This document shows, one piece after another, positions 1 to 64,000 of a stretch of 64,000 nt of DNA (position 1 is its first letter; each line of letters starts with the position of its first letter). A program made the position numbers and the translations under genes. The notes beneath the pieces were generated by a model. That model had not been told where the DNA came from. It did no database searches and saw nothing but the letters and a program-made list of their open reading frames with translations. The DNA comes from an uncultured Bacteroidales bacterium (GTDB lineage Bacteria; Bacteroidota; Bacteroidia; Bacteroidales; Muribaculaceae): contig CANPDU010000017.1 of the NCBI GenBank assembly GCA_947573135.1, forward strand, positions 1 to 64,000, given 5' to 3'.

Positions 1-110
1 GTGAACCGAATTTATTTAATTTTTAACCCCGTCCATTTTTAGTGGACAGTAGTGCTTTAAGATATCAACACCAGAACATGTCTTTTAGTTCGACGGAGCG
101 ACCGCCACCA
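1..110. other. Gene-less left edge with a short hairpin
   Basis: No coding sequence is supported here. A short inverted repeat (GTCCA, 7-base loop, TGGAC) lies near bases 31-47 and is followed on the minus strand by an A/T-rich stretch. It lies just downstream of the LytTR regulator gene and could end its transcript, or it could be the edge of something cut off by the window. The sequence does not decide between these. Confidence 0.3.
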
Positions 111-803
111 TTATATATTTTGCAGGCGCTCCATCAGCATCGGGCGGCAGGAGTCGGAAACGGGCACACGCATTTCGCCGTAGACGATGCGTCCCTGCTC
201 GAAAAGTCTTATGCGGTCGGTATTTGCGATATATGAACGATGGACGCGCATGAAGCTTTCGTGAGGCAGCAACGCCTCGACAGCTTTCATGCTCATAAGC
301 GTCAGCACAGGCCGCGTCTCACCGTCGAGATAGATCTTGATATAGTCTTTCAGACCCTCAATGTACAATATGTCGCTCACACGAATTCTGATCAGGCGGT
401 ATTCGCTCTTAACAGTGATAAACTGCTGAGTTTTGTCGGGCTGAGTTTTCAGAGCAGCGGCACGCTCGACAGCCTCGAGAAACTCTGAATAGCTTATGGG
501 TTTGAGCAGATAATGCAGAGCGTTGACTCTGAACCCATCGACAGCAAAGTCAGGATAGGCCGTTGTGAACACCACCCTCGTATCACCACTGATACGGCCG
601 GCCAGTTCAATCCCCGTCATCTCGGGCATCTGAATGTCAAGAAACGCAATATCGGGCACACTCTCGTTGATGGCCCTGAGGCCCTGAGACGCAGAAGTGT
701 ATGCGCCGCACAATTTCAGCGACTCAGTGCGCTCGACATAAGCCGACAGCAGACGGCAGGCTAACGGTTCGTCATCGACAACTATGCACTTTAGTCCACT
801 CAT
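111..803 (-). CDS. LytTR-family response regulator
   Basis: A 230-aa two-component response regulator. Residues about 4-120 are a receiver domain with the acidic pair in IVVDDEPLA, the phospho-acceptor Asp in DIAFLDIQMPEM and a later conserved Lys in LLKPISY. Residues about 125-230 are a LytTR DNA-binding domain (ITVKSEYRLIRI...MRVHRSYIAN). Its ATG overlaps the stop of the sensor kinase gene (ATGA at 800-803), so the two are translationally coupled and are surely partners. The target genes cannot be read from the sequence. Known members of the family bind direct repeats upstream of exporter, envelope or sugar-uptake genes. Confident as to family. Confidence 0.95.
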   Translation of the reverse strand: MSGLKCIVVDDEPLACRLLSAYVERTESLKLCGAYTSASQGLRAINESVPDIAFLDIQMPEMTGIELAGRISGDTRVVFTTAYPDFAVDGFRVNALHYLLKPISYSEFLEAVERAAALKTQPDKTQQFITVKSEYRLIRIRVSDILYIEGLKDYIKIYLDGETRPVLTLMSMKAVEALLPHESFMRVHRSYIANTDRIRLFEQGRIVYGEMRVPVSDSCRPMLMERLQNI

Positions 804-1915
804 TGCTTCAAAACTTTTTGATCAATGTTAATCTCAAGAACAGCCGTATAATGGTCACCTTCGACAGTCGTTTTCAGGGTAGCCCTGTCGCCGTAGATAA
901 GCAGGAGGCGGCGACGCAGATTGGCGATGCCGATACCGCCCTGACGATCGACTACCGTATGGCTGTCGAAACGATTGTGAGTGCGGCAGGTGATCACACC
1001 GTCGCGAGCGTCTATGTCGATCGAAATCTTATCGTTGCTGTCGCCTGTGTTGCCGTGCTTAAAGGCATTCTCGACCAAAGTAATGAACAGCAGCGGCGAG
1101 ATGGCTGTGTCAGCCATAGTGTCGATATCGATATTGGTGACGACAGTTCCAGGAGACAGACGGAGCTCCATCAGTGATATATAGTTCCGTATAAACGATG
1201 TCTCCTGAGCGAGCGTGACATGCGAGGGCGACTCGTAGAGCATGTAACGCAACATCTGCGACAGTTCGTGAACAGCAGTCTGCGCCTCTGCCGGAGAGAT
1301 TTCAATCAGGGCATAGATGGAGTTGAGAGTATTAAACAGGAAATGAGGATTGAGCTGACTTTTGAGATTGCGCAGCTCAGTCTCGCGCTGCTCCGACGCC
1401 ATATCGCGGCGACGTCGTTCAAGAGCCGACCAATGATCAGACAGCCGCAGAGCCACGGCGAGCGCCACCGTCAGGATCACCATTACTGCATCGCGAAGCA
1501 TCGACGAAACAAACATCAGGCGGAATTTCTCGGGATTGCGAATAGGTCGTGTCGCACTCTCGGCGATACGCGGCAGATAGGCGAAATAATACCACACAAG
1601 ATAACTGATGCCCAAAGCGCATACAAGCAGCAGCAAGTTATAGCCGAGGAAACGCCATAGTCTGACCTTAGGCGTCAGAGTGTTGCCGATCACATAATAG
1701 TAATCGATATAGAATACCAGAATATAGACCAGCGACTTGGCATACATGTGCCAGTGAATGCCTTCCGAGCCCGGGCGCGCCGATGAAGAGAGAGCATAGC
1801 TCATAATAAACTCGGGCAACAGAAACAGCATCGAGATTACAATGAGATGCGATATGAATTTGTTTATATTGACTCTCTGTCGGTCAGCCGACAGACTGAT
1901 GGTTTGCTGATCCAT
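800..1915 (-). CDS. LytS/YehU-type sensor histidine kinase
   Basis: A 371-aa membrane sensor kinase of the His_kinase (PF06580) family. Four hydrophobic segments precede a coiled region and the H-box LNPHFLFNTLNSIYALIE. The ATPase domain has the N-box LVENAFKHG and a glycine-rich GGIGIANLRRRL. It probably phosphorylates the LytTR regulator encoded next and overlapping. The ATG at 1915 (MDQQTISL) is chosen over a start 13 codons upstream because that leader lies on top of the promoter -7 element and is not typical. There is no periplasmic sensor domain of any size, so the signal is probably sensed within or near the membrane. Confidence 0.93.
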   Translation of the reverse strand: MDQQTISLSADRQRVNINKFISHLIVISMLFLLPEFIMSYALSSSARPGSEGIHWHMYAKSLVYILVFYIDYYYVIGNTLTPKVRLWRFLGYNLLLLVCALGISYLVWYYFAYLPRIAESATRPIRNPEKFRLMFVSSMLRDAVMVILTVALAVALRLSDHWSALERRRRDMASEQRETELRNLKSQLNPHFLFNTLNSIYALIEISPAEAQTAVHELSQMLRYMLYESPSHVTLAQETSFIRNYISLMELRLSPGTVVTNIDIDTMADTAISPLLFITLVENAFKHGNTGDSNDKISIDIDARDGVITCRTHNRFDSHTVVDRQGGIGIANLRRRLLLIYGDRATLKTTVEGDHYTAVLEINIDQKVLKQ

Positions 1916-1940
1916 AGTGCAATCGTTGAAAATTACACTG

Positions 1941-1971
1941 CAAATATAACACATTGCCGACAGAAGTCAAG
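1941..1971 (-). promoter_or_regulatory. Promoter of the LytS/LytT pair
   Basis: Read on the minus strand, the -7 element is TATATTTG (1941-1948), matching TAnnTTTG. A CTTG (3 of 4 bases of TTTG) lies 19 bases upstream at 1968-1971. This is the Bacteroidetes housekeeping-sigma form and lies 25 bases before the chosen ATG. Confidence 0.6.
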
Positions 1972-2042
1972 CAAAAGTCGACCAAGAGACTTATTTTATA
2001 GATGAAAAGATCAGCGGTCAATTACTATCCGCTGCAATACAA

Positions 2043-2444
2043 TTATTCGATGTATAATCCTTTCAGGTTCTTTGCGTAATAAAGCGAATAATGGCATTTT
2101 TTCTCAATACCAATATCAAAAACTCGTGCCATTTCATAATTGAAGTCAAGATGCTTTCCTTTCAAAGAATCATTCGGATAAAATCTTTTCAGATCCAAAT
2201 TATAAGATTTGCCGACTTTGATTTTAGCCATGTCAGAAGCATTCATATTATTCACATTGCTTACAATCTTGAATATTGAATCATTGCGCGTTGCATAAAT
2301 GATATAATCATTTTCATGCTTCTTGATCTTCTTAATTTTGACCTGCGAAGTAATTCCATTATTAATATGGGGGTTATTGATTTCGCGTGCAGAAGAACAG
2401 GCGACAAACAGCATTGTGATAATAAAAATTAGTATAGCTTTCAT
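2043..2444 (-). CDS. Small putative lipoprotein, unknown function
   Basis: A 133-aa protein with a short hydrophobic signal ending in LFVACSS, which fits lipoprotein signal peptidase cleavage before Cys16. The rest is rich in Lys, Asn and Asp and has no domain I recognise. A conserved-looking stretch (KVGKSYNLDLKRFYPNDS) suggests a small beta-rich fold. It stands alone behind its own good promoter and is transcribed in the same direction as the neighbouring genes. Base composition is more AT-rich than the genes on either side, so it may be a recent arrival. No function is proposed. Confidence 0.75.
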   Translation of the reverse strand: MKAILIFIITMLFVACSSAREINNPHINNGITSQVKIKKIKKHENDYIIYATRNDSIFKIVSNVNNMNASDMAKIKVGKSYNLDLKRFYPNDSLKGKHLDFNYEMARVFDIGIEKKCHYSLYYAKNLKGLYIE

Positions 2445-2486
2445 TTTTATGAGTTAAGGGTTTATAACCGACATCGCTATTGCGCA

Positions 2487-2519
2487 CAAAGATAAGCAAT
2501 AAATTTTATATCAGGCAAA
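2487..2519 (-). promoter_or_regulatory. Promoter of the small lipoprotein gene
   Basis: On the minus strand this reads TTTG, 21 bases, TATCTTTG (-33 at 2516-2519, -7 at 2487-2494). It is a full match to the Bacteroidetes promoter and leaves a 5' leader of roughly 35 bases. Confidence 0.8.
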
Positions 2520-2525
2520 TAATCG

Positions 2526-3194
2526 TTAGATTATTTTTTTGCGGAATTTGGGGATTTTAGATCGGACGGGCTTTTTAGATCGGGAGGACAAGTCGGACGA
2601 CTCGGCCATATCTGGCCGAGCGCCCTGTGCGGACTCGTCCGTCGAGGGCTCGGGCATGAGGATCTCGGAGTCAGCGAGATTGAGGAGCGCGCGGTCGGTT
2701 GCCCGGGTCGAATCAGGGGAGACGACAAGCAGCGACAGCTTGCAGCGAACCTGCAGGGCGACCAGGCGCTTCATGACGTAGGCAGCCGAGGCGTTGCGGC
2801 CGAACGACAGGGCGGCGATGCGCGTCACCGAGTCGATGACGAAGGTGCGGATATCGGTCGTGGCGACAGCCTCCTCTATGCCTGCGATTACGAGATCGGC
2901 ATAGTCGGTGGTGTCGTCGGGCGACTCATACTCAGGCGTGAATACGTAAAGATTTTCGGCTGACGAATGGCGGCCGATGATATCGTCGAGACGGCCTTCG
3001 GCGTTGACATAGGCGACCGGACGGCCCTGCCGAGCGAGTGAGGCGGCGATATCAAGAGCTGCCGACGATTTGTCGACCTCACGTGGAGCGTGAATGAGGG
3101 CGGTGGTACCTTCTTTCCAAATGTTACTGAACAGATAGACAGTCTTAGGGAGATTTTTGAAGAACTGGATGGAGGAAACGAATTTGTGTTGCAT
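2526..3194 (-). CDS. RecA-like P-loop protein with decayed Walker A
   Basis: A 222-aa protein that looks like the core of a RecA/RadA-type ATPase. Strand-turn-helix at residues 32-50 (TALIHAPREVDKSSAALDIA) sits where the Walker A should be. The loop reads APREVDKSS instead of GxxxxGKS: the Lys and Ser remain but both key glycines are gone. Residues 116-122 (RTFVIDS) fit a Walker B, and KLSLLVVS fits a later core strand. The last 45 residues are charged, basic at the end and probably disordered. ATP binding may be weak or lost. It could be a regulatory or structural relative of a RecA-fold enzyme. The partner is unknown, and it has its own promoter. Confidence 0.65.
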   Translation of the reverse strand: MQHKFVSSIQFFKNLPKTVYLFSNIWKEGTTALIHAPREVDKSSAALDIAASLARQGRPVAYVNAEGRLDDIIGRHSSAENLYVFTPEYESPDDTTDYADLVIAGIEEAVATTDIRTFVIDSVTRIAALSFGRNASAAYVMKRLVALQVRCKLSLLVVSPDSTRATDRALLNLADSEILMPEPSTDESAQGARPDMAESSDLSSRSKKPVRSKIPKFRKKII

Positions 3195-3231
3195 TTCTAA
3201 ACTATATTTGTTGTTAAAATTATTTTGATTG

Positions 3232-3263
3232 CAAAACTACAATCAAGAATTTACATACGCAAA
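3232..3263 (-). promoter_or_regulatory. Promoter of the RecA-like gene
   Basis: On the minus strand this reads TTTG (3260-3263), 20 bases, TAGTTTTG (3232-3239), a full match to the Bacteroidetes consensus. It lies about 38 bases before the ATG at 3194. Confidence 0.8.
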
Positions 3264-3375
3264 TATATAGACCCATTTTAACAACTATAATTGTGTTAAA
3301 TAATGTAAATAGGAAATTCCGCAACACTTTTACATTGCAAAACACACAAAAAAATAATTAAAGCAATTACAGAAA

Positions 3376-5922
3376 TCAGAATGTGGCGTGAAAAGCAATC
3401 CTCACACCGCTCCGATCGATCTGATATGGAGGACGACGGTAGCTGAGACGCCAAACATAGTCCACCCGGAGACAACGGAATATATTATCAATACCTACAG
3501 AAGCCTCCATATAAGGTCCGCTGTCCATGCGCGAGATAGTCGCCTCGGGAGGGAAGCCGATCAGAGAGGGATTGAGCGAAGGGAGATTGCGGTCGCTCAG
3601 ACGTCCGTAAAAACCGCTGAAAGAGAAAGCTTCGCGCAGTTTCGCCTTTTTGAGTCCGGGAATCATATTAAAAATTAGCCCATTAGGGCAATAGGTCAGA
3701 AACCAAGACACCTGTGAATCATTGATAAATTCCATCGGATTAAGCAGCGCGAAACTCTCGGGCTGAATAGTGTAGCTAAGATTGGCATTAGGAATTATCA
3801 GGTCGAGATAAGACGAACGGCTCCATACGCGTGCCGCTCCGGCCATTGCGTCGATATAACCGAAAGCCGACAGCCAGAAGCGCTTCTGCACACTGAATTC
3901 GGTCTTGTTGACAGGATAACGCGACAGCCATTGCGGAGCAAAAGTGTGGCTCAAAATAAAGACGGGAGCATCGAGATTGACGGGATAACGCGAGCTACGC
4001 GACTGATAGAACTTTTCGCCGGGAGCATAGCGCAGAGTCAGTTTAAATGAATTTTCGGTAAAGTGAGACATCGGAGTGCCGTAACCGTCGACAAAAGGAA
4101 TCCACTCAGTGGCGATGCGCCTGTCGTTGCGCAGGACTGCCTCTACAGAGAAGTTATTGTAGAGTTCGAGAGTATAAGTGAAATCAGTCACACGGTGATA
4201 GATGACATTTCTGTCGGTCAGACGCTTGAGCGACAGAAATACGTTGTCGGGGTTGGTGAACATATAGTGCTGGCCGACATAGTCGATATCATAGAGCTGC
4301 GACAGGCGCAGAGAGTGGACCGGGAACTCGCGGGAATGGCGTTTTTTGTCGTGAAACGAATACTCCAGCTCACCCTTATATTTCCACTTGTGATCTCTTA
4401 TGCCGTAGGCCGCGAACCCGCGCGCAAACCATCGGCGGCTAAGATTGGCCGTCGTCATGCCTCCGAGGCGCAGACGCGTGCCCTCGATAGGATTGAAACT
4501 GACTGTGGTGTTGACTGGCCCGTAGTCGAATTTATCGCCGAGCGGCACATAGCCCTGAACAAAAGCGCTGAGCACTCTCGCGCCGTAATAAAACAGTTTC
4601 GACTGCCCCAGCCGTTCAAGCATTGACTGCACACGGCTCTCCTGCACCGTCATCGGCGTAAGACGCGCATTCTGCCAGAACTCATCGGAGCGGCTATCGA
4701 CGCTGTCGGCCGTTATCACACGCCGGGGGGTGTCGAAAACAGAGCTGTCGGGCGGCGGAGCAAACGAGTGAGAGCCATATGATGTGTTACGGCGCACGTA
4801 GAGCGACGGCATGCCCGGAAGCGGAGCCAGCTCGAGCGTAAGGTCGTCGCGCGTCTTCAGACGGCTGCCGTCGGGCGCCTCATCGTAAGTCTGGGTAAGA
4901 TAGAACTGCTCGACAAAATTAAGATTAATCTCACGGGGCACACTCATTTCAACCTTGCGTATGGTCATGGCCGAATCGCCGAGAGCGACGTAAATATGAC
5001 CGGTGAACCCGAATGCCGAGCGGTTGAACGGATAGAACGACAGAACGGCGCATGAGTCAGTGCCGACAGTCAGAGTATCGGTCAGATAAAATTTATAAAA
5101 ATCAGGAGCTATGCGAGACAATGGACTCACAAAACGATTCTGAAGCAGATTGATATCGTTGTCATAGAGATTGATCTCGCGCAAAATGTCCTCAAGATAG
5201 ACCTGCGAGTTGTCGGTATTGCTGACGGCGTCGATGCCGGTAGTCGAAAAACCGGTGACAGTAGTCCTGACCGAACGAGGATGCCGGCGGTAATTTACGG
5301 TCGAGGCCTTTTCCTTTACGGAGACATTCAGTATGGGTTTGCCCGACACTTCCGACGTATCGACATATTCCTTCACAAACGGGAATTTCCTAAGTATCAG
5401 ATTATCGTCGTCGGGATGAAAATCATTCAGAGCAAGAGTGATGCGTTCGTACTTATCGTAGCTGTAATAGTCATGACGCCGCGGATCACCGATGTCGGCA
5501 CTGTTGCGCAGACGGCGTGCGAACTCGACAGCAGGATTATTCTTCTTAGAATACTTCGACCGTCTGACAACCACTTCGTCGAGACCGGTCGTCGACGGAG
5601 AAAGCCACGCGACAACCATATTATAAGCATCGCGCCTGACCGGGATCACCACCGGATTGTAGCCCACCGACGACACTCGGATAGCAGTGTCGCCGGGATG
5701 GAAGGCAATGCCGAAGAGTCCGCGCGCATCGCTCACGGCACCTCGTGCACCCGGGAGAGTGACCACAGAGGCCCGCGCCAACGGATCACCGGAAACAGAA
5801 TCCCGGACTATGCCCTTGAGAAAAAAACCGTCGGCATTGACTCTGACACCCGACACCTGAGCCCGGACCGCGAGAGTAATCGCGGCCAAAATCAGCAATA
5901 TCGCAATCCGGCGTATGGGCAT
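3376..5922 (-). CDS. DUF5686 / carboxypeptidase-regulatory-like outer-membrane protein
   Basis: An 848-aa outer-membrane protein. A signal peptide (residues 1-21, ending VRAQ) is followed by a carboxypeptidase regulatory-like beta-sandwich (about 33-105, GIVRDSVSGDPLARASV...SSVGYNPVVI). A long DUF5686 region follows, which looks like a beta barrel rich in alternating aromatic residues and ends in a terminal Phe (RIAFHATF), the usual signal for BAM-dependent insertion. Members are common in Bacteroidetes and their biochemical role is not known. The gene is single and divergent from the CYTH gene. GC content and codon use match the housekeeping genes. Confidence 0.9.
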   Translation of the reverse strand: MPIRRIAILLILAAITLAVRAQVSGVRVNADGFFLKGIVRDSVSGDPLARASVVTLPGARGAVSDARGLFGIAFHPGDTAIRVSSVGYNPVVIPVRRDAYNMVVAWLSPSTTGLDEVVVRRSKYSKKNNPAVEFARRLRNSADIGDPRRHDYYSYDKYERITLALNDFHPDDDNLILRKFPFVKEYVDTSEVSGKPILNVSVKEKASTVNYRRHPRSVRTTVTGFSTTGIDAVSNTDNSQVYLEDILREINLYDNDINLLQNRFVSPLSRIAPDFYKFYLTDTLTVGTDSCAVLSFYPFNRSAFGFTGHIYVALGDSAMTIRKVEMSVPREINLNFVEQFYLTQTYDEAPDGSRLKTRDDLTLELAPLPGMPSLYVRRNTSYGSHSFAPPPDSSVFDTPRRVITADSVDSRSDEFWQNARLTPMTVQESRVQSMLERLGQSKLFYYGARVLSAFVQGYVPLGDKFDYGPVNTTVSFNPIEGTRLRLGGMTTANLSRRWFARGFAAYGIRDHKWKYKGELEYSFHDKKRHSREFPVHSLRLSQLYDIDYVGQHYMFTNPDNVFLSLKRLTDRNVIYHRVTDFTYTLELYNNFSVEAVLRNDRRIATEWIPFVDGYGTPMSHFTENSFKLTLRYAPGEKFYQSRSSRYPVNLDAPVFILSHTFAPQWLSRYPVNKTEFSVQKRFWLSAFGYIDAMAGAARVWSRSSYLDLIIPNANLSYTIQPESFALLNPMEFINDSQVSWFLTYCPNGLIFNMIPGLKKAKLREAFSFSGFYGRLSDRNLPSLNPSLIGFPPEATISRMDSGPYMEASVGIDNIFRCLRVDYVWRLSYRRPPYQIDRSGVRIAFHATF

Positions 5923-5937
5923 ATGGAAATGAATGAT

Positions 5938-5945
5938 TATCTTTG
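5938..5945 (+). promoter_or_regulatory. -7 element before the CYTH gene
   Basis: TATCTTTG matches the TAnnTTTG -7 box, 64 bases before the ATG at 6010. No convincing TTTG is found 19-21 bases upstream, so the -33 is weak or absent. Confidence 0.5.
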
Positions 5946-6009
5946 TATGATCTTAAACAAGCGAGAAGGCCGTCATGTTGGCGTCCGGCTATATCTGAGT
6001 TAAAAAATT

Positions 6010-6453
6010 ATGGCTAAAGAAATCGAACGAAAATATCTTGTGACTGACAGCAGCTACCGGTCTATGGCAACTCGAACGAGGCATATCGTCCAGGCCTATC
6101 TCAACCGCGACCCACGCGCAACGGTGAGGGTGAGGATTGCCGACGGCCGTGCCTGTCTGACGGTCAAAGGCAAAAACGACGGAGCCGTCCGCGACGAATG
6201 GGAATACGAAATCCCAGAACCAGACGCCCGCGCCATGATAGAGCGATGCGCCTCGGGACGCGTCATCGAGAAGACCCGTTATGTAGTGGCTTACGGCGGC
6301 TTCGACTGGGAGGTAGATGAATTCGAAGGTGAACTCAAAGGCCTGACGATCGCCGAGATCGAACTGCCTGACGCCCGCACCGTTTTCATCCTGCCACCCT
6401 TTGCCGGCGACGAAGTCACCGGCGATCCGCGCTACTACAACTCGTCACTGTGA
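6010..6453 (+). CDS. CYTH-domain protein (triphosphate tunnel metalloenzyme-like)
   Basis: A 147-aa single-domain CYTH protein. The signature EIERKYL is at residues 4-10, followed by Arg/Lys-rich strands (TVRVRIADGRACLTVKG), EWEYEIP and a C-terminal acidic IAEIELPD. These alternate as in the eight-stranded tunnel that binds triphosphate and divalent metal. Bacterial relatives hydrolyse tripolyphosphate or related substrates, but which one this enzyme uses is not evident. Its last 19 bases overlap the 3' end of rlmD on the opposite strand, so the two genes are convergent. Confidence 0.9.
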   Translation: MAKEIERKYLVTDSSYRSMATRTRHIVQAYLNRDPRATVRVRIADGRACLTVKGKNDGAVRDEWEYEIPEPDARAMIERCASGRVIEKTRYVVAYGGFDWEVDEFEGELKGLTIAEIELPDARTVFILPPFAGDEVTGDPRYYNSSL

Positions 6454-7874
6454 GACTGCGGCTTGTCGCGGCGCACGAGGGCGACAACATTCTCGACATG
6501 CTGGGTGTGGGGGAACATGTCGACAGGCTGCACCGCCTCCACGCCATACTTACAGTCGAGCAGAGCCAGATCGCGCGCCTGGGTCGCAGGATTGCAGCTC
6601 ACATAGACGATGCGCGCCGGTTCGGCCCGAAGTATCACATCGACGACATCACCGTGCATTCCGGCACGCGGCGGATCGACGATCATCACGTCGGGACGGC
6701 CGTGGGCGGCGATAAACTCATCGGTAAGAACGTCTTTCATATCACCGGCAAAAAACTCGGTATTGGATATGCCGTTGAACTCTGAATTGAGCCGGGCGTC
6801 AGCAATAGCATCCTCGACATACTCTATGCCTATCACCTTGCGGGCGAAGCGGCTGACAAAGTTGGCGATAGTGCCGGTGCCTGTATACAGGTCATAGACG
6901 AGCTGATCACCTGTCAGCCGGGCAAAGTCGCGGGCCACCTGATAAAGCTTGTAGGCCTGACGCGAATTTGTCTGATAGAACGATTTCGGACCCACGCGGA
7001 AACGGAGACCTTCCATCTCTTCGACAATATGATCCTTGCCGCTCCATAATTTTATATCCTGATCGGCGAGACTGTCGTTGACCTTTGTATTGACGGTGTA
7101 CATCAGCGAAGTGATCTCAGGGAAACGGGCCGACATTGCATCGAGGAGCGAAGTGATTGCCTCGCGGTCGTCCTCGCCGAAAGCCATGACAACCATTACC
7201 TCACCGGTCGAAGCGATGCGTATCATCAGAGTGCGAAGCAGACCGTGCTGAGCGCGCAGATCATAGAACGACAGTCCGTGAGACTTGCCGAAATTCTTGA
7301 CAAAGAGACGCAGACGGTTGCCGAGATCATCCTGAAGATGACACGCCCTGATGTCGAGCACCTTATCGAATGCTCCCGGGATATGGAAGCCGGCAGCATC
7401 ACGGTCGGGGAACTCCTCGCCGCTCGCAAGCTGCTCGAAGGTGAGCCAGCAGCGGTTGGAGAAGGTGTATTCCATCTTATTGCGGTAGTTCCATATCTCG
7501 TCAGAGCCCTTGATCGGAGAAATTTCGGGCAGGTCGACTTTGGCTATTCGTTCGAGAGCGTCAGTCACCTGACGCTGCTTGCATCTGAGCTGAAAATCAT
7601 AAGGCAGATGCTGCCAGCGGCAGCCGCCGCACACGCCGAAATGCTCGCAACGGGGCTCAACACGTATATCACCCGGAGTGATCAGGCGCTCGATGTGACC
7701 CTCGGCATATGTTTTTTTCTTTTTATCGAGTCTTATGTCTGCCACATCGCCCGGAGCACCGAACGGAATGAACACGACCATGTCGTCGACACGGGCGAGC
7801 GCGTTGCCTTCGGCTGCGACGTCAGTAATAGTCACAGACTCAAGCACGGGCAGAGGTTTGCGTTTTCTTGCCAT
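6435..7874 (-). CDS. rlmD: 23S rRNA (uracil-5-)-methyltransferase RlmD/RumA type
   Basis: A 479-aa S-adenosylmethionine-dependent rRNA uracil-C5 methyltransferase. An N-terminal TRAM domain (about 10-65) is followed by an iron-sulfur cluster motif (CEHFGVCGGC), the SAM site in VYDLYTGTGTIANFV, IVDPPRAGMH, and the catalytic Cys in YVSCNPATQARDL. It probably makes 5-methyluridine at position 1939 (E. coli numbering) of 23S rRNA, by family. The start is ATG 7874 (MARKRK), since the upstream alternative is TTG. It is convergent with the CYTH gene and divergent from the flavoprotein operon. Confidence 0.95.
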   Translation of the reverse strand: MARKRKPLPVLESVTITDVAAEGNALARVDDMVVFIPFGAPGDVADIRLDKKKKTYAEGHIERLITPGDIRVEPRCEHFGVCGGCRWQHLPYDFQLRCKQRQVTDALERIAKVDLPEISPIKGSDEIWNYRNKMEYTFSNRCWLTFEQLASGEEFPDRDAAGFHIPGAFDKVLDIRACHLQDDLGNRLRLFVKNFGKSHGLSFYDLRAQHGLLRTLMIRIASTGEVMVVMAFGEDDREAITSLLDAMSARFPEITSLMYTVNTKVNDSLADQDIKLWSGKDHIVEEMEGLRFRVGPKSFYQTNSRQAYKLYQVARDFARLTGDQLVYDLYTGTGTIANFVSRFARKVIGIEYVEDAIADARLNSEFNGISNTEFFAGDMKDVLTDEFIAAHGRPDVMIVDPPRAGMHGDVVDVILRAEPARIVYVSCNPATQARDLALLDCKYGVEAVQPVDMFPHTQHVENVVALVRRDKPQSHSDEL

Positions 7875-7921
7875 ATTATCCAATTAGATCGATTAACCAC
7901 TATTATTTGACACAAAATTAC

Positions 7922-7929
7922 TATTTTTG
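7922..7929 (+). promoter_or_regulatory. -7 element of the flavoprotein pair
   Basis: TATTTTTG matches TAnnTTTG and lies 29 bases before the ATG at 7959, in the short divergent gap after rlmD. The nearest TTTG (7906-7909) is only 12 bases upstream, so the -33 is not standard. Confidence 0.5.
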
Positions 7930-7958
7930 CATCAAATACGGCTAATACATACCGAAAC

Positions 7959-8741
7959 ATGAACGAAATAATTGAAAAGAGCCACTTCTCGGAAAAAGTC
8001 GTGAAGCTCACAGTCAAAGCTCCCGACATAGCGAAAGCTCGCCGTCCGGGCCACTTTGTGATAGTTCGCACGGGCGACAACGGCGAACGCATACCGCTGA
8101 CTATCGCCGACGCCGACACCGCTTCGGGCACAATAACGCTTGTCGTTCAGGATATAGGCGCGTCGACCCATCTGATCTGCGGACTGGAAGCCGGCGAGTC
8201 ACTGACCGACGTGGTAGGACCTCTCGGCCGGGCAACAGACATCAGAAACGTCGGCACGGTAGTGTGCTGCGGCGGAGGAGTCGGGGTGGCTCCCCTCCTG
8301 CCTATCATCAAAGCAATGAAAGAAGCCGGCAACAGAGTGATCAGCGTCCTGGCGGCCAGAAACAAAGATCTTATCATCCTCGAGGATCAGGTGAGACAAT
8401 GGTCTGACGAGGTGATAATCATGACCGACGACGGAAGCGCCGGAACCAAAGGCCTCGTAACCGACGGAGTCGAAACGGTCATCAGGCGCGAACATGTCGA
8501 CGAAGTTGTGACTATCGGGCCGGCCGTGATGATGAAATTTGTGGCTCTGCTGACGAAAAAATATAATGTGCCGACGATATGCTCCCTCAATACGATCATG
8601 GTCGACGGCACGGGAATGTGCGGTGCATGCCGAGTGACCGTCGGCGGAAAGATGCGTTTCGTCTGTGTCGACGGACCGGAATTCGACGCTCATCAGGTTG
8701 ACTTCGACGAGATGCTGATGCGCATGAAAGCATATAATTAA
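7959..8741 (+). CDS. NfnA/SudB-type ferredoxin-NADP+ oxidoreductase small subunit
   Basis: A 260-aa flavoprotein of the dihydroorotate dehydrogenase electron-transfer (PyrK-like) family. An FAD-binding barrel (about 1-95; HFVIVRTGDNGERIPLTIAD) precedes an NAD(P)-binding fold (CCGGGVGVAPLLPIIKA) and a C-terminal [2Fe-2S] motif (GMCGACRV followed by FVCVDGPEFD). With the large subunit 14 bases downstream it forms the NfnAB / sulfide dehydrogenase pair, which exchanges electrons between NADH, NADPH and ferredoxin. Bifurcation is known for some members but cannot be shown here. Cytoplasmic. Confidence 0.92.
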   Translation: MNEIIEKSHFSEKVVKLTVKAPDIAKARRPGHFVIVRTGDNGERIPLTIADADTASGTITLVVQDIGASTHLICGLEAGESLTDVVGPLGRATDIRNVGTVVCCGGGVGVAPLLPIIKAMKEAGNRVISVLAARNKDLIILEDQVRQWSDEVIIMTDDGSAGTKGLVTDGVETVIRREHVDEVVTIGPAVMMKFVALLTKKYNVPTICSLNTIMVDGTGMCGACRVTVGGKMRFVCVDGPEFDAHQVDFDEMLMRMKAYN

Positions 8742-8755
8742 GTATATCAGCTAAA

Positions 8756-10222
8756 ATGAAAGATAATACAGACCAGAAAACATCGCGCGACGCCGCGTGG
8801 CGTGTCGAACTGCGCGAAGCAATAACGGCCAGGGAACGCACATCGATACCACGCGCAACAATGCCGATGCTTGACGCCGCCGCACGTGTCCACAACAACG
8901 AAGAAGTCAACCGCGGCCTCGATGCCGTCCAGGCCGTGACCGAGGCAACGCGCTGTCTCGATTGTCCCGATCCGCAGTGTGTCACCGGCTGTCCTGTCGG
9001 CATCGATATCCCCGGATTTATAAAGAATATCCAGCGCGGCGATTTCGCAGCCGCGGCGAGTGTACTCAGGGCGACAAGCGCGTTGCCCGCCGTATGCGGC
9101 CGTGTCTGTCCTCAGGAAAAACAGTGTGAGAGCCGCTGTCTCTACAACAAGATGAAAAAACCGGCCGTGGCAATAGGCTGGCTCGAACGCTTCGCCGCTG
9201 ACACCGAACGCCTCAGCGGCAGACGCGCGCCTGTCGAAAAGGCTCCGCGCCGCAATATTAAAATCGCCATTGCCGGCAGCGGACCGGCCGGACTGGCGTG
9301 TGCCGGCGACATGATAAAACTCGGCTACGACGTGACTGTATTCGAAGCTCTTCATGAAATCGGAGGTGTGCTTAAGTACGGCATTCCCGAATTCCGCCTG
9401 CCTAACGCCGTAGTCGATGCCGAACTCGACTCGCTGCGCCAGCTCGGCGTTGAATTCCGCAAAGACTGCGTCATCGGCAGGACATTAAGCTACGAAGATC
9501 TCCTGAACGAAGGTTTCCGGGCGGTATTTGTCGCCTCGGGCGCCGGTCTGCCCCGCTTCATGGGCATCCCCGGCGAAAACCTCATAGGCGTGATGTCGAG
9601 CAACGAATATCTGACACGCATCAATCTTATGGGCGCCGGCCGCGGAGGCATGACGCCGGTGTGCACCGGGCGCAGAGTTGCCGTCGTCGGCGGCGGGAAC
9701 ACAGCTATGGACAGCGTGCGCACGGCGCGCCGCATGGGAGCCGAGCGCGCCATGATAGTCTACCGCCGCAGCGAGGCGGAGATGCCCGCTCGCGCAGAAG
9801 AGGTCGCCCATGCTAAGGAGGAAGGTGTCGAATTCCTGACACTCTGCAATCCCATAGAATACCGCGGCGACGAACGAGGACACGTAAGATCGATGATAGT
9901 CCAGCGCATGGAACTCGGCGAACCGGGCCCTGACGGGCGTCGCTCACCTGTGGCAATCCCCGGCGCGACAGACGAAATCGAGGTCGACGAAGTGATCGTA
10001 AGTGTCGGCGTTTCGCCCAATCCGCTGATCCCCGACTCGATCGCCGGACTCGAAGTGTCGCGCCGCGGCACAATCACCGTCAATGACGACATGCAGTCAT
10101 CGATACCGGCGATATTTGCCGGAGGTGACATCGTGCGCGGTGGCGCGACTGTGATCCTCGCCATGGGCGACGGCCGCAAAGCCGCCGCCGCCATACACCA
10201 CTACCTCAGCACAGGCATGTGA
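8756..10222 (+). CDS. NfnB/SudA/GltA-type NADPH-dependent oxidoreductase large subunit
   Basis: A 488-aa protein with the layout of the glutamate synthase small subunit and NfnB. The N-terminal cysteine clusters CLDCPDPQCVTGCPVGIDIP and CGRVCPQEKQCESRC bind [4Fe-4S] centres. An FAD Rossmann fold follows (IAGSGPAGLACAGDM), then an NAD(P)H fold (VAVVGGGNTAMDSVRTARR) and a final FAD motif (FAGGDIVRGGATVILAMGDG). No glutamate synthase large subunit lies nearby and the PyrK-like partner is directly upstream, so NfnB/SudA is the better name. Ends at a strong terminator. Confidence 0.93.
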   Translation: MKDNTDQKTSRDAAWRVELREAITARERTSIPRATMPMLDAAARVHNNEEVNRGLDAVQAVTEATRCLDCPDPQCVTGCPVGIDIPGFIKNIQRGDFAAAASVLRATSALPAVCGRVCPQEKQCESRCLYNKMKKPAVAIGWLERFAADTERLSGRRAPVEKAPRRNIKIAIAGSGPAGLACAGDMIKLGYDVTVFEALHEIGGVLKYGIPEFRLPNAVVDAELDSLRQLGVEFRKDCVIGRTLSYEDLLNEGFRAVFVASGAGLPRFMGIPGENLIGVMSSNEYLTRINLMGAGRGGMTPVCTGRRVAVVGGGNTAMDSVRTARRMGAERAMIVYRRSEAEMPARAEEVAHAKEEGVEFLTLCNPIEYRGDERGHVRSMIVQRMELGEPGPDGRRSPVAIPGATDEIEVDEVIVSVGVSPNPLIPDSIAGLEVSRRGTITVNDDMQSSIPAIFAGGDIVRGGATVILAMGDGRKAAAAIHHYLSTGM

Positions 10223-10250
10223 TTATTTAGAGCTTGTTTAAAAACATACG

Positions 10251-10283
10251 AAAAGTCCGCTCAAATAAGGGCGGACTTTTTTA
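10251..10283 (+). terminator. Terminator after the flavoprotein pair
   Basis: The stem AAAAGTCCGC pairs with GCGGACTTTT across a loop of about 10 bases and runs into T residues. It is a clear intrinsic terminator 28 bases after the stop. Confidence 0.9.
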
Positions 10284-10314
10284 TGTTATCGGTGGGTTCT
10301 TATCGATCATTATT

Positions 10315-10345
10315 TTTGGCACTACGATAAAAATAGTTATTTTTG
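10315..10345 (+). promoter_or_regulatory. Promoter of the LPS operon leader
   Basis: TTTG (10315-10318), 19 bases, TATTTTTG (10338-10345): a full Bacteroidetes promoter. The transcript should start near 10352, about 360 bases before the first coding start at 10713. The long leader contains the structured element described next. Confidence 0.85.
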
Positions 10346-10351
10346 CAGATG

Positions 10352-10660
10352 ATATCAGATGCGGCTCAGAGGAGTTCATATTCTGACAAACATATTATTT
10401 AGAATGCGTTTATCGCGTTCCTTTCTTGACTCGTAGGAACTTCGCAACTTTCTAAGGTGTAGCCGGGAATGGAGCAATGATAGATGTCTTATGCTGTATG
10501 ACCGCCTGTCTTCGTGAGAAGCCGGGATCAGTGCCCGTATAGCTCATGCTGTGCGAGAGCAGTCATATATGCGTGGGTCTCTGCGTTGCTCGTTCTGCTA
10601 TACCGGGCAATGCGAAGGCCTCTACGAGAAGAACGGGCGACGACAAAGTTCCCACGTATT
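10352..10660 (+). ncRNA. Structured leader RNA element, copy 1
   Basis: This stretch fills most of the gene-less 10223-10712. It is related in sequence to 33962-34169 and, in its 5' part, to 24810-24860. The paired regions seen are: AATGCG with CGCGTT (10403-10408/10414-10419); CTTC-GTGA-GAAG, a GNRA hairpin (10510-10521); GCGTTGCTCG with CGGGCAATGC (10583-10592/10604-10613); and a closing stem GCGTGGG with CCCACGT (10571-10577/10651-10657). The second copy keeps the last three helices with different bases. It could be a cis-acting leader of the glycan operon or an independent small RNA. I do not recognise the family. Reading frames inside it are probably not translated. Confidence 0.6.
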
Positions 10661-10712
10661 CTGCATTATAACAAAATGTTCCGGTATGGGACCGCCGGAC
10701 GCAGCCAATGCA

Positions 10713-11483
10713 ATGAATAAAAAAATATCCGTTGTCATCAACACCTGCAATGCCGAACTACACCTTGCCAAAGTCCTTGAAAGCGTGAAAGAGTTCGACG
10801 AAATTGTTGTATGCGACATGGAGAGTTCTGACTCCACCGCAGATATCGCGAGAAATTACGGATGTAAAGTGGTCATCTTCCCTAAAGGAGAACACAAGAT
10901 CTGTGAGCCGGCCCGTGACTTTGCCATACATTTGTCAACAAACGAATGGGTCTTTGTTGTAGATGCCGACGAAGTAGTTCCGGCCACCTTAAAAAATTAT
11001 CTTTACGATCTAATTGAAAACAGACATTTCGACGACGCTCTCGCGATATCACGGATCAATACCTTCTGGGGGCGCCGGATCAAAGGCTCTGCAGATTATC
11101 AGCTGCGATTTTTCAAAAAAAGCAATGCATTCTGGCCCCCGGTAATCCACGCGCGGCCGCAGGTCAATTGTGCAGTCAAAAACGCACCGGCTACACCACA
11201 ATTAAGCCTGATCCATCTCGACGATCCGACAGTCGCGCAACGCATGGCTAAAATCAATGTATATACTGATTACGAGATTCCTAAGCGCATCAATAAAAAA
11301 TACGGTTACGCCATGATGATACTGCGGCCGTTATGGTTTTTCGTCAGAGACTATTTCTTCGGCAAAGGCTACAGAAACGGACGCAGGGGTATAGTCCGGG
11401 CATATATGGCGTCGATCTACCAGATGGTACTTTTGTCAAAACTTACTGAAGCACAATTCGGATATAAAGACAGTGACGCATGA
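10713..11483 (+). CDS. Family 2 glycosyltransferase, WaaE/KdtX-like
   Basis: A 256-aa GT-A glycosyltransferase. The nucleotide-binding strand ISVVINTCNAELHLAKVLES, the acidic motifs CDMESSDST and VFVVDADEVVP (DxD) and a later RINTFWGRRIKG fit the WaaE/KdtX group, which adds a sugar to the LPS inner core. The start at ATG 10713 (MNKKISVV) is chosen because the family N-terminus begins there. The 54 upstream codons lie within the structured leader. The stop overlaps the next start (ATGA), so it opens a tightly coupled operon of LPS or surface-glycan genes. The acceptor is not evident. Confidence 0.88.
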   Translation: MNKKISVVINTCNAELHLAKVLESVKEFDEIVVCDMESSDSTADIARNYGCKVVIFPKGEHKICEPARDFAIHLSTNEWVFVVDADEVVPATLKNYLYDLIENRHFDDALAISRINTFWGRRIKGSADYQLRFFKKSNAFWPPVIHARPQVNCAVKNAPATPQLSLIHLDDPTVAQRMAKINVYTDYEIPKRINKKYGYAMMILRPLWFFVRDYFFGKGYRNGRRGIVRAYMASIYQMVLLSKLTEAQFGYKDSDA

Positions 11484-12232
11484 AGACAACATTCACGTCA
11501 TCTGGGAAAATGCAAAATACCAATGACATCGATGTCGAAAAGATCATTGATGACGGTATCTATATGGTCTTACATGCCGGACGCAACGCCATCTACAGAG
11601 TACGATATTACGATTATGATCTTGTCAAAAAAGAATTCGGCAGTCGGTTCAAAAACGAAATTGTCTATGCGTTAAGGTCTTCGAAAGCAAAAAGATCATA
11701 TTACAACGCTTGTGAACTTCTGCGTCGCGACATAAGCACTCCCGCTCCGAGAGCATATATCGAAACACGAGGGCGCTTCAACACTCTCAAAGAGTCGGCT
11801 TACATCTGCGATTATATGCCGTCGATACCTCTTTGTGAAGTTATCGAAACCTATGGAGACGTATGTCTGACGGCGTTTGCCGCTTTTGTAGCCGAACTGC
11901 ATGAAAAAGGCATACTTCACCACGATCTTAACAACACAAACGTCAGAGTTAATATCGACGATGACAATAATTTCCTGTTCAGCCTCATAGATCTTAACCG
12001 CATGACAATTTTCGAAACTGAGCGACAGATTCCGCCACGTCTCTGCTTCAAAAATCTCACTCGGTTCAGCGGTTTCGATGATGGCTTCATCTATTTTGCA
12101 AAAGAATATCTGAAATACCGAAATTTAGATGAGCGCTACCTTAATAAACTTATCAAAATCAAGAAGTCTCACGACAAATCTGTTAACTACAAGTTAGCGC
12201 TAAAAAGATTTATCAAACGAATAATACACTAA
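11480..12232 (+). CDS. LPS kinase-like protein (Kdo/WaaP family)
   Basis: A 250-aa protein of the lipopolysaccharide kinase family with a reduced eukaryotic-like kinase fold. The catalytic loop is LHEKGILHHDLNNTNVRV (HxD...N) and the metal-binding Asp is in FSLIDLNRM. The N-terminal part (IYRVRYYDYDLVKKEF) carries the likely ATP-contacting Lys. Family members phosphorylate Kdo or heptose of the LPS inner core at the cytoplasmic face. It overlaps the preceding glycosyltransferase by 4 bases. Starting at the second Met (residue 11) is also possible. Its place among core glycosyltransferases supports a core-modifying role. Confidence 0.85.
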   Translation: MKTTFTSSGKMQNTNDIDVEKIIDDGIYMVLHAGRNAIYRVRYYDYDLVKKEFGSRFKNEIVYALRSSKAKRSYYNACELLRRDISTPAPRAYIETRGRFNTLKESAYICDYMPSIPLCEVIETYGDVCLTAFAAFVAELHEKGILHHDLNNTNVRVNIDDDNNFLFSLIDLNRMTIFETERQIPPRLCFKNLTRFSGFDDGFIYFAKEYLKYRNLDERYLNKLIKIKKSHDKSVNYKLALKRFIKRIIH

Positions 12233-12238
12233 CAAGCA

Positions 12239-13219
12239 ATGTTATACATCATTTACGAAGACAACTTCCTTGCCAAATATATCCTTAGTCCGCTCGAGCA
12301 AAAAGACAATATACGAATTATAAAGTTCGGACACCTATACTTCAGAGGAGTTCGGAGAATCCCATGGCTTATAACTAAATTCATCCGTGCACGTCTTCGA
12401 AATAAAAAGGGATTCCTGTCAGCGGCTTTATATGAGAAAGATTTCATAAAACAGATTAATGAAATCAGAAAAACGGATAAGGTGCTTTTCTTTTCTGTTC
12501 AGAATTTAAAAGAACTGATTACGCTTGACAAAGAAATTGACAGTCCAGATAAAAGTGCTTTTATCTGGAACCCTCTGTGCACTATAAATCATAATATTTT
12601 CAGCCGACGGCAATATTTCAAAAAGACTCATGCTTCAGGACTGAAAATGTTCACATTCGACGAAAGCGATGCTTTAGAGTATGATTTTACCAAAATCAAT
12701 CAAATATATCGATATCCTATGAAAGACGAGTTTCCGGAACCTGTCACTGAAGACAACGGGTGTGTGTTTTTTGTCGGCAATGACAAAAAACGTTCGTCCA
12801 CTTTGTCTGAATATGTCAGCCTGTTTGTGTCGGCAGGGCTAAAGTGTGATTTTCACATTCTGCGCACAAAAAACACGCCTAAAGAGGAAAATCTTGAACC
12901 CTATTACTCAAAGGAATGGGTCTCTTATCCCGAATATCTGAAGCGTGCGCGCCAATCGATGTGCATGCTCGAAATTTTACAGAACGGTCAGTCGGGGATG
13001 ACTGTCAGAACGCTTGAAGCTCTGTTTTTCAACAAGAAACTTATAACTGACAATAAATCTGCGCTCGGGTTTCCGTTCTATCACCCTGACAATATCTATA
13101 TTCTCGATAAAAATTGTAACGATAACCTTATTGATTTTATGAAACGGCCATATCACAATATTTCTGAGGATATCATAGCACCCTATCGTATTGAAAACTG
13201 GATTAAACAATTTGAATAA
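12239..13219 (+). CDS. Putative GT-B-like glycosyltransferase
   Basis: A 326-aa protein with no certain family match. The C-terminal third contains MCMLEILQNGQSGMTVRTLE and ALFFNKKLITDNK. This resembles the acidic nucleotide-sugar-binding region of GT-B enzymes, in which a conserved Glu and a following Thr-x-Arg-x-x-Glu recur. GCVFFVGNDKKRSSTL would start the second Rossmann half. No transmembrane segment or signal is seen. It lies between LPS-core genes and overlaps the next start by one base (TAATG), so a role in the same glycan is likely. AT content is higher than in neighbours. Confidence 0.65.
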   Translation: MLYIIYEDNFLAKYILSPLEQKDNIRIIKFGHLYFRGVRRIPWLITKFIRARLRNKKGFLSAALYEKDFIKQINEIRKTDKVLFFSVQNLKELITLDKEIDSPDKSAFIWNPLCTINHNIFSRRQYFKKTHASGLKMFTFDESDALEYDFTKINQIYRYPMKDEFPEPVTEDNGCVFFVGNDKKRSSTLSEYVSLFVSAGLKCDFHILRTKNTPKEENLEPYYSKEWVSYPEYLKRARQSMCMLEILQNGQSGMTVRTLEALFFNKKLITDNKSALGFPFYHPDNIYILDKNCNDNLIDFMKRPYHNISEDIIAPYRIENWIKQFE

Positions 13220-14013
13220 TGAAAATATCACTGATCATTTCAACCTATAATCGCCCTGATGCACTTCGGCTTTGCCTTCTGAGTGCATTCGGTCAGAGTT
13301 CCATTCCGGATGAGATCGTTATTGGCGACGATGGCTCGGCCGACGACACTAAAAGCATGATTGACAGTCTTCGTAAAAAGTGTCCGGCAACGCTCATCCA
13401 CGTTTGGCAGGAAGATGCCGGCTACAGGCTCGCCATGATGCGAAACAAATGTGTGGCGGCCTCGTCGGGAGATTATATTATCGAGATCGACGGAGATCTG
13501 ATCCTTCACAGAGACTTCGTAAAAGACCATATCGGCTTCGCCCGACGCGGATGCTATCTGAAAGGAGGTCGAACCAATCTCGGACAGAAACTGACCCGGC
13601 GTCTTTGTGAAGCAGGAAAATTGGAACCAATCCACTTCTGGACTCGCGGCATCGAAAGTAAACCTGAGAATTCACTTCGTATGCCCCGGATCGCTCATTA
13701 TCTTGCTCCGCGTTACCGTCAGCATAAAGAGACTGCATTAGGCTGCAATATGTCGTTCTACCGTGATGATTTTTTACTTATCAACGGCTATGATGAATTT
13801 TACGAAGGCTGGGGCGGAGAAGATGGAGATTTCGGACGCCGGCTGCAATGCGCCGGGATCTCAAAAAGGCAGCTCAAGTTTGTCGGTATTGTCTTTCATC
13901 TTTGGCATGAAGATAAATTCATGTATAATAGAGATCTAAACTGTGCCCACAGCTGCCGGCCGGACATACCGGTTCGTTGTGAAAAAGGGGTCGACCAATA
14001 TCTGCACATATGA
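13219..14013 (+). CDS. Family 2 glycosyltransferase with galactosyltransferase-like C-terminus
   Basis: A 264-aa GT-A enzyme. [20 protein letters not shown] and [12 protein letters not shown] form the nucleotide-binding half, EIDGDLILH carries the DxD metal site, and [20 protein letters not shown] is the hallmark of the Glyco_transf_7C segment that binds the acceptor sugar, as in chondroitin-polymerase-like and LPS transferases. It overlaps both neighbours by one to four bases, so it is in one translational unit with them. The sugar transferred cannot be read from the sequence. Confidence 0.88.
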
Positions 14014-14915
14014 AAGGCATAGTTCTCGCCGGCGGATCAGGCACTAGGCTTTACCCCGTCACCAAAGGTGTAAGCAAGCAATTGCTGCCGATTTTTGACA
14101 AACCTATGGTATATTACCCAATATCCGCGCTTATGCTGGCGGGGATAAGGGATATACTCATTATATCTACTCCTCAGGATTTACCCGGTTTCAAACGATT
14201 ATTGGGCGATGGTTCTGACTATGGTGTGAAATTCACATATGCCGAACAACCATCGCCTGATGGTCTCGCTCAGGCATTCATAATCGGCAAGGAGTATATC
14301 GGCGATGATTCTGTTTGCCTCGTGCTCGGCGACAACATTTTCCATGGAGCAGGATTCTCTGACTTGTTGCAACATGCGGTTCAAGCAGCAGATAAAGATT
14401 GTAAGGCGACCGTCTTCGGTTATTGGGTTAACGATCCTGAACGCTACGGAGTAGCCGAGTTCGACCATGAGGGAAACTGTCTTTCGATTGAAGAGAAACC
14501 GCAGCATCCCAAAAGCAACTATGCAGTTGTCGGTCTCTATTTCTATCCTAACAAAGTAGTGGAAGTCGCCGAGACAATCAAGCCGTCAGCCCGTGGTGAG
14601 CTGGAAATTACGACAGTAAATCAGGAATTCCTCAAGGGTGGAGAATTGAAAGTTCAGACACTGCCACGCGGCTTCGCATGGCTCGACACCGGCACACATG
14701 ACTCTTTGTCCGAAGCTTCGATTTATGTCGAAGTACTCGAAAAACGTCAGGGATTAAAAATCGCATGTCTTGAAGGCATCGCCTACCGTCAGGGATGGAT
14801 TACAAAGAAAAAAATGACGGAACTGGCCAAACCCATGCTCAAGAACCAGTACGGTCGGTACCTGATGAAAGTGGTCGAGGAAGTCGAACGTACCGGAAAT
14901 AAAAATCCTGACTGA
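14010..14915 (+). CDS. rmlA: Glucose-1-phosphate thymidylyltransferase
   Basis: A 301-aa RmlA (RfbA), which makes dTDP-glucose from glucose-1-phosphate and dTTP, the first step to dTDP-L-rhamnose. The signature [20 protein letters not shown] is at residues 3-22, [16 protein letters not shown] follows, and VLGDNIFHG gives the metal-binding Asp. [13 protein letters not shown] lies in the C-terminal part. Full length and intact. Its stop overlaps the start of rmlB (TGATG). As rmlB is broken, dTDP-glucose made here needs another RmlB elsewhere to go further. Confidence 0.97.
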
Positions 14916-15747
14916 TGGGAGCAATAAATATACTTATCACCGGGGGTGCCGGTTTCATCGGGTCGCATGTCGCGCGGCTATTCGTCAACAGATACCCGGA
15001 ATACAATATTGTCAATCTTGACAAACTCACATACGCCGGCAACCTCGCCAACCTCAAGGATGTTGAGGGTAAGCCTAACTACACGTTTGTAAAGGCAGAC
15101 ATTGTAGATATCGATAGAATACGCGAGATATTCCGTGAATATGACATCAACGGAGTAATCCATCTCGCCGCCGAGAGCCATGTCGACCGCTCCATCAAGG
15201 ATCCGTTCACTTTCGCGCGCACCAATGTAATGGGAACGCTGTCGCTTCTTCAGGCTGCGAAGGAATATTGGGAGTCGCTTCCCGAAAAATTCGAAGGCAA
15301 GCTCTTCTACCATATCTCCACCGACGAGGTCTATGGCGCGCTCGAACTGACCCACCCCGAAGGCGTTCCGGCGCCCTTCACGACCAAAGCATCAAGCGAG
15401 GACAATATGGCATACGGCACAGAATTCTTCCTCGAGACGACCAAATATAATCCTCACTCGCCATATTCGGCATCCAAGGCATCGAGCGACCACTTCGTCC
15501 GCGCATATAACGACACCTACGGTATGCCGACGCTTGTGACAAACTGCTCCAACAACTACGGGTCCTATCAGTTCCCCGAGAAGCTGATACCGCTGTTCAT
15601 CAACAATATTCGCCACGGCAAGCCGCTTCCTGTCTACGGCAAGGGAGAGAACGTCCGCGACTGGCTCTTCGTCGAGGACCATGGTATCTCGACCATCAGG
15701 ACTGGATGGACAACATCACCTCCGGCGAATACGAGCACCGTGACTAA
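14915..15747 (+). pseudogene. rmlB: dTDP-glucose 4,6-dehydratase, internal deletion and frameshift
   Basis: The reading frame matches RmlB for 256 residues: NAD-binding [13 protein letters not shown], the catalytic-loop HISTDEVYG, a [10 protein letters not shown] motif (Tyr-x3-Lys) and [10 protein letters not shown]. Then, at about 15682, it jumps in another frame directly to the normal C-terminal end ([19 protein letters not shown], stop at 15745-15747). Roughly 80 codons that the family has between these points are missing. In the original frame the protein runs into an unrelated tail ending at 15766. The hexamer GACCAT is present at both sides of the join. The enzyme is probably dead. An assembly error is possible. 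Confidence 0.85.
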
Positions 15748-15808
15748 GAGAATGTCATCAAATTGAACGGATTTTATACTTTATTACGATGGGCAGGGAA
15801 GAAATCGT

Positions 15809-15840
15809 TTTGCATTTTTGAGGCAAAGATATTAACTTTG
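15809..15840 (+). promoter_or_regulatory. Promoter of the LysE-family gene
   Basis: TTTG (15809-15812), 20 bases, TAACTTTG (15833-15840): a full Bacteroidetes promoter, leaving a leader of only about 10 bases before ATG 15857. Confidence 0.8.
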
Positions 15841-15856
15841 CTTGTTATTGTAAACG

Positions 15857-16504
15857 ATGGTAGAAAATCTGTTCTACATATTACCCCGCGGACTCGCGAT
15901 AGGCGCTCTGATTTCGGCTCCTATGGGCCCTATCGGCATGCTGATCATCCAGCGCACGCTAAGCAAAGGCCGCTGGCCGGCTTTCTTCACCGGTATCGGC
16001 GCAGCACTCAGCGATCTGTTCTATTGCCTGCTTGCCGGATTCGGCCTCAGTTTCATAACTGACGTGATCGAACGCCATCAGTTCGCGCTCCAGGTGTTCG
16101 GAAGCATAGTCCTGGCAGCGTTCGGCCTGTTTCTGTTCAGAAAAAATCCTACACGATCGCTTAAAACAGCCGAAGTCGACGGCCGCAGTTACTGGAGCGA
16201 TTTCATCTCAGGTTTCTTTCTGACGGTCTCCAATCCATTAATATTGTTTTTCATTATCGGCCTGTTCGCACGCTTCAATTTCATATTGCCGGAATATGAG
16301 ATATTCCACTATGTATGGGCCTATCTCACAATATTGGGAGGTGCTCTGGTATGGTGGTATCTCGTGACGTTTCTGGTCAGCAAACTGCGCTCACGCTTCA
16401 ACGTAAGATCGCTGTGGCTCGTCAACCGCATAGTGGGATCGATACTTATCGCCATGGCCGTCATCGGTGTGTTGCTTGCCATAAAGGACCATCTGCCCAA
16501 TTAA
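15857..16504 (+). CDS. LysE-family transporter
   Basis: A 215-aa integral membrane protein of the LysE/RhtB group, with about six hydrophobic segments and the family motif near the N-terminus (GALISAPMGPIGMLIIQRTLSKG). The family exports amino acids and related small molecules by exchange with the proton motive force. The substrate is not evident. It has its own promoter and is followed 26 bases later by the CBM9-like gene, perhaps as an operon. Confidence 0.88.
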   Translation: MVENLFYILPRGLAIGALISAPMGPIGMLIIQRTLSKGRWPAFFTGIGAALSDLFYCLLAGFGLSFITDVIERHQFALQVFGSIVLAAFGLFLFRKNPTRSLKTAEVDGRSYWSDFISGFFLTVSNPLILFFIIGLFARFNFILPEYEIFHYVWAYLTILGGALVWWYLVTFLVSKLRSRFNVRSLWLVNRIVGSILIAMAVIGVLLAIKDHLPN

Positions 16505-16530
16505 TTGCCAACAAAACAAGGAACAATAAA

Positions 16531-17190
16531 ATGTCAGACACAAAATTGCTCGAAATACCATATCTGCCCGAACTCATCACCGCTCAGGCTCCCGACGAAA
16601 TCATCAATCTCCTTGAAGAGAAAGCACCCCGGCGCACCATCGAATCGGTGAACTGGGCCGACGAATTTCCCTATCACCCTCTGACGACTTTCACTGTGGC
16701 ACATTCTGGCGACAAACTGTATATCGACTTTTTTGTAAGATGTAATTTCCTGCGCGCCGAAAACTTCGAAAACCAGTCGCCGGTCAGCGAAGATTCATGC
16801 GTAGAGTTTTTCATCGAGCCGACGGGCGAACTGCCATACTGGAATTTTGAATTCAACTGCATCGGCACGATCAACGCATCTCACCGCAGCGAACGCAAGA
16901 GCCCTACCCGTCTGACCGACGCGGAACTTGCAAGAATCGAACGCTATCCGTCGTGCGGCACTCGTCCGTTCAAAGAACTCGAAGGGCTGTTTACCTGGAA
17001 TCTTCTTGTCGGCATTCCTCTCGATATGTTAGGAGTGAAATATGAAGGCAAAGCCATTGATATGCGCGGCAATTTCTATAAATGTGCGTCGCTGGCGACA
17101 CAGCCTCACTTCCTGAGCTGGAATCCGATCAAAACAGAGAAGCCCGACTTCCATCAACCTGACTACTTCGGCAAAATCGTTCTGCTGTAA
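16531..17190 (+). CDS. Carbohydrate-binding family 9-like protein
   Basis: A 219-aa protein resembling the CBM9-like family of Bacteroidetes (PF16011 type). Features are VNWADEFPYHPLTTFTVAHS, a strand pair DKLYIDFFVRCN, SCVEFFIEP and the C-terminal HFLSWNPIKTEKPDFHQP, a typical ending in this family. No signal peptide is visible, so it may be cytoplasmic. Start ATG 16531 (MSDTKLLE); the upstream in-frame codons overlap the LysE gene and lack the family sequence. Ligand unknown. Ends head-on with folK only 2 bases away. Confidence 0.82.
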   Translation: MSDTKLLEIPYLPELITAQAPDEIINLLEEKAPRRTIESVNWADEFPYHPLTTFTVAHSGDKLYIDFFVRCNFLRAENFENQSPVSEDSCVEFFIEPTGELPYWNFEFNCIGTINASHRSERKSPTRLTDAELARIERYPSCGTRPFKELEGLFTWNLLVGIPLDMLGVKYEGKAIDMRGNFYKCASLATQPHFLSWNPIKTEKPDFHQPDYFGKIVLL

Positions 17191-17192
17191 AA

Positions 17193-17579
17193 TCAGACAA
17201 GACGCCGTAGATCGTCGAAGCCTCGGAGGAAATAGTCGCGCGAATACTGGTAGCGGTCGACAATTTCACCATTCCATATTATAATGTCGAGATCGAGAGG
17301 CATCACGCCTGTCGATTTTGAAGTCGCATCCCGTCCGAAATCACGTTCGATACGTTTTAGTTCAGAACAAAACCGATCGTGAGAAAGCAATGGACTGATT
17401 TCTATGACACAATTAAGATAGGGAGCGCCGATACCGCTCTCGTCAGGCGCTTCATAAACCTGACTTTTCATCACGATATCACAAACTGCAGATAGTGCGG
17501 CAATCGCACGGTCTATTTTCAGCGCGCGGTCGGGAGTGTTACTGCCGATGCAGATTACATATGAAAGGCGGTCAGACAT
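17193..17579 (-). CDS. folK: HPPK, folate pathway pyrophosphokinase
   Basis: A 128-aa 2-amino-4-hydroxy-6-hydroxymethyldihydropteridine pyrophosphokinase. It moves pyrophosphate from ATP to the pterin, the step before dihydropteroate synthase. CIGSNTPDRALKIDRAIAAL is the N-terminal signature, the substrate loop carries YLNCVIEI, and the metal site is in MPLDLDIIIWNG. It is on the short side (typical 130-160) but the core is complete. It starts inside the last codons of tex (8-base overlap), so it depends on the same transcript. Confidence 0.92.
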   Translation of the reverse strand: MSDRLSYVICIGSNTPDRALKIDRAIAALSAVCDIVMKSQVYEAPDESGIGAPYLNCVIEISPLLSHDRFCSELKRIERDFGRDATSKSTGVMPLDLDIIIWNGEIVDRYQYSRDYFLRGFDDLRRLV

Positions 17580-19698
17580 CTTTCAACGACAAAGACAGAC
17601 GCCGACGCTCAAGATCGACACCAATAACACGCACACGCACAATCTGATTGATGCGGACAACTTCGGCCGGAGTTGACACCCGACGTGACGATAACTGCGA
17701 TATGTGTATCAGGCCGCTTTCATGAAGGCCGACATCAACAAAGGCGCCGAAAGCCGTAATATTATTAACGACGCCTTCAAGCACCATACCTTCGGCGACA
17801 TCTTCCAGTTCTTTTATATCAGGATCAAAGGCTGCAGAGACCGCTTCCGTACGCGGATCATGGCCGGGTTTGAGCAGTTCGGCCACAATGTCGCGCACCG
17901 TAGCCTGACCGAATGTCTCATCTTCGTAACGCGACAGATCGAGCGACGCAACCAACGCTTCCGAACCGACGAGCTCGTCGGGAGTGACCCCGAGGTCGCA
18001 AGCCATGCGATCTACTATATGATAACTCTCAGGGTGAATGCCAGTATTGTCAAGTTTTGAGCGTCCGCCCGGTATTCTCATAAACCCGGCAGCCTGTGCA
18101 AAAGCCTTGGCGCCCATACGCGGCACATGCATGAGATCAGACTTTCGGCTGAAATCTCCGTTAGCAGCACGGTAAGCGACAATATTGGCAGCAAGCTGAG
18201 GACCTATTCCGGCAACATACGACAAAAGCTGACGCGAAGCAGTGTTGACATTGACACCGACAGTGTTGACACAGCTTGTAACGGTAAAATCAAGCGAATC
18301 GTGGAGCGATGACTGGTCGACATCGTGCTGATACTGACCGACTCCTATAGATTTAGGATCAATCTTGACAAGTTCGGCAAGAGGATCAATCAGGCGCCGG
18401 CCGATCGAGACCGCGCCACGGACGGTGACATCATAATCAGGAAACTCCTCGCGCGCTATGTCGGAAGCCGAGTATACCGATGCACCGTTTTCGCTGACTA
18501 TAAAAATTTCTACCGGACGTGGGAATGCAATAGAGCGGAGCACCTTTTCTGTATCACGACTCGCTGTACCGTTGCCCAAAGCAATGGCATCGACATTGTG
18601 AACAGACACGAGACGCTGAAGAGTGCGGGTCGTACCGAGAATGTCACTCTGAGGAGGCGTAGGGAAAATAACACCATGACAAAGCAGATTACCTTGCGGA
18701 TCCAGACAGACAATCTTGCATCCTGTACGGTAGCCCGGATCGACAGCAAGCACAGTCTTATGATGAAGCGGAGGCGCCAACAGCAACTGTCGGACATTGT
18801 CAGAAAACATGGTGATGGCGTCTCGGTCGGCACGCTCTTTCGCCTCGGCATAGAGTTCATTTTCAATCGACGGTCTAATAAGCCGTTTGTATGAGTCAGC
18901 CACCGCGTCAGAAACAATAGCGGCGACATCGCGGCTCATGCGGTCTTTGACGTAAAAACGCGTTATGGCTGCAATGATCTCATCATCGGGAGCGAGCAGA
19001 GAGACTTTGAGCAGACCTTCGCGCTCGGCGCGCCTGACGGCAAGATAGCTGTGAGAGGGAACCTTCGAAAGGCGACAACTGTAATCAAAATAACTGCGAT
19101 AGTTACGGGCTTCGTCATCCTTGCCTTTTACGAGCGACGACTTCAGTTGGGCACTGCGACGCATACGCGAGCGGACAACATCGCGGGTGTGAGAATGCTC
19201 GCTCACCCATTCGGCAATAATATCAGATGCTCCCGCGACGGCTGCATCAGCATCAGGGACTTCTTCGCCTGTGTATTTCGCGGCAATAGATCTGACATCG
19301 GCCGCATTGCCGGCCAAAATGATCTTTGCCAGCGGTTCGAGACCGCGCTCACGGGCGGCCGTAGCGCGAGTGCGGCGTTTTGGTTTATACGGAAGATATA
19401 TATCCTCGAGTTCGACAGCATCAGCAGCAGCTATGCGCGAAGCGAGGTCATCCGTCATGGCTCCTGCTGCCTGAATGACTTCAGAAATGTATGCCTTACG
19501 CTTGTCGAGTTCACGTAGCGAAGCGGCGAGAGTCATTATATCATGGATCTGCAACTCGTTCATACCGCCTGTCCGTTCTTTGCGATAACGGCTTATAAAA
19601 GGGATAGTGGCTCCATCGTCAAGAAGCGCGAGAGTAGCCTCAACCTTGTCGCTGTCAAGCTGAAGCCGCAAGGCAATGGCTTTGGAAATATCAGTCAC
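17572..19698 (-). CDS. tex: Tex-family RNA-binding transcription accessory protein
   Basis: A 708-aa Tex protein: N-terminal helical region with PFISRYRKERTGG, YqgF-like RNase H fold (LAVDPGYRTGCK), helix-hairpin-helix motifs (ISRQ-type region NTASRQLLSYVAGIGP), and a C-terminal S1 domain (about 640-708; GMVLEGVVNNITAFGAFVDV). It binds nucleic acid and is linked to transcription and toxin expression in other bacteria. The start codon is GTG at 19698, overlapping the stop of the upstream phosphoesterase gene (GTGA), which supports coupling and this start. Confidence 0.95.
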   Translation of the reverse strand: MTDISKAIALRLQLDSDKVEATLALLDDGATIPFISRYRKERTGGMNELQIHDIMTLAASLRELDKRKAYISEVIQAAGAMTDDLASRIAAADAVELEDIYLPYKPKRRTRATAARERGLEPLAKIILAGNAADVRSIAAKYTGEEVPDADAAVAGASDIIAEWVSEHSHTRDVVRSRMRRSAQLKSSLVKGKDDEARNYRSYFDYSCRLSKVPSHSYLAVRRAEREGLLKVSLLAPDDEIIAAITRFYVKDRMSRDVAAIVSDAVADSYKRLIRPSIENELYAEAKERADRDAITMFSDNVRQLLLAPPLHHKTVLAVDPGYRTGCKIVCLDPQGNLLCHGVIFPTPPQSDILGTTRTLQRLVSVHNVDAIALGNGTASRDTEKVLRSIAFPRPVEIFIVSENGASVYSASDIAREEFPDYDVTVRGAVSIGRRLIDPLAELVKIDPKSIGVGQYQHDVDQSSLHDSLDFTVTSCVNTVGVNVNTASRQLLSYVAGIGPQLAANIVAYRAANGDFSRKSDLMHVPRMGAKAFAQAAGFMRIPGGRSKLDNTGIHPESYHIVDRMACDLGVTPDELVGSEALVASLDLSRYEDETFGQATVRDIVAELLKPGHDPRTEAVSAAFDPDIKELEDVAEGMVLEGVVNNITAFGAFVDVGLHESGLIHISQLSSRRVSTPAEVVRINQIVRVRVIGVDLERRRLSLSLKDV

Positions 19699-20879
19699 TT
19701 GCGTCGTAATGTTATAAGTGTTATTTCAGGTGTTGCGCCGATTCGAGCCGGGATAGCGACTTCGCCTATGCCTATATTGACATAGAGCTGATGTCCGTCA
19801 TTGTCGGAATAAAGTCCGCCCCAGGTAGGATATCGCCAGGAAGCCGGAGAGAAGCCGAACGCGCTCATCTGCATAGCATGAGTATGCCCGGAAAGTGTCA
19901 GCGCGATATTCTTGTCGGGAGAATCCTTGATATCATCGTCCCAATGGGCGGGATTATGTGACAGGAGAATTTTCACAACCGGATCGTCAAGCGTAGGATA
20001 GGCCTCGTCAAGATCACCGTAAGTATTGAAAGGCGGATCACCGACATTCTCAACTCCAATCAGAGCGATCGAATCATTACCGCGCCTTATAAATTCGGTT
20101 GAATTATTGAGCATTTTCCAACCCATTTTACTCTGCAAAGCAATAAGTTCGGCCATATTCTCACATTTGGCAGCAGGCGACGGCCAGGTAAAATAATCGC
20201 CATAGTCATGATTACCCAGAACGGCATAGACTCCGTCGCGACCGCTCAGGCGCGACAAAGGCGCGACAAACGGGCGCAACTCGGATGTTCGGCGATTGAC
20301 AATATCGCCGGTAAAAGCGACCAGATCGGGGTCAAGACCATTGACACTGTCGACCACACGAGAGATATAGGCAGTGTCGGTACCGTATGTGCCGACATGC
20401 AGGTCGGATATCTGAGCGATTGTATATCCGTCGAAAGCTTCCGGCAAACCGGGAATGTCGATTTCAATACGATTGACGTCAATGTTATATCGGTTAACGA
20501 GGGCTCCCCACCACATTGCACCGAAAACAATGACACCCAATGCACCCCCAAAGCATGAAAGCCATTTTACACGATGAGACCGCCACAGACACGGCAGTCC
20601 GGCGAGAATATCGAAAACAACAAAGATAAATTTAGGGATATATACAGAAAAATAGGAGTAGAGAGCCCACATAAGGCATTCCAGACCAGCATCGGCTCCA
20701 CGCCGTTTCGGCAAGCATATAACAAGCAACATGCCAAGATTGAGGACGGCCGCACTTATAGCCTGAACACGTGACCACAACCTGTTCCGGCACGTCGATC
20801 TGACACGTTTCCAGATGTAAAAATCGATAATTACGCCAAAAAACAGCAGAACCAAAGAAGGTAAAAGAGGAAGGCGCAT
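19695..20879 (-). CDS. Membrane-anchored metallophosphoesterase
   Basis: A 394-aa protein. Four hydrophobic segments fill the first 150 residues. A calcineurin-like phosphoesterase domain follows with all metal-binding motifs: QISDLHVG, AFTGDIVN, AVLGNHDYG, LLSHNP and LSGHTHAMQM. Relatives of this layout (YkuE/YaeI type) act at the membrane on lipid-linked phosphates such as UDP-diacylglucosamine-like substrates, but the substrate here is unknown. It is upstream of, and overlapping with, tex. Confidence 0.9.
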   Translation of the reverse strand: MRLPLLPSLVLLFFGVIIDFYIWKRVRSTCRNRLWSRVQAISAAVLNLGMLLVICLPKRRGADAGLECLMWALYSYFSVYIPKFIFVVFDILAGLPCLWRSHRVKWLSCFGGALGVIVFGAMWWGALVNRYNIDVNRIEIDIPGLPEAFDGYTIAQISDLHVGTYGTDTAYISRVVDSVNGLDPDLVAFTGDIVNRRTSELRPFVAPLSRLSGRDGVYAVLGNHDYGDYFTWPSPAAKCENMAELIALQSKMGWKMLNNSTEFIRRGNDSIALIGVENVGDPPFNTYGDLDEAYPTLDDPVVKILLSHNPAHWDDDIKDSPDKNIALTLSGHTHAMQMSAFGFSPASWRYPTWGGLYSDNDGHQLYVNIGIGEVAIPARIGATPEITLITLRRK

Positions 20880-20903
20880 CGTTACTCTAAATAAAACTCA
20901 CTA

Positions 20904-22094
20904 TCAGAGGCACTGACGCTCTGACGCGGCAAGTTGGTTTGTGAGTGGATTGGCATACATGGTCAGCATCATGCGACGCATGTAAGAACGTTCGTCAGCG
21001 GTAACGTCCGCAACATCGACACGATCGAGCTGACGCTCGATATACTCGTTGAAACTGCGCTCATCATCGGGAGTATATTCACCTGCAAAACGATCGGTAG
21101 AATTAATCTCATCGTATGCGATATAGTTACAGGGATAAATCTTATACCCGCAATGGATCGCGCGATCGATCAAAGTACAGGTATGATGAATTATCTCAGT
21201 ACGGTCCGTTGACTCGAAACGGGAAAGATCGTCGTTGATACACTTGCCTATGCGGAAATGTACCCTGCCCTTATTGCTAAGAAGACCTGTCTCCATGCTG
21301 AAAAGATCGTCGCGCTGCGATTTCTTGAAATCAGGATCGCGGCGTTTTAGCAGGAATTCACGTGCCTTGAGATAATCATTAGGATCAAACTCATAGCTGA
21401 TAGACACGGGCATAAGATTAACTTCCAGAATCTTATCCTTGAGATCGGGAGCGTCACCGGCCAATGCGAGCATCTTTATAAGACTCTCCTGAGTAAGATC
21501 ATTCGAATCTTTGGCACGACCTTCACGCTGAGCAATCCATACCGACTCATGAAGAGTGTTAAGCGTATAATGTATATAAGCCGAAAGCTGCTTTGCCGCC
21601 TCAAGAGCCTGCACAACCTTGGCGTCACGTTTGACGATAAAACTGCGGTTTACTTTGACAAGATCTGCAATCCATTCATAGATCAACAGATTGTTGCCGA
21701 TCGCCACCTGAGTGACCGGAAGACCCGAACGTATGAAACAGAGATTAAGGAACGACGGATCGAGAACAATGTCGCGATGGTTGCTGATAAAAGTATAATT
21801 TGTAGCAGGACGACAGTTTTCTTCGCCGTCGATCGAAAGGCCCCGAGTGGTCGAAGCGGCCAGCATCTCGAGAAAACGACCCATGACCTGAGTCTGAAAT
21901 TCATTCTGATCTTTGACCTGAAGCAGACTTTCGACAAATGCGGGATAGTCTACATCGGGCATCACATACCGTACGGCATGTTCAAAGCCGGGGTCTTTTA
22001 CAAGACGGTTCAGCGCAGCAAAGAAGTCCTTGCCGCGATACGGAGCCATCTCACTAAATTGCTCAGGGACTATTATATCGTTTGATGATGACAT
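20904..22094 (-). CDS. PlsC-like acyltransferase, Bacteroidetes family
   Basis: A 396-aa protein with a central acyltransferase signature: TFISNHRDIVLDPSFL (NHxxxxD, where family enzymes have HxxxxD) and a second block VKVNRSFIVKRDAK. The length and flanks match the large acyltransferase-like proteins of Bacteroidales rather than short PlsC. The acyl acceptor is unknown; lysophosphatidic acid or an ornithine or glycerol lipid would fit the family. It lies 24 bases upstream of the phosphoesterase in the same direction, so the two may be co-transcribed with tex and folK. Confidence 0.8.
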   Translation of the reverse strand: MSSSNDIIVPEQFSEMAPYRGKDFFAALNRLVKDPGFEHAVRYVMPDVDYPAFVESLLQVKDQNEFQTQVMGRFLEMLAASTTRGLSIDGEENCRPATNYTFISNHRDIVLDPSFLNLCFIRSGLPVTQVAIGNNLLIYEWIADLVKVNRSFIVKRDAKVVQALEAAKQLSAYIHYTLNTLHESVWIAQREGRAKDSNDLTQESLIKMLALAGDAPDLKDKILEVNLMPVSISYEFDPNDYLKAREFLLKRRDPDFKKSQRDDLFSMETGLLSNKGRVHFRIGKCINDDLSRFESTDRTEIIHHTCTLIDRAIHCGYKIYPCNYIAYDEINSTDRFAGEYTPDDERSFNEYIERQLDRVDVADVTADERSYMRRMMLTMYANPLTNQLAASERQCL

Positions 22095-22184
22095 CTCGTT
22101 AGAATCTTAATTCTGAATTATGGAAGTTCAAAATTAATACTTTTTTTTCATATTGCGGCACGCCGCCTCATCCTTTAAGGACAT

Positions 22185-23261
22185 TTAAGGATTAGACTGA
22201 GTGGCATAAGTGCGCCAGCGTTCGATCAAAGCGGTCATGTCGGCCGGGATTTCGGCAGTAAAAAACATTTCCTGACCGGTGCGGGGGTGAACGAAGCCGA
22301 GTGTGCGCGCATGAAGAGCCTGACGCGGACAGATTTTGAAGCAGTTGTCGATAAAAGCCTTATATTTTGCCGACGGCACGCCTCGAAGCACCTGATCACC
22401 GCCATAACGTGCATCATTGAACAAAGGATGCCCAATATGACGCATATGGACCCTAATCTGATGAGTACGCCCGGTCTCAAGCACACAACGGACAAGCGAA
22501 ACATGAGCGAATGATTCGAGAACCTCGTAATGCGTTACCGCATGTTTGCCCATATCACCGGCAGGAAAAACAGCCATCTGCAGACGGTCGCGGAGCGAGC
22601 GTCCGATATTGCCCTCGATGCGTCCTGCAGAGGGGTCAGGAACTCCCCATACGACTGCATTATACTCGCGTTTGGTAGTTTTATTGAAGAACTGCTTACC
22701 AAGGTGGGTCTTGGCGTCTGGAGTCTTGGCAACGACCAAAAGGCCGGATGTATCTTTGTCAATACGATGTACGAGCCCCATGCGCGGATCCGTCACATCA
22801 TAATCGGGGTTATCCCTAAAATGCCACGCAAGCGCATTGACGAGAGTGCCGTCGTAGTTGCCATGACCGGGGTGCACGACAAGTCCGGCCTGCTTGTTGA
22901 CAACGAGTACATCATCGTCTTCATATACAATATCAATCGGGATATCCTGCGGAATGATCTCACATTCATAACGCGGCCTGTCCATAACAACCTGAACAAC
23001 GTCAAGCGGCTTGACGCGGTAGTTACTCTTAACGGGCTTTCCGTTGACAAGTATACATCCGGCGTCTGCGGCCTGCTGGACACGGTTGCGTGATGATTTC
23101 TCAAGGCGAGCGACCAGAAACTTATCGACGCGCAAAAGTGTCTGGCCTTTGTCGGCTACGAAACGGAAATGCTCATACAGCCCGGACCCGTCGCCGGATT
23201 CGTCCTCAATGGTCTCGGTATCAAATTCCTCGTCGTAAGCCTCGGGTGAAAATTCGTCCAT
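22185..23261 (-). CDS. RluD-like pseudouridine synthase with S4 domain
   Basis: A 358-aa rRNA pseudouridine synthase. An acidic N-terminal stretch (1-30) precedes an S4 RNA-binding domain (about 38-100; LLRVDKFLVARLEKSSRNRVQ) and the catalytic domain with HRIDKDTSGLLVVAKT, whose Asp attacks the uridine. TGRTHQIRVHMRHIGHPLFND is the second hallmark. By family it modifies helix 69 of 23S rRNA. It starts 17 bases after the PASTA gene and shares its transcript. Confidence 0.93.
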   Translation of the reverse strand: MDEFSPEAYDEEFDTETIEDESGDGSGLYEHFRFVADKGQTLLRVDKFLVARLEKSSRNRVQQAADAGCILVNGKPVKSNYRVKPLDVVQVVMDRPRYECEIIPQDIPIDIVYEDDDVLVVNKQAGLVVHPGHGNYDGTLVNALAWHFRDNPDYDVTDPRMGLVHRIDKDTSGLLVVAKTPDAKTHLGKQFFNKTTKREYNAVVWGVPDPSAGRIEGNIGRSLRDRLQMAVFPAGDMGKHAVTHYEVLESFAHVSLVRCVLETGRTHQIRVHMRHIGHPLFNDARYGGDQVLRGVPSAKYKAFIDNCFKICPRQALHARTLGFVHPRTGQEMFFTAEIPADMTALIERWRTYATQSNP

Positions 23262-23278
23262 GATCAGGTAAGAAATGA

Positions 23279-23923
23279 CTACAATCCGTCAGCATCAAAA
23301 GTCACATCGTCGATAGCATCATCGATAGCCACCTCGAGAGAATCAGCCGGATAATTATCGACAGGCACCGTGCCGACCTCTAATGTTATAGAAGCCGTAA
23401 CGGGAAACGACACGCCAACCGACAGCGGCTTGCCGTCGGCATATGCCCTCTCGACGAGATCGGGATACTGCGACGGCACGCTTATCATGCGTATCGATGT
23501 CACTCCAAGACCTTCAAGATAGCTGACCGCCTGACGCGACGAAACACCAGTAACCGGCATGGCCACAGTGACCTGCTTGGGCGAAAATGCCGTAACAGTA
23601 ACATATACCTGACGGCCCTGCTTTACGACAGCCCCGGCGCGCGGCCATGACTCGACAACCGTACCCGGACGGGCATTACGATCGTAAATCGAGTCAGAGA
23701 TTTCGACAGTCAGATCATTTTCAGCCAGCAACAGACGTGCCTGTTCATAGGACAGTCCTTTAACGGCCGGAACCACAGATGACGAACCGTGATTGGTCCA
23801 GGAATCAAGAAAGAGCAATGCAGCCCAGATAAGAATACAAGCCACCAGAAAGATAAGCAACAGATTAGCTATTATCGGATGACGGCCAAAAAAGCGTTTT
23901 ATGTAAGAAAAAAAGTCGTTCAT
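23279..23923 (-). CDS. PASTA-domain membrane protein
   Basis: A 214-aa protein with a cytoplasmic basic N-terminus, one membrane segment (IIANLLLIFLVACILIWAAL, about 16-36) and two to three PASTA repeats outside (VPAVKGLSYEQARLLLAEN; VAMPVTGVSSRQAVSYLEGL). PASTA repeats bind peptidoglycan fragments. There is no kinase or transpeptidase domain attached. In Bacteroidales such genes sit beside an RluD-like synthase, as here. The C-terminus is acidic. Confidence 0.88.
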   Translation of the reverse strand: MNDFFSYIKRFFGRHPIIANLLLIFLVACILIWAALLFLDSWTNHGSSSVVPAVKGLSYEQARLLLAENDLTVEISDSIYDRNARPGTVVESWPRAGAVVKQGRQVYVTVTAFSPKQVTVAMPVTGVSSRQAVSYLEGLGVTSIRMISVPSQYPDLVERAYADGKPLSVGVSFPVTASITLEVGTVPVDNYPADSLEVAIDDAIDDVTFDADGL

Positions 23924-23931
23924 ATCGTGTG

Positions 23932-23939
23932 CAAAGATA
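23932..23939 (-). promoter_or_regulatory. -7 element almost on the PASTA start codon
   Basis: On the minus strand TATCTTTG ends only 8 bases before the ATG at 23923. With the usual spacing, transcription would begin within a few bases of the start codon, giving a nearly leaderless mRNA. The -33 is only ATTG-like, about 20 bases upstream. Confidence 0.55.
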
Positions 23940-24111
23940 AGAAGTTCGCTTCACATATACAATAATATATTACAATCAGTTGTTAACAGCTGTACAGTCA
24001 AGTTAAGAGATGATAATTATTAAGACCAAGTTAAACTATCGATTATTTATTTAGTCCAAAGAACACAACAAAACAATAAATACAATCAATAAAAACAACA
24101 GGACAACATTT

Positions 24112-24582
24112 ATGAAGACAAAAACATTAGTACTTGCAACAATTCTTACAGTTTTCGGCGCATCAGTATCATTTGCCGCTAACGATAACAACACGGACGC
24201 TAAAAATCCCAAAGAATACAATCTTAAACAAAATAAGGATGGTAAAAAGTGCGACAGAGCATTCAATCCATTTGAAGGTCTGAATCTCACCGCCGACCAG
24301 CAGGCAAAATTAGAGGCACTCAGACCTCAGGGCAAATGTGACGGCAGCGGTAAACAAAACTGCGACAAGAAGCGTGACAATTGTCCCCTCAACGGTGATG
24401 CCAAAGTTGACCGCCGTCAGGCAAAACGCGACTATCTCGCAAAAGTAAAAGCAATTCTGACTCCAGAACAGTATGTCACGTTCCTTGAAAATATGGCAGT
24501 GAGCGGTCACGACAAAGCCCCCGGCAAATTCAAAAAAGACAACAGACGCCATCAGCACGCAGATTGTCCCAACCGGAAATAA
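24112..24582 (+). CDS. Spy/CpxP-like periplasmic protein with LTxxQ motifs
   Basis: A 156-aa secreted protein with a signal peptide (1-22, SVSFAA). The mature part is very rich in Lys, Asp, Asn and Cys. Two LTxxQ-type motifs (LTADQQAKLEALRP and LTPEQYVTFLENM) mark helical arms as in Spy/CpxP chaperones of the envelope stress response. Between them lies a Cys-rich stretch (KCDGSGKQNCDKKRDNC), and the tail is His-rich (RRHQHADC). Metal binding is therefore conceivable. Single gene followed by a strong terminator. Confidence 0.75.
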   Translation: MKTKTLVLATILTVFGASVSFAANDNNTDAKNPKEYNLKQNKDGKKCDRAFNPFEGLNLTADQQAKLEALRPQGKCDGSGKQNCDKKRDNCPLNGDAKVDRRQAKRDYLAKVKAILTPEQYVTFLENMAVSGHDKAPGKFKKDNRRHQHADCPNRK

Positions 24583-24606
24583 ACGACATCAGATTAATGA
24601 CTTTCG

Positions 24607-24637
24607 AAAAGCAAGCCCAATCAGGGCTTGCTTTTCT
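24607..24637 (+). terminator. Terminator after the Spy-like gene
   Basis: AAAGCAAGCCC pairs with GGGCTTGCTTT around the loop AATCA and runs into T residues. The same hairpin, with the same loop, occurs again at 35377-35407, after the gene pair on the far side of the island. Confidence 0.92.
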
Positions 24638-24705
24638 TATATATGGAGTTATGTTTTGGACCTGATTAACGCCGGGCTTCGCACGGGCGCATAACATAAA
24701 ATCGA

Positions 24706-24737
24706 TTTGGTCGTTTCGGAAATTAATTATAAATTTG
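24706..24737 (+). promoter_or_regulatory. Promoter of the interrupted leader RNA copy
   Basis: TTTG (24706-24709), 20 bases, TAAATTTG (24730-24737): a full Bacteroidetes promoter. It points into the left end of the island. In a reconstructed uninterrupted chromosome it would drive the structured leader that now continues at 33962. Confidence 0.75.
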
Positions 24738-24743
24738 TGACGC

Positions 24744-24863
24744 AGACCATTTCGCACAACAATCTGCAGCTTTCGGGTCGGCGGTGGTGTGGGGAAGGTC
24801 GGCAGACATACATTTAATGAAACGCGTTTACTCAACGCTCTTTCTTGACGCATAGAAATCTGG
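24744..24863 (+). ncRNA. 5' part of interrupted structured leader RNA, copy 2
   Basis: Bases 24805-24860 match the 5' part of copy 1 (10385-10440): GACAnACAT, a hairpin GCGTT-TACTC-AACGC (24824-24838) in place of AATGCG-tttat-CGCGTT, and the shared block TTTCTTGACnCnTAGnAA. Similarity stops near AAATCTGG (24856-24863), which recurs at 33962-33969 where the missing 3' part begins. This is read as one RNA gene cut by the island. The remainder of 24583-25535 up to the next gene holds the left palindrome (25231-25288) and otherwise nothing I recognise. Confidence 0.55.
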
Positions 24864-24868
24864 AAAAT
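24852..24868 (+). repeat. Left attachment-like repeat
   Basis: ATAGAAATCTGGAAAAT matches ATATAAATCTGGTAAAT at 33958-33974 with two mismatches; the central AAATCTGG is identical. It marks the point where similarity to leader copy 1 ends on the left side. Confidence 0.6.
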
Positions 24869-25230
24869 GTTATTCTACAAATAATTAATCATTTATATAT
24901 CAATATGATAGCGTTTTATTCTACTTGCCAAGGAAACAAAACAGAAACAAAATCAGTAATTTAAGCGATTCTCCGTTTTTTGCTTTTCATTTGATCTCAT
25001 CCTTTTCACTTGGTTGTACTGAAAGTGTTTTTCAAGCCATTTTCCCGATAACCAGTCGCTCTTCTGAGAATATATTGTTGAAGCGCATCGATGAATCGTT
25101 GCAGCCAAAAGAGAAAATGAGCAAAAGTATATCTTCAGATTACATTCGCCGGAATTTTTATTCTCCGTAAAGGTAAGCATTTCTATCAAAGTCATAGGCA
25201 TATGAAACGGCAAATATACCTACCTAAATT

Positions 25231-25288
25231 TAGTTTACTTCGGTTTAGCTTATATATAGAGCTAACCGACTAAAGTAAACTGAATTTT
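25231..25288 (+). repeat. Left cargo-flanking imperfect palindrome
   Basis: AGTTTACTT (25232-25240) pairs with AAGTAAACT (25273-25281), and CGGTTTAGCT pairs with AGCTAACCG inside them, around TATATATAGAG. The 11-base core TATATATAGAG (25251-25261) and parts of the arms recur in the same orientation at 32486-32543. This could be a recombination boundary, a protein-binding site or a terminator-like hairpin. Confidence 0.6.
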
Positions 25289-25511
25289 TGCTTATTCTTC
25301 GACTGTATTCCAATCAAAACATACAGCTAAAAGAGAAGATAACTTTGCCGGATATTTTCTCTTTTCGCTGCTATGATTAATTCATTTTTGTTGGTAAGAA
25401 AAACAGATTTCCTTCCATAACCTCATACTGGGATAGCAGTATAGAATGTAATCTTACCATCGTCAGCTCAAAAAATATTTCTTTAATACGCTCCCATTGC
25501 ATTATATTTTA

Positions 25512-25519
25512 TATCTTTG
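25512..25519 (+). promoter_or_regulatory. -7 element before the 240-aa unknown gene
   Basis: TATCTTTG matches TAnnTTTG and lies 16 bases before the ATG at 25536. No TTTG is found at the right distance upstream. A second -7-like TAACTTTG lies at 25340-25347. Confidence 0.5.
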
Positions 25520-25535
25520 TAAAAAATAAGAATAT

Positions 25536-26258
25536 ATGATGAATGCAATAGAAGTGTTGGCCCAACGACAAGCGGATGAAATTTTGCAATTGGAGACAGC
25601 ATATGCGAATCTGTATCGTGCATATGAACGAGGAAATAGAGACGAGATGATATATGCATATATAGCTGCGGGAAAAGTCAATAACAGTATTCAAGGCTTT
25701 AACGATCATGTATTGAATGAGACCAAACGAGTTTTATATTCTAAAGGAATAATTCCGGACATGCAACCGTGTTTAATATCACTCATTAATAATGATACAA
25801 TATTGAGGTCTAATATTGAAGGTTGTCTTAACGTGTTACAGGCCGAACTTCGATTAAGGGACTTCTATCGTTCTAACAACACATATGCGCAACATCTGTT
25901 ATATCACCCGAATCATACGTTTTTGCAAAATGAAATTTTGTATGAGTACAATGAACGACAACTTAAGGTCGCCGATTTGCTCGCCGTTACCAAATACGCA
26001 ATCAGTGTCGCTGAATCAATAGAACCGAACAATAAAGTCTATGCGCAGGCAAATGGAGCTATTACCGTCTTACAAGGTATAGATGCCATACTCAATAATA
26101 AGCCGGAAGATAAGCCAATAAACAAGATGTTGCATTTGGTAACCAGTTTTATATCTACGGTCGTAAAATCCTCCTTCAAAGACAATGAAGCTAAGCGAGG
26201 AGTAATTGTAACAACAACGATGATTGATTTGGCGATCGACTTTTTTTGTAAGAAATAA
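25536..26258 (+). CDS. Unknown 240-aa helical protein at the head of the cargo
   Basis: I do not recognise this protein. It has no signal peptide or clear membrane segment and looks almost wholly alpha-helical. Noticeable stretches are ADEILQLETAYANLYRAYER, NVLQAELRLRDFYR and a hydrophobic C-terminal part (LVTSFISTVVKSSF, GVIVTTTMIDLAIDFF). It is the first gene inside the left palindrome, 13 bases before the XRE regulator and the restriction-modification genes, in the same direction. Position suggests a link to the defence cassette but nothing more can be said. The start at the second of two adjacent Met codons is equally possible. Confidence 0.75.
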   Translation: MMNAIEVLAQRQADEILQLETAYANLYRAYERGNRDEMIYAYIAAGKVNNSIQGFNDHVLNETKRVLYSKGIIPDMQPCLISLINNDTILRSNIEGCLNVLQAELRLRDFYRSNNTYAQHLLYHPNHTFLQNEILYEYNERQLKVADLLAVTKYAISVAESIEPNNKVYAQANGAITVLQGIDAILNNKPEDKPINKMLHLVTSFISTVVKSSFKDNEAKRGVIVTTTMIDLAIDFFCKK

Positions 26259-26271
26259 TATTAGGCCCGAA

Positions 26272-26472
26272 ATGGATAAGCCAAAGAACCGTATAAAAGA
26301 GGTGCTTGAAGAAAAAGGCATCAAGCAGATATGGTTGGCGGAAAAACTCGGAAAGAGTTTTTGTATCGTCAATTCTTATGTCTGCAACAGACGTCAGCCG
26401 AGTTTGGAGGTGCTGTTCGAAATCGCAGATATTCTCCAAGTTAACCCTAAGGATTTGATTGATGGTAAATAG
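26272..26472 (+). CDS. Small XRE-family helix-turn-helix regulator
   Basis: A 66-aa Cro/CI-type DNA-binding protein: NRIKEVLEEKGIKQIWLAEK is the first two helices, and FCIVNSYVCNRRQPSLEVL covers the recognition helix and the next turn. It ends in LQVNPKDLIDGK, common in stand-alone XRE repressors. ATG 26272 is preferred because the longer frame upstream overlaps the previous gene. It is 9 bases before the methyltransferase/nuclease gene, so it probably acts as the controller of the restriction-modification operon, like C proteins and the small regulators beside type I systems. Confidence 0.9.
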   Translation: MDKPKNRIKEVLEEKGIKQIWLAEKLGKSFCIVNSYVCNRRQPSLEVLFEIADILQVNPKDLIDGK

Positions 26473-26481
26473 AAAGAAGAT

Positions 26482-28530
26482 ATGGCAAAAAAGAATATAC
26501 AATCTGTTGAGCCCAATATTGCAGATTTGGCAAATGGCTGGCTCAAATCCTATAAATTGGATTATAAACTCGAGCAAGAGTCTTTGAATGAAGAGATTGA
26601 CAAAGCTCTTGAAGACTACTTCTCTAAAAATGGAGGTGCAGGAGGTAACCGCCCTGATGCCAAATTGCTTTTACAGGATAAGCTGTTGAACTGGTATCCG
26701 ATACTTATCGAATACAAAGGATATAAAGACAGATTGGAAAAACTTGATGCTCAGGGTCAAGTGGAAAACAAAACGGCTAAAAACGAACCGAATTTCAAGC
26801 ATATCAACTCATATGCCGTAAATGGTGCGGTTCACTATGCGAATGCCATACTTCATCATACCAGCTATACCGACATTATCGCTATCGGTATGACGGGATA
26901 TAAAGATGAATTCGGAGCGTTGCAACATCAAATAGGTGTATACTATGTTTCCAAAAGTAACTTTGGTATCGGACAAAAGGTTGGGGAATATTCGGATTTC
27001 TCATTTTTAGCACCCGCTAATTTTGAAAAATTCATTGAAAAAGTCAATGCTCTTAGCCTGACCCAAGAGGAAATAGACAGAATCAAAGAGCAACGAGAGA
27101 AAGAAATTACTACGAGTTTAACCAAACTCAATAATGAGATTTACCAACACGAGAAAGGGCTTGGCGAGAATGACAGGGTCTATCTGGTTGCAGCATCGAT
27201 CATCGCAACACTCGGTATCCCCAACAAGGTATCTCCGCTTGAAAAGTCGGATTTGAAATCCTCGACAGAGCAAGGTAACACGGATGGCGATATAATAGTG
27301 AGAAAGATTCGTGCGTTTTTGAATGAGAAGCATTTACCTGATGAGAAAAAGCAACTTATCATTCGGACTCTGGAGAACACCTTGACAATGGATAATATCA
27401 ACCGACCGGAAAAAGGGGAAAGCCAACTTAAAAGGGTATTTGTCAAGATTGTAGATACTTTGGGAATTTACTATAAAATTGGCCTTACCACCGACTTTAC
27501 AGGAAAACTCTTCAATGAGATGTACAGTTGGCTCGGCTTTACACAGGACAAATTGAACGATGTTGTCTTGACCCCATCTTATGTTGCAACATTGTTGGTG
27601 AGATTGGCTCGGGTTACCAAAGATTCCTATGTCTGGGATTTTGCCACAGGTTCTGCGGGATTATTGGTTGCGGCAATGAACGAAATGTTAGTTGATGCAA
27701 AAAATAGCATACACTCTCCAGAAGAACTTGCAGCGAAAGAAGCGGGAATCAAGGCCAATCAGCTACTTGGATTGGAATTGCTTCCGAGTATCTATATGCT
27801 GGCTGTTCTCAACATGATTCTGATGGGGGATGGTAGTTCGAATATCTTAAATAAGGACTCGTTAAAGGATTTCGATGGTAATTATGGTTTTGGTGCGGTT
27901 AATGCAAAATTTCCGGCCGATGCTTTTGTCTTGAATCCTCCGTATTCAGCGAATGGCAACGGAATGAATTTCGTTGAAAAGGCCCTTGGAATGATGAATA
28001 AAGGCTATGCAGCTATTATTATTCAAAATTCTGCTGGTTCGGGAAAAGCAAAAGAGTATAACAAAAGGATATTAAAAAAGCATACTCTTCTTGCGAGCAT
28101 CAAGATGCCCATCGACTTATTTATCGGCAAATCGAGTGTACAGACGAATGTCTATGTATTCAGGATTGGCGAAGCTCATACGAAAGATGATATCGTGAAG
28201 TTTATAGACTTTTCGAATGATGGCTATACGCGAACCAATCGTAAAAAGGCCAGCTGTAATCTGCGGGACACCGACCATGCTAAAGAACGCTATGAGGAAG
28301 TCGTAAACTTGGTGCGTTTCGGTAAGAAGAAACTGAAGTATCTTGCGGAAACTGATTATTACGAAGGCACTATCGATCCCAATAATGGAGCCGACTGGAA
28401 TCAATCGGCTCCGATTGACTCCAAACCCACCTTACAGGATTTCAAAAAGACAGTGGCGGATTACATTGCCTGGGAGGTATCAAACCTTTTGAAACATCAA
28501 AAAGTCGAGGAGGACGGCCTGGGAAAATAG
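26482..28530 (+). CDS. BcgI-like fused restriction nuclease/methyltransferase subunit
   Basis: A 682-aa protein with the layout of the BcgI A subunit. An N-terminal PD-(D/E)xK-like nuclease (Asp59 in NRPDAK; Glu77-Tyr-Lys79 in PILIEYKGYK) is followed by a helical part (about 180-330) and a gamma-class N6-adenine methyltransferase with DFATGSAG (386-393, motif I) and NPPY (485-488, motif IV). Such enzymes need a separate specificity subunit, encoded directly downstream. They methylate adenines in a bipartite site and, in type IIB members, cut on both sides of it. The stop is followed at once by an ATG (TAGATG). An ordinary type I HsdM would lack the nuclease. Confidence 0.85.
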   Translation: MAKKNIQSVEPNIADLANGWLKSYKLDYKLEQESLNEEIDKALEDYFSKNGGAGGNRPDAKLLLQDKLLNWYPILIEYKGYKDRLEKLDAQGQVENKTAKNEPNFKHINSYAVNGAVHYANAILHHTSYTDIIAIGMTGYKDEFGALQHQIGVYYVSKSNFGIGQKVGEYSDFSFLAPANFEKFIEKVNALSLTQEEIDRIKEQREKEITTSLTKLNNEIYQHEKGLGENDRVYLVAASIIATLGIPNKVSPLEKSDLKSSTEQGNTDGDIIVRKIRAFLNEKHLPDEKKQLIIRTLENTLTMDNINRPEKGESQLKRVFVKIVDTLGIYYKIGLTTDFTGKLFNEMYSWLGFTQDKLNDVVLTPSYVATLLVRLARVTKDSYVWDFATGSAGLLVAAMNEMLVDAKNSIHSPEELAAKEAGIKANQLLGLELLPSIYMLAVLNMILMGDGSSNILNKDSLKDFDGNYGFGAVNAKFPADAFVLNPPYSANGNGMNFVEKALGMMNKGYAAIIIQNSAGSGKAKEYNKRILKKHTLLASIKMPIDLFIGKSSVQTNVYVFRIGEAHTKDDIVKFIDFSNDGYTRTNRKKASCNLRDTDHAKERYEEVVNLVRFGKKKLKYLAETDYYEGTIDPNNGADWNQSAPIDSKPTLQDFKKTVADYIAWEVSNLLKHQKVEEDGLGK

Positions 28531-29624
28531 ATGCCCCACTTAACAAAAAACTATCCGAGGTTAAGTGGGGAGAATTTACTTTTAAAAGTATTTTCAATAA
28601 AATAGTGCAAGGGCGTAGATTAAAGAAAGATGATCAACTTCCCGGAAATATACCTTTTGTTATGGCTGGTACGACCAATACAGGTGTTGTTAATTACATT
28701 TCTAATCCAGTGTCGAAATTTCCTAAAAATTCGATTACAATAGACATTTTTGGAAATGTGTTTTATCGAGATTATGATTTTGGGGCTGGTGATGATACCG
28801 GAGTGTATTGGAATGATAAAGTGGCATATTCAAAAGAGACGATGCTTTTTCTTACAATATCAATAGGGAAAGCACTTCTGGGAAAGTTTTCTTTTGGAAA
28901 TAAATTGAGAAGTTCGCAAAGTTTGGACTTTAAAATGCAACTTCCAATATTGAAGAATGGCAAAATAGATTTTGAGTTTATAGACAGTTTTATCGCTGAG
29001 CTGGAAGCCCAGCGTATCGCTGAGCTGGAAGCCCATTTAACTGTTACGGGACTTAAAGATTATATTCTGACAGAGGAAGAGCATAGTGCACTTGATAGCT
29101 ATGAAGATTGGGAGTGGAACACATTTAATCTTGAAGACTTATTTGGTAAATCGACACGAGGTAAACGCCTGAAGAGTGCAGATCGAATCCCAGGAGAGTT
29201 GCCTTTTGTAACGGCCGGTGAAGCGGACGAGGGCATATCTGATTTTATCGGAAATGATGTGACTATCTTCTCCGAAAATACTACTACGATAGATATGTTT
29301 GGTTCTGCGAAATATAGGAATTACAAATATGGCGGAGATGATCATGTGGCAGTTGTACATACAGAAACTTTACCCAAATTGGCTTCGATTTTCGTAACAT
29401 CGGCAATCCACAAATCGTCACACAGCGGGCAATTCGATTATTCCAAGAATTTCTATGCAAAAGATGCAGATACGTTGAATATTCAATTGCCATCTCGTGG
29501 TGGGCAGCCCGATTACGAGTGTATGGCAACATTTATTTCTGCCGTACAGAAAATAGTTATAAAAGATGTGGTTCTCTTTGCCGATCGAAAAATCGGAATG
29601 GCTAAAGAAATTGTGAATAAATAA
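28531..29624 (+). CDS. BcgI B-like specificity subunit, out of frame near the start
   Basis: The long frame (open from before 28530 to 29624) encodes two target-recognition domains with parallel beginnings: VKWGEFTFKSIFNKIVQGRR and WEWNTFNLEDLFGKSTRGKR, each followed by PFVxAG. No ATG exists in that frame before the domain starts. The only well-placed ATG, 28531, is in another frame and stops after 24 codons (28603-28605). Adding one A to the A6 run (28545-28550), or a -1 shift at A-AAA-AAC, joins them to give a 364-aa protein beginning MPHLTKKLSEVKWGEF. As it stands the subunit is off, or needs frameshifting, or starts at a non-standard codon. Confidence 0.8.
28534..28570 (+). repeat. Perfect 11-bp inverted repeat around the A6 run
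   Basis: CCCCACTTAAC (28534-28544) and GTTAAGTGGGG (28560-28570) are exact complements. The 15-base loop begins with the A6 tract at which the specificity frame is lost. The repeat starts at the second codon of the ATG-initiated frame. It may form an mRNA hairpin, act as a recombination site or promote slippage. Confidence 0.8.
28991..29035 (+). repeat. 24-bp tandem repeat in the specificity-subunit spacer
   Basis: TATCGCTGAGCTGGAAGCCC plus AGCG (28991-29014) is followed directly by a second copy (29015-29035, 21 of 24 bases identical). In the protein it gives IAELEAQR-IAELEAH in the spacer between the two recognition domains. The period is a multiple of three, so copy-number change keeps the frame. 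Confidence 0.9.
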
Positions 29625-29631
29625 TTCGGAT

Positions 29632-30798
29632 ATGAGTAATAAGAAATATGCTTTTATTGATGAATTCGGAGCTTTCGGATATGATTTTGACAATCAGGGA
29701 TGTACTACCCATTTCTTGATTGGTGCAGTTATCGTAGACGAAAGTAATCTTTCGTTTGTATCGGAACGTGTTGAGAATATTCGAAAAAAATATTTTCAAC
29801 AAGGAGAAATAAAATCCAGTAAAATTGGGAGGAATCACAAAAGGCGTATTTCTATACTGAATGAATTAAAACAACTCCCATTCCACATATTTGCATTTGT
29901 ATGCGACAAACGAAAAATATATGAAAATTCTGGCCTCAGATATAAACAATCATTTTATAAATTCTTGAACAACATCGTGCATCAAGAATTGAGAATTTCA
30001 TATAATAACTTAACGATTACTGCAGATGAAGTTGGAGGTAATGATTATCTTCAATCTTTTGCAACGTATGTTAGGTCAAAGGAGATCCCTCTTGATTTAT
30101 TCGACAATAGCTTATTTAGGTTCGAGAATAGTAAACATAGCATTATTATACAAGTCGCTGACATTGTATGTGGTTCCCTTGCATATAATTATGATATAAG
30201 GAAAATATCAGAATCTGACGGTTATAATTACAAATCCGTATTAGGGGATAAGATATTAAGAATAAAAGAGTTTCCTGAAACTTTTGATACATTCAATGTT
30301 TCTCAAAATGACTTGAATCCTGAGTATAATCCACAAATTGCTGATATCTGTTATAGGAAAGCTAAACATTTTATAGAAACGCATAATAATACAGACGATG
30401 ACGAAGTCAAACAGCAAATTGCAGTATTGAATTATCTCCTATTTAGATTTATGAACAAATCGCCAAGGAAATATATTCCCACACAAGAACTTATTACCCA
30501 ATTAGTGTACTTAGGATATGATAGATTATCACTTCAGACTTTTCGGAATAAAATCATAGCAAAACTTCGGGATAATGAAGTAATAATATCAAGTAGCTCT
30601 GGTGGATATAAAATACCATCAACAGAAAAAGAATTGTATGACTTTGTCAATCATGGCAAAAGTATTATCATGCCAATGTTAGCACGATTAAAAACTTGTA
30701 ACGATGTTATTCGGATGGGAACGAATGGTGAAATAAATTTATTCGAAAAAGCAGAATATCATTCACTTGCAAAAATGTTTGATACAACTGAGCAGTAA
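29632..30798 (+). CDS. DUF3800-domain protein with C-terminal helical extension
   Basis: A 388-aa protein. The N-terminal half is a DUF3800 domain: KYAFIDEFGAFGYD (the family FIDESG-type acidic motif), HFLIGAVIVDES, a central ITADEVGGNDY and the QVADIVCGSLAYNYD block with its conserved Asp. The fold is predicted to be RNase H-like with acidic active-site residues, but the substrate is not established. Residues about 250-388 look like a winged helix plus helices (TQELITQLVYLGYDRLSLQT; RDNEVIISSSSGGYKIP) and may bind nucleic acid or a partner. It starts 7 bases after the specificity gene and is part of the same operon. Confidence 0.82.
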   Translation: MSNKKYAFIDEFGAFGYDFDNQGCTTHFLIGAVIVDESNLSFVSERVENIRKKYFQQGEIKSSKIGRNHKRRISILNELKQLPFHIFAFVCDKRKIYENSGLRYKQSFYKFLNNIVHQELRISYNNLTITADEVGGNDYLQSFATYVRSKEIPLDLFDNSLFRFENSKHSIIIQVADIVCGSLAYNYDIRKISESDGYNYKSVLGDKILRIKEFPETFDTFNVSQNDLNPEYNPQIADICYRKAKHFIETHNNTDDDEVKQQIAVLNYLLFRFMNKSPRKYIPTQELITQLVYLGYDRLSLQTFRNKIIAKLRDNEVIISSSSGGYKIPSTEKELYDFVNHGKSIIMPMLARLKTCNDVIRMGTNGEINLFEKAEYHSLAKMFDTTEQ

Positions 30799-30811
30799 AT
30801 AATATACATGT

Positions 30812-31933
30812 ATGATGGACTTCAACGAATACATACGCCAAAGCGAGCCTCAGAAGCGGGAGAAGGGTTACGCATGGCAGACCGCAATCGGGTTGCAGGC
30901 CGTCGATGGCTTGAAGCCTTCCGATTACTTGATTGAGACCGCACGTAAAGACATTGAGGGCGAGATTACAATCGACGAAGCCGAACAGCTTATAAAGAGC
31001 TATTACCAATCGAAAGAGGCACATACACCCGAAGATGCAGAAATCCACGAAGCGGATATGGCATCGACCAACATCCGTCGACTTCTTACCGAGAAAACGT
31101 TTGCTTTTACACTTGTCGGACTGACATCAATTCATCGTCGGATTTTTGACGGAGTTTTCAAATTTGCGGGACAAATTCGCGACTACAACATTACCAAAAA
31201 GGAATGGGTGCTGCGCGGCGATACGGTGCTGTATGTTTCTGCTTCAGATATCCGCAAAGCGATCGAATACGACTTGGAACAAGAACGCCAGTTCGACTAT
31301 TCAAAAGTGGACAGGAATGGATTAGTGAGTCACATAGCCAAGTTCGTATCGGGATTGTGGCAAATCCATCCGTTCGGCGAGGGAAATACCCGAACAACTG
31401 CCGTGTTCACGATTCTCTATCTACGTTCTATGGGTTTTGACGTAACAAACGACCTGTTTGCCAATCATTCGTGGTATTTCCGTAATGCGCTGGTACGTGC
31501 CAACTACCAGAACGTACAGAAAGGCATCATGCGTAATTCCGAATATTTGGAGCGGTTCTTTCGTAATCTTCTGTTGGGTGAAAAGAATGAATTGCGGAAT
31601 CGATATATGGTGGTTAATGCTCCGGAAGAGCTGACAGCAAAACAAGCCCAGCAAATCGACCGTACAAGTACCGAACAACCTGCCGTACAAGTAACCGAAC
31701 AAGTTCTCGCTTTGTTATTAGCTTTGTCAAACGAACAATTATCGTTAAAAGTATTGATGGAGAAAGTCGGCCTGAAACATCGTCCAACATTTTTGGAGAA
31801 TTATATAAGCCCCGCTTCCAAAGCCGGTTTTCTCAAGGTGCTATATCCCGACAAGCCCAATCACCCGAGACAAAAATATCTGCTTACGGCAAAAGGGCTG
31901 GCTCTATATAACGAAATAAAGAAAATGCAATAG
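30812..31933 (+). CDS. Fic-domain protein with N-terminal VbhA-like region
   Basis: A 373-aa Fic protein. The active-site loop is HPFGEGNTR (186-194), close to HxFx(D/E)GNxR; the usual Gly or Lys after Asn is Thr. The family transfers AMP or another phosphate-linked group to a target hydroxyl. Residues 24-65 (QTAIGLQAVDGLKP...EGEITIDEAEQL) resemble a VbhA-type antitoxin helix fused in front, with an Asp where the inhibitory Glu is expected. The C-terminus (about 290-373) is a winged helix (LSLKVLMEKVGLKHRPTFLE). It is the last gene of the cassette, 13 bases after the DUF3800 gene. Fic genes are often found in type I restriction operons. Confidence 0.88.
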   Translation: MMDFNEYIRQSEPQKREKGYAWQTAIGLQAVDGLKPSDYLIETARKDIEGEITIDEAEQLIKSYYQSKEAHTPEDAEIHEADMASTNIRRLLTEKTFAFTLVGLTSIHRRIFDGVFKFAGQIRDYNITKKEWVLRGDTVLYVSASDIRKAIEYDLEQERQFDYSKVDRNGLVSHIAKFVSGLWQIHPFGEGNTRTTAVFTILYLRSMGFDVTNDLFANHSWYFRNALVRANYQNVQKGIMRNSEYLERFFRNLLLGEKNELRNRYMVVNAPEELTAKQAQQIDRTSTEQPAVQVTEQVLALLLALSNEQLSLKVLMEKVGLKHRPTFLENYISPASKAGFLKVLYPDKPNHPRQKYLLTAKGLALYNEIKKMQ

Positions 31934-32611
31934 TCTTGATAATTGCTTCCATTATGGACCTTTCCATCTTTATAGCGATATCCTTTTGTGACATTTTTAT
32001 CGGATAGCTTTCGGCGGTTGGAGCTGTTTCTTGCATTGGACGTTTGCCAAAGCCGATTTGATCCGGGTTTGTCCGTTTGCCACGAAATTCATTTCGGGGG
32101 AGCCTAATACCCCGTACGACATTCGTCGTCGGGTAGGTTGCCATACAATCTGCAAGCAGAGGTAGTGAGATTGTCCAATGTCGGGCAGATTATGAAACGG
32201 CAAACGTATAGGCAGAGTGCTTTTGGCGTATCGGGAAACTTAGCCTATACCAGTTCATGTCAAGCAGGCATCCGACAAGAGGGTGGAAGAAAGAATTTGC
32301 CCCTTGTAGCGTTGTCTTACCTGGCAAGAATAAGATTATACTTTACTTGACTTTCATGGATAAAATAGAAAGCCTTTCAAAGTCGCCATTTCTTTCTATT
32401 ATCCGAGCAATAAAATTCCTGTTTTAGGCATGGTTTTGAACAACTGCACTGTTCCAATTTTCTTTTCAGATGTTTGCACGAAACGGTTTACTTTAGTTTT
32501 CTTGCCCTATATATAGAGAAATACTAAACTAAACAGAATTGTATATGCCCGCGCAGGAATAAACCGCACCAGCAAAAAAACATCGGGGAACCCTAAAACT
32601 CGGTGGCTGCT
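31934..32611. other. Gene-less stretch between cargo and recombinase
   Basis: No complete gene is supported. Two short frames on the minus strand (within 31940-32200) share the region around 32000-32140 but differ in frame and have no known domain. They may be remains of a lost accessory gene. The right palindrome lies at 32486-32543. The spacer between Fic gene and recombinase otherwise holds nothing I can name. Confidence 0.5.
32486..32543 (+). repeat. Right cargo-flanking imperfect palindrome
   Basis: GTTTACTTTAGTTTTCT (32486-32502) is nearly complementary to AGAAATACTAAACTAAAC (32517-32534) around TATATATAGAG (32508-32518). The core is identical to that at 25251-25261 and the right flank (AAACnGAATTnT) is also shared. 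It lies in the same orientation as the left copy. Confidence 0.6.
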
Positions 32612-33745
32612 TTAGTCGAACAACCCGTTTACTAAATTGACCGCATCATCCTTTTTCTGATTGATGATTTTGGCGTACACCTGCGTCATCTTGACATCGG
32701 CATGGCCGAGCAGTTTCGAGGTGGTATAGAGGTCTGCACCCAATGTAAGCATCATCGTCGCGAACGTGTGGCGGCTCGTGTGAAATGAAAACCGCTTATC
32801 TATTCCAGCCGCTTTCGCCCAAGGTTTGAGAAGTGTGTTTACCATCGTTGGGCTCGGCAAATCGAATACATGGTCTTCCGACGTCTTCTCTCCGCGTTCC
32901 GGCATCCACTTCAAGGCTTCGGGGGAAAGCGGTAGATAAATCGGCTCTTTGGTCTTTTGCATGGATACAGCCAAACGGTATTGTCCTCTATCGACGAAGA
33001 CATCTTTCCACTTCAAACTGATGATATCGCTTATCCGCAGTCCGCAGAAGCAGGAGAACAAATAGGCCTGTTTTACAGCATCGTTTTTCATCGGAGTAGC
33101 AATCAATGCTCTAACCTCTTCGATGGTCATATACGACCGCTTACTCTCCGGCAGACGGATTTTATCCGAATTGTTGATTTTGGTAAAAGGATTGACTTTT
33201 ATAATTTCTGCTCGCACGGCTGCATTCAAAGCTCCGTTCAGAATGCGGTAATAGGTGTGTAGCGTAAAATTAGACACTTGTTTGCCCTTCGGTCGATATT
33301 CAGTCAATAGATAGTCGATATACTCTTGACAGAACGCCTTGTCGATCTGATCCATCGTTACCCGTTCTCCTGCATAATCTTTCAGGATGCGGATAGTAAC
33401 TTGGATTTGGTTTCCATCTTTCTTTCCTCGCTTCGCCTGATTCTCTTTGTAGGTATCCATCCAGTCCACAAGAAAAACCTTTTCACGGGTTTCGATACCC
33501 GCTTCACCGTTGGTAAGTTGAATGATCCGTTTCGATTTGATGGCATTGGCTGCCGCCATAGTCGTTTGGTTCCGCACACGGGCATTATTATCCGTTTCGG
33601 GGATAAGATACATTTTCAGATACTCATATGTCCGTTTACCGTCCCGATAGATATCCAAATACAGACTTTTGTTTCCATTGGCCAACTCTTTCATCCGAAG
33701 ACGAATCGGCTCTTTGACTTTTGCGGGCTTCTTTACTCGTGGCAT
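32612..33745 (-). CDS. Tyrosine recombinase (integrase) of the island
   Basis: A 377-aa phage-type integrase of the Bacteroidetes mobile-element group. An Arm/SAM-like N-terminal half (about 1-215; SLYLDIYRDGKRTYEYLKMY) precedes the catalytic domain with Arg in CFCGLRISDI, His-x-x-Arg in HTSRHTFA, His in LLGHADVKMT and the nucleophile Tyr in TQVYAKI. All catalytic residues are present. It lies about 215 bases inside the right attachment-like repeat and is transcribed away from it, toward the cargo. It would catalyse integration and excision at AAATCTGG. Confidence 0.95.
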   Translation of the reverse strand: MPRVKKPAKVKEPIRLRMKELANGNKSLYLDIYRDGKRTYEYLKMYLIPETDNNARVRNQTTMAAANAIKSKRIIQLTNGEAGIETREKVFLVDWMDTYKENQAKRGKKDGNQIQVTIRILKDYAGERVTMDQIDKAFCQEYIDYLLTEYRPKGKQVSNFTLHTYYRILNGALNAAVRAEIIKVNPFTKINNSDKIRLPESKRSYMTIEEVRALIATPMKNDAVKQAYLFSCFCGLRISDIISLKWKDVFVDRGQYRLAVSMQKTKEPIYLPLSPEALKWMPERGEKTSEDHVFDLPSPTMVNTLLKPWAKAAGIDKRFSFHTSRHTFATMMLTLGADLYTTSKLLGHADVKMTQVYAKIINQKKDDAVNLVNGLFD

Positions 33746-33778
33746 ACTCCCTCCTTGCTTTACTCGTTATTTCTGCCA

Positions 33779-33786
33779 CAAAGGTA
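33779..33786 (-). promoter_or_regulatory. -7 element of the recombinase gene
   Basis: On the minus strand TACCTTTG matches TAnnTTTG, 33 bases before the ATG at 33745. A TTTG lies 24 bases further upstream, wider than usual. Confidence 0.45.
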
Positions 33787-33957
33787 AGAAGAATAATCCG
33801 AATTAAGGAACAAATAAGAAACAAAAATGTACCCCAAAAGAGCCAAGTAACAATAATCAAGTAAAACAAGAGAAGATACGGATACAGCGTAATTATTTAT
33901 TATACAGTATATTTATTTTCATTTGATTGGCTTTTGTTTCCTACTCCAATCTATACT

Positions 33958-33974
33958 ATATAAATCTGGTAAAT
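33958..33974 (+). repeat. Right attachment-like repeat
   Basis: ATATAAATCTGGTAAAT, the partner of 24852-24868. To its right the sequence becomes similar to leader RNA copy 1 again. Confidence 0.6.
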
Positions 33975-34169
33975 TTCAATCACTGTCAGGAATGAGACAA
34001 CAGTAGATGCCTTGTGGATATGCTGTATATTGCTCCGGATAGCGCGCGAGCGCAAGCCGGCGGCGTATAATCATATTCTGCGTGAGGCTTCTGTGTTGTC
34101 CGTTCAACAGTGATGGGCAGTACCAGAGCCTCTATGCGTGGGACGGGCAACAAGTACGGCTCTCACGCA
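33962..34169 (+). ncRNA. 3' part of interrupted structured leader RNA, copy 2
   Basis: Related to 10440-10660 from the block GGAATGnnnCAA...GTAGATGnCTT onward. Helices with changed bases: GCGC-GCGA-GCGC, a GNRA hairpin (34042-34053), where copy 1 has CTTC-GTGA-GAAG; GTGTTGTCC with GGGCAGTAC (34093-34101/34115-34123); and closing stem TGCGTGAG with CTCACGCA (34079-34086/34162-34169). It lies 65 bases before ATG 34234, as copy 1 lies before the LPS operon. Its own promoter is now 9 kb away on the other side of the island, so it may be silent. The rest of 33746-34233 holds no gene. Confidence 0.6.
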
Positions 34170-34233
34170 TTTCATTTTATATAACCAATAAATCTAAGCT
34201 TCAGAGGGGAGGCCTGTAGCACCAAAAAGAAAT

Positions 34234-34953
34234 ATGAAACTGCGAAATCTATTTCTAAGTATGTTGTTCTGTGCAACTGCAGCCTCGGCTCAAGATGTAA
34301 TCACGAAAACCGACGGTTCCAAACTCGAAGCCAAAGTAGAAGAAATTACGGAGAGTGTTGTCCGCTACCGCAAAGCATCCAACCCTAACGGCCCGGTCTA
34401 CACCATTCCTCTGACATCGATCGTAACTATTGTTTATGAAAACGGTTCGGTTGACAATTTCAACGCCACGTCCGCATCACAGACCGAACCTTCGGATGAC
34501 GAACTTAAGCGGTATGCCGAAGTGCAGAATATCGCTACGGCCTCGGCAATGAACGATTCTCAACTTTTGAAATTGGCCGACCCATCGATGACAGCCGAAA
34601 AGCTTCGAAAGAAAGCAAAATTGAACAGAATAATAGGCTGGGCAGGAGGTGTGTTTTTGGTCGCTGCCGGAATTGTCGCTTATAATATTATGGCAGACGG
34701 GGGAAATTATCATTTTGGTACACAAGTTGCAATAGCAGGCGGTGTAATCGGAGTTGGCTGGTGCGTCGGACTTAATTTAAGAGCCAACTATTTAATAAGA
34801 AGAGCGAAAGATATGGAAATGTATTCCTCTGCCATTATCGAAAATGAGATTTATCGTTTCGGCGACAAGTCACTGACGGCCGGCGTCAACGTAATGGGCA
34901 ACCGCATGACCCGCACTCAAGGAATCGGTCTTTCACTCAGTCTGAATTTCTAA
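34234..34953 (+). CDS. Secreted or membrane protein of unknown function
   Basis: A 239-aa protein with a signal peptide (1-20, TAASAQ), a short beta-rich part (DVITKTDGSKLEAKVEEITE, TIPLTSIVTIVYENGS) typical of small Bacteroidetes envelope proteins, a Lys-rich helix, then two hydrophobic stretches (IIGWAGGVFLVAAGIVAYNI and VAIAGGVIGVGWCVGLNL). The end (GIGLSLSLNF) with terminal Phe recalls outer-membrane strands. No function can be given. It is followed 21 bases later by a small lipoprotein gene and preceded by the leader RNA fragment. Confidence 0.75.
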   Translation: MKLRNLFLSMLFCATAASAQDVITKTDGSKLEAKVEEITESVVRYRKASNPNGPVYTIPLTSIVTIVYENGSVDNFNATSASQTEPSDDELKRYAEVQNIATASAMNDSQLLKLADPSMTAEKLRKKAKLNRIIGWAGGVFLVAAGIVAYNIMADGGNYHFGTQVAIAGGVIGVGWCVGLNLRANYLIRRAKDMEMYSSAIIENEIYRFGDKSLTAGVNVMGNRMTRTQGIGLSLSLNF

Positions 34954-34974
34954 ACAATAAAGAACATAAACAAT

Positions 34975-35343
34975 ATGCGTTACTATCTCTTATCTGCCGT
35001 TGCTGTGATTCTGTTGGGTGTGCTTTCTGCCTGTTCTCCCAAAATGTCAACCCGCAAGCTTAACGCCTATACCACAGTGTCTAACTACAATGTGAGTTAC
35101 AATGAGCTGACAATGGATCTTGATAAAAATCCCATCACATATACGATAGACATTTCCACCGAGTCCGGTCGAATGAAACTCCGCAACCTCTCTCTGGACG
35201 AAGCATGCGATCTGGCTCTCGTCGAAGCTATCATGGCAAACAAGTGCGCTACGATCTTTCAACCGCAGTACACTCATCTCGTACAAAGAGGAAAAGTGCT
35301 TCGCATCACCGTTTACGGCTACCCTGCACGATATAAGCACTGA
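34975..35343 (+). CDS. Small putative lipoprotein
   Basis: A 122-aa protein with a lipoprotein signal (LLGVLSACSPKM; Cys20). The mature part begins with a segment like TTVSNYNVSYNELTMDLDKN and contains an (S)LDEACDLALVEAIMANKCAT helix followed by a strand pair (HLVQRGKVLRITVYGYPARY). This pattern suits a small alpha/beta envelope protein. No known domain. It is in an operon with the preceding gene and ends at a strong terminator. Confidence 0.75.
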   Translation: MRYYLLSAVAVILLGVLSACSPKMSTRKLNAYTTVSNYNVSYNELTMDLDKNPITYTIDISTESGRMKLRNLSLDEACDLALVEAIMANKCATIFQPQYTHLVQRGKVLRITVYGYPARYKH

Positions 35344-35376
35344 TTATTTAGCACATTTACGTTACATATTCACAAA

Positions 35377-35407
35377 AAAAGCAAGCCCAATCAGGGCTTG
35401 CTTTTCT
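35377..35407 (+). terminator. Terminator after the small lipoprotein gene
   Basis: The hairpin AAAGCAAGCCC-AATCA-GGGCTTGCTTT followed by TCTATTTT is the same as that at 24607-24637. It is palindromic and may also serve the convergent ClC gene. Confidence 0.92.
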
Positions 35408-35484
35408 ATTTTATTGATTAGCGACCAAACGTCGCAATGCGATGTTCCACATTTGATCATGCAGGGCATCTGACAGCGTGGCGG

Positions 35485-37305
35485 TCAGTCTTCGCAGTAG
35501 TGGCGAAGGACGCGGCGGTAAGAGTTGAAAATCTTACTTTTGCTGACGAAACCGATATAACGGCCATTTTCGACTACCGGAAGATTCCAGGCTCCGGTAT
35601 CGTCAAATATTTTCATGACTTTATCCATGCTTTCGCCGACTTCGATCTTGGCCGGCGGTATCGCCATAAACTTATTGACATACATCTTGCGGTAGAGATC
35701 GGGCCGGAACATAATATTGCGGATATCATCGAGCAGAACGACACCGAGCAGACGGCCGCTATCGTCGACGACAGGAAAAAGGTTGCGGTTTGATTTCGCT
35801 ATTGTATCGACCATCTGCTTAAGCGACATGTCGGGTTTCACCTCGAGAAAATCACGCTCGATGACGCTGTCCATCTTAAGTAGAGTGAGCACAGCTTTGT
35901 CCTTTTCGTGAGTAAGAAGTTCACCCCGCTTGGCAAGACGCATTGTGTAGATGCTATAAGGCTCGAATATCTTTATCGTACCATAAGAAATAGTCGACAC
36001 GATCAACAGGGGTAAGAAAAGATCATAGCCACCGGTCAGTTCGGCAGTCAGGAAGATCGCCATCAAAGGCGCATGCATTACGCCGCTCATAACTCCGGCC
36101 ATGCCGATCAGCGCAAAATTTTTTGTTGACAAAGCAGTGTCGAACCCGATAAGATTAGCCACATATGCAAAAAGGAATCCGGCCATACATCCCACGTAAA
36201 GAGAAGGCGCAAATGTACCGCCGACACCTCCGGCTCCATTTGTAGCCGATGTTGCAAAAGCTTTAGTCAGAATTATTAATGCGATGAACAGAATGATAAA
36301 CCACACCTGATTACGATCGCCATAAAAAATAGAACCGTTTACAATTGACGAAGGATCGCCATTAAGCAGGCCAGTGATCGAGCCATAGCCTTCACCATAT
36401 AGCGGGGGGAATATAAACACCAGAGCAGACAGGATCAGACAGCCGACAAGCGTTTTGTTCCATGGATTTTTAAAACGGTGAAAAAAATTCTCCATCATGT
36501 TCATTGCCCGCGTGAAATAGAGCGACACGAGTCCGCAGAAGACCCCGAGCAACAATACGTAAGGAATTTTAGCCATATAAAACTCCTCACTCTGGATGAA
36601 AAAGAATTCAAAGTCATAACCGGTATAGACATATGCAAGAGTCGCGCTGGTGATCGAAGCGATCAACAGCGGCATGACAGACACCGCCGTCAGGTCGAGC
36701 ATCAAGACTTCGAGAGTGAAAAGCATCCCGGCGATAGGAGCCTTGAAAATACCGGCTATACCGGCGGCCGCCCCACAACCGACAAGAATCATCAAAGTCC
36801 GCGGCGACATTCTGAAGAGCTGACCAATATTAGAACCTATCGCAGCACCGGTGAACACTATAGGTCCCTCGGCACCGACAGAACCGCCAAATCCGATCGT
36901 CACCGAACTTGCCACGACCGACGACCAGATATTATGGCGTTTCAGACGGCTCTTGTTCTGAGAAATCGCATATAACACCCGCGTAACGCCGTGGCTTATA
37001 TTATCCTTAACAATGTATCTGACAAACAACGCTGACAAAACAACACCTATAGCCGGCAGAATGATGTAGACATAGTTTCCGGCGCTGATATTGATACGCG
37101 AAGTCAGGGCAGTCGAGATGAAATGAATGGAGACTTTAAGCACAATCGCCGCCAGTCCGCCGAATATACCAACGAGAAAGGCCACAAAAAGAATGAACGT
37201 GCGGTCTTTGACGTGCTTCTCACGCCAAAGCAGAAACCGCATGAACATTTCGTGCAGGCCCTTTTTCTGAATATCTTCAGTCTGTACTGTTTCAGATTCT
37301 GTCAT
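35485..37305 (-). CDS. ClC-family chloride channel/transporter with CBS domains
   Basis: A 606-aa membrane protein. The ClC core (about 30-440) shows the anion-site motifs GGSVGAEGPIVFTGAAIG (with the gating Glu), GVGGTFAPSLYVG and the GSGIP-type region near the first third. Two CBS domains follow (about 455-600; VKPDMSLKQMVDTIAKSN, MKIFDDTGAWNLPVVENGRY), which bind adenine nucleotides and regulate transport. Whether it is a channel or a Cl-/H+ exchanger is not decided here. It is followed upstream by the sugar-transferase gene, 4 bases away in the same direction. Confidence 0.93.
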   Translation of the reverse strand: MTESETVQTEDIQKKGLHEMFMRFLLWREKHVKDRTFILFVAFLVGIFGGLAAIVLKVSIHFISTALTSRINISAGNYVYIILPAIGVVLSALFVRYIVKDNISHGVTRVLYAISQNKSRLKRHNIWSSVVASSVTIGFGGSVGAEGPIVFTGAAIGSNIGQLFRMSPRTLMILVGCGAAAGIAGIFKAPIAGMLFTLEVLMLDLTAVSVMPLLIASITSATLAYVYTGYDFEFFFIQSEEFYMAKIPYVLLLGVFCGLVSLYFTRAMNMMENFFHRFKNPWNKTLVGCLILSALVFIFPPLYGEGYGSITGLLNGDPSSIVNGSIFYGDRNQVWFIILFIALIILTKAFATSATNGAGGVGGTFAPSLYVGCMAGFLFAYVANLIGFDTALSTKNFALIGMAGVMSGVMHAPLMAIFLTAELTGGYDLFLPLLIVSTISYGTIKIFEPYSIYTMRLAKRGELLTHEKDKAVLTLLKMDSVIERDFLEVKPDMSLKQMVDTIAKSNRNLFPVVDDSGRLLGVVLLDDIRNIMFRPDLYRKMYVNKFMAIPPAKIEVGESMDKVMKIFDDTGAWNLPVVENGRYIGFVSKSKIFNSYRRVLRHYCED

Positions 37306-37309
37306 ATGT

Positions 37310-38725
37310 TTAAATACCCTTTCCGGTTACAACCGTATTGACTGTATGGAACAATATTCTCAGATCAAGAGAAAAAGATATATTCTCAATGTAAAGAAGA
37401 TCGAAATATAGCCTCTCGGTCATTTCCTGAAGATTTGACGCGTAGCCATATTTGACCATGCCCAGTGATGTAATGCCGGGACGCACGTTGTGGATGGTGC
37501 AGGCGGCCGGTTCAATTTTCAGAAGACGATCGAAATAGTATGCCCGTTCGGGTCTTGGGCCAACGAGCGACATATCGCCGCAAAGCACATTCCAAAACTG
37601 AGGCAATTCGTCGAGACGGTATTTGCGAAGAAAACGTCCTACACGTGTCACACGACAGTCATGGTCAGTGCTCAGCGCAGGCCCCGAGGCTTCGGCATCG
37701 ACCACCATCGAGCGGAATTTGACAATGCTGAATTCCTTGCGGTGAAGTCCCACCCTACGCTGCCGGTAAAGTACCGGACCTCGAGAGTCATTTACAATCA
37801 TCGCCGATATAATCAGTCCCAGCGGCAAAAGAGTCACCAACGCGATCGCCGAGACAACAATGTCGCCGAGTCTCTTAAGATTGGCGGCCGCAGGCGACAG
37901 AGCAGGCGCCGTTATGTCGACAAGCGGTTCTCCGATAATATTACTCAGACGCGGGCGCGAAGTAATAATGTCATAAAAATCAAAGGGCAATAGTATCGTA
38001 AGGCCAAAAGGTATCATTCGATTGATTGTCTCGATTGATTCTTTCTGGCTGCCGCGCGAGGCTAAGATTACAAACGACTTTACATTCAACCTGTCAATCG
38101 TTTCGGCCAGGCTGTCGAATGTGACCACAGGATAAACCGCAGGCTTAGCATAACATGCTCCGTCGGTCACATCTACGATGCCTACAACCCGATAGCCCAT
38201 ACGGCGATTGCTTTTTTCGAGTCTGGCGGCGTATGCGTCGGCGTCGGGTACAGAGCCTACTATTATTACATTAAAAGTATCGGCTCCGTCAACAGCTCGT
38301 TTCAGAAGCAATGCTCTGACTGAAATACGGATGACAGAAACTAATATAAAAAACGATACCCACAACGCGAGGAGAAGACTGTAGTGCAGACTGCGCTCAT
38401 TGAAACTGTCATTAACCATTATCGCGAAATACACCACCAACGAGCCAACAAACGAACCTAGAGCGGCATTGGTCACGAGTTCATAACGCGATTTATAAAG
38501 AGGATTGTTATAGAAACCGAGCAATGCAAAAATCGCCAGCATAACTGCCGGAAACGCAACATACCCTAATTCAACATAGGGATCAGCCGACCACTGGACA
38601 AAACTTATCTGTCCGTCGGCGTGGATGCGGAGATGGCGCACGATATTAAACAGTAAAGTCGCCGCTTCACAAGCGATGAAATCGCCTATGAAATACTCAA
38701 TGCGTTGCTTTACTGAGATTTTCAT
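37310..38725 (-). CDS. Polyprenyl-phosphate sugar-1-phosphate transferase (WcaJ/WbaP type)
   Basis: A 471-aa initiating enzyme of surface-glycan synthesis. It has four to five hydrophobic segments in the first 160 residues, a Rossmann-like middle (NVIIVGSVPDADAYAARLE) and a C-terminal bacterial sugar transferase domain: LYRQRRVGLHRKEFSIVKFR, RVGRFLRKYRLDELPQFWNV and GDMSLVGPRPERAYY. It moves a sugar phosphate, commonly glucose or galactose, from its UDP form to undecaprenyl phosphate at the inner membrane. ATG 38725 (MKISVKQR) is preferred, since the longer frame runs into tsaC. Confidence 0.92.
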   Translation of the reverse strand: MKISVKQRIEYFIGDFIACEAATLLFNIVRHLRIHADGQISFVQWSADPYVELGYVAFPAVMLAIFALLGFYNNPLYKSRYELVTNAALGSFVGSLVVYFAIMVNDSFNERSLHYSLLLALWVSFFILVSVIRISVRALLLKRAVDGADTFNVIIVGSVPDADAYAARLEKSNRRMGYRVVGIVDVTDGACYAKPAVYPVVTFDSLAETIDRLNVKSFVILASRGSQKESIETINRMIPFGLTILLPFDFYDIITSRPRLSNIIGEPLVDITAPALSPAAANLKRLGDIVVSAIALVTLLPLGLIISAMIVNDSRGPVLYRQRRVGLHRKEFSIVKFRSMVVDAEASGPALSTDHDCRVTRVGRFLRKYRLDELPQFWNVLCGDMSLVGPRPERAYYFDRLLKIEPAACTIHNVRPGITSLGMVKYGYASNLQEMTERLYFDLLYIENISFSLDLRILFHTVNTVVTGKGI

Positions 38726-38736
38726 CGTTACCGATC

Positions 38737-39312
38737 TTAATTCCTCAATATTTTGATTACGCCTCCGGCCGAAAGCTTTATAACCGTAGAGGGTTTTGAT
38801 CTCCACGGGCGTTCACGTCCTGTCTGACATACATAATCGACATTTTCAAGCAAACGAGGATCAATCTCATCAAAACTACGCGGCGACGGGACACCACTGT
38901 AGTTAACCGACGTCGAAACAATCGGACGTCTGAACCGTCGGCAAAGTTCTCGGGAAAAAGCTTCAGTGGTTATGCGTACGCCGATGCTCCCGTCTTCGGC
39001 AAGCAATTCAGGCGCCACACCAATTCCACGATCATAGACTACAGTCAATGGCTCTACAGCCACATCAAGCAGCTGATAAGCGACTTCGGGCACTTCGTCT
39101 ACCACACGTTCAAGAGCAGCGACAGAATCAACAAGAGTGATCAGAGCTTTAGAATCGGCTCGTTGCTTCAATTCAAATATACGCCTGACAGCATTGCTGT
39201 CAGTAGCATCACAACCGATGCCCCAAACAGTATCAGTCGGATATATTATCAACCCTCCGGCCCGAAGTGCGGCCAGACAGTCAGACAAATCTTTGTTTAT
39301 TTCATCATTCAT
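38737..39312 (-). CDS. Threonylcarbamoyl-AMP synthase (Sua5/YrdC family)
   Basis: A 191-aa single YrdC domain that makes threonylcarbamoyl-AMP for the t6A37 modification of tRNA. LIIYPTDTVWGIGCDATDSN is the signature; KALITLV and LTVVYDRG form the binding groove; STSVNYSGVPSPRSFDEI closes it. It lacks the extra C-terminal Sua5 domain, so it is of the TsaC length. First gene of a short unit with the sugar transferase (11 bases) and the ClC gene. Confidence 0.93.
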   Translation of the reverse strand: MNDEINKDLSDCLAALRAGGLIIYPTDTVWGIGCDATDSNAVRRIFELKQRADSKALITLVDSVAALERVVDEVPEVAYQLLDVAVEPLTVVYDRGIGVAPELLAEDGSIGVRITTEAFSRELCRRFRRPIVSTSVNYSGVPSPRSFDEIDPRLLENVDYVCQTGRERPWRSKPSTVIKLSAGGVIKILRN

Positions 39313-39337
39313 ACCTATTGCCGAAGATCATATCACG

Positions 39338-39367
39338 CAAAGGTAATGATTTTTTACGATTTTCAAA
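39338..39367 (-). promoter_or_regulatory. Promoter of the tsaC-like gene
   Basis: On the minus strand TTTG (39364-39367), 18 bases, TACCTTTG (39338-39345), ending 25 bases before the ATG. Confidence 0.65.
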
Positions 39368-39539
39368 GCAGCAACACCACAAAAGGACTTAAATCATAAC
39401 AAATGTTAAAATAATATTTATAATTAAACCCTTTGCTGATATACGAGTCATAATGACAAACAATAAAATAATAGCTTTTTCATAAACATCTTCGTATATA
39501 CGATAAAGTAATACACTAACTTTTTGATTAAATAGAAGC

Positions 39540-39564
39540 GCCCCGACTCGTGAAGAATCGGGGC
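39540..39564. terminator. Orphan terminator-like hairpin in a 443-base gap
   Basis: GCCCCGA (39540-39546) pairs with TCGGGGC (39558-39564), followed by CTTTAAATT. It lies mid-way in the gene-less 39313-39755 and belongs to no neighbouring gene, as both flanking genes point away. A -7-like TAACTTTTTG lies just upstream near 39517, so a very short transcript is conceivable. Nothing else is seen in this gap apart from the two gene promoters. Confidence 0.5.
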
Positions 39565-39671
39565 CTTTAAATTATAATAGCTAAGACCCATCGGTCAGTA
39601 AAGCGCCCCTATTAACAACAGAAAAGGAACTTTTAACTAAATAAGTCGTCTAAATTGTGACAAAAAAACAC

Positions 39672-39679
39672 TAACTTTG
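39672..39679 (+). promoter_or_regulatory. -7 element of the subtilase gene
   Basis: TAACTTTG matches TAnnTTTG, 76 bases before ATG 39756. There is no clear -33. Confidence 0.5.
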
Positions 39680-39755
39680 CAATTGCATATTACATTATGT
39701 ATAATGTGCTATCATCCGACAATCTTTTTACGTTTATTTGACATTAACATTAGAT

Positions 39756-42059
39756 ATGAAAAAGCAATATCTGACTATCGCGGCAATCGCAATGTCGCTT
39801 ACAGCTTATGCTGAAAACAAATTCGATGCTCGCGGAGAGATAATCGTCGGGCAATATAACCAGTTCATGAAAGATCCTGGTAAAATGTTGTTGCAGACCG
39901 ACGAACTGCCTCTCAATCTCGACGTGGTGTCCCGCTCCGGATCGACAGCATCTGTGGCAGTCATCCTTGCGGATGGTGTCAGCCGCTCACAGATCGAGGA
40001 TCTCGGCTTCAGCGTCAATGCTGCGACCCGCAGCGTGCTGCTTATCGAAGGTAAAATGGATGACATCATCGCTCTTGCAGACACGGATCTGGTCAAATCA
40101 GTATCGTTTGCCGACGAGTATGATCAGTTGCTTGACTATGGGCGCCGGTTCACCGGGGTCGATGTAATACACACAGGCGGCGACGGGCTGCCGCAAGCCT
40201 ATACTGGAAAAGGCGTGATCACAGGTATCTTCGACAGCGGAATTTATCCCGACCATATCAACTTCAAAAATGAAGACGGCAGCTGCCGTATCTCCAACTT
40301 CTGGCATTACACCTCAAGCGACGGCAAGAAAGTAACCCACTATGACACACCGGAAAAAGTCGTCAAAATCAACGGAGGCACCGATACATCCACAAGTTCA
40401 CACGGCACCCACACACTTGGCTGCATGGCGGGCTTCTGCTATCCCAACGTAAAATCTATGTCAATCTATGACCAGCGTTCCGACAAAGCAGACAAATGGG
40501 ATGTAGTAAATTCCCTTAAATATCCCAAAGGGAAAGCGGTACCGTTCTACGGCATGGCCAAAGAATCCGAGATATTGGCAGCAGCAGGGTCACTCTATGA
40601 CCAAAACATGATGGCCGGCATCCAGGCAATGTCGGATTACATCATCAAATCAGGCAAACCCGGCGTGATCAACCTTTCGGTAGGCTCTATCATCGGCCCT
40701 AAAGACGGCACAGACGCATTTACTCTGTTTCTTGACGAAATTGCAGAGAACGTCACAATCTGCATTGCCGCCGGCAATGACGGAGACAGCGACTACTCGC
40801 TGTCGGGACAATCATTCAAGACATTTATTTCAACAGCCGCCGATCCCACAGCCGGAATATCAGGAGTAATTGATCTCTGGGGCAGCGACGACAAACCTTA
40901 TGACGCGACGATCGTAGTATTTGACACCACTACCGGCAAGTCTCTTTTCAGCTACGACGTCAATTTCAACAACCGGCAGGCAATAATCGGCAATAAAGCA
41001 TACCAGAATGTAACAGTCACCGACAACAGTTTCGAAGACGCATTCTCATCGAGCTATCTTATCGTCCAGCCCAAAAAGAACACTGCCAACAACCGATATA
41101 ACGCATATATCCAATACAACCTCAACAACAACAAACTCACCAATGCCGAAGGCTCTGTCGCAATCGGCATCATGGTCAACTGCAAGGACGGCCAGCATGT
41201 CGATCTCGCACATCGCGCTACAAAAGGAGCAGGCACAATCTCAAGTCTCGGCATCGACGGATGGAGCAACGGCAATTCCGACATAACTATCAGTTCGATG
41301 GCCTGCGGCCATAACACTATAGCCGTCGGAGCATGGAACTCGAGGAATGAGTGGGGCATCATCCCTCGATCACAATGGTTCTATTCAAGGACACCGGAGC
41401 TATATGGACTCGGACTTGATGACATAGCCGGATATTCCAGCTACGGCAAACTGTGTGACGGCCGAAGCAAACCCGATTTCACCGCTCCGGGCACAGGCAT
41501 TATCTCATCAGTCTCCACTCCTGCAAAAGCCTCGCTCGATGACGGCACCTCGCCGTGCGCTACTTACAGTTCGGGAACTCGCTCCGACAGCTGGGGCATC
41601 ATGCAAGGCACATCTATGGCTACTCCTATCGTAGCCGGCGCGATTGCCCTTTGGCTTGAGGCAGAACCCACCCTTACGACTGCTGAAATAAGAGAAATAG
41701 CCCTCAGCACATGCAGCACTGACAGCTATACACAGGGCGGCGATCCGCTGCGCTGGGGAGCCGGCAAGTTCAACGCGCTCGCAGGCCTTCACAAAGTGCT
41801 GGACTCAGCAGGAATCAATGACATAACAACAGATGCCGGAGATAAATTTCAGGTAACTCCGACCGGCGAAAGCAGCTGGAACATTTTTGTCTGCGGCGCA
41901 ACCAAAATCGACGCCCGTCTCATAAATATCGCAGGACAGACGGTATCGACGGTCTCAGCTGCAGGCAACGAAGCAACTGTCAATGCATCAAATCTCACGC
42001 CGGGTATCTATGTGCTCAACGTCAACGGAGTCCACAGCACCCGCATCGCCGTAAGATAA
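39756..42059 (+). CDS. Secreted S8 subtilisin-like protease with type IX sorting domain
   Basis: A 767-aa serine protease. Signal peptide 1-20 (SLTAYA), a pro-region, then the S8 domain with the triad Asp in GVITGIFDSGIYPDH, His in SSHGTHTLG and Ser in QGTSMATPIVAGA; a long beta-rich insertion lies between His and Ser. The last 75 residues (SWNIFVCGATKIDARLINIA...LTPGIYVLNVNG) form a type IX secretion sorting domain, so the enzyme should reach the cell surface. The ATG at 39756 is used; the upstream in-frame codon is TTG. Single gene with its own terminator. Substrates unknown. Confidence 0.95.
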   Translation: MKKQYLTIAAIAMSLTAYAENKFDARGEIIVGQYNQFMKDPGKMLLQTDELPLNLDVVSRSGSTASVAVILADGVSRSQIEDLGFSVNAATRSVLLIEGKMDDIIALADTDLVKSVSFADEYDQLLDYGRRFTGVDVIHTGGDGLPQAYTGKGVITGIFDSGIYPDHINFKNEDGSCRISNFWHYTSSDGKKVTHYDTPEKVVKINGGTDTSTSSHGTHTLGCMAGFCYPNVKSMSIYDQRSDKADKWDVVNSLKYPKGKAVPFYGMAKESEILAAAGSLYDQNMMAGIQAMSDYIIKSGKPGVINLSVGSIIGPKDGTDAFTLFLDEIAENVTICIAAGNDGDSDYSLSGQSFKTFISTAADPTAGISGVIDLWGSDDKPYDATIVVFDTTTGKSLFSYDVNFNNRQAIIGNKAYQNVTVTDNSFEDAFSSSYLIVQPKKNTANNRYNAYIQYNLNNNKLTNAEGSVAIGIMVNCKDGQHVDLAHRATKGAGTISSLGIDGWSNGNSDITISSMACGHNTIAVGAWNSRNEWGIIPRSQWFYSRTPELYGLGLDDIAGYSSYGKLCDGRSKPDFTAPGTGIISSVSTPAKASLDDGTSPCATYSSGTRSDSWGIMQGTSMATPIVAGAIALWLEAEPTLTTAEIREIALSTCSTDSYTQGGDPLRWGAGKFNALAGLHKVLDSAGINDITTDAGDKFQVTPTGESSWNIFVCGATKIDARLINIAGQTVSTVSAAGNEATVNASNLTPGIYVLNVNGVHSTRIAVR

Positions 42060-42086
42060 GCCGATATTTACAAACCACAGACTACT

Positions 42087-42125
42087 CGGAGATCTCGGAC
42101 TAAAACGAGATCTCCGATTTATTTT
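42087..42125 (+). terminator. Terminator after the subtilase gene
   Basis: CGGAGATCTCG (42087-42097) and CGAGATCTCCG (42106-42116) form an 11-bp stem followed by ATTTATTTT. Confidence 0.88.
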
Positions 42126-42159
42126 ACAGGCTTTTTAACGACGATAAAAATAATATCGC

Positions 42160-42167
42160 TATATTTG
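42160..42167 (+). promoter_or_regulatory. -7 element of cdsA
   Basis: TATATTTG, 56 bases before ATG 42224. There is no good TTTG at 19-21 bases upstream. Confidence 0.5.
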
Positions 42168-42223
42168 CCATCATCAATTGTCGAGACCGACAAACTACAC
42201 ATTAATATATAAGCATATAACAA

Positions 42224-43078
42224 ATGAAAAATATTATTACTCGCTCCATGTCGGGCATAGTGTATGTAGCGCTTATTGTCTGCGCCCTGCTCGCGGGTCC
42301 CGACTGGTTTATGTCGCTCACAGCCTTGTTTGCGTTACTCGGTGTGCTCGAATTTCAAAAGCTCACCGACGGCGAAAGCAGATCCGACATAATCGGCCTG
42401 CTGATCAAAACAGTCGACATCGCCGCAGCCACAGGGCTATGTATGGCGACTTATTCCGATCTCTCGTTTGTGTTTTTCGACGGTCTGCTCCTCGGCGGAT
42501 ATATGATCGTCAGGCTCGTTCTGGCGCTTTACGACCGTCGGCCCGACGCTTTTTCAGCCGTCGGACGCTCGGTGCTGTCGGTCATGTACATCGGACTTCC
42601 CCTCGCCTTAGCCGCACTCGCTGATCGCGAAACCAACCATAACGTTCTCTCTGACCATCTCATACTGATAATGTTTATCATGATATGGCTCAATGACACA
42701 GGCGCATACTGCGTCGGCAGTCTTATCGGCCGCCATCGTCTGTTTCCGCGCCTGTCGCCTAAAAAATCATGGGAAGGCTTCTGGGGCGGTCTGTTTTTCT
42801 GTATAGCAGCAGGAGCAGCATGTTATTTCGCACTGAGTCCTGACGCAGGTCTGATATCAGGATGCGGTTCATTGCTGACGTGGATCGGTCTCGGTATGAC
42901 CGTCTGCGTATTCTCGACATGGGGCGATCTGTTCGAATCACTGATTAAACGCACACTCGGTGTCAAAGATTCCGGTAATCTGATCCCCGGTCACGGAGGA
43001 ATCCTCGACCGCATCGACTCGTTGCTTTTTGCGGCGCCGGCAACCTTTGTTTACGCATTATTAACCGGGCTGTTATAG
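42224..43078 (+). CDS. cdsA: Phosphatidate cytidylyltransferase
   Basis: A 284-aa integral membrane enzyme that makes CDP-diacylglycerol from phosphatidate and CTP, the branch point of phospholipid synthesis. About seven to eight hydrophobic segments. The family signature is spread over SPKKSWEGFWGGLFFC, WGDLFESLIKRTLGVKDSG and LIPGHGGILDRIDSL near the C-terminus, with the metal-binding Asp residues. Full length. Stands alone, with a 128-base gap to the phosphohexomutase gene. Confidence 0.95.
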   Translation: MKNIITRSMSGIVYVALIVCALLAGPDWFMSLTALFALLGVLEFQKLTDGESRSDIIGLLIKTVDIAAATGLCMATYSDLSFVFFDGLLLGGYMIVRLVLALYDRRPDAFSAVGRSVLSVMYIGLPLALAALADRETNHNVLSDHLILIMFIMIWLNDTGAYCVGSLIGRHRLFPRLSPKKSWEGFWGGLFFCIAAGAACYFALSPDAGLISGCGSLLTWIGLGMTVCVFSTWGDLFESLIKRTLGVKDSGNLIPGHGGILDRIDSLLFAAPATFVYALLTGLL

Positions 43079-43116
43079 CCAAATCGGCCGGCCGGATAAA
43101 CATTCCTGCCAATAAA

Positions 43117-43148
43117 GTTGTATAACTCATGGCAATCAACTATCTTTG
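43117..43148 (+). promoter_or_regulatory. Promoter of the phosphohexomutase gene
   Basis: GTTG (43117-43120), 20 bases, TATCTTTG (43141-43148), 58 bases before ATG 43207. Confidence 0.7.
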
Positions 43149-43206
43149 CCTTAACATAATTAACATAAACTTTCCACGCATTTAAATATCATCCCAACAT
43201 AACCAT

Positions 43207-44958
43207 ATGGAAAATCAAGATCTCCTTCTAAAAGAAGTCACCAAGAGAGCACAAACATGGCTGCAGGACGGCTATGACGAAGAAACGCGTAAAGAAGTCA
43301 AACGCATGCTTGACTCCGATGACAAGACTGAACTTATAGAATCGTTCTACCGCGATCTCGAATTCGGAACAGGAGGTCTGCGCGGCATTATGGGCGCAGG
43401 CACTAACCGCATGAACATCTACACCGTAGGCGCCGCCACACAGGGACTCGCCAACTACCTGAAAGAAGCTTTTAGCGAACTACCTGAAATAAAAGTAGTT
43501 GTAGGACATGATGTGCGTAACAATTCACGTAAATTTGCTGAGATTGTCGCTAACATCTTTTCAGCAAACGGCATCAAAGTATATTTGTTTGACAATTTCC
43601 GTCCAACTCCCGAACTTTCGTTTGCAATCCGCGAACTCGGGTGTCAGAGCGGCGTGAACATCACAGCCTCTCATAATCCAAAGATCTACAACGGATACAA
43701 AGCATACTGGAGCGACGGTGCACAGATCATCGCGCCTCATGATGTCAACATCATCGACAATGTTAACCGTATCAAAGATGTCAAAGACATCAAATTCGAA
43801 GGAGATCCATCAAAAATCGAGATTATCGGCGATGCTATGGACGATGCTTTCCTCAAGGCAATCAAAACTCTTTCACTTGATCCGGAAGTGATCAAGCGTC
43901 ACGCCGATCTGAAGATCGTATATACTCCGATCCATGGCACAGGCGTGAAACTAATTCCGGAATCACTCCGCCGCTGGGGCTTCACAAACATCATTCACGT
44001 TCCCGAACAGGATATTACGTCCGGAGATTTCCCGACTGTAGACTCGCCAAATCCCGAAAACCCGTCGGCAATGGCGATGGCGATCGCAAAGGCCAAAGAG
44101 GTCGGAGCAGATCTCGTTGTCGCCTCCGATCCCGACGCCGACCGCATCGGTTGCGTAATCCGCGACAACAACGGTGAATACCAACTCATTAACGGCAACC
44201 AGATCGTAATGATCCTGCTGAACTACATCATGCGCCGCAAACGCGAAATGGGACTGCTCGACGGCAGCGAATATGTAGTCAAGACTATTGTGACAACCGA
44301 GACCATCAAAGCCATTGCAGACAACTACGGCATCAAAATGTTTGACTGCTACACAGGCTTCAAATGGATTGCATCTGTTATCCGCGACCTCGAAGGCACA
44401 ATGAAATATCTTGGCGGCGGCGAAGAAAGCTATGGCTTCCTTGCAGAAGATTTCTGTCGCGATAAAGACTCCGTGTCGGCTATTTCGCTGATGGCTGAGA
44501 TCTGTGCATGGGCCAAAGATCAGGGTATGGATTTCAACGAAATGCTTCAGGATATTTACATCAAGAACGGTTATTCTCACGAAGTCGGCGTGTCAGTTGT
44601 TCGCGAGGGCAAGAAAGGCGCAGAAGAAATCGTACAGATGATGAAAGATTTCCGCTCTAATCCTCCGAAATCGCTTGGAGGAAGTCCGGTAGTGACAATC
44701 AAAGACTATTCAGATCTCAACTGTAAGGACGTAACTTCCGGCGCTGTCACAAAGATGGATTTTCCCACCACAAGCAACGTTCTCCAGTTCTTCACTGCCG
44801 ACGGATCCAAAGTCTCTATCCGACCGTCAGGGACCGAACCGAAGATCAAATTTTACATGGAAGTTCACGGCAAACTCGAGGACAAATCGGGCTATGAACG
44901 TGCCAACCGCGACGCTGAAGCCAAAATCGAAGCACTCAAAAAAGATCTCGGCATCTGA
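43207..44958 (+). CDS. Phosphoglucomutase/phosphomannomutase family enzyme
   Basis: A 583-aa alpha-D-phosphohexomutase with all four domains. The phosphoserine loop is in VNITASHNPKIYNGYK, the metal loop is ASDPDADRIGCV, the sugar-binding loop is GGGEESYGFL, and the phosphate loop is IRPSGTEPKIKFYM. The length and the N-terminal GTGGLRGIMGAGTNRMN match the long PGM2-like type, which converts glucose-1- and glucose-6-phosphate (some also act on ribose or mannose phosphates). Single gene, own promoter and hairpin after it. Confidence 0.94.
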   Translation: MENQDLLLKEVTKRAQTWLQDGYDEETRKEVKRMLDSDDKTELIESFYRDLEFGTGGLRGIMGAGTNRMNIYTVGAATQGLANYLKEAFSELPEIKVVVGHDVRNNSRKFAEIVANIFSANGIKVYLFDNFRPTPELSFAIRELGCQSGVNITASHNPKIYNGYKAYWSDGAQIIAPHDVNIIDNVNRIKDVKDIKFEGDPSKIEIIGDAMDDAFLKAIKTLSLDPEVIKRHADLKIVYTPIHGTGVKLIPESLRRWGFTNIIHVPEQDITSGDFPTVDSPNPENPSAMAMAIAKAKEVGADLVVASDPDADRIGCVIRDNNGEYQLINGNQIVMILLNYIMRRKREMGLLDGSEYVVKTIVTTETIKAIADNYGIKMFDCYTGFKWIASVIRDLEGTMKYLGGGEESYGFLAEDFCRDKDSVSAISLMAEICAWAKDQGMDFNEMLQDIYIKNGYSHEVGVSVVREGKKGAEEIVQMMKDFRSNPPKSLGGSPVVTIKDYSDLNCKDVTSGAVTKMDFPTTSNVLQFFTADGSKVSIRPSGTEPKIKFYMEVHGKLEDKSGYERANRDAEAKIEALKKDLGI

Positions 44959-44986
44959 TAGCCCCGATCTCAACCATCATATTCAC

Positions 44987-45022
44987 CGGAGCTTATGCGC
45001 ATATATGCGCATAAGCCCCGGT
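44987..45022 (+). terminator. Long hairpin after the phosphohexomutase gene
   Basis: GCTTATGCGCATA and its complement TATGCGCATAAGC form a nearly perfect palindrome, extended by CCGG on both sides. The following bases TTGGTTTT are only partly T-rich, so termination is probable but not certain. Confidence 0.65.
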
Positions 45023-45043
45023 TGGTTTTAGAAACAGTCAGAA

Positions 45044-45745
45044 ATGGAAGTCATCTACGAAGACAACCACATCATCATTGTCAATAAAGCGCCGGGCGAG
45101 ATTGTCCAAGGCGACAAAACCGGCGATAAACCGCTGCTTGACACCGTTAAGGAATGGATCAAAGAGACTCATGCCAAACCGGGCAACGTGTTTCTCGGCG
45201 TCGTCCACCGGCTTGACCGGCCGGTAGGCGGACTTGTCATCTTTGCCAAAACCTCCAAAGCATTAAGCAGGCTTAATGAAATGTTTCGCAACGGCCAGGT
45301 CCATAAGACCTACTGGGCTCTCAGCCGCAACCGTCCGCAAAAAGAGTCCGATCTTCTGACTCATTATATAACGACCGTCGAACGGAACAACAAGTCATAC
45401 GCTTCGACAACGCCCAGACCGGGAGCGAAAGAATCACGGTTGCGCTACCGCACAATCGCAACCGGAGACCGCCTGTGCCTTATCGAGATCGAACTTCTCA
45501 CCGGACGCAAACATCAGATCAGAGTACAGATGAGTTCTATCGGTTGCCCGATCAGAGGCGACCTGAAATATGGCGACAAACGCAGCAATCCCGACGGCAG
45601 CATTTCGCTTATCGCCCGGCGCATAACATTCACTCATCCTGTATCCGGAAAAGAAATAGACATCACTGCACCAGTTCCCGACGAAAGAGCGTGGCGCGAA
45701 CTCGAAGCAATATCAACCACAAATCAGACAACGAAAATTGATTAA
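45044..45745 (+). CDS. RluA-family pseudouridine synthase
   Basis: A 233-aa synthase without an S4 domain. VIYEDNHIIIVNKAPGEIVQ starts the fold, HRLDRPVGGLVIFAKT carries the catalytic Asp, and LLTGRKHQIRVQMSSIGCPI is the second family block. Short members of this type modify tRNA or a single rRNA site, but the target is not evident. Its end overlaps the start of fmt by 8 bases. Confidence 0.92.
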   Translation: MEVIYEDNHIIIVNKAPGEIVQGDKTGDKPLLDTVKEWIKETHAKPGNVFLGVVHRLDRPVGGLVIFAKTSKALSRLNEMFRNGQVHKTYWALSRNRPQKESDLLTHYITTVERNNKSYASTTPRPGAKESRLRYRTIATGDRLCLIEIELLTGRKHQIRVQMSSIGCPIRGDLKYGDKRSNPDGSISLIARRITFTHPVSGKEIDITAPVPDERAWRELEAISTTNQTTKID

Positions 45746-46706
45746 GAAAGATCTAAAAATTATTTTTTTCGGCACGCCCGAATTTGCGGTCGAATCTCTC
45801 GACCGGCTCGTCAGCGACGGCTATAACGTTGCCGCCGTAGTCACCGCTACTGATAAACCGGCAGGCCGCGGGCATAAGCTTCTGCAGTCTGCAGTCAAAG
45901 AGTATGCCCTTAGCAAAGGTCTCGAAGTGCTCCAGCCGGCATCCCTCAAAGATCCTGAGTTCATCGACCGTCTCCGTGAGATCAACGCTGATCTGTTTAT
46001 CGTAATAGCCTTCCGTATGCTTCCGGAAATTGTATGGACTATGCCGCCGCTGGGAACATTCAATCTGCACGGCTCTCTGCTCCCTCGCTATCGCGGAGCG
46101 GCGCCGATCAACTGGGCTATCATAAATGGTGATACCGAAACCGGTGTGACCACATTCTTTCTAAAACATGAGATTGACACCGGCGACATTATCGACCAAA
46201 AGAGAATCTCCGTTGGCCCCGACGAAAATTTCGGCAGTGTCTATGACCGGCTCATGCACATTGGCGCAGATCTGACTGTCAGCACGGTCGCACGCATAAT
46301 CGACGGAACCATCAGTACAGTCTCACAGAACGCCGACGGTCTCGAAGCTCCGTCACCGGCGCCCAAAATATTCAAAGAAACCTGCCACATCGACTGGACC
46401 CGAAACGCCGGTGAGATCCATAACCTGATCCGCGGATTGTCACCGCTCCCGGGCGCATGGACCGCTATGATATTGCCGGGCAACGAACCGCTGACTGTAA
46501 AAATTTTCGCATCGTCACCCGTCGACGGCCTTTCCGACCTAAAGCCGGGACAGATAAGCGTTGAGGGTGCAAAAATGTTTGTCACATGCGGCAATCATAC
46601 GAGGCTCGAGATAAAAGAACTTCAGCCCGCAGGAAAAAAACGCATGTCTGCTACCGACTATCTGCGCGGAGCCCACTTATCGGGCGCACATTTCTCTTTA
46701 TTATAG
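45738..46706 (+). CDS. fmt: Methionyl-tRNA formyltransferase, TTG start
   Basis: A 322-aa Fmt, which formylates initiator methionyl-tRNA using 10-formyltetrahydrofolate. The N-terminal domain has IIFFGTPEFAVESLDRLV, the active-site LFIVIAFRMLPEIVW, and SLLPRYRGAAPINWAIINGD with the catalytic Asn/His/Asp set. The C-terminal barrel ends KRMSATDYLRGAHL. No ATG is available before the conserved N-terminus, so TTG at 45738, inside the last codons of the preceding gene, is the likely start. No deformylase gene lies next to it. Confidence 0.93.
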   Translation: MIKKDLKIIFFGTPEFAVESLDRLVSDGYNVAAVVTATDKPAGRGHKLLQSAVKEYALSKGLEVLQPASLKDPEFIDRLREINADLFIVIAFRMLPEIVWTMPPLGTFNLHGSLLPRYRGAAPINWAIINGDTETGVTTFFLKHEIDTGDIIDQKRISVGPDENFGSVYDRLMHIGADLTVSTVARIIDGTISTVSQNADGLEAPSPAPKIFKETCHIDWTRNAGEIHNLIRGLSPLPGAWTAMILPGNEPLTVKIFASSPVDGLSDLKPGQISVEGAKMFVTCGNHTRLEIKELQPAGKKRMSATDYLRGAHLSGAHFSLL

Positions 46707-46785
46707 TAGATTTTAAAGATTTAAGAAAAAATAGCACCTGTTTCTGCCGCATCTCTGCCGATTTTCATTAACTTTACGACTCAAT

Positions 46786-46803
46786 GGTCGAGGGCACTCG
46801 ACC
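46786..46803 (+). other. Hairpin in the gap before the 84-aa gene
   Basis: GGTCGAG-GGCA-CTCGACC, a perfect 7-bp stem with a 4-base loop, 66 bases before ATG 46870. There is no T run, so it is probably not a terminator. It may be a 5' leader structure. The rest of 46707-46869 shows only a TAACTTTA resembling a -7 box. Confidence 0.4.
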
Positions 46804-46869
46804 CGAACTTATATCACGCTCGAACGTTGATATTTTATCTAACTAATATCAACTAAAATCAAAGACATT

Positions 46870-47124
46870 ATGTATAATTCAGACGAAAACGACAACAGTC
46901 GTAACTACAGAATCCCTGAAAGCAAGTCGCAGAAGGCAGTTCGCACTGTTTTCGGCATAGTCATGATAGTCATCTATGTCGGCATGGGTATTCTTCTGCT
47001 CATCAACTTCTTCAACTGGACGGCAGACTGGGCTTGGACTCGTTATGTTGTGGGCATCGTGCTGATCATTTATGGTTTCTGGAGAGCGTACCGACAATAT
47101 AAAGGTATTGATTCTCGTTTATAA
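46870..47124 (+). CDS. Small two-helix membrane protein
   Basis: An 84-aa protein: polar N-terminus (MYNSDENDNSRNYRIPESKS), two membrane segments (TVFGIVMIVIYVGMGILLLI and YVVGIVLIIYGFWRAY) and a short basic end. I do not recognise a family beyond small Bacteroidetes membrane proteins. In this position, just before a PstS-like lipoprotein and a TPR protein, it probably belongs to the same envelope operon (18-base gap). Confidence 0.75.
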   Translation: MYNSDENDNSRNYRIPESKSQKAVRTVFGIVMIVIYVGMGILLLINFFNWTADWAWTRYVVGIVLIIYGFWRAYRQYKGIDSRL

Positions 47125-47142
47125 GTTCAAAGACCTTTGGCT

Positions 47143-48126
47143 ATGACTTTCAGAAAGCTTTCAATAATTCTCGCGCTGTGTTTGGCCTCAACTCTGACAG
47201 GGTGTCTTAAATATGAGAAAAAAGCCAATTCTTCCACTACTGGCACCATGACAATGGTGTGCGACGAAACATTCCGCAATATCATCGAGCAGGAAATCGA
47301 TGTATTTGAATACCAGTATCCCGACGCTCATGTTCTGGCAATGTATGCGACACAGAACGAAGCTCTTGACTCTCTGTTCAGTCTCAACACGCGCACTGTC
47401 GTCATAGCCCGAGATCTTACTAAAAAAGAACGCGACTTTCTCAAGAGTAAGCGGCGCAACGTCAAATGCTCGAAAATCGCCGTTGACGCAGTCGCTCTCA
47501 TTGTCAACAAGGACAACCCCTGCAACATACTGACGACCAAAGAAGTCGGCGACATCTTATCCGGATCTTCCACCCGCTGGGACGACCTCGAACCGTCGCC
47601 GCTCGGCAAAATCTCCGTTGTCTTCGACGATAAGGCGTCAAGCCTCGTGCAGTTTATGCGCGACTCTCTTCTCAACGGCGGCGATCTTGGCCCGAATGTC
47701 TACGCTCAGGGGTCAATCCCGGCCGTAGTCGAGACTGTAAGCAAAAACGTCAATGCCATCGGTGTCCTCGGCGTAACATGGATCTCCTCCGACATGCAGT
47801 CGGCCGAACTTACGCCCGAAGAGCTTGCAATGTCTGTCATCTCCGACGAGCCTGTTCAGGGAGCTTCACTCAGTCAGGACATCAAAGTCCTCAAACTGCG
47901 CCGCCCAGACGAAGTGACTGCATATAAGCCGTACCAGCAGAATATTTTCGACGGAACCTATCCTCTCTTCCGCCCCATATATATGGTCACAACCGGAGTG
48001 TCAGGTAGTCTCGCAAGCGGTTTCTACACTTTTGTGACCGGCGACATCGGCCAGAAGATAATTCTTAAAACAGGCATCATGCCGGCGCGCACACGCATTC
48101 AGGTCGTGCAAGTCGGCAACGATTGA
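47143..48126 (+). CDS. PstS-like periplasmic-binding lipoprotein
   Basis: A 327-aa lipoprotein (signal ending LTGCLKYE; Cys in the first 25 residues) with the fold of phosphate-binding PstS: GTMTMVCDETFRNIIEQEID, IARDLTKKERDFLKS, VDAVALIVNKDNPCNILT and YTFVTGDIGQKIILKTGIMP. No phosphate transporter genes are nearby. In Bacteroidales such proteins accompany TonB/ExbBD-type or TPR genes, so a role other than phosphate uptake is possible. ATG 47143 is used; the codon two positions upstream is TTG. Confidence 0.85.
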   Translation: MTFRKLSIILALCLASTLTGCLKYEKKANSSTTGTMTMVCDETFRNIIEQEIDVFEYQYPDAHVLAMYATQNEALDSLFSLNTRTVVIARDLTKKERDFLKSKRRNVKCSKIAVDAVALIVNKDNPCNILTTKEVGDILSGSSTRWDDLEPSPLGKISVVFDDKASSLVQFMRDSLLNGGDLGPNVYAQGSIPAVVETVSKNVNAIGVLGVTWISSDMQSAELTPEELAMSVISDEPVQGASLSQDIKVLKLRRPDEVTAYKPYQQNIFDGTYPLFRPIYMVTTGVSGSLASGFYTFVTGDIGQKIILKTGIMPARTRIQVVQVGND

Positions 48127-48173
48127 TATTTATTACCCGAAATATTTAAAACAAACAACAATTCTATATCTCA

Positions 48174-49814
48174 ATGAAACAGAAACTTATTCTATCGCTG
48201 TTTGCAGCAGCCGCCCTCGTGGCTTCAGCCCAGAGTCAGGGCTACAAAGACGGCATCGAGTACTACAAGGCCGGTCAGTTTGAAAACGCCAGGACCATTC
48301 TCAACAACACGCTCAACAACACCGAGACCAACAAATCTCTCGCTCTCTATTATCTCGGTCAGGTAGCTTTGGAACTCAACGAGAAACAGGCTGCTAAAGA
48401 TTATTTCGAAAAAGGTATAGCTGCCGATCCCAATTGCGGTTACAACTACGTCGGACTCGGAGCACTCGATCTTCTTAACGGACAAGCCTCTCAGGCCAAC
48501 GACAACTTCAAGAAAGCTCAGGGGCTCGCAAAGAAAGACAACGAACTCATTGTTGCCATCGCCCGCGCTTACTACAATGCCGATCCGGTGAAATATGCCA
48601 ACGACATCGAAAAAACGCTCAACAAGGCTCGCAAATCTTCTAAATATCAGGAACCTTCGATCTATATCCTCGAAGGTGACATGCTCGCCGACAACAAAGA
48701 CTGGGGTAATGCCGCAGGTAAATACGAAATGGCCATCACCTATGACAAAGATAACCCCGAAGGCTATGTGAAATATGCCAACACTTATTTCAATGTCAAT
48801 AAAGATTACGCCATCGGCAAACTCGAGGAACTCTACAACCGCGCTCCTAATTCAGCTCTCGCTACCCGCGAACTCGCCGAAAAATACTATCAGGGCCACC
48901 ACTGGAACAAAGCCGCCGACCTCTACGGCAAATACATCCAGAATCCCAACCACTTCCCCGAAGACAAAGCCCGCTATTCTGTTCTGCTCTACTGGGGCAA
49001 TAAATATGACCAGTCAAAGAAAGTGGCTCAGGAAATCCTCGCTCAGGATCCGTCCAACTTCCTGATGCAACGCATGGTGTTCCTCAACGATGCTGCTCTT
49101 GGCAACGACGATGTTGCCGCTGCCGAAGGTAAGAAATTCATCGAAGGCAACCCCAACGGACGTTTCTCTGCCAACGACTTCACCACTTATTCCGACGTGC
49201 TTACCAAACTCGGTCAGGACTCACTCGCACTCATACAGTATGAAAAGGCCGTGTCGCTCGAACCCGACAACACAGAGCTCATCAGCGGTCTCAGCGCAGC
49301 TTACACTAAAGCAGGAGCCAAGAACAACAAATACTACGGCAAGGCTGCCGATACTTTTGCATCATACCTGAGTAAAGTTGAAGAACCCTCGTCAAACGAC
49401 TACTTCGACGCTTCTCGCCGCTACCTCAACGCATCTGCGACTTCTGCGCCCGAGGACAGCGTTCTCCGCAAACAATACGCAGAAAAAGGTATAGAATACA
49501 TCAACCAGACTATCGAGCGAGCTACGCCCAATCCCACCCTCTATCAGTTCAAGGCCCGTCTTTACATCGCCGGCAACAACAATCACATCAATCAGGAAGC
49601 CATCGATACCTACAAACAGATGCTCGATCTCCTCGATCAGGATCCGGCCAACAAAGATCCCCAGAACCCCAAAAACAAGCTCAAACTCTACGAGGAAGCT
49701 GCACGCTTCAACTATGCCTACTGCGGGACTGTCCTGAAAGACAAAGAAAAGACTGCTGAGGCAGCCAAAACTCTCAAGGAGATCACGGATCTCATTAACG
49801 GCACTGCCGAATAA
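48174..49814 (+). CDS. Secreted tetratricopeptide-repeat protein
   Basis: A 546-aa protein with a signal peptide (1-20, ALVASAQS) followed by TPR repeats over most of its length (for example GIEYYKAGQFENARTILNN, ALYYLGQVALELNEKQAAKD, GLGALDLLNGQASQANDNFK, and later ALIQYEKAVSLEPDNTELIS). It probably acts as a scaffold in the periplasm. It forms a unit with the PstS-like gene 47 bases upstream. No catalytic domain. Confidence 0.9.
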   Translation: MKQKLILSLFAAAALVASAQSQGYKDGIEYYKAGQFENARTILNNTLNNTETNKSLALYYLGQVALELNEKQAAKDYFEKGIAADPNCGYNYVGLGALDLLNGQASQANDNFKKAQGLAKKDNELIVAIARAYYNADPVKYANDIEKTLNKARKSSKYQEPSIYILEGDMLADNKDWGNAAGKYEMAITYDKDNPEGYVKYANTYFNVNKDYAIGKLEELYNRAPNSALATRELAEKYYQGHHWNKAADLYGKYIQNPNHFPEDKARYSVLLYWGNKYDQSKKVAQEILAQDPSNFLMQRMVFLNDAALGNDDVAAAEGKKFIEGNPNGRFSANDFTTYSDVLTKLGQDSLALIQYEKAVSLEPDNTELISGLSAAYTKAGAKNNKYYGKAADTFASYLSKVEEPSSNDYFDASRRYLNASATSAPEDSVLRKQYAEKGIEYINQTIERATPNPTLYQFKARLYIAGNNNHINQEAIDTYKQMLDLLDQDPANKDPQNPKNKLKLYEEAARFNYAYCGTVLKDKEKTAEAAKTLKEITDLINGTAE

Positions 49815-49901
49815 TTCGATTACCCAGTTCAATCCCACACAGGGCGGCCGTCGGCGATCTGACAGCCGCCCTGATTTTTCCATACATAAAACTTGACTAT
49901 C

Positions 49902-51200
49902 ATGAGCAACGCCCCTTTGGCTGAAAGAATGCGCCCCCGCACACTCGACGATTACATCGGTCAGAAACATCTTGTCGGTGAAGGTTCGATCATCCGCCGC
50001 ATGATCGATTCCGGCAATGTTTCGTCATTCATCCTGTGGGGGCCTCCCGGTGTCGGCAAGACAACCCTGGCGCGCATCATCGCCAACACAACCAAGTCGG
50101 CGTTCCACACACTCTCTGCCGTCACATCGGGCGTCAAGGACGTGCGCGACGTCATCGACCGGTGCCGGCAGGAATCAATGAGCATGTTCTCGTCTGGTCG
50201 CCCCATACTCTTTATCGATGAAATCCACCGTTTCAACAAGTCGCAGCAGGACAGCCTTCTCGGTGCGGTCGAAGACGGCACCGTTACTCTGATCGGCGCA
50301 ACGACCGAAAATCCGTCGTTCGAAGTTATCCGGCCGCTTCTTTCGAGAGCACAGGTCTATGTGCTCCGTCCGCTTGACGAAAACGATCTGCAGCAACTCC
50401 TCGACGCCGCAATCTCCAAAGACGAGATCCTGTCGAAGCGCGATGTCAGAGTTGAAGAGACAGCCGCGCTGTTCCGTTATTCGGGAGGCGATGCCCGCAA
50501 ACTTCTCAACATCCTCGATCTTCTTGAGCAGTCGACAGCCCACGGCGAGACTCTGACGATCAACGACCGCACAGTCACCGAGCGGCTCCAGCAGAACCCT
50601 CAGGCATATGACAAAAACGGCGAAATGCACTACGACATAATTTCGGCGTTCATCAAGAGCGTCCGAGGCAGCGATCCTGATGCCGCACTCTACTGGCTTG
50701 CGCGCATGATCGCCGGAGGCGAGGATCCCGAATTTATAGCCCGGCGCCTTGTCATTCTTGCGGCTGAAGACATTGGCCTCGCCAATCCCAACGCTCTCCT
50801 GCTGGCCAACGCTACCTTCGACGCCATTTCTAAGATCGGAATGCCCGAGGGACGCATTCCTCTTGCCGAGTGCACTGTCTATCTGGCTACATCTCAGAAA
50901 AGCAACTCCGCCTATATGGGCATCGCCGCCGCTCTCGCCGAAGTCGAGCGTTCAGGCAATCAGCCTGTGCCGCTGCACATCCGCAACGCGCCGACGTCGC
51001 TGATGAAAGATCTCGGCTACGGAACAAACTACAAATATGCCCACGATTATCCGGGCAACTTCGTGCGCCAGCAGTTCCTGCCCGACTCGCTTGTCGGGCA
51101 GCGCTTCTGGAACCCCTGCGACAATCAGGCCGAAAACGTTCTTGCACGGCGGCAATATGACCGATGGTTCGCCACTGACAAAGATAATGCAGGCGAATAA
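49902..51200 (+). CDS. rarA: Replication-associated recombination protein A (MgsA/RarA)
   Basis: A 432-aa AAA+ ATPase of the clamp-loader group that acts at stalled replication forks. LAERMRPRTLDDYIGQKHLV begins the protein, Walker A is WGPPGVGKTTLAR, Walker B is ILFIDEIHRFNKSQQD, sensor 1 is IGATTENPSFEV and the C-terminal MgsA domain has DPDAALYWLARMIAGGEDP. ATG 49902 is used; an in-frame TTG lies 9 bases upstream. It follows the TPR gene with 87 bases between. Confidence 0.95.
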   Translation: MSNAPLAERMRPRTLDDYIGQKHLVGEGSIIRRMIDSGNVSSFILWGPPGVGKTTLARIIANTTKSAFHTLSAVTSGVKDVRDVIDRCRQESMSMFSSGRPILFIDEIHRFNKSQQDSLLGAVEDGTVTLIGATTENPSFEVIRPLLSRAQVYVLRPLDENDLQQLLDAAISKDEILSKRDVRVEETAALFRYSGGDARKLLNILDLLEQSTAHGETLTINDRTVTERLQQNPQAYDKNGEMHYDIISAFIKSVRGSDPDAALYWLARMIAGGEDPEFIARRLVILAAEDIGLANPNALLLANATFDAISKIGMPEGRIPLAECTVYLATSQKSNSAYMGIAAALAEVERSGNQPVPLHIRNAPTSLMKDLGYGTNYKYAHDYPGNFVRQQFLPDSLVGQRFWNPCDNQAENVLARRQYDRWFATDKDNAGE

Positions 51201-51299
51201 GATTTCAAATTATTAATATTTAACTATTATTAACACCGAATTTCTATTTCTGACCTATAACAATAATTAAACCGTTGGGCCGCAATACAATTTTTTTGT

Positions 51300-51307
51300 T
51301 AATTTTG
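51300..51307 (+). promoter_or_regulatory. -7 element before sppA
   Basis: TAATTTTG matches TAnnTTTG, with a TTG about 22 bases upstream (51275-51277), 76 bases before ATG 51384. A second near match, TATTTTG, lies close to 51316. Confidence 0.45.
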
Positions 51308-51383
51308 TAACTGACTATTTTGCAATAGCCACGCAATTGAGTTAATTATTTACAAAACAGACACTTATTTTACAATAAGCAAA

Positions 51384-53144
51384 ATGCTGAAACGCTTTTT
51401 TATATCCTTGCTCGGCACTGTTGCCGGCATCTGGTTATCAATTCTCTTGCTCGTTATAGGATGCATTGTTGTTGTCGGCGCCATACTTAGCGCCTCATCT
51501 GCCGTCACAGACATAAAAGACAAATCTATACTTTATCTCCGGCTCGAGGGCGACATAATCGAATGCACAGAGACTCAAAACTTTATGGATTTCATCCGGG
51601 ATTTCAAAAGCGAGGGACAGACTCTCAGCCAAATGCTTTCAGCCGTCAGACTTGCTGCAAATGACAAAAAAATCAAAGGTATATATATCGATGCCGCCGG
51701 ATCGTCGATGGGAGTCGCATCACGACAGGAACTCATCGAAGCCCTTAAAGACTTCAAAGAGTCTGGAAAATGGATCTATGCCTATGCCGACAATTTCGCC
51801 CAGGGCGACTATCTCGTTTCATCCGTAGCCGACAAGATATTCCTTAACCCCGTCGGAAACGTCGACATCCGCGGTGTTGGCATGCAGACGCCATATTTTA
51901 AAGGGTTGCTCGACAAACTCGGAATAAAAGTCCAGATTGTAAAAGTCGGGACATACAAGAGCGCCGTCGAACCGTTTATACTCGACGCAATGAGCGAGCC
52001 CGCACGACGCCAGAATCAAGTCTACATCGATTCGATATGGAATTACTGCGCATCGACAATCGCCGACAACCGCGATGTAACGCCGGCAACCGTATCGGCG
52101 TGGGCCGACAGTCTTACGTTTGCATGGACTGCTGAACATGCCGTAGACTCGCGCATTGTCACCGCCACAGCCTACAGGCGCGAGGTTGAAGACATGCTGC
52201 GGGACCTTACCGATATCGATGATGGCAAAGATCTGCGACTCGTCGCTCCTTCAACTTACATCGACGCCGTCAAAGACAGACTCGCGTCTCCGTCAGAAAA
52301 ACATATCGCCGTGCTCTATGCGGTCGGCGACATTGTAGAGTCTGGCGAGGGCGGCATTGTCGGTTCGACTATGGTGCCACAGATTATCGAGCTTGCCGAC
52401 GACAAAAATGTAGCCGCGCTTGTGCTGCGCGTCAATTCGGGAGGCGGCAGCGCATTTGCGTCCGAACAGATCTGGGAGGCGCTTGAATACTTCAAATCTA
52501 CCGGCAAGCCTTTCTATGTCTCGATGGGAGACTTTGCTGCATCGGGAGGCTACTACATCAGTTGTGGCGCAGACCGTATTTTTGCCGATGCGACGACTCT
52601 CACCGGATCGATCGGTGTGTTCGGCATGATCCCCGATCTCAGCGGACTCATAACCGGCAAGCTTGGAGTTACTTTCTCGACTGTTGCCTCAAGCCCCAAC
52701 GCTACATTTATGTCGCTCACCGCACCTATGACACCAGCACAGAAAGAGTCGATGCAGCGTTATGTCGATGACACTTACGATATTTTCACCTCGCGCGTTG
52801 CTGACGGACGCCACATGAGCGTCGATTCTGTCAAAGCCATTGCCGAGGGGCGTGTATGGATCGGAGCGTCAGCCCTCGGACTCGGACTGGTCGACCGGCT
52901 CGGAAATCTCGGCGATGCGATAGCCGATATTGCCGGTGAAGTCGGGCTTGATGCTGACAGCTGGGTAGCCTACCCCGATGTCACAACCGATTTTATCGAG
53001 CGTCTGCTCGAAGAAACGTCGCAGCTGAAAGCCCGCCGCGGCGTGATGCTCGACAGCGAGATGCTCCGATATCTTCTTTTTGCAAAACAGATTACAGAAA
53101 TGTCGCCCGTTCAGGCGCGTATGCCGGAAATTGTCATCCGATAA
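51384..53144 (+). CDS. sppA: Signal peptide peptidase SppA, 67K type
   Basis: A 586-aa membrane-anchored protease with tandem ClpP-like halves. An N-terminal membrane segment (LLGTVAGIWLSILLLVIGCI) anchors it. The first half holds the catalytic Lys region (VKVGTYKSAVEPF) and the second the Ser nucleophile (VSMGDFAASGGYYISCGADR) after LRVNSGGGSAFASEQIW. It degrades cleaved signal peptides in the membrane. It starts the conserved row sppA-lpxK-punA-thiL. Confidence 0.95.
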   Translation: MLKRFFISLLGTVAGIWLSILLLVIGCIVVVGAILSASSAVTDIKDKSILYLRLEGDIIECTETQNFMDFIRDFKSEGQTLSQMLSAVRLAANDKKIKGIYIDAAGSSMGVASRQELIEALKDFKESGKWIYAYADNFAQGDYLVSSVADKIFLNPVGNVDIRGVGMQTPYFKGLLDKLGIKVQIVKVGTYKSAVEPFILDAMSEPARRQNQVYIDSIWNYCASTIADNRDVTPATVSAWADSLTFAWTAEHAVDSRIVTATAYRREVEDMLRDLTDIDDGKDLRLVAPSTYIDAVKDRLASPSEKHIAVLYAVGDIVESGEGGIVGSTMVPQIIELADDKNVAALVLRVNSGGGSAFASEQIWEALEYFKSTGKPFYVSMGDFAASGGYYISCGADRIFADATTLTGSIGVFGMIPDLSGLITGKLGVTFSTVASSPNATFMSLTAPMTPAQKESMQRYVDDTYDIFTSRVADGRHMSVDSVKAIAEGRVWIGASALGLGLVDRLGNLGDAIADIAGEVGLDADSWVAYPDVTTDFIERLLEETSQLKARRGVMLDSEMLRYLLFAKQITEMSPVQARMPEIVIR

Positions 53145-53177
53145 TACAACCGTTGACCCGTCAGCAACCGAATCAAA

Positions 53178-54257
53178 ATGTCGCTTCGATCAGTCATAGC
53201 TAAGACAATATTGTTGCCATGCTCCAAAATCTACGGAGCTGTGACCTACATGCGCAACAAATTCTTTGACTGGGGGCTACTCAAGCAGCATGAATTCGAT
53301 GTGCCGGTCGTCGTCGTGGGAAATCTTACTGTCGGAGGCACAGGCAAAACACCTCACGTCGAACACATCGTTGAGGCGATGCGCCACAGCCACCATGTTG
53401 CGGTGCTCAGCCGCGGCTACAAACGTCATACCAAAGGGTTCGTGCTTGCTTCGCAACGCTCTACACCGCGCGACATCGGCGACGAGGCTTTCCAGATTTA
53501 CCATAAGTTCGACGGACAGGTCGTGATGGCCGTATGCGAGGATCGCGTAACGGGCATCAACGAACTGCTGCGCATCGACCCGATGATCAATCTGATTATT
53601 CTCGACGACGCCTATCAGCACCGTTACGTCAAGCCGCGCGTCGCCATACTGATCACCGAATATGGCCGGCCTGTCTATGAAGACAAGCTCCTGCCCTACG
53701 GCCGCCTGCGCGAGTCAATCCGGGGAATGGGACGCGCCGACATCGTGATCACGGCAAAATGCCCCGACTACATCAAGGATCTCGACTATCGACTCGTGAG
53801 CAAGAATCTTGAGCTATTCCCCTACCAGAAGCTTTTCTTCTCGCGCTACGTCTATCAGAATCTTGTTCCGCTCTTTCCCGACGCAGTGCGCTCGGTGCCT
53901 TTCCTCGACTGGATGAGCAAGAACGACACTATTCTGGCAGTTGCCGGCATCGGGAACCCGAGACCGTTCATACGTTATCTCAAGAGCTTTCTGCCGAGAG
54001 TAAAGGTCAACGTTTTTCCCGACCATCACAACTATACCCGCAAGGATATCGAGCTTCTCAAAGAGCGCTACAAGTCGATGAAAGGCGAGACTCGCATAAT
54101 CATTACCACGGAGAAAGACGCCGTCCGTCTGATCTGTAATCCGTATTTCCCCCACGAGCTTAAAGCCGTCACGTTCTATCTGCCGATAAAAGTCGAATTT
54201 ATCAACCGGCCCAACTGCGATGACTTTGCCGATACTCTCAGAAAACTTATACGATAG
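53178..54257 (+). CDS. lpxK: Tetraacyldisaccharide 4'-kinase
   Basis: A 359-aa lipid A kinase that phosphorylates the 4' position of the tetraacyl disaccharide. VVVVGNLTVGGTGKTPHVEH holds the Walker A, LSRGYKRHTKGFVLAS and ILDDAYQHRYVKPRVAILIT carry family motifs including the catalytic Asp. The N-terminus should contact the inner membrane. It shows that the organism makes lipid A of standard type. 33 bases after sppA. Confidence 0.95.
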   Translation: MSLRSVIAKTILLPCSKIYGAVTYMRNKFFDWGLLKQHEFDVPVVVVGNLTVGGTGKTPHVEHIVEAMRHSHHVAVLSRGYKRHTKGFVLASQRSTPRDIGDEAFQIYHKFDGQVVMAVCEDRVTGINELLRIDPMINLIILDDAYQHRYVKPRVAILITEYGRPVYEDKLLPYGRLRESIRGMGRADIVITAKCPDYIKDLDYRLVSKNLELFPYQKLFFSRYVYQNLVPLFPDAVRSVPFLDWMSKNDTILAVAGIGNPRPFIRYLKSFLPRVKVNVFPDHHNYTRKDIELLKERYKSMKGETRIIITTEKDAVRLICNPYFPHELKAVTFYLPIKVEFINRPNCDDFADTLRKLIR

Positions 54258-54344
54258 ACTGCGGCCGGTCTTCCGAAAAAAGAACTCTTGCCGCGTCATC
54301 ATTGTTATTACATAATTAATATATTAACCGAAAATTCATACCCG

Positions 54345-55157
54345 ATGTTAGAAAAAATCAAACAGACTGCCGATTTCTTGCGCTCACGCGTAAGCGACAT
54401 TCCTCAGACTGCAATCATTCTCGGAACAGGTCTCGGCGATCTTGTCGACCACATTTCCGACAAACAGTTCATACCCTACAAAGAGATACCCAACTTCCCT
54501 CTGTCGACAGTCGAAGGCCACAGCGGAAATCTTATCTTCGGATCGCTCGGCGGCAAACTCGTCATGGCGATGCAGGGACGCTTCCATTATTATGAAGGCT
54601 ACGACATGAAACAGGTCACCTTCCCGGTGCGTGTGATGCAGATGCTCGGAGTGAAGACTCTTTTTGTCAGCAATGCGGCCGGCGGCATGAACAAGGAGTT
54701 CCGGGTAGGTGATGTTATGATCATAACAGATCATATCAATCTTTTCCCTGAAAATCCTTTGAGAGGCAAAAACTATAACGAACTCGGCCCGCGTTTCCCG
54801 GCGATGACCGAAGCATATTCCAAAGAGCTCGTCGCTCTCGCCGACTCTATCGGCAATGAAAAGGGGCTGCGTCTGATGCACGGCGTCTATGTCGGCACAC
54901 CCGGTCCGACATTTGAGACTCCGGCCGAATATGAATACTTCCGCGTCATTGGTGGCGATGCTGTCGGCATGTCGACTGTTCCTGAAGTGATCGTAGCCAA
55001 CCACGGCGGCATGCGCGTGTTCGGCATTTCAGTCATCACCGACCTCGGAGGTAAGGACATTACAGAAGTACCTACCCACGAGGAAGTACAGAAGGCGGCC
55101 GTAAAGGCTCAGCCCGTTGTTGTCGAACTCATCAAAGAGATGGTTGCTCGCTCCTGA
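54345..55157 (+). CDS. punA: Purine nucleoside phosphorylase
   Basis: A 270-aa class I (trimeric) PNP that splits purine nucleosides to base and ribose-1-phosphate. IILGTGLGDLVDHI is the phosphate loop, STVEGHSGNLIFGS holds the family His, FVSNAAGGMN lines the active site, and EYFRVIGGDAVGMSTVPEVI contains the purine-binding Glu/Asn region. ATG 54345 (MLEKIKQT) is used; the longer frame has no family sequence. Four bases before thiL. Confidence 0.94.
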   Translation: MLEKIKQTADFLRSRVSDIPQTAIILGTGLGDLVDHISDKQFIPYKEIPNFPLSTVEGHSGNLIFGSLGGKLVMAMQGRFHYYEGYDMKQVTFPVRVMQMLGVKTLFVSNAAGGMNKEFRVGDVMIITDHINLFPENPLRGKNYNELGPRFPAMTEAYSKELVALADSIGNEKGLRLMHGVYVGTPGPTFETPAEYEYFRVIGGDAVGMSTVPEVIVANHGGMRVFGISVITDLGGKDITEVPTHEEVQKAAVKAQPVVVELIKEMVARS

Positions 55158-55161
55158 CGCT

Positions 55162-56190
55162 ATGGCTACTGAAATCTCGACTCTCGGCGAATTCGGTCTC
55201 ATCGAGCGTCTGACAAAAGATCTGCCGCGCCATAACGACTCTACCCTAAAGGGCGTCGGCGATGATGCGGCCGTGCTCTCGTTTCCGGCGACAAAAGTTC
55301 TGGTCACTACCGATCTGCTGCTTGAAAATGTGCATTTCGACCTGACTTATGTACCCCTGAAACACCTCGGTTACAAATCAGCGGTAGTTAATTTCTCCGA
55401 TATATATGCCATGAACGGCACTCCGCGCCAGATCACTGTGTCACTCGGGGTGTCAAAGCGTTTCACAGTCGAGCATATCGAAGAACTATACTCCGGCATC
55501 AGACTTGCGTGTGAAATTTACGGCGTCGACCTTGTCGGCGGCGACACATCGGCGTCCAATCAGGGTCTCGTCATATCGATAACATGTATTGGCGATGCTC
55601 CTGACGATAAGGTAGTCTATCGCAGCGGAGCGCACGACACCGATCTCATCTGTGTCAGCGGCGATCTCGGTGCGGCATATATGGGACTCCAGCTGCTTGA
55701 GCGCGAAAAGATCGCCTCGGCCGGACAAAAGGACTTCCAGCCCGAATTCGGAGGTAAGGAATATATAATCGAACGCCAGCTCAAGCCCGAGGCGCGTAAG
55801 GACATAATCGCCGAACTTGCTGAAGCCGGCATAAAACCGACATCGATGATGGACGTCAGCGACGGTCTCTCTTCGGAACTTCTTCATATCTGTAAAGCAA
55901 GCGACTGCGGTTGCCGCGTCTATGAAGACCGCATTCCGATCGACTACCAGACGGCAATGATGGCCGAAGAACTCAACATGAACCTCGTGACCGCAGCGCT
56001 CAATGGCGGCGAGGACTATGAACTGCTCTTCACTGTGCCGCTCACCGATCATGAGAAGATCCAGAAAGTTCCGGGCGTCAGAGTCATTGGCTATATAACA
56101 AAACCCGATCTCGGATGCGCGCTCATAACGCGCGACGACACTGAAATCCCGCTCCGCGCCCAGGGCTGGAACCCGCTCGCAGAACAGTAA
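55162..56190 (+). CDS. thiL: Thiamine-monophosphate kinase
   Basis: A 342-aa ATP-dependent kinase that makes thiamine diphosphate. Motifs: LKGVGDDAAVLSFPATK, VTTDLLLENVHFDLTY, VNFSDIYAMNGTPRQI, VGGDTSASNQGLVISI, MMDVSDGLSSELLHI and NGGEDYELLFTVPL. ATG 55162 (MATEIST) lies just after the punA stop; starting at the earlier in-frame Met would overlap punA by 41 bases. Last gene of its operon. Confidence 0.95.
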   Translation: MATEISTLGEFGLIERLTKDLPRHNDSTLKGVGDDAAVLSFPATKVLVTTDLLLENVHFDLTYVPLKHLGYKSAVVNFSDIYAMNGTPRQITVSLGVSKRFTVEHIEELYSGIRLACEIYGVDLVGGDTSASNQGLVISITCIGDAPDDKVVYRSGAHDTDLICVSGDLGAAYMGLQLLEREKIASAGQKDFQPEFGGKEYIIERQLKPEARKDIIAELAEAGIKPTSMMDVSDGLSSELLHICKASDCGCRVYEDRIPIDYQTAMMAEELNMNLVTAALNGGEDYELLFTVPLTDHEKIQKVPGVRVIGYITKPDLGCALITRDDTEIPLRAQGWNPLAEQ

Positions 56191-56212
56191 AGAAATAGCT
56201 TCGAAAACATTG

Positions 56213-56245
56213 AGAGCGCACCGTGCGGTGCGCTCTTTTTCTTTT
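56213..56245 (+). terminator. Terminator after thiL
   Basis: GAGCGCACC-GTGC-GGTGCGCTC followed by a long T-rich run; a textbook intrinsic terminator. Confidence 0.95.
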
Positions 56246-56395
56246 TCATAATCAATTAAATATAATAGGTTTATCTGTTAGATATCATCGATCCGCCATT
56301 CGATATTCCTCTATTAATCAGCACAATGCGCCCATTGCCCTATTTTATTAATAATTTATTAACATAATTATAATGCGTAAATAGAAAAAGGTTAC

Positions 56396-56403
56396 TATAT
56401 TTG
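56396..56403 (+). promoter_or_regulatory. -7 element of the DUF4623-like gene
   Basis: TATATTTG, 51 bases before ATG 56455, in an AT-rich gap. There is no convincing -33. Confidence 0.5.
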
Positions 56404-56454
56404 CAGAAGTTAACTATTAAACCATTTATTAACATTAAAAACTATTATTAATCC

Positions 56455-58671
56455 ATGAAGAAAACTTTACGCACTCTGGCTCTCGCAGCCTTAGCTCTGC
56501 CATTAGTCGCTTCAGCCCAGTTCAATCTTGAAGAAGTTTGGGTCAATGGTGTTAAAGACGGTGTAGCAAATCCGATTCCCGGTCTTGACGGCGGATGGGG
56601 AAAACCCACTGCGTCAAACCCCGGAACAGCAACCGTTTCTCGTTTCGGTGTCGGTAAAGACGGCAAAATCTACACTACAAGCCACAAAGACAATGCTATT
56701 GTTACCTGGGACGGCAAAAACTTAGCTCAATTTGCAAAACTATCACCTGTAACGGTTACATCCTGGGGCGAGAACAATGCTGTAACACCTGCAGATGCAA
56801 AATGGAACGGCACTGCCATCACAACTGATGACGCAGGAAACATCATTTTCAACTACTGTTTTATCAATCCCACGCTTTCTGTTAAAGAATGGGGCGTTGC
56901 AACTCCCAATGGCACCGTTACTGATATTTCCCTTTCAACGCCGATCGAATCATTCGGTCTGAAAGGTCGTCTTGATATCATAGGCCACATCGTAGGTGAT
57001 GTCACCAGCGAAAAAGGCGGTATAGGCTATGCTACTACCGTTGGCAGTGGTGTTGTGATTATGTACCACTTCAAAGGCGACGGTTCAAAAGTAACTTCGC
57101 TTACAGCTAAAGCATCTCCCGATTTTGCAGATAAGCTTGGCGGTATGAATGGTCTATCTGTTGCGTCTCCCAAATTTGCTACTATTGATGAGATTTTAGC
57201 ATCTGACGCACCTGAAATGGAATTCTATGCTCCATACGGCACTGATAACCCCAACAGCGAAATAAGCACAGCTCTTGGCCTAGTGACAAATTTTGACAAA
57301 GGCGTGATGAGTGAACTGAAAGGCCTCGGCAACCGCCGTTATTACGGATCTGCTGTATTCAATCATGACGGAAAACAATATATTGTACGCAACTATGTTA
57401 CACCCGAATTTCAAGCTACCGCACCCGAAACTTACGACACGTGGAAAGGAGTGATGACAATTGGTGTGTTTGAAATGGAAACCGGTAAGTGTGTAGCTTC
57501 TTGGATGGGTTCTGATTATGCTAATCCTTATGGTATGGGTACAATATCAGTTGAACAGGTCAAGGAAAACATTTTCAACATTTATACTTTTGCTGCTACC
57601 GGTAGTAAAGATGATGAGACTCCGACTGTCCCCGGCGTATACGCTGCAATGCTGAAACTGACTATTGGTACTCCCGAAGTTGAGCCCAACGGAACAAAAG
57701 AGCATCCCTACGAAATCGCAACTGCTGACGACCTCTGCAACATGTGGTCTCTCATGAAATCTGGTGCTCAGACTTACTTTATTCAGACAGCTGACATCGA
57801 CATGACAGGCGTTGAAGAATATGTAGCTCCCAACGGTCACAGTGGTGCTTTTGACTGCGGTATCTACTATGACGGTCAGAATCATGTAATCAAGAACTTC
57901 GCTCCCAAAGACCGCATCGCAGGTGTTGGCGACAAGGCATATTATTGCACATCTGTCTTCGGTGTTTGCACAGGTACAATCAAAAACCTCGGCATCGTTA
58001 ACGCGAACATTACTGCTACGAAATTTGAAGCCGGCATCCTCGCAGCTTTCTTAGGCGGCACATGGTGTCCCGCAGTTACTAACGGTTCTGCTCTTGAGAA
58101 TGTATTCGTAACAGGTACAATCACCCATACTCACGAAAATGACGGCACAGACAAGAAGCCTGTCGGTGGAGTCTTCGGTCAGGCAACCGCTAACGTAACA
58201 CTCACCAACTGCTACGCTCAGGTTGAAGTTAAGGGTAAATACGACGTAGGCGGAATTTGCGCTACAAACGGCGCAACCCTGACGCTCAACAACACTTATG
58301 TATCTGGTTCAGCTACCGGTGGCGAAGCCAACAACCTCGTTGCCAACGGTGGCACAGTTGTTGCTAACAACGCTGTTGCATTCGGTGAAGGTGCAGTTCG
58401 TGATGGCGTAACTCTCTACGCTGCCGGTTCTGCTGACGGCATCAAGGCTGTTCAGGCTTGGGATGCATTCAACCAGGGCAAACTCTTCAACGGTCTCCCC
58501 GCTCTCAACTGGCAGAATGTAACATCGGGCATCTTCGACATCGCTGTTGACGAAGAAAACGCTCCCGCTGTTTACTACAACCTCCAGGGCGTTGAAGTCG
58601 CTAACCCCGACAACGGTATCTATATCGTTCGCCGCGGCAACAAGGTGACTAAAGAAATCATCCGCAAATAA
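56455..58671 (+). CDS. Secreted DUF4623-like protein with type IX-type C-terminus
   Basis: A 738-aa surface or secreted protein. Signal peptide 1-21 (PLVASAQ); residues about 22-400 are a beta-rich region like the DUF4623 family (WDGKNLAQFAKL, YGSAVFNHDGKQYIVRNYVT); residues about 410-690 resemble GLUG-type repeats (EHPYEIATADDLCNMWSLMK, GAFDCGIYYDGQNHVIKNF, VGGVFGQATANVTLTNCYAQ), seen in surface proteins. The last 45 residues are the sorting tail (VYYNLQGVEVANPDNGIYIV). The 3' 120 bases and the terminator are almost identical to those of the next gene. Function unknown. Confidence 0.85.
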   Translation: MKKTLRTLALAALALPLVASAQFNLEEVWVNGVKDGVANPIPGLDGGWGKPTASNPGTATVSRFGVGKDGKIYTTSHKDNAIVTWDGKNLAQFAKLSPVTVTSWGENNAVTPADAKWNGTAITTDDAGNIIFNYCFINPTLSVKEWGVATPNGTVTDISLSTPIESFGLKGRLDIIGHIVGDVTSEKGGIGYATTVGSGVVIMYHFKGDGSKVTSLTAKASPDFADKLGGMNGLSVASPKFATIDEILASDAPEMEFYAPYGTDNPNSEISTALGLVTNFDKGVMSELKGLGNRRYYGSAVFNHDGKQYIVRNYVTPEFQATAPETYDTWKGVMTIGVFEMETGKCVASWMGSDYANPYGMGTISVEQVKENIFNIYTFAATGSKDDETPTVPGVYAAMLKLTIGTPEVEPNGTKEHPYEIATADDLCNMWSLMKSGAQTYFIQTADIDMTGVEEYVAPNGHSGAFDCGIYYDGQNHVIKNFAPKDRIAGVGDKAYYCTSVFGVCTGTIKNLGIVNANITATKFEAGILAAFLGGTWCPAVTNGSALENVFVTGTITHTHENDGTDKKPVGGVFGQATANVTLTNCYAQVEVKGKYDVGGICATNGATLTLNNTYVSGSATGGEANNLVANGGTVVANNAVAFGEGAVRDGVTLYAAGSADGIKAVQAWDAFNQGKLFNGLPALNWQNVTSGIFDIAVDEENAPAVYYNLQGVEVANPDNGIYIVRRGNKVTKEIIRK

Positions 58672-58731
58672 TTCAGATCCGTCTGAACTTTAATAACACA
58701 GCAGGGCGACCCTCACCGGGCCGCCCTGCTT
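58546..58731 (+). repeat. Shared sorting-tail and terminator module, copy 1
   Basis: 186 bases that match 61704-61889 without gaps and with about 7 differences. It covers the last 41 codons, the stop, the 3' untranslated bases and the terminator hairpin. Confidence 0.93.
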
Positions 58732-58738
58732 TCTTATA
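58700..58738 (+). terminator. Terminator after the DUF4623-like gene
   Basis: AGCAGGGCG pairs with CGCCCTGCT, with further inner pairs, then TTTCTTAT. Confidence 0.88.
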
Positions 58739-58792
58739 GGCGCTTCACTCTTTAATTAAAATATATTAAAGAATGTTATAAAAATACAGCCA

Positions 58793-58824
58793 TTTCTGTA
58801 CTTTCGGGCAAATATGTATCTTTG
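58793..58824 (+). promoter_or_regulatory. Promoter of the 992-aa secreted-protein gene
   Basis: TTTC (58793-58796), 20 bases, TATCTTTG (58817-58824), 26 bases before ATG 58851. Confidence 0.65.
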
Positions 58825-58850
58825 TGATTATTAACCTAAAATTATTGATT

Positions 58851-61829
58851 ATGAGACGACTGTTACTCTTATCGCTTTTCATCCTGTCTGTGCTGAGTTT
58901 TCGGGTCACCGCCCTGACAGTTCCGCAGCGACAGATCACAAACGTAACTCCTGACGGACCGAAAACTGATCTGCTGTCAGACAACGGGCTTCAGATATGC
59001 GACGCTGGGCTGATGAGCCTTAACGACGGCCCAGTAAAAGCGCCCTCACGCTCAGCCGACGAATGGATACCTTTCGGCACTGCTTTTTTCAACGAACCGT
59101 TTAACAACTATTTCGGTTCAGAATATACGCCCGATTCTCCTGTACAGGTATATTTTAGGGCTGTTTCTGATGTCGTTTGGGAATTGAAGCTATGCAATTT
59201 CCTTAACTCTGATATAATAATAAACTCAAACCTCCGTCTGGGACAAATGGAGATAACCCGCCAACAGACCGGTATATCCAGTCCGTATGCCGGCGACGGT
59301 AATTATGACAATTACACCATTTTTGCACAGCCGTTCAACGCAAACCCGTTCTGCGGTACGATCGAACTGCCGATATGGCTTCTCGTTGCACCAAATTCGG
59401 GCTGGGATCTTCGGTCCGAAGGATACACAATGACAATAACCTTAGACGGTCAATGGCAGAACTTCGGGTCTGCCACTCCTAACGAAACTTTCATCCGGTC
59501 AATCAGGACCCTTGCTCCGGCGTTGCCGATCGAAAGCAAGGCTCATGTTGTCGATTATATGAAACTGAATGACAATCTGTGGTTGTTCATGATCCGGGGC
59601 CTTGCCGGAGTCGACCTGCCGATTGTATCTTATATTGACAAACGCGTATCAGTCGCTGTCAATACGGATCTCGGAGTCGAAAGCGATTACTCAGGATACG
59701 GTGATCCCTACTATAAAAACTGGCACATTTTCTCATATTTTGCAGGCACACCGCGCGACGGCAATATGTGGTTTCCGTATTATCTTTCGGTCTCTCCCGG
59801 CACCGGCTATGATATCAGAGATGCCGATATCTTAATGAGTTTCGTTTCTGATCTCATATCTGTATTTGAGGTCATTGACGGGGACTGTTTCGCTGATGCT
59901 GACGACAGCACTGTCAAAATCAGGGTTAAACGCAGCGACAATGTCGTATCGGCAAAAATCGAGTTTTATTATCTGACTTATGATGCTAATACCGGTAGTT
60001 CAGTCTCGGAAACCCTAATTGATGATATTATACCTATATCCGGCGACAACACCATCGAACTGCCCCTGTCAAAAGGCAGAGGCGTCTATATGGCAAGAGT
60101 GTTCGGATATGACGGCACGGGTGCTTTCGGCACACAGAAAACAATAATTGTCTATGCTGATCCATCTGACGGCCACAGTTGGGAGAACATCGGCAAAGGC
60201 TTGTTCAGACCGACACTGCTCGCATACTGCTGGCCCGACTCACGCGCTCCGTGGCTCGAGGTTGAGATAGAAAAAGCCTCCGGTGCAAATCTTTACCGCA
60301 TGATCAATCCCTACCGTCAGCCGGAAGTTGCCGAAAAACTTAAAGAGAATTATTCTCTTGTTGAAAACAAAGATACTTACATTTATTTCGGCGAAGACAA
60401 CGATTACTCTAAACTCCAAAACATCGGACTTATAAACAACAGCGGTCGAATTCCATACGATATTGTTACTCTGTCTTCTGATCAAAACGCCAACGAAGGC
60501 ATCTATAATTTGAATATCGGCGAAGTAACTCTGCCGGGCATCAAGAACTACAGCATTGTGCTCACTTCGGCAAATACCGCAATGGCTTCGCCCCATGTCA
60601 AAGACGTGATATATTGTGTCATCCCTGCCGAAAAGGCAACTGAATTCTCTTATGGACTTGACAGCAAGGCTTGGATTGACTCAAAAGCCGTTCCGTCAGT
60701 TCATGCCAATCCCGACGCTTCAGGCAACATCAGGTTCGACAACAGCCAGTGCAACGGCACAATCCATCTGATTGCAATCGCCACTCTCGACGACAATCAG
60801 ACTCCGCAATGTTACATTCACTCACTGTTAAGCGAAGGCAACGGATGGATTAACGTCGGAACTTTTGACACGACTCCGTTTGCATCACTGTTCTTCCCTG
60901 ACGTGACCGGACATGATTACGCCTCTGAGGTCTGTATCAATCCGTTCGACCGCAATATTGTAAGGCTCACAAATCCCTTTAAATTCATGGATGGATATGA
61001 AGATCAGGATCTGTTCACTGATTTCAGTTCCGACAAACATGTCTACCTTTCCAATTCACCGGCCGGATATGTCTATTCGTCAGACGCATCAGGAAAAGTC
61101 GAAAATATCGGATCTGTAACAGGTATTGCCCACAGGTACTCAGATAACGAATTCGCTCCGGATGTCACTCAGGCAGAAATATGGAATTATGTATGCTATT
61201 ATTTCCAATGCGAAACCAACGCGTTGTATCGCAGCGGCTATACCGACAAACGCATAGAAGAAACCATTCAGCGCGGAAATTCTGTTCCGGTGCGCGTCGG
61301 GTCTCTGCTTGTCTTTCCTGCGTATCGCTCCTCTCTGTACTCTTTGAGATATGGAAATATACCGTTGGGAAGCTACTTTATCTATGCGCCGGCCGACTCT
61401 GACCGAGATTTCTCTATTAGCGGGCTTAGCTCTGACAATAAGAGCTTTACCGTAGGGGCAGACATTAGTTCAGTAAAACTTGTCATTTCAAAAGCAGAAG
61501 AGTTCCATCCTGACATCTACGAAATTCTGTTCGGCGATATCGAGACTGTCGGACTGCCTGTTTCAGACGGACGCACAGAAAGCATCGACGGTCTTGAAGA
61601 AGGGAGCTACAGCTATACTGCCATAGCATATGATGCGGACGGAAATGTAGCTAACGCTGTAACAGGCACCGTCGATTTCTCATCGGGTATATCCGACATT
61701 ATTGTTGACGAAGAAAACGCTCCCGCTGTTTACTACAATCTCCAGGGCGTTCAGGTTGCCAACCCCGACAACGGTATCTATATCGTTCGCCGCGGCAACA
61801 AGGTAACTAAAGAAATCATCCGCAAATAA
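58851..61829 (+). CDS. Large secreted protein with type IX-type C-terminus
   Basis: A 992-aa protein. Signal peptide 1-22 (LLLSLFILSVLSFRVTA); no catalytic domain recognised. It is beta-rich with repeated Asp/Tyr/Gly/Ser segments and a fibronectin-like stretch before the end (SIDGLEEGSYSYTAIAYDAD). It ends with the same tail as the preceding protein (VYYNLQGVQVANPDNGIYIV). ATG 58851 is used; the longer frame starts with GTG on the -7 box. It probably functions on the cell surface; the role is unknown. Confidence 0.82.
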   Translation: MRRLLLLSLFILSVLSFRVTALTVPQRQITNVTPDGPKTDLLSDNGLQICDAGLMSLNDGPVKAPSRSADEWIPFGTAFFNEPFNNYFGSEYTPDSPVQVYFRAVSDVVWELKLCNFLNSDIIINSNLRLGQMEITRQQTGISSPYAGDGNYDNYTIFAQPFNANPFCGTIELPIWLLVAPNSGWDLRSEGYTMTITLDGQWQNFGSATPNETFIRSIRTLAPALPIESKAHVVDYMKLNDNLWLFMIRGLAGVDLPIVSYIDKRVSVAVNTDLGVESDYSGYGDPYYKNWHIFSYFAGTPRDGNMWFPYYLSVSPGTGYDIRDADILMSFVSDLISVFEVIDGDCFADADDSTVKIRVKRSDNVVSAKIEFYYLTYDANTGSSVSETLIDDIIPISGDNTIELPLSKGRGVYMARVFGYDGTGAFGTQKTIIVYADPSDGHSWENIGKGLFRPTLLAYCWPDSRAPWLEVEIEKASGANLYRMINPYRQPEVAEKLKENYSLVENKDTYIYFGEDNDYSKLQNIGLINNSGRIPYDIVTLSSDQNANEGIYNLNIGEVTLPGIKNYSIVLTSANTAMASPHVKDVIYCVIPAEKATEFSYGLDSKAWIDSKAVPSVHANPDASGNIRFDNSQCNGTIHLIAIATLDDNQTPQCYIHSLLSEGNGWINVGTFDTTPFASLFFPDVTGHDYASEVCINPFDRNIVRLTNPFKFMDGYEDQDLFTDFSSDKHVYLSNSPAGYVYSSDASGKVENIGSVTGIAHRYSDNEFAPDVTQAEIWNYVCYYFQCETNALYRSGYTDKRIEETIQRGNSVPVRVGSLLVFPAYRSSLYSLRYGNIPLGSYFIYAPADSDRDFSISGLSSDNKSFTVGADISSVKLVISKAEEFHPDIYEILFGDIETVGLPVSDGRTESIDGLEEGSYSYTAIAYDADGNVANAVTGTVDFSSGISDIIVDEENAPAVYYNLQGVQVANPDNGIYIVRRGNKVTKEIIRK

Positions 61830-61889
61830 TTCAGATCCGTCTGAACTTTAATAACACAGCAGGGCGCCCCTCACCGGGCCGCCCTGCTT
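61704..61889 (+). repeat. Shared sorting-tail and terminator module, copy 2
   Basis: Partner of 58546-58731. The upstream parts of the two genes are not alike, so identity is limited to this module. Confidence 0.93.
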
Positions 61890-61897
61890 GTTTTTAT
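61858..61897 (+). terminator. Terminator after the 992-aa gene
   Basis: AGCAGGGCG pairs with CGCCCTGCT and runs into TTGTTTTTAT; one base differs from the copy at 58700. Confidence 0.88.
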
Positions 61898-61932
61898 ATA
61901 AAGATTAATTCTTTGGAGCTTGTTGAACTTTA

Positions 61933-61964
61933 TTTGTGTGTTAAACATTTAATTCGTACTTTTG
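61933..61964 (+). promoter_or_regulatory. Promoter of the nusB operon
   Basis: TTTG (61933-61936), 20 bases, TACTTTTG (61957-61964): a full Bacteroidetes promoter, 32 bases before ATG 61997. Confidence 0.8.
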
Positions 61965-61996
61965 CAGCGTAAAATTATCGCACATTTAGAGATATT

Positions 61997-63424
61997 ATGG
62001 TAAATCGCATTCTAATAAGAATTAAAGTAGTGCAAATGCTCTACTCATATCTGCTGACACGAAGCGAATTCAAAATTGATGCAGCTCCGGAAACCACATC
62101 CAAAGATAAAAAATATGCTTATGCGGTTTATCTCGATCTTATCTTCCTCACCCTTCAACTTTCAGGACTAAAATTCAGACGCAGCGACGGCTCGATGTCA
62201 CCGTCGGTCGACACAGACCGGTTGATAACGAAAAACCGCGTCGGCAAAGCATTGTTCGATAACGACACGATCAAAGCAATCATCCTTCGCGGAGGAGCCA
62301 CAGTCGAAACGTTCGATCCCACTCTTCAGAATCTCTCTGATGCACTTGTCAGATCAGCTGCCTATCGCGACTACAAAAAGATCAAGTCACCTGATCTCGC
62401 CGACGACGTGCGTTTCTGGCTCACGGTAATCAACACAGTCATTGCAAAAGACGAACATTTTATTGCATTGCTTCGCGAAAATGAAGCGTTCACTATCGCC
62501 GGTTTCAACGCCGGAGTAAGAGAGTTCTCCGAGACGCTTACTTCGTATCAGGACTCGCGTCTGACTTATGTCAACGCCGGCCGCGAACTCAAAGCGTCGC
62601 TCGACAAGGCTTACGAACTCTACTATAGCCTTTTCGTGCTGATGATGGAACTGACCCGCGAGCAAGCTCTGCGACTCGACAATGCAAAAAGCAAATTTCT
62701 TGCAACACACGACGATCTCAACCCAAACACACGCTTCGTCGACAACCGTTTTATCGCCCGGCTCGAAGCCAACGAAGAGCTGAAAGATTATCTCACCCAA
62801 AATCCTGTCAGCTGGGCCGACGATCCCTCGCTGATACGCTCGCTGCTGGACCGCATACTCGAATCTCAGATATATCAGGACTATATGAACGCCGGCGACG
62901 ACAGCTACACAGCCGACTGCGAATTCTGGCGCAACATAATGCGCTCGGTAATACTGCCGTCGGATGATCTTGCCGAAGCTCTCGAGTCTAAATCTATATA
63001 TTGGAACGACGACCTGCCAATCATGGGCACTTTCGTGGTAAAGACGATACGACATTTTGCGACGTCGCCCGACTCCGAAGTCAAATTCCTGCCTCAATAT
63101 AAAGACAGCGAAGACGAGGAGTTCGGACCTGACCTGTTCCGATACGCGGTAGAGAACCGCGAGACTTACAGATCGTATATCGACCGTTTCATCAACGCTT
63201 CGCAGTGGGATCCCGAACGCCTCGCATTCATGGACATCGTCGTAATGATAGCCGCAATTGCCGAACTGATCAACTATCCCGCCATACCTGTGCCTGTGAC
63301 GATGAACGAATACATCGAGATCGCCAACAGCTACAGCACATCGCGCAGCGGACAGTTTATCAACGGCATACTCTTCTCCGTAGTGCGTTATCTCAACGAA
63401 GAGGGCATAATAACTAAAAACTGA
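61997..63424 (+). CDS. nusB: Enlarged NusB-family antitermination factor
   Basis: A 475-aa protein whose first 30 residues (VNRILIRIKVVQMLYSYLLT) and last 50 (PVPVTMNEYIEIANSYSTSR, FINGILFSVVRYLNEEG) are those of NusB. Ordinary bacterial NusB has about 140-160 residues and the Bacteroidales form about 300. The middle holds two units that look like repeats of one another: about 75-165 (NRVGKALFDNDTIKAIILRG...FWLTVINTVI) and 250-320 (NRFIARLEANEELKDYLTQ...FWRNIMRSVI). NusB with NusE binds boxA RNA in ribosomal RNA transcription. It is followed by yajC at 24 bases. Confidence 0.88.
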   Translation: MVNRILIRIKVVQMLYSYLLTRSEFKIDAAPETTSKDKKYAYAVYLDLIFLTLQLSGLKFRRSDGSMSPSVDTDRLITKNRVGKALFDNDTIKAIILRGGATVETFDPTLQNLSDALVRSAAYRDYKKIKSPDLADDVRFWLTVINTVIAKDEHFIALLRENEAFTIAGFNAGVREFSETLTSYQDSRLTYVNAGRELKASLDKAYELYYSLFVLMMELTREQALRLDNAKSKFLATHDDLNPNTRFVDNRFIARLEANEELKDYLTQNPVSWADDPSLIRSLLDRILESQIYQDYMNAGDDSYTADCEFWRNIMRSVILPSDDLAEALESKSIYWNDDLPIMGTFVVKTIRHFATSPDSEVKFLPQYKDSEDEEFGPDLFRYAVENRETYRSYIDRFINASQWDPERLAFMDIVVMIAAIAELINYPAIPVPVTMNEYIEIANSYSTSRSGQFINGILFSVVRYLNEEGIITKN

Positions 63425-63448
63425 ATATAAACATAAAAATAAAAAACC

Positions 63449-63787
63449 ATGCTTACCAACACTATTCTCCTTCAAGACGCGCCTCAGACAGGAAGCTTCT
63501 CAGGAATTTTCATGATCATCGCCCTTATCGCGATCTTCTATTTCTTTATGATCCGTCCTCAGCAGAAACGCCAGAAAGAAATACGCAAGTTTCGCGAAGG
63601 TCTGTCAGTAGGTGACAAAGTCGTGACCGCCGGCGGCATCTACGGCAAAATCCGCGACATCAGCGAAACATATTTCCTTATCGAAATCGCCGACGGTGTG
63701 CGTATTCGTGTCGACAAAGGTTCGGTTTATCCTTCAGCTACCGATGCCAACGTAGCGGCTCAGGAAAATAACAACGCCAACAAATAA
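63449..63787 (+). CDS. yajC: Preprotein translocase accessory subunit YajC
   Basis: A 112-aa protein with one membrane segment (GIFMIIALIAIFYFFMIRPQ) followed by the hallmark QQKRQKEIRKFREGLSVGDK VVTAGGIYGKI region (two parts) and a soluble tail rich in Asn and Ala. It binds SecDF and assists protein export. The position after nusB and before a YbbR-like gene is typical of Bacteroidales. Confidence 0.95.
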   Translation: MLTNTILLQDAPQTGSFSGIFMIIALIAIFYFFMIRPQQKRQKEIRKFREGLSVGDKVVTAGGIYGKIRDISETYFLIEIADGVRIRVDKGSVYPSATDANVAAQENNNANK

Positions 63788-63816
63788 TAGCGTCCACGAA
63801 ACGCATTTCTTCGGCC

Positions 63817-64000
63817 ATGAACATAAAGCTCAGGCCCATAATTGAAAAAGCCAGGGATGTTTTCCGCTCTCAGCGCGGACGCAACATCCTTGTCTTTTTT
63901 GTTTTTCTTGTCATCTCGACAGTATTGTGGTGCATACTGACACTTAATGAAGAAGATCAGTTTGATGTGAGAATGCCGGTGCGGCTGACCAATGTTCCCG
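63817..64000 (+). CDS. YbbR/CdaR-like protein, N-terminal part only
   Basis: The open frame from ATG 63817 to the window edge gives 61 residues: a basic start (MNIKLRPIIEKARDVFRSQR), one membrane segment (NILVFFVFLVISTVLWCILT) and the beginning of an outside domain (EDQFDVRMPVRLTNVP). This pattern fits YbbR-domain proteins, which follow yajC in Bacteroidales. The gene is cut by the window end. Confidence 0.75.
   Translation, partial: MNIKLRPIIEKARDVFRSQRGRNILVFFVFLVISTVLWCILTLNEEDQFDVRMPVRLTNVP

Follow-up and report, generated by a model that had tools for sequence, protein, structure and literature searches.

The locus lies on the forward strand of the window (the whole 64,000-nt stretch of DNA that we analysed) and consists of a gene for a restriction-methylation subunit, RM, followed by a specificity module, S, in a different frame (Table 1). 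Domain searches with the RM protein gave matches to N6_Mtase (PF02384, E 4.5e-21) and to the PADLOC model REase_MTase_IIG (E 2.6e-243), together with a weak match for the nuclease domain (VRR_NUC, 8.9e-4, under the cut-off), and RM has the combination of nuclease and gamma-type N6 methyltransferase expected of a type IIB (BcgI-like) RM subunit. The S module contains two stretches of Methylase_S (PF01420) as well as a Specificity_II match, i.e. it has the two recognition domains of a type IIB S subunit. Its AlphaFold model has a mean pLDDT of 91, and a Foldseek search with this model gave type I S subunits as the best solved matches, with the S subunit of BsaXI at rank 10 (E 1e-6); a sequence search of the PDB returned no relative at E 0.01. 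Just 5′ of RM is a small Cro/C1-type HTH gene (26224–26472), which may encode a controller protein, and 13 of the fetched loci contain, at some position, a gene for a related HTH protein. Directly 3′ of S lies a DUF3800 gene (29632–30798) with a weak PADLOC match (PDC-M04A), a relative of which was present only in L032 and L033 among the fetched loci; it is followed by a gene for a Fic-domain protein (30812–31933) with a strong match to the PADLOC candidate PDC-S72 and, on the opposite strand, by a tyrosine recombinase gene (32612–33745).

Table 1. Features of the RM–S locus in the window
Feature	Position	Strand	Remark
RM gene	26482..28530	+	682 aa, type IIG/IIB-like restriction-methylation subunit
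AGGAGG, Shine–Dalgarno-like	28508..28513	+	7 nt 5′ of heptamer; possible frameshift stimulator
Slippery heptamer G_GGA_AAA (GGGAAAA), RM frame	28521..28527	+	ends at RM stop codon
S module, −1 frame, two target-recognition domains	28521..29624	+	S part of predicted 1047-aa RM–S fusion
RM (zero-frame) stop codon TAG	28528..28530	+	abuts heptamer 3′ end
6-nt spacer	28528..28533	+	between heptamer and hairpin
Hairpin 5′ arm CCCCACTTAAC	28534..28544	+	11-bp stem
Hairpin loop, 15 nt	28545..28559	+	first six bases are the A6 run
Hairpin 3′ arm GTTAAGTGGGG	28560..28570	+	11-bp stem

S occupies the −1 frame with respect to RM, and this frame is open from 5′ of the RM stop codon to the end of the module. 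As an earlier note on this DNA had recognized, it has no usable start: the first ATG, GTG or TTG that follows the last in-frame stop upstream is GTG 28605, which is residue 29 of an S reading begun at 28521 and lies inside the first recognition domain, so that the separate S with its own start that is typical of type IIB systems is absent from the window. In the AlphaFold model the hairpin-encoded residues form the first helix of recognition domain 1 and run on into its first strand, and translation from GTG 28605 would remove both of these elements. An ATG directly abuts the RM stop (28531–28533), and the earlier observation that it is not in the S frame and runs for 24 codons to a stop holds, the frame in question being that of RM itself.

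At the end of RM we found a heptamer of the form X_XXY_YYZ in the zero frame, which is followed at a short distance by an inverted repeat; both had escaped the earlier note, which had concentrated on the A6 run (28545–28550) and the motif A-AAA-AAC (28545–28551). These are located correctly to the base and fall within the loop of the hairpin. Folding of the segment 28529–28620 gave a z-score of −3.5, with one of 200 shuffled sequences folding as well, and no Rfam family was found over 28400–28700.

We then compared this junction with those of relatives. A scan with RM over one genome per species provided the best 80 of 217 relatives (76–97% identical in the best segment), and a scan over 397 genomes of the family provided 30 loci, the window itself among them. 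As the patterns used in the one-genome-per-species search lie inside RM, the choice of these loci is independent of the junction. With ten family loci (L003–L012) and the window counted once, this gave 91 junctions behind a strong RM match; L001 and L002 (the window itself) and L120 (a broken RM match) were dropped. According to their titles the records come from Bacteroidota, Bacillota, Pseudomonadota, Campylobacterales, cyanobacteria and others, many being metagenome bins for which single placements may err, and the loci are related to one another, so that the counts given below are of non-independent events. More distantly, 395 genomes of the phylum searched at E 1e-40 gave two matches besides the window's own genome (L121 and L122, 31–32% identical).

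An in-register heptamer was present at 83 of the 91 junctions (GGGAAAA in 49, GGGAAAG in 32, AAAAAAA and AAATTTT in one each), and all 83 also carry a hairpin downstream. The eight junctions without this full cassette are L093, which still has the hairpin, with an imperfect heptamer (G_GAA_AAG), L010, which has a separate S with an ATG, and L008, L009, L011, L012, L097 and L098, in which RM continues in frame into S. The heptamer is kept in loci whose RM identity ranges from 97 to 45%, and the cassette also occurs in phage or viral records (L113, L116, L118 and L119) and on an Acinetobacter plasmid (L114). Where the heptamer differs, it does so at the corresponding place, as illustrated by A_AAA_AAA in L068, A_AAT_TTT in L007 and AAAAAAG in E. 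coli L112.

The codons used at the site follow the heptamer closely. RM ends in XXG GGA AAA or XXG GGA AAG at the 81 G_GGA_AAR loci, with the stop codon directly after the heptamer in 74, one codon later in five, and four and eight codons later in the remaining two. The glycine at the shift site is encoded by GGA in 79/79 aligned loci that have glycine there, compared with 387 of 1330 glycine codons elsewhere over the final 250 codons of these RM genes. Similarly, the leucine codon 5′ of it has G as its last base in 72 of 73 cases, compared with 544/1577 elsewhere in the aligned stretch, the sole exception being the locus with the AAAAAAA heptamer; in the seven of 81 loci where the preceding residue is not leucine, its codon ends in G too. 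Two other RM columns have a codon-identity excess at least as large as that of the GGA column. As a null, we scored codon boundaries inside the RM genes, omitting L003 (junction identical with that of L080) and L116 (match cut early): an in-register heptamer was found at 504 of 48600 boundaries and a heptamer followed after 6 nt by a stem at one, whereas at the junction, with the same strict stem score, heptamer and stem both passed in 78 of 90 loci (at least 65% identity). Five of the 12 failures were each due to one mismatched pair (L035, L072, L088, L089 and L114), and the others to a displaced stop (L051), a shorter stem (L112), the heptamer (L093), the cut RM match (L116) and, in three, to loci that count as in frame, among them L120 with its broken RM match. 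A separate candidate association, between the AAG-ending heptamer and a missing tRNA-Lys(CUU), was rejected: in 64 genomes (77 with a GGGAAAR cassette, less 13 set aside because the pattern found no tRNA-Lys) it gave an uncorrected Fisher p of 0.014, and it was unsupported on the tree, where three independent pairs were available on the starred branches.

The hairpin is conserved in geometry and varies in sequence. A 6-nt spacer, 11-nt arms and a 15-nt loop with at least nine of the 11 pairs formed were found in 73/83 cassette loci, all 11 pairs being present in 67, and the loop sequence differs among loci. For these 73 loci mean pairing was 0.99 at spacer 6 and 0.21–0.65 at the other spacers from 0 to 30, a comparison that is to be read with the loci having been picked by pairing at spacer 6. 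In the stem alignment of 72 sequences, from which L003 was again omitted, 99.1% of cells were paired, falling to 35–52% when one arm was slid by 1–3 columns, and RNAalifold returned the identical stem plus one extra pair. The stem covaries, with changes on both sides at four pairs (1.4 in shuffles) and in 31 cells (3.2 in shuffles, 0/500 as high), so that a stable, covarying structure lies a few nucleotides downstream of the heptamer, as at a −1 frameshift site. In the ten cassette loci that deviate from this geometry a spacer of 5–6 nt is followed by another stem, which in L004, L006, L007, L045 and L103 is quite different in sequence and loop length. In L035 the usual TGG of the 3′ arm is replaced by TAG, which places an S-frame stop inside the hairpin, and this is likely to be a dead copy.

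Upstream of the site, Shine–Dalgarno-type tetramers were present at −22 to −6 in 55 of the 83 cassette loci, at −38 to −22 in seven and at −54 to −38 in 71. Similarity to the Shine–Dalgarno sequence is raised 6–10 nt upstream of the site, and a second peak at 42–43 nt is unrelated to the site. A Shine–Dalgarno-like stimulator of frameshifting is at most suggested by this pattern, which is confounded by the acidic residues that the same region encodes.

Directly behind the site it is the −1 frame that is coding, as the first S domain is in this frame in 83/83 cassette loci. The −1 frame closes after 337–545 codons in 69 loci, runs off the contig in nine and closes after 15–204 codons in five, which are probably dead copies. 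Between the heptamer and a conserved tryptophan, the S frame has no ATG, GTG or TTG in 46 of the 83 loci, only GTG or TTG in 20 and some ATG in 17. The S-frame codon overlapping the RM stop is ATA in 38 (including the window), GTA in 29, ATG in eight, where the stop is TGA, and another codon in eight. These figures bear on whether ribosomes might terminate after RM and re-initiate in the −1 frame, which would give a separate S chain and leave the hairpin merely to position or slow the ribosomes. The eight overlapping ATG codons are in keeping with such coupling, as is the arrangement in 17 distant relatives with a separate S (24–42% identical), where an S-frame ATG lies within 14 nt of the RM stop in 17/17 and takes the form of an ATGA overlap in five. 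However, the overlapping codon in the window is ATA, most of the loci have no start codon at this place, and re-initiation leaves the heptamer, the codon choice and the fixed spacer unexplained, so that we consider it improbable. In the same 17 relatives no heptamer ended within 11 nt of the RM stop, a heptamer-like TTTAAAT being present in two, where it ends 12 and 33 nt before the stop.

Two further explanations, which we consider highly improbable, place the frame change in the nucleic acid. In the first, transcriptional slippage on the A run of the heptamer would produce mixed mRNAs, some encoding a fusion; runs long enough to bring this to mind exist in L006 (six A) and, with seven consecutive A, in L068 and E. 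coli L112. In 80/83 loci, however, the heptamer has only GGG and three or four A (the others being L006, L068 and, with AAATTTT, L007), and, judging from known −1 sites, tandem tRNA slippage is what the register of the codons, the spacer of 6 nt and the hairpin indicate. The second, which the earlier note had proposed, is a phase-variable switch at A6, with S off in the present sequence and on when the run gains a base, and both the presence of A6 and the lack of a start in the present S frame had pointed that way. Across the relatives the length of the run varies while the S frame is constant, even though 13 of the 83 loci have six A in the loop, and the two nearest relatives, L032 and L033 (RM 97 and 96% identical), share the same A6 while differing in the sequence behind the hairpin. 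Variation in tract length thus does not change the frame, which speaks against the switch. That the break is an assembly error, for which the earlier note had allowed in the form of a uniform A7, or a decayed pseudogene, as the homopolymer at the site might suggest, is the least probable of all, given that the same architecture recurs across many species and assemblies, both recognition domains are intact in the window and the stem covaries.

Having weighed these alternatives, we conclude from the sequence comparisons that RM and S are very probably joined by programmed −1 ribosomal frameshifting in a BcgI-like (type IIB/IIG) system. The earlier note had offered a −1 shift as one of its readings; the kind of event stands, while its place, A-AAA-AAC, belongs to the loop, where AAAAAAC occurs in 5/83 loci, the conserved site being G_GGA_AAA. 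In the proposed mechanism, a ribosome finishing RM would hold the Gly GGA and Lys AAA codons of this heptamer in its P and A sites as the hairpin 6 nt downstream hinders it. A fraction of ribosomes would then slip back by one base (to GGG AAA), miss the RM stop and read through the hairpin into S, producing an RM–S fusion of 1047 aa (…GLGK-IDAPLN…WGEF…; …GLGKIDAPLNKKLSEVKWGEF) in place of the free S starting MPHLTKKL that had been envisaged previously. The remaining ribosomes would stop at TAG and release RM of 682 aa, and the frequency of shifting would set the ratio of RM to RM–S. One RM and one RM–S might then pair, which would bring together two catalytic subunits and two recognition domains, as in the (RM)2S enzymes BcgI and BsaXI, with S covalently attached to one of the RM chains.

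A natural comparison of the replaceability of the site is provided by E. coli and phage copies. The RM of E. coli L112 and that of Escherichia phage L113 are 98% identical over 657 aa, and their DNA is alike up to about 43 nt 5′ of the stop; beyond this point no alignment crosses the junction and domain 1, and only short stretches of similarity reappear deeper in S. The two unlike junctions have the same layout, i.e. A_AAA_AAG in L112 and G_GGA_AAG in L113, each followed by 6 nt and a hairpin. Among 29 E. coli genomes with a match we read five, of which L112, L123 and L124 have the first kind of junction (A_AAA_AAG) and L125 and L126 the second (G_GGA_AAG); in the stem of L124 a C to T change retains a G–U pair. 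The annotation of S in these five records begins inside recognition domain 1 in four and is an incomplete pseudogene with a second piece in one, examples of such RefSeq listings being L126:3587–4048 and L112:5117–5716, and in one of the five an IS1 transposase inserted in S is marked as a programmed frameshift. In addition, the E. coli prophage L112 has 16–17 perfect copies of an 8-nt unit, GCGGACTC, between its S recognition domains (L112:5580–5714), and its second recognition domain is in another frame, which makes this repeat a candidate phase-variable switch at a place other than A6.

The number of recognition domains differs between the ways in which RM and S are connected. Among cassette loci with at least 1200 nt behind RM, two domain matches were found in 72/74 and three in 2/74, and 72 of the 74 keep every match in the −1 frame, L079 and L085 being broken later. 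By contrast, relatives with an in-frame RM to S reading had one recognition domain in 11/11, with chains extending 182–272 aa past the RM match, nine of these 11 being judged from about 1500 nt behind RM. Two of them, L097 and L098 (RM 77% identical), branch from within the cassette loci on the RM tree; they lack the heptamer, the hairpin and one recognition domain, and RM reads straight into a single domain. The 17 separate-S relatives had two matches in 11, three in four and one in two (L015, of which 261 nt were seen, and L027), and L027 may be an exception to the rule on domain number. The quick RM tree, which has long branches and left out L001, L002, L003, L015, L019, L021, L035, L116, L120 and rows with less than 450 aa of RM, places L006 and L007 beside in-frame and ATG types and fits one or several origins of the cassette.

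These counts can be set against the stoichiometry of known enzymes. Enzymes of the BcgI kind are described as (RM)2S (PMC11997821, PMC3874165), which with two recognition domains in S means one RM per recognition domain, and a fully fused two-domain RM–S would therefore have too few RM. A frameshift yielding RM together with RM–S would solve this shortage, and the domain counts (one in in-frame loci and two in cassette loci) fit such a pair. Published work on fusions bears on this: an engineered EcoKI M–S fusion is reported to be active and to need extra M in vitro (PMC3510504), and an M fused to half an S is described as dimerizing and active. Against the present reading, the CC398-1 MS fusion is stated to do without supplementary M in vitro, an outcome that its authors attribute to a clipped fragment that co-purifies and remains attached (both PMC6158711).

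The locus shares features with several characterized systems. Like BcgI and BsaXI (type IIB, (RM)2S), it has an RM fusion subunit and a two-domain S encoded by neighbouring genes; however, in the bcgIA/bcgIB-like pair L117, S has its own ATG overlapping the end of RM, whereas the S of the window lacks one and would be joined to RM by frameshifting. With dnaX (tau/gamma) and cassettes of the IS3 family it has in common a slippery heptamer, a downstream structure and two products that differ in length but begin with the same N-terminus, the reported frameshift ratio of dnaX being about 1:1 (PMC5009743). In contrast with both, the host gene here is a restriction enzyme; the predicted frameshift product is the longer one, as is described for a few dnaX genes in the same source. 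AloI, CjeI, the engineered EcoKI M–S and the CC398-1 fusion of M to half an S likewise have RM or M covalently joined to S, but in a single frame, whereas in the present system recoding would fuse S to a fraction of the RM chains; AloI and CjeI are described as in-frame RMS proteins with two recognition domains, which counts against the present reading, and as a stoichiometry puzzle (PMC3874165). Finally, Helicobacter pylori HpyUM032XIII is BcgI-like and has a frame break that alters how many recognition domains an S contains (PMC4450513), but that break is described as a homopolymer G-tract inside S, between the domains, whereas in the window the frame breaks between RM and S, at a conserved recoding signal.

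In searches of a full-text library of open-access papers we found no programmed frameshift between the M and S of a restriction system, and restriction terms in a frameshifting review and in a genome-wide frameshift survey likewise led to no M/S case. The nearest case was a C-protein/REase fusion for which frameshifting is said to have been suspected and went unseen in E. coli (PMC3850674). Restriction systems of this sort and −1 frameshifting are each known, and their combination appears to be new within the literature searched.

As to how efficient the site might be, G_GG.A_AA.G and A_AA.A_AA.G are reported as two of the three −1 motifs that work best in E. coli (PMC4066793), and each of the five E. 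coli records that we read has one or other of them. For the G_GG.A_AA.A of the window the same paper is mixed: its introduction calls the motif inefficient in E. coli and it is absent from the 21 candidate motifs listed there, whereas it appears elsewhere in the paper among the ‘more efficient’ motifs used by IS elements. As a result of these mixed reports, which concern E. coli and not the host of the window, we hold both frameshifting itself and a near-1:1 ratio with slightly less confidence, and re-initiation with slightly more.

A broader reading, towards which we lean slightly, is that a type IIB-like clade, with members in several bacterial phyla, on a plasmid and in prophages or phages, relies on programmed −1 frameshifting to control stoichiometry, making RM and RM–S at close to 1:1 and thus one catalytic subunit per recognition domain. 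The cassette would be replaceable together with S, as in L112 and L113, and loss of frameshifting would go with the loss of one domain. If programmed frameshifting does operate here, the S of this family would often be mis-annotated. The known non-mobile bacterial genes that use −1 frameshifting make up, to our knowledge, a short list, to which a widespread and easily tested class would be added. It would also explain how S can be fused to RM while a second, S-free RM is still supplied, and the stoichiometry question raised by AloI and CjeI would become testable by comparison of the frameshifted with the in-frame members of the family.
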